Below are positions 1 through 24,721 of a stretch of DNA of 24,721 nucleotides, in pieces (positions within the stretch are counted from its first letter, which is position 1; each line of letters begins with the position of its first letter). The position numbers were made by a program, and so were the translations under genes. Source of the DNA: a virus; IMG/VR virus record IMGVR_UViG_3300037406_000002, positions 1 to 24,721 of that record; one strand, written 5' to 3'. The notes below the pieces were generated by a model, which made no database searches, was not told the DNA's origin, and worked only from the letters and a program-made list of their open reading frames with translations.

Positions 1-913
1 ACAATCCAGCTAACAACCCTATAGGTGTTATTGTGTATGGCCCTCTTGCTGATCCTGTGACAGTTACATTACCTACTCCAACATTCGTGAGTGCCTCTAG
101 AGCGGCCTGTACGGTACTTCCCACAGCGTTGTAAGGTATTGGGGCAGTAGTTTGGGGTACCCCACCTGTTGAAGCTGTCAGCGTGAAAGTCCCTGCTGTT
201 GGACTTCCATACAACGTAGCTATACAAACACCATTAGACACTGAAGATTTTACTTCCATCATAAGGTTGTGATTAGATCCACCACCTGCACCTAAAGAGT
301 TGAAGATAATCATTCCGTAATCATAGTAACCAGTAATGTTGGTGTCACTAAAGGTTATTATTCTTTTCCCAGAAACAGTACTCACCATTCCGCTAAACGT
401 AAAATCTCCAATGATTACTTTGCACTGTCCATCACCTAGTTGCTTAACCCTACACATTGGGCTTATTACATCCCCAAATGTTTGATTTAATCTCTGTCCC
501 AGAGAATTAATGGCAACCGTCAATTGACCTTCTGCATAGTCTACACTTCCTGTGTATCCAACAAGGTCTATGATAGGCCCCATTGTGATATCAAAAGGAT
601 TAACTCTAAACACTGTCCAGTAAGCCATATCGTATCGACCAGCATCTATATCAGCTTCAGTAATATAGACACTATCTATAGCGGCTATAATATCCATTTG
701 ATCTGTGGTTAGATCAGAGTTTCCTTTAACTCCTGATGGTGACATTGATATTGCTGGAAGATATGTGTTACTGTCACTATAAAGTACAGGCACATCCCAT
801 GATGTAAAACAAAGAGTTACGCCATCTGTTCTCTCTATCTTTATTAGTGTTGTAAGTGTCACAACTCTTTTGGCAAGATGAGCAAGCATTGGTCCCGATA
901 TATCTCTGGGCAT
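1..913 (-). CDS. DUF2163-like distal tail protein, partial
   Basis: The frame opens at ATG 911-913 and stays open for 304 codons to the left edge, so the C-terminus is missing. An AGGA sequence lies about 9 bases before the ATG. The N-terminal 200 residues fit the DUF2163 / phage BR0599 family, which corresponds to the ORFG13-type protein of gene transfer agents and acts at the distal tail tip or hub. Two cysteines around a Gly-Asp (C154 and C164 in CRVKQLGDGQC) match that family's paired Cys region. Residues from about 241 onward form a different beta-rich module (VQAALEAL, VGVGNVTVTG, then LAG) that also occurs in two other virion proteins here. It follows the DUF2460 gene by 11 bases, the usual order in this tail type. 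The family call rests on pattern and synteny, not on a search. Confidence 0.75.
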   Translation of the reverse strand, partial: MPRDISGPMLAHLAKRVVTLTTLIKIERTDGVTLCFTSWDVPVLYSDSNTYLPAISMSPSGVKGNSDLTTDQMDIIAAIDSVYITEADIDAGRYDMAYWTVFRVNPFDITMGPIIDLVGYTGSVDYAEGQLTVAINSLGQRLNQTFGDVISPMCRVKQLGDGQCKVIIGDFTFSGMVSTVSGKRIITFSDTNITGYYDYGMIIFNSLGAGGGSNHNLMMEVKSSVSNGVCIATLYGSPTAGTFTLTASTGGVPQTTAPIPYNAVGSTVQAALEALTNVGVGNVTVTGSARGPYTITPIGLLAGL

Positions 914-924
914 AATGTATGTTC

Positions 925-1608
925 CTATCCAAAGGTTAGTTGTATCTCTTGGAGTTTAATTGACTTCCACTCCATGACATCAAAATCTACCCATGCAGCA
1001 TCTTGATCGTCTACATCAAAGCGTGTAGGTTGATCCCAACTACCATACCATTCAAAAGTATGTACTGTCTGATCTGAAGCAAAAGTTACTATACCTTTAG
1101 TTACGTCTAAAGTCCAGTTACTAGCTGAAGGCCATGGAGTTGGTGAACCATCACGATATAAATAGAATGGTACTGAACCATCACCTGTAGTTCCACCCAT
1201 AGAGTTTATATCAGGTTTAGTAATCAGTACTGTTTCAGGATCACCAAACTGTGTACGTATATGTGTTAACTGCATGGAAGTACCTGAAGTATAGCCTGGA
1301 ATACTTTCTGGCGCTTGTATCCCTCCAACACCTGCATCGGAACTTGTATAGTACTCTCTTAGGTTTCTGTATCGCCACCCTACACTCTTGCCTTTAGCTG
1401 CTGCCCAAAAAGCAGTTATGGCTTTCATTTCATTCTTACTTCTCTGGGAAAGATCTAATTCTGTTTTCCAATAACCTCTAGATGTTTGTGGGAATGTAGT
1501 ATCTAGGACAGAAGGGTTAGTGACAACTATGCTGATGTAGGATAGTCCGCCTTTAGATCCACTTATCCTAGTAACTAGTTGCATCTCAAGAAAATCATAT
1601 ATAGCCAT
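925..1608 (-). CDS. DUF2460-like distal tail protein
   Basis: This 227-residue protein fits the DUF2460 / TIGR02217 family (ORFG12-like), which builds the distal tail or hub of siphoviruses and gene transfer agents. The visible signature is a central Trp/Arg-rich segment (FWAAAKGKSVGWRYRNLREYY) and a C-terminal beta region ending in LQEIQLTFG. A GTG directly upstream (1609-1611) is in frame, but the AGAGG ribosome binding site would be only 3 bases from it and is 6 bases from the ATG at 1606-1608, so I take the ATG. It lies between the tape measure gene and the DUF2163 gene, the expected place. The ribosome binding site falls in the 16-base gap after the tape measure stop. Confidence 0.75.
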   Translation of the reverse strand: MAIYDFLEMQLVTRISGSKGGLSYISIVVTNPSVLDTTFPQTSRGYWKTELDLSQRSKNEMKAITAFWAAAKGKSVGWRYRNLREYYTSSDAGVGGIQAPESIPGYTSGTSMQLTHIRTQFGDPETVLITKPDINSMGGTTGDGSVPFYLYRDGSPTPWPSASNWTLDVTKGIVTFASDQTVHTFEWYGSWDQPTRFDVDDQDAAWVDFDVMEWKSIKLQEIQLTFG

Positions 1609-1624
1609 CACTAACCTCTCTATA

Positions 1625-4600
1625 CTATGGTCTAATTAGCTTCAGTGCTTGTTGTCGTTGAGTAGCTGCTGAGGATCTAAACCCTCTAATGTCAGGAGTA
1701 GTAATGTATTGGTTAACAGTATTGTTAGTCACATTCATACCACCACCAATGCCAGATGCACCATTAGCAGCTATCATACCCTTTAGCCCTTTAGCAAGTG
1801 GTACAGGTAGTACTACTTCTTTGGGCTTAAGCATTGCAGGGTATACATCTCCAAGTCCCTCCATGCCGGGAACTTCCCATCCATTAGCCGCTGTAGGTAT
1901 TCCCATGAATGGTGGTGTAGACCCTCCACTAGTTCCACCACTTTTAGCACTACCCCCGGCTATACCTAACACAGCACCTATACCTGAAGATACTGCTCCC
2001 CAGAAACCTCCACCACCTGAACTAGACCCTAGACCAGATAAACCCTTTTGCAGTAACTGCATTAATTGAGACTGTATATAGGCCATAGCAATCTTCTGTA
2101 GTGTCTTCACAAATGTTTGGTATATACTATCAAAGATACGTGTAAACACTGCACCAAATGAGTTACCCATTTGGTTTAGCTGATCTTGTGTCTTTTGTAT
2201 CTGCTGTTGTATCTGCTGTATTCTCTGGGTATAGGGATCATTTGCATCATTAGGGTATGATTGTTTCCATTGTAATTGCTGCATCTGATACTGCATCAAC
2301 TGAGACTGTTCATCGTACTTCTGTGTTTGCAATTGTCCTGTAGCTTGTGGGTTACCAAATAGTCCAGCCTGTAGACCTCCCATTATAGCCTCTACACTAC
2401 CACTAAGTAAAGTTTGTCGCGCTTGTTCTGCTACTGCTAAAGCAGCTTCAGCATTAGTTACTTTCTTTATAGCAGCTTCATGGTCTAGTATAGCTTGACT
2501 ATCTGCCCCTAGAGAATTTATGAAGGACTTACCTTCAGGACTGTTTTCCCATGCTGCTACTGCTTGATCACCAGAACTAGAATAAAGTCTATTCATATTC
2601 TGTTCACCACTCAACTTGTCTGTCATAGTTTGTGTGGATAACTGAAGATCTGATTTCTGTTGAGCTACAGTGTAGGCTCTAATCATGTCTTCAGTACTAC
2701 TTATAGCAGTGTCAGCAGCATCACCTAAGTTCTTACGTATGCTAGCAATCGCAACAGAGTTTGTGTTAGCCCATTCATCTACTGCTTTCTGAGCAGGATT
2801 GTACATGTCTGATAGGGCAAACTTTAGACCTTCTGTACCTTCTTTTACTTTCTGTATCTCAGACATTATAGGGTCATAAGAACTTTGCGCCTCAGTCTGG
2901 TTAGCATTAGCCCTTATCTGATCTTCTACTTGTCCACCGCCACTAATAGGATTAGTCTTATGGTACTCATCTACAGCTTCTTGTCCGGCATCATATAGTG
3001 AAGGGTTGTACTTCTTATTAAAATCAGAGATTGCCTTCTCATGTGCAGCCTTTAGATCCCTTAAGAACTTTTCATCCTCAGTGTTTAGTTGCTGTTGAGC
3101 ACCTTGTAAGAATACCTTCTGAGCAGGTGAAGAACCATCACCCATTTGCATCCACTTATCTACCCCACCGGCATCGCCCACAGCAGTCTTTAGGGCTTTA
3201 TTTTCTGGGAGTGATAATCTATCATCATATTGCGCTTTTACTAAGGCAGCATGAGCTATAGTGTTTGCGTTAGCTACTTCTATACTTTCAGAGAATACTT
3301 TAAGTTTCTCTTGTGCTTCAGTAAGCCCATCAGCAAGTTTCTTACCTACAGTACCTAGTTGTTTCCACATGTCTTGAGTAATGCCCGGTATATTAGACAT
3401 TAGGTTCTTAAGCCATGTAGGGGTAGGGTCTTGTGCTTTATCAAGAGCACTTGAAGCTTTATCTGTTATGTTTTCTGCGTACTTTGCATGAGAAGCAGCA
3501 TCTAACTGATTGGCTACACCCTCTAGTACTTTTGCATGAGCAGGAGTATTCACTGGACCTAGTTTGTGATGAAGGTCAAACATCGCACTGTCTAGATAGT
3601 TGCTGCTATCAAAAGGTTGAGCCTTAACCTTTAGAGCAAGTATCTTTTCTAGCTTAACTATCTCATCATTATATTGAGTAAGTGCTTCTTTCTTTTGTTT
3701 AGCAAGTTCTTTTGCATCAGTCAGTGCAATCTTTTGATTAGCATTGAACTTATCTAAGTAGTCAGGAGTAACAGGATTAACTCCGCCACTAGTATTAGAT
3801 GTATCAGAGCCAGTATAGTATTTATTGAGTAATGCTTCAGCATCCAATTGGTGTTGATCATAACGTTTAGGGAATGCAGATACTTGCACTTTCTGAGCAT
3901 TTTCACCCGGTGTTTTGCTGCTATCCCACCCAGGTATTAAATGCCTATAGTATGATGCTGCTGATTTAGCAGGGTCCATCATATCAGCAACACTACCCCA
4001 TTTGTCTGTCTCACCTGCACGTTGCTGAAACACACCTACACTGTCATGATCATTATGCTTACCGAGATTAGGCAAGTTCTTTAAGTTACTCTCAACTATA
4101 CCAGTCTCTATAGCAGATAGTATCTGTGCTTTAGTAGCCCCCATCTTTTCGCCAGTCTCTACTATAGTCTGGGCTATACTACTCGAACTATCAGACCCCG
4201 TATAAGTAGGTGCAGACCTTAGATCAAGTTGTTTAAGTTCATTGTATGTAGATAGAGTACTGTTAAGTTGAGCAAGTCTATCCTGAACCTTTTGCATATT
4301 GCCTTGAAGTTCATTATTCCTTTGCCCTGCCGGAGTAGAGTATTGGGCTTGCATCTTAGTAAGGTCTGCCTGATAAGCAGCTATCTTACCTGTAATGTCT
4401 GTAATTCTAGTATCCAAAACACTAGTATTACCTGTCCCCATATTAGCTTTAATTTGACTTAACTCTGTGATGAAGTATTGATCCTGAGCATCTCTGTTCT
4501 TCACATTGTCAGGCATGGTGCGGAAACGATAGGTAGACTGATCACTGGCTAGTTCCGTTTGTCTCTGGGATAGACTGTTATTTAGATCCGTTAACGCATT

Positions 4601-7042
4601 ACCTGTATGTGTTGAGTTATAGAAATCATCTTGTTTCTGTTTTGCATCACTAAAGGCTTTAGATATACCCCATATAGCTGCACCTAAAGCTAATATCCCC
4701 ACAATAGCTAAAGCTACTGGTCCTGTTCCTGCAAGTACCGTAGCCCCTAGAGCCTCACCAAATGTACCAGCACCACCGGCTGCAAGTGCAACAGCTTCAT
4801 TTATTCCACTAAAGAGTTTAGTCACTGTAGTTAGAGCCACAGGTATCTTAGTTAGAATAGAGAATAGACCAGTGAATTGATCTATAAGAACAGCAGCACC
4901 TAGACCTATTACAACTTCTTGCCATATCTTTGGTAATCCTTGGAACTGTTTCATTAAGTCTAGGATTACATTAGCAACACCTTCAATAGCAGGTGCCATC
5001 GCTATAAAGATTTTTGTAGCTTCTATCCCAATAGGGATAAACTCTGTCTTCAGCTGATTACTAAGCCTACTAAATTGAAGTGTAGGGTCTTCAGCATTAG
5101 CTCTGTTAAAGATGGTATTTACAGATGATCCTGTATTCTCTAGTTGTCTAGCTCTTAATTCAGCTATTTCCTTTTGAAGTGCAGGTAAGTTCTGGATTTC
5201 AGATACCCCACCAATGCCCCCACGTAACGCGGACAGCTCTGGGAAGATTAAAGTTGCATTTCCCCCGGTTACGGTAGCTAAATCTTGAAAAATACCAAGC
5301 AAGTGTTTAGCTTGAATACCTTCTTGAGTGAAGTCCTTAAGAAGATCAATGTTAGAGTTTGGATTACGTAACTTGAATGCTTCCTGTAAGGCAACCAAGT
5401 GTTTAGTTGCTTCATTAGTTGGGTCTGAAATATGTGAAATAACAGACTTAACTTGTGTTACAGCTTCAGAAGCATTAAACCCTTGTTTGGATAGCTCACT
5501 GATAGCACCTGCTGCATCATAGAATGGATCTTTCATTTCAGCAGCAATAGCTAAAGCTGGACCAGCACTTGAACTAAAGTCTTGTACAGTTAAATTACCT
5601 TGTGCAGCAGCATCATGCAGTACATCCATATACCCTGCGGCATTTTTAGCACCTGCTCCCCAAATGTTTAGAGAGGTAGCTAGAGCATTAGCAATATCTT
5701 CAGCATTAGCGCCAGTTGCTACAGCCTCTTTAGTAGCTAGAGTTAATTCCTTAGTGGTATCCGCAGCATCATTTCCAAAGTTGGAAATGTGCATATAACC
5801 TTTAGCTATATCATCAAAGTTACCACCTACATTATCGCCCAGAGAAAGAACCGTAGACTTCATCTTCTCGATGTCGCCTGTTGTCATAGTGGTGTTGTCG
5901 CCAATACTCACCATATCATGTTCAAACTGATTAGACATTAATGCAGAGGCTGCACTGACAGCTGTTATTCCAGCAGCTACGTTACCTAGTCCTGTAAATG
6001 TAGATCCAACTAGACTTGAGCCAGCTTGTTTTCCAGCCTGAACTTTATCTCTATCAGCAAATTGTTTGGATATAACAAACGAAGAACTTGCAGCAGCTTC
6101 TTTTGAAGCATCAGCAACCATCTTCTCATACTCTATCCTGTTCTTTGCAGACTGTTTCCAACTTTCATCTATACCCTTTGATACTTTATCATTGTAGGCT
6201 TGTATCTCAGTTAGTTGATCTTTTTCAACAGCCATTAGCTGAACTTGAGTAGCTTTGTAGTCAGCACCATACTCTGTATCAGCAGCTAGTCTACGCTCTA
6301 GGAATACTTTGTAAGCTTCAGCACTAAGATTACCCTGCTCGTACTCAAACCTAGCAAGATTAGCTACAGCAGCTTTTCGTCGAGCTACTTCATCCTCTGT
6401 AGCCTTAACTTTAGCCGCTGCATCCTTTTCTATCTGTGCAGTAAGTTTCTCATTAGCAAGTTGTTCTTCTTTAGCTAATGCTATTAGTTTTTGGGATGCA
6501 GTCTCTTGTTCAGCAGTAGAGTATACTCCTGCAGGGTTAGTTAGTATTTTGGTGTTAGAATAGGTTTCTCTATCTCTAAGGTTTTGTCTCCAATTCCCAC
6601 CACTAGCCACTACACTAGCTCTAAGGGCATTCTCACGTATATGTAGTTGTGCCTGAAACTCTCTAGTCTCTGCTTGCATCTGTGCTTTGCGGATATCAGC
6701 AGCAGTACGAGCCATTGTCATTTGCTCGTTGTTCAAGAGTTTAGTGTAGTCTAACTGAATGTCAACAAACTTTTTATAAGTGTCAGCAGTCTCTTGTCCA
6801 GATCTATAGGCTAGTTCTGCCTTCTGGTTAGCTGCTTTAATCTCAAGTTCTGCCTGTTTCTGTATTGCTGCTGCTATCTTAGCAGCTTCATCAAGATAGG
6901 CTCTAGATGTAGCATCAGCGGATTGTTCGCCAACACTACTAAACTGTTTCATAAGAGCAATGGCGTCATTCAAGCTTTTTATGAATTGTCCGGCATCGGC
7001 TCTAAGCGATGCAACAACTTCAGCTACTTCATAAATAGACAT
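1625..7042 (-). CDS. Tape measure protein with internal lytic transglycosylase-like domain
   Basis: At 1805 residues this is by far the longest gene and sets tail length. The N-terminal 320 residues are Ala/Gln/Lys/Glu-rich with coiled-coil character. Residues about 340-620 look like the conserved tape measure core. Hydrophobic segments lie near 705-730 and 765-795. Residues about 955-1075 form a lysozyme- or transglycosylase-like domain: the likely catalytic Glu is E984 in IVESNL, followed by DHDSVGVFQQR, WGS, MDP and VQVSAFPKRY. Such domains open the cell wall during DNA entry. Gln-rich helices and a Gly-rich stretch occupy the C-terminus. The start is the first ATG after the chaperone extension; its ribosome binding site is weak (GAGAG very close to the ATG), so coupling to the upstream frameshift product is plausible. 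The domain assignment is from pattern only. Confidence 0.9.
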   Translation of the reverse strand: MSIYEVAEVVASLRADAGQFIKSLNDAIALMKQFSSVGEQSADATSRAYLDEAAKIAAAIQKQAELEIKAANQKAELAYRSGQETADTYKKFVDIQLDYTKLLNNEQMTMARTAADIRKAQMQAETREFQAQLHIRENALRASVVASGGNWRQNLRDRETYSNTKILTNPAGVYSTAEQETASQKLIALAKEEQLANEKLTAQIEKDAAAKVKATEDEVARRKAAVANLARFEYEQGNLSAEAYKVFLERRLAADTEYGADYKATQVQLMAVEKDQLTEIQAYNDKVSKGIDESWKQSAKNRIEYEKMVADASKEAAASSSFVISKQFADRDKVQAGKQAGSSLVGSTFTGLGNVAAGITAVSAASALMSNQFEHDMVSIGDNTTMTTGDIEKMKSTVLSLGDNVGGNFDDIAKGYMHISNFGNDAADTTKELTLATKEAVATGANAEDIANALATSLNIWGAGAKNAAGYMDVLHDAAAQGNLTVQDFSSSAGPALAIAAEMKDPFYDAAGAISELSKQGFNASEAVTQVKSVISHISDPTNEATKHLVALQEAFKLRNPNSNIDLLKDFTQEGIQAKHLLGIFQDLATVTGGNATLIFPELSALRGGIGGVSEIQNLPALQKEIAELRARQLENTGSSVNTIFNRANAEDPTLQFSRLSNQLKTEFIPIGIEATKIFIAMAPAIEGVANVILDLMKQFQGLPKIWQEVVIGLGAAVLIDQFTGLFSILTKIPVALTTVTKLFSGINEAVALAAGGAGTFGEALGATVLAGTGPVALAIVGILALGAAIWGISKAFSDAKQKQDDFYNSTHTGNALTDLNNSLSQRQTELASDQSTYRFRTMPDNVKNRDAQDQYFITELSQIKANMGTGNTSVLDTRITDITGKIAAYQADLTKMQAQYSTPAGQRNNELQGNMQKVQDRLAQLNSTLSTYNELKQLDLRSAPTYTGSDSSSSIAQTIVETGEKMGATKAQILSAIETGIVESNLKNLPNLGKHNDHDSVGVFQQRAGETDKWGSVADMMDPAKSAASYYRHLIPGWDSSKTPGENAQKVQVSAFPKRYDQHQLDAEALLNKYYTGSDTSNTSGGVNPVTPDYLDKFNANQKIALTDAKELAKQKKEALTQYNDEIVKLEKILALKVKAQPFDSSNYLDSAMFDLHHKLGPVNTPAHAKVLEGVANQLDAASHAKYAENITDKASSALDKAQDPTPTWLKNLMSNIPGITQDMWKQLGTVGKKLADGLTEAQEKLKVFSESIEVANANTIAHAALVKAQYDDRLSLPENKALKTAVGDAGGVDKWMQMGDGSSPAQKVFLQGAQQQLNTEDEKFLRDLKAAHEKAISDFNKKYNPSLYDAGQEAVDEYHKTNPISGGGQVEDQIRANANQTEAQSSYDPIMSEIQKVKEGTEGLKFALSDMYNPAQKAVDEWANTNSVAIASIRKNLGDAADTAISSTEDMIRAYTVAQQKSDLQLSTQTMTDKLSGEQNMNRLYSSSGDQAVAAWENSPEGKSFINSLGADSQAILDHEAAIKKVTNAEAALAVAEQARQTLLSGSVEAIMGGLQAGLFGNPQATGQLQTQKYDEQSQLMQYQMQQLQWKQSYPNDANDPYTQRIQQIQQQIQKTQDQLNQMGNSFGAVFTRIFDSIYQTFVKTLQKIAMAYIQSQLMQLLQKGLSGLGSSSGGGGFWGAVSSGIGAVLGIAGGSAKSGGTSGGSTPPFMGIPTAANGWEVPGMEGLGDVYPAMLKPKEVVLPVPLAKGLKGMIAANGASGIGGGMNVTNNTVNQYITTPDIRGFRSSAATQRQQALKLIRP

Positions 7043-7060
7043 AAACTCTCGCCATCTTTC

Positions 7061-7839
7061 TTACTCATAATCCGGGTAGGTTTGTCGGATTATATTAGTT
7101 ACTTCTGCGCAGACTATACCCCACTGTGTCCAGTCACCATACTCAGTATCTATTGGTCGATCTACCAATTCAAATGTTGAACAGTTTAATGCTTTAGCTG
7201 CTCTAGACAACATGAACTGATCACAATAGATACCGTATGACCCACCGGACAGTACCCATTCGGCTATACCCTGCGCTATTCCTTTGGGGGTGAGTAGACT
7301 TCAGTATGCTTGTTAAGGATAGCATAGAGAATATCCCTATCTGGATCTGCTTTCATCACAGCCTCTACAGTTAGTGGAATTGGTTCACCTTCAAAGGTAG
7401 CATCCCACTTACCTACTAGACGAACTACAGTGTGTACTGTAGCATAAAGCCCTCTAGTGGCTACCTTACGTTTCTCCATGATAGGCTCTTTAACACGTTC
7501 ACCTTTATCGTTTACGTATTCTTTGAACTCACCTGTCTCTACAAGTTGTTCTTCCGTAAACTCTTCGCTGATCCGCTGCTCACGGAATGCTTCCTCCATA
7601 CCTGGAGTAGCATAGTTTTTTCTAAACCATATAGTGACAAAGCTTTCCTTTTCCAACTCACGACGTTGCTTATCTTCATTGGTAATAGGGTCTACATAAC
7701 TCTCCATGATATACTTACCATCAGGGCCTACATTGTTGGTAGGAAGGAAGATATCATAGGGTCCACGTAGTTCATTCTTGCGCGAAGCAAAATCGCCACG
7801 TACAACAACATTAGGTTGTACTGTTTTCTTTGTAGTCAT
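7061..7839 (-). CDS. Tail assembly chaperone, -1 frameshift fusion (G-T type)
   Basis: A -1 ribosomal slip at CCCAAAG (plus-strand positions 7282-7288) lets ribosomes skip the TAG at 7276-7278 and add 73 residues, ending at TAA 7061-7063 (about 259 residues in total). The -1 frame is fully open and reads like a real protein, with segments such as GIAEWVLSGGSYGIYCDQF and FELVDRPIDTEYGDWTQWG. In lambda, the GT product carries the domain that recruits tail tube subunits to the tape measure. The position directly before the tape measure gene, the short overlap and the canonical X XXY YYZ heptamer in the correct frame (CCA AAG) all fit. The frameshift efficiency and any stimulating structure are not visible; I found no convincing hairpin just downstream. 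Confidence 0.8.
7276..7839 (-). CDS. Tail assembly chaperone, short form (G type)
   Basis: This 187-residue acidic/basic protein has no motif I can name, but it lies between the major tail protein and the tape measure gene and carries a frameshift site five codons before its end region, which together identify the lambda gpG-like assembly chaperone. Its C-terminal part (DPDRDILYAILNKHTEVYSPPKE) is typical of such proteins in that it ends right after the slippery codons. An AAAGGA ribosome binding site lies about 10 bases before ATG 7837-7839. The leader between the upstream gene and this one holds a repeated TATAAT/CCCAGAGA motif and a 9-bp hairpin. Confidence 0.75.
   Translation of the reverse strand: MTTKKTVQPNVVVRGDFASRKNELRGPYDIFLPTNNVGPDGKYIMESYVDPITNEDKQRRELEKESFVTIWFRKNYATPGMEEAFREQRISEEFTEEQLVETGEFKEYVNDKGERVKEPIMEKRKVATRGLYATVHTVVRLVGKWDATFEGEPIPLTVEAVMKADPDRDILYAILNKHTEVYSPPKE
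7282..7288 (-). promoter_or_regulatory. -1 frameshift slippery site CCCAAAG
   Basis: On the coding strand the zero-frame codons read TCA CCC CCA AAG GAA TAG. The heptamer C CCA AAG obeys the X XXY YYZ rule, so both tRNAs can re-pair as CCC AAA after slipping back one base. It lies two codons before the zero-frame stop and leads into an open frame of 73 codons. Confidence 0.8.
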
Positions 7840-7864
7840 CAGGGTGGTGTCCTTTCAAGACGTG

Positions 7865-7888
7865 AAGGCCAAAGGTTAGTTTGGCCCT
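7865..7888 (-). other. Hairpin in leader of the chaperone gene
   Basis: Plus-strand arms AAGGCCAAA (7865-7873) and TTTGGCCCT (7880-7888) pair over 9 positions (one G-U) around the loop GGTTAG; on the RNA the loop is CUAACC. No U tract follows, so it is not a classic terminator. The same six-base loop occurs in the hairpin at 21149-21174. Confidence 0.7.
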
Positions 7889-7896
7889 CGGGGTTA

Positions 7897-7923
7897 TTTT
7901 CTCTGGGAATGATTATAGTGTAG
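7897..7923 (-). promoter_or_regulatory. Repeated TATAAT-CCCAGAGA motif, copy A
   Basis: On the coding strand TATAATCAT is followed directly by TCCCAGAGAAAA. Positions 7902-7923 are a perfect 22-base copy of 13434-13455. The motif overlaps the last codons and the stop of the major tail protein gene, so the TATAAT includes the TAA stop. It could be a promoter -10 with a conserved start region, or a repressor or termination site; no TTGACA-like -35 is visible. Confidence 0.6.
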
Positions 7924-8908
7924 CTAATCCACAAACTGCTGTACAGTTTATGTCGCCATTAACTACATCTTCTGCGGAGTAGAAGTCGTACTTTGAAACA
8001 TATAGACTGTCTGTTTCGTCATTAGTTTCACCGCTAACACTCATGCACATAGTGTAGAGTATACTGGCGTAGGTGTTAGCCATAGATACAGTAGCTAGTA
8101 ATGGTCCTGTACCTTGTATCTGAAGATACCCTAGAGCACCTGTCTCTAGTTGTGCAAGGAACTGATCACTCTCAGTACCTTTAGCTACAGTTATTTGTCC
8201 TGTTATGTCAGGGATTTTCTCTAGAATGCCACCAAAACTTGTGGTAGCATCGTCAATGAAGAACTGGCCCATGTACTTGGATTTCACGTTAAACTCTATC
8301 TCTTTGCTTGTCAAGAGTTTACCAGTACCTAAGTCAGAGTATGCAGCTGCATAGCTAACCCTAAAGTCTCCGAAGTTAACTAGATTAGCAGCAATGACTG
8401 TTGGGCTAGCAGTAAGAGTAATGTTTTGTGAAGGGTATAGACCAAATCCTGTGAGACCATACTCGCAACTTGCTTGGCTTACCTTAAAGGTAAAGTCCAT
8501 AGCAGTAGCAAAAGCTATCCTGTCGTTGAACCCTTGATTATTACCATACTCTATAGTCATGGTTTGCGGAGTATCAACGTTTGTTGAGCTCATTGTCTTT
8601 CCATAAGAGAAAGCTTCAGAAGCAACAACAACACTAGGTGTAATAGCAGATATCCCGTAGATCATGCTGATCCAATAAGGCATGATATTGTATGATGTTT
8701 TTCCTGCTATGTCAAAGCTAGAACTTCGCTTACCTAACTGAGTTCCAATTGCAGACTTGTGACCGTCGTTATCCGCCTTCTGAGTATTGTTATCTCTCTT
8801 AGTCGGTTTCATCGTAGCGTTTTTGAACTTCTTATCAGCAGGTACAGCCGTTCCCGGTGTAGTCTCTAGTCCAATTTGAAATCCACGCATTGTCTTTGCA
8901 ATAAGCAT
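7913..8908 (-). CDS. Major tail protein (tail tube)
   Basis: This 331-residue protein lies directly before the chaperone and tape measure genes, the standard place for the tail tube subunit. The N-terminus (GFQIGLETTPGTAVPADKKFKNATMKP) is a pattern I recognise from tail tube proteins, which often start with a conserved ETTPGT-like turn. The rest alternates beta strands and turns, as expected for this fold. An AAAGGA ribosome binding site lies about 7 bases before ATG 8906-8908. The stop codon TAA is embedded in a repeated regulatory motif, which suggests expression control right after this highly needed gene. The tail tube role is inferred from length, order and N-terminal pattern. Confidence 0.8.
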   Translation of the reverse strand: MLIAKTMRGFQIGLETTPGTAVPADKKFKNATMKPTKRDNNTQKADNDGHKSAIGTQLGKRSSSFDIAGKTSYNIMPYWISMIYGISAITPSVVVASEAFSYGKTMSSTNVDTPQTMTIEYGNNQGFNDRIAFATAMDFTFKVSQASCEYGLTGFGLYPSQNITLTASPTVIAANLVNFGDFRVSYAAAYSDLGTGKLLTSKEIEFNVKSKYMGQFFIDDATTSFGGILEKIPDITGQITVAKGTESDQFLAQLETGALGYLQIQGTGPLLATVSMANTYASILYTMCMSVSGETNDETDSLYVSKYDFYSAEDVVNGDINCTAVCGLATL

Positions 8909-8926
8909 TGTAATTCCTTTCTCTTT

Positions 8927-9709
8927 CTATCCCAGAAAAGTAGCAGACGCTATATTAGAGGGTCCACTTTCAATTGTACCTATCCTATACACTATACGTG
9001 TATCAGACGATCTATGATCCCATGCAGGTTTTATACCAATATCTATTCCTGCTAGACTATTGATACCAGCTATGACCCATGGCCCCCCAACAGGGCCGCT
9101 AACACTTACATTACCTGCACCAATGTTTACACAACTCTCTAATGCAGACTGTATAGCTATAGCGGGTGCGGTATATGAGATAGCTACTGTTGAGGTATCA
9201 GAAGTGTCTGGTACTGAAACCTGTAAACTAAACATACCAGAAGTGTTGTGAGGATTTACTAATCTAAGTTGATTAGACACTACAGCAGTTGTCATGTAGT
9301 AACTGTATAATTTACCTATGTCTAGGTAATGAGTGCCTACACTCTTGTCTGTATACGTAACATCTTCTAGTCCTTCAAACACAAAAGGCTGTACATGAAG
9401 TCTTTTGAATGTTCCATTACCTACCTCTCTTAATTGATAACGGTATATAGAGTAGCCTCTGTACACGTAAGGAGAGAGTGATCTTGGAATTCCCCAGTCT
9501 AATCTTATGCCTTCATTAGCTACATAGGTTGCTGTTAGAGGTAAAGGAGAAGGGATACCGTATGCACAAACAATGAGACCTAGTTGTCTTATCTTTACGT
9601 TTGAGGCATTTCTAGCGGAAACAATAAGACCTAGTTGTCTTATCTTAGCTATAGGGTCTTGTCTTACTGATACTATTAACCCTAACTGGCTTACTTGTGC
9701 TATATACAA
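8927..9709 (-). CDS. Accessory virion protein with N-terminal triple repeat and Fn3-like domain
   Basis: Three tandem 17-residue repeats open the protein, each holding the hexapeptide QLGLIV (residues 8-13, 25-30, 42-47). Residues about 53-145 look like a fibronectin type III domain (LTATYVANEGIRLDWGIP, YRGYSIYR). Residues about 159-225 carry the beta module IQSALESC, IGAGNVSVSG, LAG that is shared with two other proteins here. The start is TTG 9707-9709, placed by an AAAGGA 10 bases upstream; the gene begins two bases after the preceding stop. Fn3 and repeat-bearing proteins of this kind decorate phage heads or tails and may bind host surfaces. Its exact place on the virion is unknown. Confidence 0.65.
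   Translation of the reverse strand: MYIAQVSQLGLIVSVRQDPIAKIRQLGLIVSARNASNVKIRQLGLIVCAYGIPSPLPLTATYVANEGIRLDWGIPRSLSPYVYRGYSIYRYQLREVGNGTFKRLHVQPFVFEGLEDVTYTDKSVGTHYLDIGKLYSYYMTTAVVSNQLRLVNPHNTSGMFSLQVSVPDTSDTSTVAISYTAPAIAIQSALESCVNIGAGNVSVSGPVGGPWVIAGINSLAGIDIGIKPAWDHRSSDTRIVYRIGTIESGPSNIASATFLG
9568..9697 (-). repeat. 51-base tandem repeats encoding QLGLIV units
   Basis: A 28-base unit at 9568-9595 recurs at 9619-9646 with one mismatch, and a diverged third copy lies at about 9670-9697. The period is 51 bases, or 17 codons. The repeats encode the N-terminal repeat of the Fn3-bearing protein. The near-identity of two copies and divergence of the third suggest a recent duplication. Confidence 0.85.
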
Positions 9710-9711
9710 TT

Positions 9712-10740
9712 TTATGCCGTCCTTTTAACACCAAGTTCTAATTGTGTCTCAATTTCTGTAGGTGTCCATGCAATTCCAGTAAGTGGACTTAGACTATAGT
9801 GATCTGGGATGAACATCTGCTCTGATGTAGTAAAGGCTATACTTGTTCCAGAAGCATCTCCTGCTCCACTATGGAGAACAGAGTTTATAGTTGATCCACC
9901 ACCACTATCGTTGTTTCCACAGTAGACAGGAGAAACACATAATATAGTTGAAGCAGTTCCGGGTAGAGTAAATGAAGAAACTCTCTCAGTTAGTGGAAGT
10001 CCAGTAGGCGGAGCACTTATGTAGTCAGTGTTTGTTTCAGGAGTAATAGTGTTTACACTTTGCCATGCTGAAGCTCCACCACTATACGACCATTCATCAA
10101 CAGTTCCTAGTGCTTCTCCTGTAACAAAGTATAGAGATTGATCTCCATCATATGTGTTACTGTATGCTCCTGTAGTATCATTGATGTAGATATCATCACA
10201 GTATACTGTACCATTTACTCCACCTGAGATATAAGCAATCTGATCTGCACTTGTGTTTAGACCGGTAAGAGTAAGAATTACATCTCCTGCTTGTTTTACT
10301 TCTATACTCCCTACTGTTGCACTTTGCACTACATGGAACTCGTAGTAATTCCATACTCCTGCTACAACAACACCTGTTGCACTTGTTCCAACTAGGGTAT
10401 TGTTGTGGTCATATACTTCAAGTGCCCCAGAAGTAGTACACGCAACAAAGAATACTTGTGCTTGAGCAGTGTCTAGCATTCCCCATCCTGTGTTAGAATA
10501 CCCAGGTAGTGTGTTCCATTGAAGTCTTACACCATGTATCACTTCAGAAGATGTAAACCCTATTGGTTTCTTTATAGCACCATTACCAAATTGAGAAACT
10601 TGTATACAGTTTCCAGTAGCCCCAGAAATACCACTAACTACTCCGGGTGGCGGAGATCCTCCATACACTGACCATAGTCCTAGTGAGCCTATAGCAACAC
10701 TATATACATCTCCACATGTATCTACAAATCTCCTTGCCAT
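9712..10740 (-). CDS. Lectin-like (concanavalin A-fold) virion protein
   Basis: The 342-residue sequence has the beta-rich layout of LamG/concanavalin A-like proteins found on phage particles: an N-terminal FVDTCGD segment, a hydrophobic strand near residue 70 (VIHGVRLQWNTLPG), WNYYEFHVV near 130, and YCDDIYINDTTG near 185. These WxxxE..V and DDIYI patterns are common in such phage proteins, which may bind carbohydrates. The C-terminal third may be a separate Ser/Gly/Thr-rich domain. ATG 10738-10740 has an AGGAGG ribosome binding site 10 bases upstream, located inside the last codons of the preceding gene. It sits with the Fn3 gene between the tail terminator and tail tube genes, so attachment to the tail or head is likely. 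Confidence 0.65.
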   Translation of the reverse strand: MARRFVDTCGDVYSVAIGSLGLWSVYGGSPPPGVVSGISGATGNCIQVSQFGNGAIKKPIGFTSSEVIHGVRLQWNTLPGYSNTGWGMLDTAQAQVFFVACTTSGALEVYDHNNTLVGTSATGVVVAGVWNYYEFHVVQSATVGSIEVKQAGDVILTLTGLNTSADQIAYISGGVNGTVYCDDIYINDTTGAYSNTYDGDQSLYFVTGEALGTVDEWSYSGGASAWQSVNTITPETNTDYISAPPTGLPLTERVSSFTLPGTASTILCVSPVYCGNNDSGGGSTINSVLHSGAGDASGTSIAFTTSEQMFIPDHYSLSPLTGIAWTPTEIETQLELGVKRTA

Positions 10741-10745
10741 ATCGT

Positions 10746-11252
10746 TTAGCCTCCTGGCTGGTAATAAGTTATCTCGTACTCACCACCTAGATGAGCATAG
10801 TTTACACCATCTTGAAATACTATATACTTTAGTGCTTTCTTCCTTACCATACTAACAACCATAAGTTGTTTAGCACTATTGTCAGGGTCAGTATATAGCT
10901 CTTGGCATTTAGGTCTGCCAGCACTAATGTCTATTTGGTTCTGCCAGTCAAATAGTCTATCTATTTGATCCGCTGCATCCTCAAGAACACTAAAGTCTGT
11001 ACCTTCAATAACTACCTTTACTTGATACTGGTCTATATTCCACAATCTTTGCCCAAAATTACCTAAGTCTGGTTTGTCACTACTGAGCACAAACATTGCA
11101 GACATTGCTGTTAGAGATAATCCCGGATCAATAGGGATTACTTCTTCGTAAAACATTGTAGTAGGGTATGTGGTGTGCCAATAAGTATCAGCAGTTAGAG
11201 TACTGTATATGAACTTAGCTAAAGTACTTAGTTCATTCATAGGGACTGTCAT
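10746..11252 (-). CDS. Tail terminator-like protein
   Basis: This 168-residue protein lies after the HK97 gp10-like gene and before the tail genes, the usual place of the tail terminator or completion protein that caps the tail and joins it to the head. The middle (QYQVKVVIEGTDFSVLEDAADQIDRLFD) matches the common pattern of such proteins: a beta strand followed by a helix carrying an LxxAADxI segment. Its ATG overlaps the preceding TGA stop as ATGA, so translation is probably coupled. The assignment is from position and weak pattern. Confidence 0.55.
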   Translation of the reverse strand: MTVPMNELSTLAKFIYSTLTADTYWHTTYPTTMFYEEVIPIDPGLSLTAMSAMFVLSSDKPDLGNFGQRLWNIDQYQVKVVIEGTDFSVLEDAADQIDRLFDWQNQIDISAGRPKCQELYTDPDNSAKQLMVVSMVRKKALKYIVFQDGVNYAHLGGEYEITYYQPGG

Positions 11253-11752
11253 TCTGTTTGTCCTTTAGTGATAACTGCTTTAACTAGAAGTCCACTGTAT
11301 ATAGTCTTTATCTCATTAGCAAAAACTTTACTAGTAGTAGCAACAGCAGGTGACATAAAAGGTTTCCTACCTTGATGTCCTTCTTCATTAGCCATACCGT
11401 GTACTGCTCCAACTACTACCCATAACTCTTCTGGATTTTCAGGTCTGACTTCATCAAAGAAATTATACCTAGACTTCTTGCTAATTCTCACACCTTTAGG
11501 TGTTCTCCCTAGCTTAAAAGCTTGAGCACTTAGGATTTCAGCATTAGCTTTAGCTTCAGCGTACTCTGAGTAGTCAACGCCGACTATATGAATACTTTCA
11601 GCCATGAACCCTGTGTCTTTTTCAGCTATCTCATAGGCTTTATCTTTTAAGGCTTGAGCACCTACCATAGTAGCTGTACCTAAAGACTGTGTTATTTTAT
11701 CTTTAAGGACTTGTAAGCCTCTAACGTTCATGGTGATACGTTTGTTAGACAC
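11249..11752 (-). CDS. HK97 gp10-like head-tail/neck protein
   Basis: The N-terminus (MNVRGLQVLKDKITQSLGTATMVGAQALKDKAYEIAEKDTGFMAESI) fits the HK97 gp10-like family: a G-L-x-x-L start, a helix with A-x-x-L-x-x-x-A, and a D-T-G-x-x-x-x-S-I turn. These proteins act in the neck between head and tail. The start is GTG 11750-11752; its G is shared with the preceding TAG stop (TAGTG), giving a one-base overlap and probable translational coupling. Length (167 residues) is normal for the family. Confidence 0.7.
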   Translation of the reverse strand: MSNKRITMNVRGLQVLKDKITQSLGTATMVGAQALKDKAYEIAEKDTGFMAESIHIVGVDYSEYAEAKANAEILSAQAFKLGRTPKGVRISKKSRYNFFDEVRPENPEELWVVVGAVHGMANEEGHQGRKPFMSPAVATTSKVFANEIKTIYSGLLVKAVITKGQTE

Positions 11753-12165
11753 TACACTACTACCTCTATTAGTATTTCTATGTCGATGTCATCACTTTCT
11801 ATATCGACATTAAGTACCCTGTACCTTTCAACAGTACCTAAAGGATTTCCTGCTGATGTTTCGAACTCATCTTTTATCTTAGGCATGATAGAGTTCTGTT
11901 TAACCCATACCCTAGATAAGTACAGATACCGGATAACTTTTTCAGCTTCAATGTTATCTTTTTCTCTTTGAGGAATTAATCCTTTAACCTGAACATCTAC
12001 CCTACAGGGTATGTTGGTAATAGCTGTGCTAAAACTCTGTTGCACTCCGCCTCTATTACTCATGACAACTACAAAAGGGTATAGTGTACCAGTATCGACA
12101 TTAGTGTCATCGTTAAGAGCAACCATGTCATCCCACATACCTGATACCATTAGGTCTGTAAACAT
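11752..12165 (-). CDS. Head-tail connector-like protein
   Basis: This 137-residue protein starts with ATG 12163-12165, overlapping the preceding TAA stop by one base (TAATG). It has no motif I can name. The position just before an HK97 gp10-like gene and after capsid genes points to a head-closure or connector protein. The beta-strand pattern (CRVDVQVKGLIPQ, RYRVLNVDIESDDIDIEILIEVVV) is compatible with a small beta-barrel stopper protein. Confidence 0.45.
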   Translation of the reverse strand: MFTDLMVSGMWDDMVALNDDTNVDTGTLYPFVVVMSNRGGVQQSFSTAITNIPCRVDVQVKGLIPQREKDNIEAEKVIRYLYLSRVWVKQNSIMPKIKDEFETSAGNPLGTVERYRVLNVDIESDDIDIEILIEVVV

Positions 12166-13004
12166 TACATTTCACTCCCACCTTCACCACCAAAGTTGTC
12201 ACCCCAACCAGCAAAACCTCCATAGTAGTCCCAAACTCCATTAAGACTAAACCCTCGACCACCGCCGGGTAGTACTATCCATCCAGCTAAAGGATGGAAA
12301 TTACCTCTAGCAAGATCCCCCCTACTCATAGTCTCATCCCCTGCTCTGTCTTTAGCAGCAGCACATCTAATCTCTGGGATGTTACTTTCTAGAGTTTCCA
12401 TACCTTGATCCCACCAAAGCTTTTCAAGTGTAAACTCTTGTTTAGCCCCAGGGCTATAGTTTACTTGTGTTGTTCCTTTTTTAAACAACAGTACTTCGCC
12501 TGTAGGTCTCTTACCTCCAATATAGGGTCTTACAGTAGAAGCCAATAGTTTAGCCCCGCCTTGATCAAACCCTTGTTGGTATGTTGTTGTAAACTGGTAG
12601 TATGGAACTAAACCTTGTCCTGCATAAGTAGCCATCTTCAGTACAAGGTTGGCATACTCATAGTCTAGTTTACAATCCGGCATCTGTTGTATATTCGTTC
12701 CCAGAAGATTACGGGCCACCGAAAAAACATCGGTCCATGGAACAAAAAATATAAATGTAAAGTTTACAGTCTGTCCACTAACTATTCCTTGAAACCTACC
12801 TTGATGTAATCCACCCATAGTAGGCACAAACATTGCAGTAAACTTTTGTCCAGTAGGACTTGTACCGGAGGGAGAGATAGATGCTACCGCAGAGTATATA
12901 GTGCCATCTGGTTGTGTCACTATAATGTTAGGACTTGTAAGTGTGAATGTTACATTTAAATCTACATTCTTTGTTAAAGCCATTAATGATCCTACATTAG
13001 ACAT
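12165..13004 (-). CDS. Unknown structural protein in head-tail region
   Basis: I do not recognise this 279-residue protein. Residues about 10-90 are beta-rich (VDLNVTFTLTSPNIIVTQPDG and VNFTFIFFVPW) and could be an immunoglobulin-like or similar sandwich. The middle is mixed and the last 45 residues are rich in Gly, Trp and Tyr (GGGRGFSLNGVWDYYGGFAGW). A strong GGAGG ribosome binding site (AAAGGAGGGAG) lies about 9 bases before ATG 13002-13004, suggesting high expression. Given its place after the capsid gene, it may serve as the head-tail adaptor or as a neck or decoration protein. Confidence 0.5.
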   Translation of the reverse strand: MSNVGSLMALTKNVDLNVTFTLTSPNIIVTQPDGTIYSAVASISPSGTSPTGQKFTAMFVPTMGGLHQGRFQGIVSGQTVNFTFIFFVPWTDVFSVARNLLGTNIQQMPDCKLDYEYANLVLKMATYAGQGLVPYYQFTTTYQQGFDQGGAKLLASTVRPYIGGKRPTGEVLLFKKGTTQVNYSPGAKQEFTLEKLWWDQGMETLESNIPEIRCAAAKDRAGDETMSRGDLARGNFHPLAGWIVLPGGGRGFSLNGVWDYYGGFAGWGDNFGGEGGSEM

Positions 13005-13025
13005 TAGTTCTCTCCCTCCTTTACA

Positions 13026-13400
13026 TTAAGCGTTAGGTTCGTCGTCCACATATCTGTCAGGATCAAGCACTCTAGGCTTGTTGGTTTTAGGATCAATGTC
13101 ATCAACATCAATCTCATGTCCTTCAGCATTTACAGTCTCACCAAGTTTAGTGTGACGATAGTTATGGGCTATAATAAGCCCACCCTTTACAGGACTTTGA
13201 TCATAGAGTGGAGCACCAGTGTCTGGATCAATACTCCCATTGTGTTCAACATCCCAATCTTCAGTAGGGTCATAGACACTAGCCTGAGATACCATTCTAA
13301 CAACAGGTATATCAGACTTTGCTTTCTTCACTGGTATCTGTGACTTTCCGGTTCTCACCTTATCCACAGTAGATGCTACTTTATCTTTCAGTACCGGCAT
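13026..13400 (-). CDS. Small unknown protein after the major capsid gene
   Basis: This 124-residue hydrophilic protein has a Lys-rich N-terminus (KVRTGKSQIPVKKAKS) and an acidic C-terminus (EGHEIDVDDIDPKTN, DPDRYVDDEPNA). No domain is recognised. ATG 13398-13400 has an AAAGGAG site 7 bases upstream, directly after a 6-bp hairpin. Its leader carries the repeated TATAAT/CCCAGA motif. A role in head completion is only suggested by position. Confidence 0.6.
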   Translation of the reverse strand: MPVLKDKVASTVDKVRTGKSQIPVKKAKSDIPVVRMVSQASVYDPTEDWDVEHNGSIDPDTGAPLYDQSPVKGGLIIAHNYRHTKLGETVNAEGHEIDVDDIDPKTNKPRVLDPDRYVDDEPNA

Positions 13401-13414
13401 TTCAGAACTCCTTT

Positions 13415-13431
13415 AAGCGGTGGGTCCGCTT
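13415..13431 (-). other. Short hairpin before the 124-residue gene
   Basis: Plus-strand AAGCGG and CCGCTT pair perfectly over 6 bp around the loop TGGGT. It lies between the repeated motif copy B and the ribosome binding site of the downstream gene. Confidence 0.6.
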
Positions 13432-13455
13432 TTTCTGGGAATGATTATAGTGTAG
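13430..13455 (-). promoter_or_regulatory. Repeated TATAAT-CCCAGAGA motif, copy B
   Basis: The coding strand reads TATAATCAT followed by TCCCAGAAAAAG. Positions 13434-13455 are identical over 22 bases to 7902-7923. It lies 33-54 bases after the major capsid protein stop. An 8-bp inverted repeat (AGTGTAGT 13449-13456 with ACTACACT 13472-13479) overlaps it. No -35 box is apparent. Confidence 0.6.
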
Positions 13456-13487
13456 TATCTATAGACTAAACACTACACTTAATCTAA

Positions 13488-14600
13488 TTACAATCCTAGC
13501 AGTGCAGGACTTGGCATAACGTAAGTGGAACCGTTGATATATCCAACGGCCGCTGATGTGCGGTAGTAGATACCCATACCAAACTCTCTACGCCATTCCT
13601 TACCATATAGCGGGAACTTCTCATCCTCATACGCTATACCTAATTCACCAGCACCTTCAGCTTCAGGGCCACCATTAGGCTGAGTACCGCGAACACGCAT
13701 CACGACCGCAGGCTTTTTGGTGTTCTCCATGAATGACCATATGTAGCCCTGTAGCATGTAGGGTTTAACCCAAACTTCAGATCCCCTGAAGAAACCGACA
13801 AGTCGGTTGTTTACAGGAATAGGGTCTAGAACACCATCTCCATACTCTTGGTTGTTGGCACGAATAACGTGAGTTTCAACCAGAGCCTTGAAGTCTGCCA
13901 GTGCAGATACTGCTGGTAGGTCTGCTCTGTTAATCCAGACTGTACACTGTCCATCAGCTTCATGCTCTACTACCGTTTCTACTAGAGCGGCTAAGAAGGA
14001 GTTTGTAACTCCCGCAGAGGCTAGGTAGTGGTTGTGTACAAGTGGGTCATAGATTTCACCGTTTGGTCCGGGAGGTATGTTTGCACCATCAGCATTGACT
14101 AGAGCCTTTATAGGCAGTACAAACGTACCATCAACATGGTCTACCAAGTAGTCAGGAAATGAATAGTTGATACCCATCATCATGGCTAGCTTTATGTGAG
14201 CAATAAGCGCGATCTTATCAGCAGTAACCGCAGCATCAATCTGTGCAGCTAGTTCTGAAGCATTCTTATTCTTCCAGTATAGTCTTGACCATTGCAAGGC
14301 AATACCGTAGTCCTCTAGAGGGAAACCAACCCTAGAGAACTTTTTGCTTTTCTGTGGGTTTGCAACTCCCATTTCATCTATACGCTGCATCTTCATGGTA
14401 ATTGATCCACCATAAAGTCTCAGTCGGTCTGTACTCCGCCCAACAAACTTATCAAGAAACAGTCTAGACTGTTCGTTGTAAGTGTTGAGTAGAGATGCTA
14501 CTGCATCCCACGCATGTTCAATACCAAACGTTGGGATACTTTGCTGTGAAGAAGCTAGGGTATCCCACGAGGTATTTGTGCCAAAGTTAGGCAAAGACAT
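13488..14600 (-). CDS. Major capsid protein (HK97 fold)
   Basis: The 370-residue protein forms the icosahedral shell. It sits after scaffold and decoration genes, as expected. The C-terminal part (GKEWRREFGMGIYYRTSAAVGYINGSTYVMPSPALLGL) matches the end of many HK97-fold capsid proteins, which finish with an Arg-x-x-Gly-x-G beta strand and a P-domain tail. The middle helix (AALVETVVEHEADGQCTVWINRADLPAVSAL) fits the long spine helix and following A-domain. An AAAGAGGA ribosome binding site lies before ATG 14598-14600. There is no visible N-terminal delta domain, consistent with a separate scaffold gene upstream. Confidence 0.8.
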   Translation of the reverse strand: MSLPNFGTNTSWDTLASSQQSIPTFGIEHAWDAVASLLNTYNEQSRLFLDKFVGRSTDRLRLYGGSITMKMQRIDEMGVANPQKSKKFSRVGFPLEDYGIALQWSRLYWKNKNASELAAQIDAAVTADKIALIAHIKLAMMMGINYSFPDYLVDHVDGTFVLPIKALVNADGANIPPGPNGEIYDPLVHNHYLASAGVTNSFLAALVETVVEHEADGQCTVWINRADLPAVSALADFKALVETHVIRANNQEYGDGVLDPIPVNNRLVGFFRGSEVWVKPYMLQGYIWSFMENTKKPAVVMRVRGTQPNGGPEAEGAGELGIAYEDEKFPLYGKEWRREFGMGIYYRTSAAVGYINGSTYVMPSPALLGL

Positions 14601-14645
14601 AGTAATAATCCTCTTTCTGTTTGTTACCTACCTATACACTAGATA

Positions 14646-15428
14646 CTAGCGGATAGCATACACATATATTCTCTGTGTGTCCATAGCAAACGCTATAGGC
14701 TTTTGGCCTGTTAATGTTGGTGCAGTGTCTAGTCCACCAGGTACAGTACCTGACAGGTATAGGTCTGCTCCGGGAGTAAGAAGGTCATCACTATAGCTCA
14801 TGATGACAGCATCATATAGAGTAATTGGTTCGCCTCTCTTTGTTTTGATAACAGCGATACCACGTACTCTAGATGCAGACTGTTCTGCACCTGATGCACC
14901 TACAGGCTGTCCTACAGTTGTATGTACCATACTGAGTACTGCTGGCTGAGGATCAGTACTGTCAAGAAGACTAGAGTCTACTTCAATTAGCTCAAGTTCT
15001 TGTCCAGCTAGTCCACTAGCCGCAGTAAATACAAAGTTAGGGAATGCTCCGCTAACTGTCATGTTTCCTGCACCTACTGAACTCAGACCCTGCATCGCAG
15101 TCTGTACATCTCCACTAGTGTTAGCAGGTGCGAGAGGGGCAGTATATACTCCTCTAAACCCTAGGACATAAGTTGATGTACCAAGTATATTTCCACTTGG
15201 TTGGTTACAACTCATAGTCTGTACATCGTTAACTGCTGCTGTAGTACCTGTCTGATCCTCAAGTGCTCTCATTACAGAGCCATCAGACATTACAGTACAG
15301 AAGTCTCCAAAGTCTATGGTCTCTCCTACACAACCACCAAATGCACCAAATGGTCCTATCCGGTGGTTATTGTCCGGAAATTGTGTTGCTAGGGAAACTC
15401 CACTAGCAGACTTAACAACGAGTGTCAT
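14646..15428 (-). CDS. Head decoration-like protein (DUF2190-like) with inserted beta module
   Basis: The ends of this 260-residue protein read like a DUF2190-type decoration protein: the last 70 residues contain ITLYDAVIMSYSDD, ADLYLSGTVPGGLDTAPT and QKPIAFAMDTQRIYVYAIR, the usual order of a small beta-barrel that stabilises capsids. A module of about 65 residues (86-150: VQTAMQGL, VGAGNMTVSG, GLAG) is inserted in the middle and recurs in two tail proteins here. AAAGGA lies 10 bases before ATG 15426-15428. It lies between scaffold and capsid genes. The decoration role is inferred. Confidence 0.6.
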   Translation of the reverse strand: MTLVVKSASGVSLATQFPDNNHRIGPFGAFGGCVGETIDFGDFCTVMSDGSVMRALEDQTGTTAAVNDVQTMSCNQPSGNILGTSTYVLGFRGVYTAPLAPANTSGDVQTAMQGLSSVGAGNMTVSGAFPNFVFTAASGLAGQELELIEVDSSLLDSTDPQPAVLSMVHTTVGQPVGASGAEQSASRVRGIAVIKTKRGEPITLYDAVIMSYSDDLLTPGADLYLSGTVPGGLDTAPTLTGQKPIAFAMDTQRIYVYAIR

Positions 15429-15446
15429 TACTTTCTATTCCTTTCT

Positions 15447-16115
15447 TTAGAACGCGAACTTTTTCTTTACAGTAGCAGCAGCAGCTTGTCTCTGCTTATC
15501 TACTGAAGCAGAAGCATTATTGTTACCACCCTCAAGGCTAGGACCTTTATGTTTGTTACCTAGATCCTTAGCAAGTAGTTTAGCATTAGCCTCATACTCT
15601 TCAGGGTCAGATCCTAACATCTTATGGTACCCATCAGGAAGTTTGTACTTAGCTGCCATCTGAAGTCTAGTATTCTCATCAGACTGTTTTGATGTAGTCT
15701 TTAGGAGATCCTCATACTTCTGTTTCCAACTGTCTCTATCAGTCTCAGTAAGCTTTAGAGCATCCTTTAGGTTACCATCAGTTATAGCCTTTTGCCTATC
15801 AGCTTCTAGTTTGTCAGCAGCCTCTTTATCAGAAGTAGCCTTTTGATCAGCTAGTAACTTTAGTCTAGCTTTCTCTGCTGAAGCAGCAGTTCGTTTAGCT
15901 AGTTCTTTCTTTGTCTTCTCATCTAGTTGACTGTCATCAAACTCTTCATCATCACCTTCTTCGTCTGTTGGTACATCCTTGTCTTTAGTCTTGTCTCCAT
16001 CGGCTGGTTTATCAGCAGGTTTGTCTGCTGGCTTGTCAGCAGGTTTATCACTACCACCATCCTTTGGTGCCTCAAAGTATATACCTCGTTCGTGTCCTAG
16101 TCTATTCCCCCACAT
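15447..16115 (-). CDS. Capsid scaffolding protein
   Basis: This 222-residue, highly charged, Lys/Asp/Glu/Ala-rich helical protein precedes the decoration and capsid genes and has the usual composition of a scaffolding protein, which guides shell assembly and leaves before maturation. A DKPA tetrapeptide is repeated four times at residues 23-38, followed by an acidic stretch and a long coiled coil (about residues 70-150). The C-terminus is basic (AAAATVKKKFAF), as often needed to bind the capsid protein. An AAAGGAGA site lies 9 bases before ATG 16113-16115. No protease motif is seen. Confidence 0.75.
   Translation of the reverse strand: MWGNRLGHERGIYFEAPKDGGSDKPADKPADKPADKPADGDKTKDKDVPTDEEGDDEEFDDSQLDEKTKKELAKRTAASAEKARLKLLADQKATSDKEAADKLEADRQKAITDGNLKDALKLTETDRDSWKQKYEDLLKTTSKQSDENTRLQMAAKYKLPDGYHKMLGSDPEEYEANAKLLAKDLGNKHKGPSLEGGNNNASASVDKQRQAAAATVKKKFAF
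15997..16054 (-). repeat. Four tandem DKPA-coding repeats in scaffold gene
   Basis: Four 12-base units encode Asp-Lys-Pro-Ala in the scaffold N-terminus. Synonymous changes between units show that they are not fresh copies. Confidence 0.75.
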
Positions 16116-16130
16116 AATGTTTATTCTCCT

Positions 16131-16772
16131 TTAGAATGTTTCAATCTCAGACCCTAGCTTATCGTCAGGGCCAACTCGGTAGATAATGGTACAATGACAT
16201 CTAGCTTGGCATATCCTCAACCCTATAGGAATAAGAGTACCTATCGGTACCCATCCTTCGCCTGTCATATCAGTGCAGTCTATACAGTGATCAGCCCCAC
16301 CTAGAATGTTTAACTCTTGAGTAGAACCTGCTTCTGTCTCTAGTATACGTCTTTCATTCTCATAGGTTTGTCTAGATGCTTCAGCGTATAGTGATGCCCT
16401 CACAGCCATTGAACCATTAGGTAGTTGTTTACCAGTGTAGATATCTTCAGCAAAGCCTTGAAGATACTGGTACTGTTCTGCAATGTAACCCTCAAGTCTA
16501 GAGTAGTCTTCAGGGTCCATTTGTTCCCATCCACCATTAGCAGCAACAGACATTACAATCTGTAGGTTCTTTATCTCACCGGCCATTAGCGTTTGCCATT
16601 CAGCAATACTTGAGTAGCCGTTACGTAGATTTAAAGTCCAATACTGCATTTCAGCGGATGATTGATCAATGATACTGTCTAGTTCTTTACGAACTTCAAC
16701 CCTCCCAACATATCGTCCTGTAGTAGTATCATGGTAGCGTTTACTTTTGGTGGAGTAGGTAAAGCTAGGCAT
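16131..16772 (-). CDS. MuF-like minor head protein
   Basis: The 213-residue protein fits the SPP1 gp7 / Mu gpF-like minor head family. The N-terminus (FTYSTKSKRYHDTTTGRYVGRVEVRKELD) and the helical middle with NGYSSIAEWQTLMAGEIKNLQ are typical. The C-terminus holds the family's Cys/His cluster: H162-C163, C166, then a GWVPIGTL turn, and C188, C192, C194. These proteins associate with the portal and may be ejected with DNA. The start is ATG 16770-16772, three bases after the preceding TAA, and its own ribosome binding site is poor, so translation is probably coupled to the 94-residue gene. It follows the portal as usual. Confidence 0.8.
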   Translation of the reverse strand: MPSFTYSTKSKRYHDTTTGRYVGRVEVRKELDSIIDQSSAEMQYWTLNLRNGYSSIAEWQTLMAGEIKNLQIVMSVAANGGWEQMDPEDYSRLEGYIAEQYQYLQGFAEDIYTGKQLPNGSMAVRASLYAEASRQTYENERRILETEAGSTQELNILGGADHCIDCTDMTGEGWVPIGTLIPIGLRICQARCHCTIIYRVGPDDKLGSEIETF

Positions 16773-16775
16773 GAG

Positions 16776-17060
16776 TTATGTTGTACTCCCTTCTGCACTA
16801 AGTAGGTTGTTGTATCTGATAATAGAGTTTGTCACAAAATAGGAATGTGCCGCGTCTATATCTTTCTGCGAGATTGCCGCGAGTTTTTCTCTCTGGGAAT
16901 GATCCCATACTGTAGGTAAGCCTTTAGCTTTCGGTTTACTAGACCGCTTTTGAATAAGGCTTCTTTTTGTTAGCTGTAGTTGAGGCTTTATTGCCGTTAA
17001 CGTTTGTTGGTCCTGTTTTTGTTTTTCCTCTGCTAGCGGAAGGTGTTGGGTTAATAACAT
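16776..17060 (-). CDS. Small gene overlapping the portal 3' end
   Basis: A 94-residue frame starts at ATG 17058-17060 with an AAAGGA site about 9 bases upstream. Its first 122 bases lie inside the portal gene in the +1 frame. The overlapping part is Lys/Gln-rich low complexity, while the last 45 residues (KLAAISQKDIDAAHSYFVTNSIIRYNNLLSAE) read like a conserved helical segment that I associate with small proteins between portal and MuF genes. The stop lies three bases before the MuF-like start. The alternative is a +1 frameshift making a portal extension, but the good ribosome binding site favours a separate gene. The repeated CCCAGAGA motif falls inside it. Function is unknown. Confidence 0.6.
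   Translation of the reverse strand: MLLTQHLPLAEEKQKQDQQTLTAIKPQLQLTKRSLIQKRSSKPKAKGLPTVWDHSQREKLAAISQKDIDAAHSYFVTNSIIRYNNLLSAEGSTT
16888..16904 (-). promoter_or_regulatory. CCCAGAGA motif, copy D (in coding sequence)
   Basis: The coding strand reads GATCATTCCCAGAGAGAAAA, matching the intergenic copies over ATCATTCCCAGAGA but lacking TATAAT. It lies just after the portal stop and within the 94-residue gene, in the region that is not portal-coding. Confidence 0.5.
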
Positions 17061-18603
17061 TCTGTTGATCCTTTAGATCAGATAAGTTCTGTGATAGCTG
17101 TTTAGCTACATCATTCTCTAGGTCTTGAAGTAGTTCTTCATCCCATCCAGCTACTACCCTTAAGTATGTAGCTAATGGAAGTCCAGCAGCTACAGCAGCA
17201 TCAGCACCTTGCCAGAAGGATAGATCAGCCATTGCAAGTGCTAATGGGTCTCTATCACCAGCATCTGCATAGTCTGCGGTCAACATTGCATCTTCATCAA
17301 GTCCACCTTCACCGAAGGTATTCTCTAGTTCTATACAACGATGCATAACCTCTACCCATGCTGGTTTGAACCTCTTTTGTCTAGCCTTTGTTCTACCTCT
17401 TATAGGTTGCTCAAGCATGTATACACTTTCGCCTGAAGGCCAGTTACCAGAGATTGCATTATAAGGTGTGCCAGTACTTCGACAGAAACTTTCAACCTTA
17501 AGTTTATACACTGCTAGTAGTTGAGTAGGATCACCCGGCTCTATAGTTCCCCATGCTGCTTCTTCTTCATCAGCATGATAATGTGTGCCAGGTCCAGTCT
17601 TTGGCCTAACACGTTTACCATTAATGGTCTGTAGTTTATAGCCTTTAGACCATGTACGTTGGTATCCTGTCATTCTAGCAGCAGCAGAGATATCATATTG
17701 AGTGTCGTTGATTTGATCTTGTGAGCCTAAACCACCACCGTCAAGTATAGATGCTCCGTAGTTTTCAAACTCATCAGATGGGTTAGAGAAGTGGATAAAG
17801 GGTATACTTAGTGGTTGGCCATCTTCATCAACATAGGGTATAGCTACAGGTTCAGTACCTGCTGGTTGAACACCTGCTTGTGTACCTGCTGTAGTATAGC
17901 CACTAGCTATGTCATCAGCTACAACAAAAGGTAGCCAGTTACCTAGACCATTTGCTAGATAGCGTTCGATACCACCTTCATAGTAAACTGTACGTCTCTT
18001 ACCAATTGGGCTATCCCATTCCTTAACGGCGTATAGCATTTCACCATAAGCATCGTAGCCTATGAACACTCCTGTAAAACCATCCCACCACTTTTCTCTA
18101 TGGATTATTATCTTTTCTTTTTCATAGTTGTACTCAACCATGAGACAGAAGTTTCCATCCCGTATAGTGTTACGATGTGTACGTTGCTGTAAGTCATCAA
18201 ACTTAGACTTCTGCCAGAACATGTTTATCCAAGTTTGTGTACTATCATCTTTACACAGTATACCCTTTAGTTCAAGTCGATCAGCATGTTCACTGAGGAT
18301 TTGTCCACAAACGTTATCGCAATACTCGTGGCCTAAAACACCTTCCATCATTCTCTGTTGATCCATAGTTAAGGTAACATCTTGTCTACCCATAGCATAG
18401 TTTCTAAAGTTTATGATGTTTCTAAAAGAGTTTAGTGTCTCAGTACGATCAACCGTTAGCTGCTCGTTTATATCTGTAACGTTTGTTCGGAGCTTTCCCA
18501 ACATCTTTTTTCTCGCGCCTTGTGCGGGGTTTGAAAGATCTTGCTGTTTCGATTTTCGTGTTATAGCTATACGTTTGCCCGTCGAAGTCTTCAGGATTGC
18601 CAT
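16939..18603 (-). CDS. Portal protein (SPP1 gp6-like)
   Basis: The 554-residue protein follows the large terminase and precedes the MuF-like gene, the fixed place of the portal, which forms the dodecameric DNA gate of the head. Sequence features fit the SPP1 gp6-like family: the early helix (CDNVCGQILSEHADRLELKGI), the FMLEQPIRGRTKARQKRFKPAWVEVMHRC-like long helix near residue 400 (as YMLEQPIRGRTKARQKRF), and a disordered basic C-terminus. ATG 18601-18603 has GAGGT 8 bases upstream, so I keep this start although it lies 155 bases inside the terminase gene; the next in-frame ATG (18502-18504) has a poorer site. Confidence 0.8.
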   Translation of the reverse strand: MAILKTSTGKRIAITRKSKQQDLSNPAQGARKKMLGKLRTNVTDINEQLTVDRTETLNSFRNIINFRNYAMGRQDVTLTMDQQRMMEGVLGHEYCDNVCGQILSEHADRLELKGILCKDDSTQTWINMFWQKSKFDDLQQRTHRNTIRDGNFCLMVEYNYEKEKIIIHREKWWDGFTGVFIGYDAYGEMLYAVKEWDSPIGKRRTVYYEGGIERYLANGLGNWLPFVVADDIASGYTTAGTQAGVQPAGTEPVAIPYVDEDGQPLSIPFIHFSNPSDEFENYGASILDGGGLGSQDQINDTQYDISAAARMTGYQRTWSKGYKLQTINGKRVRPKTGPGTHYHADEEEAAWGTIEPGDPTQLLAVYKLKVESFCRSTGTPYNAISGNWPSGESVYMLEQPIRGRTKARQKRFKPAWVEVMHRCIELENTFGEGGLDEDAMLTADYADAGDRDPLALAMADLSFWQGADAAVAAGLPLATYLRVVAGWDEELLQDLENDVAKQLSQNLSDLKDQQNVINPTPSASRGKTKTGPTNVNGNKASTTANKKKPYSKAV

Positions 18604-20284
18604 AGTAGTCTACCTCTATAAAATCATTATCATCTAGGATCTCAGCCAGAGTATAGCCCTGAGAGTTTCTTTCTCTCATGTCCATATCTTCTCCACTAAA
18701 CCCTACAGTGTCAAAGTCCTCTCCGGGTAGTTCATCAATTTCTAGCGCAATCTCTGAGAACGCATCAGCACTAGCGTCTACTTGGTCCTTCTTAGTATTA
18801 GGACCGCCGGGAAATACCCTTAACTCTTCGATGTATGGAGGTATCCAAGATACGTATTCTCCGTCTTCACCTTTCTCAAGTACATCTTCCCCAGTAAACA
18901 CTAGCCTTACTAGTCCTGCATTTACGTAGTTAGAATATGGATCGGCTCTAGTTGGTTTGTCTTCATTAGGCACATGCTTGAAGATGATAATGAAACCTTT
19001 AAGAAGCTTTCTAAACATTACAGCTTGATCTTTACCAGCCCCACCTGGGTCAATAGCAAACCTAATGTTTACGTTCTTATATTTTCTTCTGTCTTCTTTA
19101 GCAGCGTAACGTATCTTTTTGTTTCTAAGATCCGTGTTATCTCTAAACCTTAGTACATCAATGATATACACATAGTCGTCATCACCCAGTCCCATTAAGA
19201 CACCTACAGTCCAGTCACCATCTTCTGTAGAAGCTATATCCCATGCTCTACAGTATTTGATGATAGTGACGCCCATAGGTATCTTCTTGATAACCCTTAG
19301 AGATTTGATAGAGAAGAAGTTGCCTTCTTCTTTAGATGGCTTTCCTTGGAACTGTGAGAGCCATACAGCGGGGTTTCGCTTCATTTCGCGATAATACCCG
19401 GCTTGTCGTGATTTTCTGGGAGAGAGGTATTCACCTATCTTCCGTTTCATAGGGTCTGGACCACCGACTTCCATGCGTTCGTCGCCGTCCCACTCTGCCC
19501 TATAGGATACAAGTTCCCAAACTCCACCGTGGTACTGTAGACCCTCTTCTCTAATAAGCTGCCCTACAAAATCGTCATCGTCATATCTGTGAAACATAAC
19601 TATAACGTTTGCATTATCATCAATACGAACCTTAGCACCTTTAGCCCAGAAATCCCAAACGTTTTTACGTATCAATGCAGAAGCTGCTTGTTGTGGACTA
19701 GCGTATGGGTCGTCAATAATTAAATGGTCTGCACCACGACCAACGAACCCTGTTTGTAACCCTAGAGCTATTAGTGACCATTGGCTGTCATTGTATTTAC
19801 GTCTAGCTACTGTAGAGAACTTTTCATCTGAGCATTTTGTAGGTATCCTAGTGTCTGCTTCCGGAAACATCTCTTTGTAGTCAGCACCTTGCATGATGAC
19901 TTTATTGACACCAGTAAACTCTCTAGAGTGATCAATGTTATAACCAGCTAGCGCAACTCTTGTAGTAGGGTCATCACCTATTAGGTAAGAGGGTAAACGC
20001 TGTGATACTACAATAGATCCTCCGTGCTGTGGTGGTTTGTGTATAAGTACTCTTTGGCCTTTTTGGTGGGTAAGTTTTTCTAGCCGTCGGCACATGTGGT
20101 TTTGCCAAGGCTCTAGGATTAACTTGGAGGTTTCTTCTACATAAGTAGAAAGAGGTAAACGACGTGGTGTATGTCGAGTTCCTGCAACATTTGTATCTGG
20201 ACTTAACTGTGTGGTTAACTCTCTAATGGCTGTTTCTAGTAGAGTATCTCCATCCATTAGATCGAGCATCCTACTGTATGCCAT
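18449..20284 (-). CDS. terL: Large terminase subunit
   Basis: This 611-residue enzyme pumps and cuts DNA. ATPase: the Walker A position reads PPQHGGS (84-90), with Gly where Lys normally stands; the Walker B is HLIIDDP (187-193); and a coupling-type motif IVMFHRYDDDDFVG lies at 228-241. Nuclease: acidic residues D349 (AWDIAST), D412 (AIDPGG) and D503 (QVDASADA) are spaced as in RNase H-fold terminases. The basic C-terminal tail of about 50 residues overlaps the portal gene. CAGGAG lies 8 bases before ATG 20282-20284. A strong intrinsic terminator precedes the gene, so readthrough, antitermination or an unseen promoter must supply its message. Confidence 0.9.
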   Translation of the reverse strand: MAYSRMLDLMDGDTLLETAIRELTTQLSPDTNVAGTRHTPRRLPLSTYVEETSKLILEPWQNHMCRRLEKLTHQKGQRVLIHKPPQHGGSIVVSQRLPSYLIGDDPTTRVALAGYNIDHSREFTGVNKVIMQGADYKEMFPEADTRIPTKCSDEKFSTVARRKYNDSQWSLIALGLQTGFVGRGADHLIIDDPYASPQQAASALIRKNVWDFWAKGAKVRIDDNANVIVMFHRYDDDDFVGQLIREEGLQYHGGVWELVSYRAEWDGDERMEVGGPDPMKRKIGEYLSPRKSRQAGYYREMKRNPAVWLSQFQGKPSKEEGNFFSIKSLRVIKKIPMGVTIIKYCRAWDIASTEDGDWTVGVLMGLGDDDYVYIIDVLRFRDNTDLRNKKIRYAAKEDRRKYKNVNIRFAIDPGGAGKDQAVMFRKLLKGFIIIFKHVPNEDKPTRADPYSNYVNAGLVRLVFTGEDVLEKGEDGEYVSWIPPYIEELRVFPGGPNTKKDQVDASADAFSEIALEIDELPGEDFDTVGFSGEDMDMRERNSQGYTLAEILDDNDFIEVDYYGNPEDFDGQTYSYNTKIETARSFKPRTRREKKDVGKAPNKRYRYKRAANG

Positions 20285-20320
20285 GAGACTGCTCCTGAAA
20301 AGTATTGTGTGGTGGTGTTT

Positions 20321-20357
20321 AAAAACAGTAGAGACTATAGGGCTATAATCTCTACTG
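20321..20357 (-). terminator. Intrinsic terminator before terL
   Basis: On the coding strand CAGTAGAGATTATAG pairs with CTATAGTCTCTACTG (15 positions, one G-U) around a very short loop and is followed at once by TTTTT. Plus-strand arms are 20326-20340 and 20343-20357, with the A run at 20321-20325. It lies 37 bases upstream of the terL start, after the 120-residue gene. Confidence 0.8.
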
Positions 20358-20360
20358 AGT

Positions 20361-20398
20361 ATTACTAAGGAGTAAAGGAGTGTAAACTCCTGAGTAAT
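20361..20398 (-). other. Second hairpin upstream of the terminator
   Basis: Plus-strand ATTACTAAGGAGT (20361-20373) and ACTCCTGAGTAAT (20386-20398) are inverted repeats matching at 12 of 13 positions around a 12-base loop. A shorter alternative (AGGAG with CTCCT) can form inside. It begins three bases after the stop of the upstream gene and ends three bases before the terminator stem. Confidence 0.7.
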
Positions 20399-20400
20399 CC

Positions 20401-20763
20401 TTATACTGCTGTTGGTGGTGGTAAAGCAGACCCTACGAGAGATGCAGCTTCATTTTGAACATAAGCCATAAGTCCATTAACCAGAGGACTGATCATAGAG
20501 TTTATAGCCATGTCTGCAAACGATGCTAGGAATGGGTTTCCTCCAAGTGCTGCGTTGATGAAGTCATCAACATGGGCTGTAACAAACGACTGTATAGTTG
20601 AGCTGTTCACTGTAGACTGAGTTGTTACCCACTTGTCTATAGATTGTGTGACAGAGTTCCAGATCTTAGTCTGCCACTGTGAACCAAAGAGTTGAGATAC
20701 TGCCCATTTCTCAAAACCATTAAGTTTCAGTTTCAGTAGAGGGTTTGCGGTTGGGGTTGCCAT
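20401..20763 (-). CDS. Unknown 120-residue protein
   Basis: I do not recognise this protein. It has an amphipathic N-terminal part (LKLNGFEKWAVSQLFGSQWQTKIWNSV), a Thr/Ser-rich middle and a weakly hydrophobic Ala-rich C-terminal half (FLASFADMAINSMISPLVNGLMAYV) ending in PPPTAV. The C-terminal segment is not clearly a membrane helix. It starts 8 bases after the preceding gene and is the last gene before the terminator, so it probably shares a transcript with terS and the two genes that follow it. The ribosome binding site is weak. Confidence 0.6.
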   Translation of the reverse strand: MATPTANPLLKLKLNGFEKWAVSQLFGSQWQTKIWNSVTQSIDKWVTTQSTVNSSTIQSFVTAHVDDFINAALGGNPFLASFADMAINSMISPLVNGLMAYVQNEAASLVGSALPPPTAV

Positions 20764-20771
20764 TGTGGTTA

Positions 20772-21116
20772 TTACTCTTCATTCTGCCCATTGTCTTCAG
20801 TACCGGGCTTAGGTTTAGTATACGGTTCCTCAACTTTAGGTACCGTAAAGGTTGCTTCATCTACATCTTCTATTCTAAAGTGCGTGATAGAGATGTTCAC
20901 TGATGCGTGACGTTCTAGTAGGTCACTCTGGCTATCTTTACCTGAATGACCGTAGGCTGTAACGTCTACACCTGTATTACCCCAAGACTGATCCTTAGAT
21001 AGTTCTGAGATAATACAGTATTTAGCATTTTCCTGTTGTGCTTGATAACTAGGCATAGCAAGTATCTGTGCGAGCACAGCAAGACGCGGACCTTTCGAGC
21101 GAATTGACCAAGACAT
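20772..21116 (-). CDS. Unknown 114-residue protein
   Basis: The N-terminus is basic (SWSIRSKGPRLAVLAQILAMPSY), the middle is beta-like (ASVNISITHFRIEDVDEATFTV), and the tail is Pro/Glu/Lys-rich and acidic. No family is recognised. An AAAGGG sequence lies about 9 bases before ATG 21114-21116. The repeated CCCAGAGA motif sits directly upstream of this ribosome binding site, so the gene may be individually controlled. Confidence 0.6.
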   Translation of the reverse strand: MSWSIRSKGPRLAVLAQILAMPSYQAQQENAKYCIISELSKDQSWGNTGVDVTAYGHSGKDSQSDLLERHASVNISITHFRIEDVDEATFTVPKVEEPYTKPKPGTEDNGQNEE

Positions 21117-21129
21117 TGTGGTGGCCCTT

Positions 21130-21147
21130 TCTCTGGGAGTAAATTAT
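21130..21147 (-). promoter_or_regulatory. CCCAGAGA motif, copy E
   Basis: The coding strand reads CATAATTTACTCCCAGAGAAA. A TATAAT-like CATAAT lies four bases before TCCCAGAG. The motif sits between the hairpin at 21149-21174 and the ribosome binding site of the 114-residue gene. Confidence 0.5.
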
Positions 21148-21148
21148 G

Positions 21149-21174
21149 CTAGCCTCTTGGTTAGAAGAGGCTAG
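21149..21174 (-). other. Hairpin after the secreted-protein gene
   Basis: Plus-strand CTAGCCTCTT (21149-21158) and AAGAGGCTAG (21165-21174) pair perfectly over 10 bp around GGTTAG (CUAACC in RNA), the same loop as the hairpin at 7865-7888. Only a weak AT-rich stretch follows, so it is at best a weak terminator; it may protect or mark an mRNA end. Confidence 0.75.
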
Positions 21175-21182
21175 ACTTGTGT

Positions 21183-21743
21183 CTAAGTAGATCCACTTTT
21201 CCAACTGATGTAACCGACTACATCACCTGATGCAGCGGATACGTTATCTGTGTCAGCATAACCTTTAGATAGAGAGTAACCAAATCCTTCTATAAAAAGG
21301 ATGGCTTGTCCTAACTTAAGGGTGTCTGAAGTGGTTGAAGTAGCGGGAAGTTCAATTGTTATAACCGGGACATCAGTTCCACATACTGGAACTGTAGCCT
21401 TGTTATACAAGTGTAAGTATACAGGATAGGCTGCTTTATTGTAAAGCGACCAACCTGTAATGTATGTAGGTGCAGGAACTGTAGCCCCTGCTACTGTGAA
21501 TGGTCCCTGTGGGATGAACTGCCCTGCTATAGGGCCATTTACTAGAAAGTTATCTAGTGTATTGCCTGACGAGTATTGTGCAATTACTTTTGCAAGGTTT
21601 GCAATGTCATACTTCTGTCCTGAGTTCATAGACTGTGCGCTTACAGATTTTACTTGCAGTATAGGCGCTGCAATAAAAACTGATGCTGCTATACATAGTC
21701 CTAGAACTAGTATAGACACTATCGGCGACCTGATATTCTTCAT
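21183..21743 (-). CDS. Secreted phage protein with signal peptide
   Basis: ATG 21741-21743 is preceded by AAAGGA 9 bases upstream, so I choose it over an in-frame ATG at 21759-21761 that itself overlaps this ribosome binding site. The 186-residue product starts with a classic signal peptide: basic KNIR, a hydrophobic core at about 8-29 and a likely signal peptidase I site SVSA-Q after residue 36. The rest is beta-rich; the segment YNKAAYPVYLHLYNKATVPVCGTDVPVITIELPA resembles small phage virion proteins of the LYNKA...VGTDVP type that normally lack a signal. Possibly a secreted or envelope-exposed factor, or a virion protein with a membrane anchor. It lies between terS and terL with a highly structured 5' leader. 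Confidence 0.7.
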   Translation of the reverse strand: MKNIRSPIVSILVLGLCIAASVFIAAPILQVKSVSAQSMNSGQKYDIANLAKVIAQYSSGNTLDNFLVNGPIAGQFIPQGPFTVAGATVPAPTYITGWSLYNKAAYPVYLHLYNKATVPVCGTDVPVITIELPATSTTSDTLKLGQAILFIEGFGYSLSKGYADTDNVSAASGDVVGYISWKSGST

Positions 21744-21767
21744 GCTAAAGTTTCCTTTCATTTGTGT

Positions 21768-21918
21768 CGGGCATATAGCAGCTAGGGATAGAGGTCCACA
21801 GTCTCTACTCTAGGTCTGTTTATATGCCCGTTTGATGGGTGAGGTTTGTTTTTGGCTACCACTTACCCCATCAAAGGTTATTTGCTGTCAATCCGACTAT
21901 GTGTATTATATATAGTCG
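21768..21918 (-). other. Three consecutive inverted repeats between terS and the secreted-protein gene
   Basis: The 170-188 base gap holds three perfect stems in a row: CGGGCATATA/TATATGCCCG (21768-21777 with 21821-21830, 10 bp, holding an inner TAGAG/CTCTA plus CTAG/CTAG stem), TTTGATGGG/CCCATCAAA (21831-21839 with 21867-21875, 9 bp) and CGACTAT/ATAGTCG (21894-21900 with 21912-21918, 7 bp). A TATAAT on the coding strand (21905-21910) lies in the loop of the last one and could be a -10 box; no -35 is seen. The first stem ends just before the start region of the secreted-protein gene. This may be a structured 5' leader. Confidence 0.65.
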
Positions 21919-21931
21919 AAACTTTATTTAA

Positions 21932-23110
21932 CTAATCATCTTCCAGTTCTATTGGTTCTGATTGTTTTGATTGTGCTGCTAGTCTAGCGTTTATAATAGC
22001 ATTAGCCCTGTTTAGTTGACCTGCTTTAGCACTAGAGGCTGCACTGGGTTTAGGGTGATCACTAACAGGTAATGGTGGAGGGCTAATGGCTACAACACTT
22101 TTCTCTCTGCTATCACTTGAAGTACCTATGATGCTGTCTCTAGGTTTACTAATAAGACTACTCAAGCCTGTAGCTACATTAGATAGGAAGTCCATCTTCA
22201 GTGATACATCAATACCTGTCACTTTAAACTCTTCTAACAAGAGTTTAGCATCAGGTGTTAATCCTGCTTGATCCCTTTTGATGAGAATGTACTTCTCATT
22301 AACAGCGTTCATGAAATAACCTATACACTCTTTACATGTAGCTGCTATTCCAGTAATCAAAGCCATGGCTTGATCGGCTTTAATCATTGTCTTAAGATCA
22401 CGTTCACGGTGGTGTGCAGTGTCTACAAGTCGTCTACGCTGTTCTGTAGCAATGTCTATCTGTTTCCATGTATGTTCTTGGTTTATGCCTTTACGATAGA
22501 CATCCACTAACACCTTTAGAAAGTCTTCTGTTATTTCCCCATCGTCTGTTAACTTATCAGCCAAGCTAGTGATTAGGTTGTTTAGTTTCTTTCTAGTGTT
22601 GTAGTCTACATCAAAGCCTAGACCTTCCTTCAAAGTGTTGATACGTACATCTTGAAGGGCTATCTCATGGTTTAGGGATAGTAGGTCTGGATCATTTAAT
22701 GCTCGTTGAAAGTCTGACTTCAAGTGTGAAGGCATACTCTCTGATGTTCTTAGGTGAGTAGCTCTAGGGTGTAGTGATCCTGTTAGTGCTTTACCCCCGT
22801 GCCTAAAACATCTGCCATTATCCATTATAGCCATAGACTGGCATCTAGCATTTTCTTGTGTTACAGGGTCTATTACGCCGGGGCGTCTAGAGTAGCATAT
22901 AGGTTGTTGTTCATCATTGTAAGCAAAAACCCTTTTTCCATCTTCAGTGTAGGCCACAGGTGCATCACGTAGTTGTTTATCATTACGTTTGATGTACAAT
23001 TTACCTATCTGTGCAGGTGTAATGTCTCGCTCTATTAGATGTTTACGTCTTCCGGGCGGAGCGTTCATATCCTTTAGTTGTTGTGGAGTGTAATTTCTTA
23101 GTGTTGCCAT
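21932..23110 (-). CDS. Putative small terminase subunit / DNA packaging protein
   Basis: The 392-residue protein carries a Cys/His cluster C72, C90, C101, H104 followed by GG (GRCFRHGGKAL), the C...RC...G.C..HGG pattern I associate with phage small terminase proteins. The preceding residues repeat an RRxGxxDP context. Residues about 130-290 are long charged helices suited to oligomerisation, and the tail is disordered and acidic. It lies upstream of terL with three small genes between. AAAGGA is about 11 bases before ATG 23108-23110. At 392 residues it is longer than most small terminases, so a different packaging or regulatory role is possible. The flanking non-coding DNA is rich in inverted repeats, which would suit a packaging site. 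Confidence 0.55.
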   Translation of the reverse strand: MATLRNYTPQQLKDMNAPPGRRKHLIERDITPAQIGKLYIKRNDKQLRDAPVAYTEDGKRVFAYNDEQQPICYSRRPGVIDPVTQENARCQSMAIMDNGRCFRHGGKALTGSLHPRATHLRTSESMPSHLKSDFQRALNDPDLLSLNHEIALQDVRINTLKEGLGFDVDYNTRKKLNNLITSLADKLTDDGEITEDFLKVLVDVYRKGINQEHTWKQIDIATEQRRRLVDTAHHRERDLKTMIKADQAMALITGIAATCKECIGYFMNAVNEKYILIKRDQAGLTPDAKLLLEEFKVTGIDVSLKMDFLSNVATGLSSLISKPRDSIIGTSSDSREKSVVAISPPPLPVSDHPKPSAASSAKAGQLNRANAIINARLAAQSKQSEPIELEDD

Positions 23111-23132
23111 AGTGTTTAGATCCTTTTCGAGC

Positions 23133-23334
23133 AGGGCGACCGTCCTAATCGCCCTTACTCGCAGGGTATAGGGGACACTTCCATAAAGTTAAGGCCCGTA
23201 ACTTCCTAGACTTCAGGCAATCAACGCTCTATACCCTGTGTACGACAACAGCCACCACCACTGTTGCCGCACATTATAGCAGAGCCAGCCTCTACTACGC
23301 TATCCATCTAGACTTCTCTTCGAGGTTTGGCTCT
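23133..23334 (-). other. Cluster of four hairpins upstream of the putative small terminase
   Basis: The 270-base gap from 23111 to 23380 contains four inverted repeats almost end to end. In plus coordinates: AGGGCGA/TCGCCCT (23133-23139 with 23149-23155, 7 bp); CAGGGTATAG/CTATACCCTG (23162-23171 with 23229-23238, 10 bp, enclosing smaller stems such as AAGTTA/TAACTT); 12 positions at 23240-23251 with 23261-23272 (two G-U, loop of three CCA repeats); and AGAGCCA/TGGCTCT with CCTC/GAGG (23281-23292 with 23322-23334). It could be a structured RNA leader, a packaging (pac/cos) site, or both. No tRNA fits. Confidence 0.65.
23273..23281 (-). promoter_or_regulatory. Extended -10 promoter element toward the small terminase gene
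   Basis: The coding strand reads TGCTATAAT, a perfect extended -10 box (TGnTATAAT), which can work without a good -35; none is seen 16-18 bases upstream. Transcription would begin near 23266, inside the 12-position hairpin, and give a leader of about 155 bases before ATG 23110. Confidence 0.5.
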
Positions 23335-23360
23335 ACAGTTTAGTGGAATGGCCCACATTT

Positions 23361-24721: not shown

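Follow-up and report, generated by a model that had tools for sequence, protein, structure and literature searches.

A predicted row of abutting RNA hairpins before the TerS-like gene of a tailed phage

The gap before a TerS-like gene of a tailed phage holds a row of inverted repeats. On balance, we take this element to be a structured leader (intercistronic) RNA of the packaging and late operon, which would shield or mark the end of the mRNA and leave the ribosome site open. The basis is the predicted structure, its excess over shuffled sequences, the recurrence of structure in late-operon gaps and in relatives, and the bias of gap structure toward the transcribed strand. Because similar gap structure occurs in T7, in lambda and across the late operon of this phage, we regard the element as a pronounced example of a common feature. 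Hairpin-rich gaps are normal in phages such as T7, and the likeliest reading is an ordinary mRNA leader, not a new kind of element.

The hairpin row and its gene context

The window, the whole stretch of 24,721 nt that was analysed, is part of a tailed phage, and its recognised genes are on the minus strand. It corresponds to bases 32047–56767 of a longer contig, G001 (IMG/VR contig IMGVR_UViG_3300029986_000019, 61,690 bases), with one mismatch. A 236-base repeat is common to both ends of G001, so this contig is probably a complete circular map. A TTAGGG-like run stands at the end of the window (24700–24721). A telomere was considered there and rejected, as the run reads (CCTAAC)n in the longer contig and codes for the NPNPNP linker of a 274-aa protein. 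Since it is a coding repeat there, the window probably ends in an assembly break at the repeat and not in a telomere.

On the minus strand, a gap of 270 bases separates a 198-aa gene (23977–23381) from a 392-aa gene downstream of it (23110–21932). The product of the 392-aa gene is TerS-like, judged by position and conservation. Its relatives in the same lineage are 36–43% identical, and the large terminase (TerL) is the next gene after TerS in 8 of the 8 more distant relatives tested. Family libraries gave no above-cutoff match for the 392-aa gene; the nearest was HGGxSTG, below its cutoff. No match was found by tblastn with TerS against 50,697 phage records, and a TerS pattern search of genome contigs returned 31 stretches, none of them a relative. 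Six IMG/VR contigs were found with TerS, and they were identical over the shared part, the hairpin element included. Gene calls in the automatic analysis were plain ORF picks, and the start position of the 192-aa gene downstream of TerS is uncertain. The features of the region are as follows, in window positions.

23374..23380, minus strand: TATAAAT, a −10-like box and candidate start of the full-length leader, directly before the dispersed motif copy
23360..23374, minus strand: copy of the dispersed motif TCATTCCCAGAGAAA, an exact match
23279..23336, minus strand: predicted hairpin H0, with a 9-bp closing stem (7 bp + 2) and an inner 4-bp stem
23273..23281, minus strand: TGCTATAAT, an extended −10 box by its sequence
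23239..23273, minus strand: predicted hairpin H1, with a 14-bp stem and a 7-nt loop; the 3′ arm has the TerS start as an alternative pairing partner
23162..23238, minus strand: predicted hairpin H2, 77 nt, with a 10-bp closing stem and an inner hairpin
23128..23161, minus strand: predicted hairpin H3, 34 nt, with a 7-bp core and outer pairs
23121..23127, minus strand: AAAAGGA, a ribosome-binding sequence directly after H3 and 10 bases before the ATG
21932..23110, minus strand: TerS-like gene, 392 aa, with a CxxHGG motif
20326..20357, minus strand: strong intrinsic-terminator-like hairpin, then T5, between the 120-aa gene and TerL

When the coordinates were recomputed, the inverted repeats lay where the original prediction had placed them. 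They comprise 7 bp in H0 (23281–23287/23328–23334), 13 nt in H1 (23239–23251/23261–23273; 85% complementary as DNA), 10 bp in H2 (23162–23171/23229–23238) and 7 bp in H3 (23133–23139/23149–23155), which grows to the 34-nt hairpin in the RNA fold. The imperfect positions of the H1 repeat are G·U pairs in the minus-strand RNA. The hairpins had been described as nearly gapless, and they proved tighter than that: in the predicted fold, H1, H2 and H3 (23273–23128, minus strand) are three stem-loops that abut with zero unpaired bases between them. The AAAAGGA ribosome site was mostly open in the predicted folds of five transcript lengths.

The minus strand of 23275–23118 had a minimum free energy (MFE) of −68.4 kcal/mol over 158 nt, with a z of −5.43 and 0 of 200 dinucleotide-preserving shuffles as stable, which agrees with the prediction of a leader capable of forming structured RNA directly before the TerS-like gene. 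For 23380–23105, z was −4.86, and again 0 of 200 shuffles were as stable. Over the span 23133–23334, z was −4.0 on the minus strand (0/200 shuffles) and −3.4 on the plus strand (1/200). The 77-nt H2 alone was modestly unusual (z −2.0, 5/200 shuffles). Among 1230 windows of 200 nt on both strands of the 61.7-kb contig, the one with the lowest MFE is in the TerS gap; others have lower z.

Rfam 15, searched with the element at gathering and lax thresholds, gave chance-level matches only, and the expectation that no known family would match was thus borne out. The phi29 packaging-RNA family is, we presume, among the Rfam entries; no covariance-model match to this type of RNA was found in the element. 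A covariance model of the element itself, run against 25 sources, matched only the element, at one site that is present in two records, and the antisense of the element, and it had no match in lambda, T7 or HK022. ARAGORN and Rfam detected no tRNA fold in the window. Elsewhere, L021 carries a 115-nt tRNA at 17998–18112 on the minus strand (Rfam 49.5 bits), which ARAGORN missed. By eye, it is a tRNA-Leu(UAG) whose variable arm is very long.

Gap structure in this phage, its relatives, T7 and lambda

The 24 gaps of 45–700 nt in G001 had a mean z of −2.40, versus −0.68 in 120 coding pieces. The values were −5.2 before TerS, −4.6 before the 192-aa gene, −3.8 before the 114-aa gene, −4.2 before TerL and −6.6 before the 124-aa gene. 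Over the part of the operon from TerS to the 124-aa gene, TerL included, most gaps fold strongly, and their hairpins are mutually unrelated; those of the leader share no sequence with the other gaps of this phage. The gap before the 370-aa capsid gene was unstructured (z +0.26). The highest-scoring strand-neutral stem was a very long inverted repeat at G001 26758–26978, in the gap that follows the structural genes. The 200-nt window at G001 26801 had a plus-strand z of −9.4.

Scans with the TerL alignment found the relatives G005, G006 and G007 and the fragment L147. TerL of G005 was 54% identical across the full alignment and 57% identical in its best segment; the values were 51% for G006 and 50% for G007. 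The TerS leaders of the relatives showed no sequence likeness to the element in a DNA search (best E 0.05). Strong hairpins, unrelated to those of this phage, also occupy many gaps of G005 and G006. The G005 leader contains two abutting hairpins over 112 nt (z −5.57, 0/200 shuffles); a gene for tRNA-Gly(acc) comes next, right before TerS (L136 204–278, minus strand; ARAGORN; Rfam 46.7 bits). The gap before TerL in G005 had a z of −3.83. G006 was unstructured before TerS (z +0.78) and had some structure before TerL (z −2.01). The automatic pipeline gave no gaps for G007, and hand-picked gaps were folded instead; those before the 84-aa gene (z −5.59) and TerL (z −4.79) were structured. Altogether, 3 of the 11 folded TerS leaders were structured, namely those of this phage, G005 and L158. 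The L158 leader is one very long hairpin, then a T run.

Two side observations concern these contigs. The anticodon arm of the L136 tRNA-Gly(acc) is unusual, with either a 4-bp stem and a 10-nt loop or an 8-nt loop and a T·T mismatch. The contigs L009 and L010, which come from two metagenomes, begin at exactly the same position within TerS (window 22096, G001 54142), and the G005 contig ends are also inside TerS, which may reflect polymorphism or a packaging-related end.

The two strands were compared in 67 gaps of 40–350 nt from G001, G005 and G006. The G005 gap before TerS, where TerS is split over the contig ends, was left out of this set and of the 41-gap set described below. The mean z was −1.84 for the sense strand and −1.15 for the antisense strand (paired p 3.3e-4), and the same sense gaps were more stably folded than coding pieces matched to them in length (p 1.6e-6). 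Coding pieces had a smaller sense bias (−0.43 vs −0.28 antisense, n = 138, p 0.018). For the TerS gap, z was −4.83 in sense and −2.76 in antisense. A strand difference as large as that at 23133–23334 was present in 35 of 615 windows and is hence unexceptional. A strand-symmetric search, which covered gaps of 30–600 nt, found 26 strong stems in 14,649 nt of gaps versus 37 in 141,200 nt of coding sequence. The imperfections of such stems, in gaps of the same size limits, were counted as G·T versus A·C, a test of RNA versus DNA; the ratios were 17:18 and 17:11 (p 0.34), with no excess. For gaps in general, there is moderate evidence of an RNA role, and for the TerS gap alone the evidence is weak.

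Some gap hairpins of T7 and lambda are known processing or leader elements. The 19 gaps of T7 had a mean z of −2.52 in sense and −1.00 in antisense, and its coding pieces −0.18; for the 11 gaps of lambda, the values were −2.11, −1.79 and −0.26. As in T7, stable hairpins above the coding background occupy the gaps of a long operon in this phage, the transcribed strand is the stronger one, and the mean gap z is similar (−2.52 in T7, −2.48 here). A difference is that T7 gap hairpins include RNase III processing sites with mapped cleavage, whereas the three abutting hairpins of our element are known from a predicted fold.

Promoter-like boxes and a dispersed motif

An extended −10 box had been predicted between two of the repeats. 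The box, TGCTATAAT, is present, but it overlaps both hairpins, with its TGC in the 3′ arm of H0 and its last T as the first base of H1. No −35 hexamer was evident at this box. The predicted start near 23266 does cut H1 if this box is used, as a transcript begun about 7 bases on would lose part of the 5′ arm. It had also been stated that the full structure forms only in readthrough RNA or acts as DNA. The truncation from TGCTATAAT stands, but the TATAAAT box (23380–23374), which lies upstream of all hairpins H0–H3, could give the full leader. TATAAAT seems the likelier start of the full leader than the TGCTATAAT box.

At up to 3 mismatches, the TCATTCCCAGAGAAA motif has 29 sites in the 61.7-kb contig: window 23360–23374 on the minus strand and 28 others (L021–L024). 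Eight are in gaps, and 6 of these 8 point with transcription. Four of the six co-directional gap copies directly follow a TATAAT-like box (at least 5/6), three of them a perfect one, and the background is 5.2%; the copy at 23360–23374 is outside those four by the strict score. The core motif CCAGAGAA was over-represented in G001, G005 and G006, where YCCAGAGAA had 20, 14 and 26 sites versus 0.7, 0.6 and 2.8 expected. Gaps make up 10–14% of these genomes and hold 18 of the 60 motif sites. By analogy with the repeats of cluster O phages (PMC4351075), the CCAGAGAA motif resembles a set of operators or stoperators shared across the lineage. The pattern ATAATCATTCCCAGARAA was found in 7 stretches of viral contigs. 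Four are from this phage's own contigs; L027, L031 and L032, with one copy each and no shared protein, were taken as chance.

Other repeats were also observed. G005 (L136, L166–L168, L137) has dispersed repeats of overlapping 12-mers, e.g. CACCGATCTTGG and GGCCCATGCACC, in up to 8 copies. In L002, a long region at about 1800–3200 lacks large ORFs and contains many short repeats (TAAACTCTAG/CTAGAGTTTA); it is possibly an origin or control region.

Explanations for the leader

As a structured leader, the element would be made either from a start at the upstream TATAAAT box or when transcription reads through from the preceding gene. The RNA would fold into H0–H3, with no gap between H1, H2 and H3. 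This row would shield the untranslated stretch, and it could serve the TerS mRNA as a mark or as protection at the 5′ end, through processing or stability. With H3 ending just before the ribosome site, the site would stay open. The benefit of such a leader to the phage is one that we infer. The open-licence literature yielded no title on structured RNA directly upstream of phage terS.

Two known systems were compared with it. The SAS/ESAS of cluster K mycobacteriophages (PMC3203893) comprise a 13-bp GGGATAGGAGCCC at gene starts. In both that system and ours, inverted repeats stand shortly before translation starts, and there is also a short dispersed repeat. Unlike SAS/ESAS, our leader has no hairpin sequence in common with other gaps, and the consensus GGGATAGGAGCCC is absent from the window (0 matches at up to 2 mismatches). 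The T4 gene 43 translational operator is also a leader hairpin near a ribosome site (PMC3014915); a difference is that there is no evidence of TerS binding its own leader.

Two other explanations also concern a leader RNA. By analogy, the leader might be a Put-like RNA antiterminator that binds the transcribing polymerase and passes late-operon terminators, which we regard as unlikely. The put RNA of HK022 (PMC9378689) is about 70 nt with two adjacent stem-loops and belongs to early operons. Our abutting stem-loops in an operon leader resemble it; H1–H2 or H2–H3 abut, but the three hairpins here cover 146 nt, and H0 may be counted as a fourth. The strong terminator that separates the 120-aa gene from TerL within the operon would need read-through, and no promoter was evident by eye between it (20357–20326) and TerL; a single internal terminator may simply be leaky, though. 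There is no sequence likeness to put, as the best leader match in the HK022 genome was 13 nt (E 0.13), inside the integrase gene, and the covariance model found nothing there. Moreover, the other gaps carry unrelated hairpins. The modelled folds also allow a switch, to which we give a small probability. With TerS on, the 3′ arm of H1 would pair with the 5′ arm of the same hairpin; with TerS off, its partner would be UAUGGCAACA at the TerS start. The off state would belong to RNAs begun at the TGCTATAAT box, which lack the 5′ arm of H1. GGCAACA is common to that arm and the TerS start. In RNAs ending at 23060, the start region was 0.14–0.18 unpaired with RNA starts at 23268–23258 versus 0.65 with starts at 23274–23272, and shuffling the first 28 nt gave equal occlusion in 8 of 300 cases. 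But the start region was also partly closed with RNA starts at 23370 (0.42) and 23280 (0.26), and the result changed with the choice of 3′ end for folding. In 41 hairpin gaps (30–400 nt with a strong stem), the arms had no preference for the start of their own gene (mean rank 0.49; TerS gap 0.071), and a general start-codon switch was not supported.

Three further explanations were weighed. It is improbable that the leader releases a stable non-coding RNA, either a packaging RNA or a CBASS-triggering one. The analogy is with cabRNAs, which PMC10686824 describes as hairpin RNAs from terS–terL of staphylococcal phages that trigger CBASS via a cGAS-like cyclase and are unconserved in sequence between divergent phages. 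In both cases a strong RNA structure, predicted in ours, is found at terminase genes. cabRNAs originate inside terS–terL, whereas our element lies upstream of terS, and no Rfam family matched it, phi29 packaging RNA included. A DNA packaging site (pac or cos) built of inverted repeats, which had been suggested for the region, is quite improbable and was not borne out. Such sites often lie before TerS/TerL, as the element does, but similar repeats fill other late-operon gaps and are not site-specific, and gap structure favours the transcribed strand; with hairpins throughout the late operon and this bias, pac/cos is not supported. G001, L001, L003, L004/L011 and the window also run through the site and the contigs end elsewhere, which is weak evidence against it. 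That a GC-richer stretch of this AT-rich phage folds so well by chance is hardly credible; composition is all that favours this view, and none of the 200 dinucleotide-preserving shuffles was as stable.

For phage genomes more widely, hairpin arrays beside terminase genes need a genome-wide control before they are read as packaging sites, because in this phage such hairpins recur along the late operon and the pattern resembles that of T7 and lambda gaps. There is also a small chance that the three abutting hairpins are a cis-acting leader that acts on the polymerase during transcription, put-like but unrelated in sequence, or a TerS toggle by promoter choice, with relatives carrying their own unrelated versions. 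If so, synthesis of the packaging motor would be timed by RNA alone, and control of read-through or of TerS timing would amount to RNA-only control of packaging genes.
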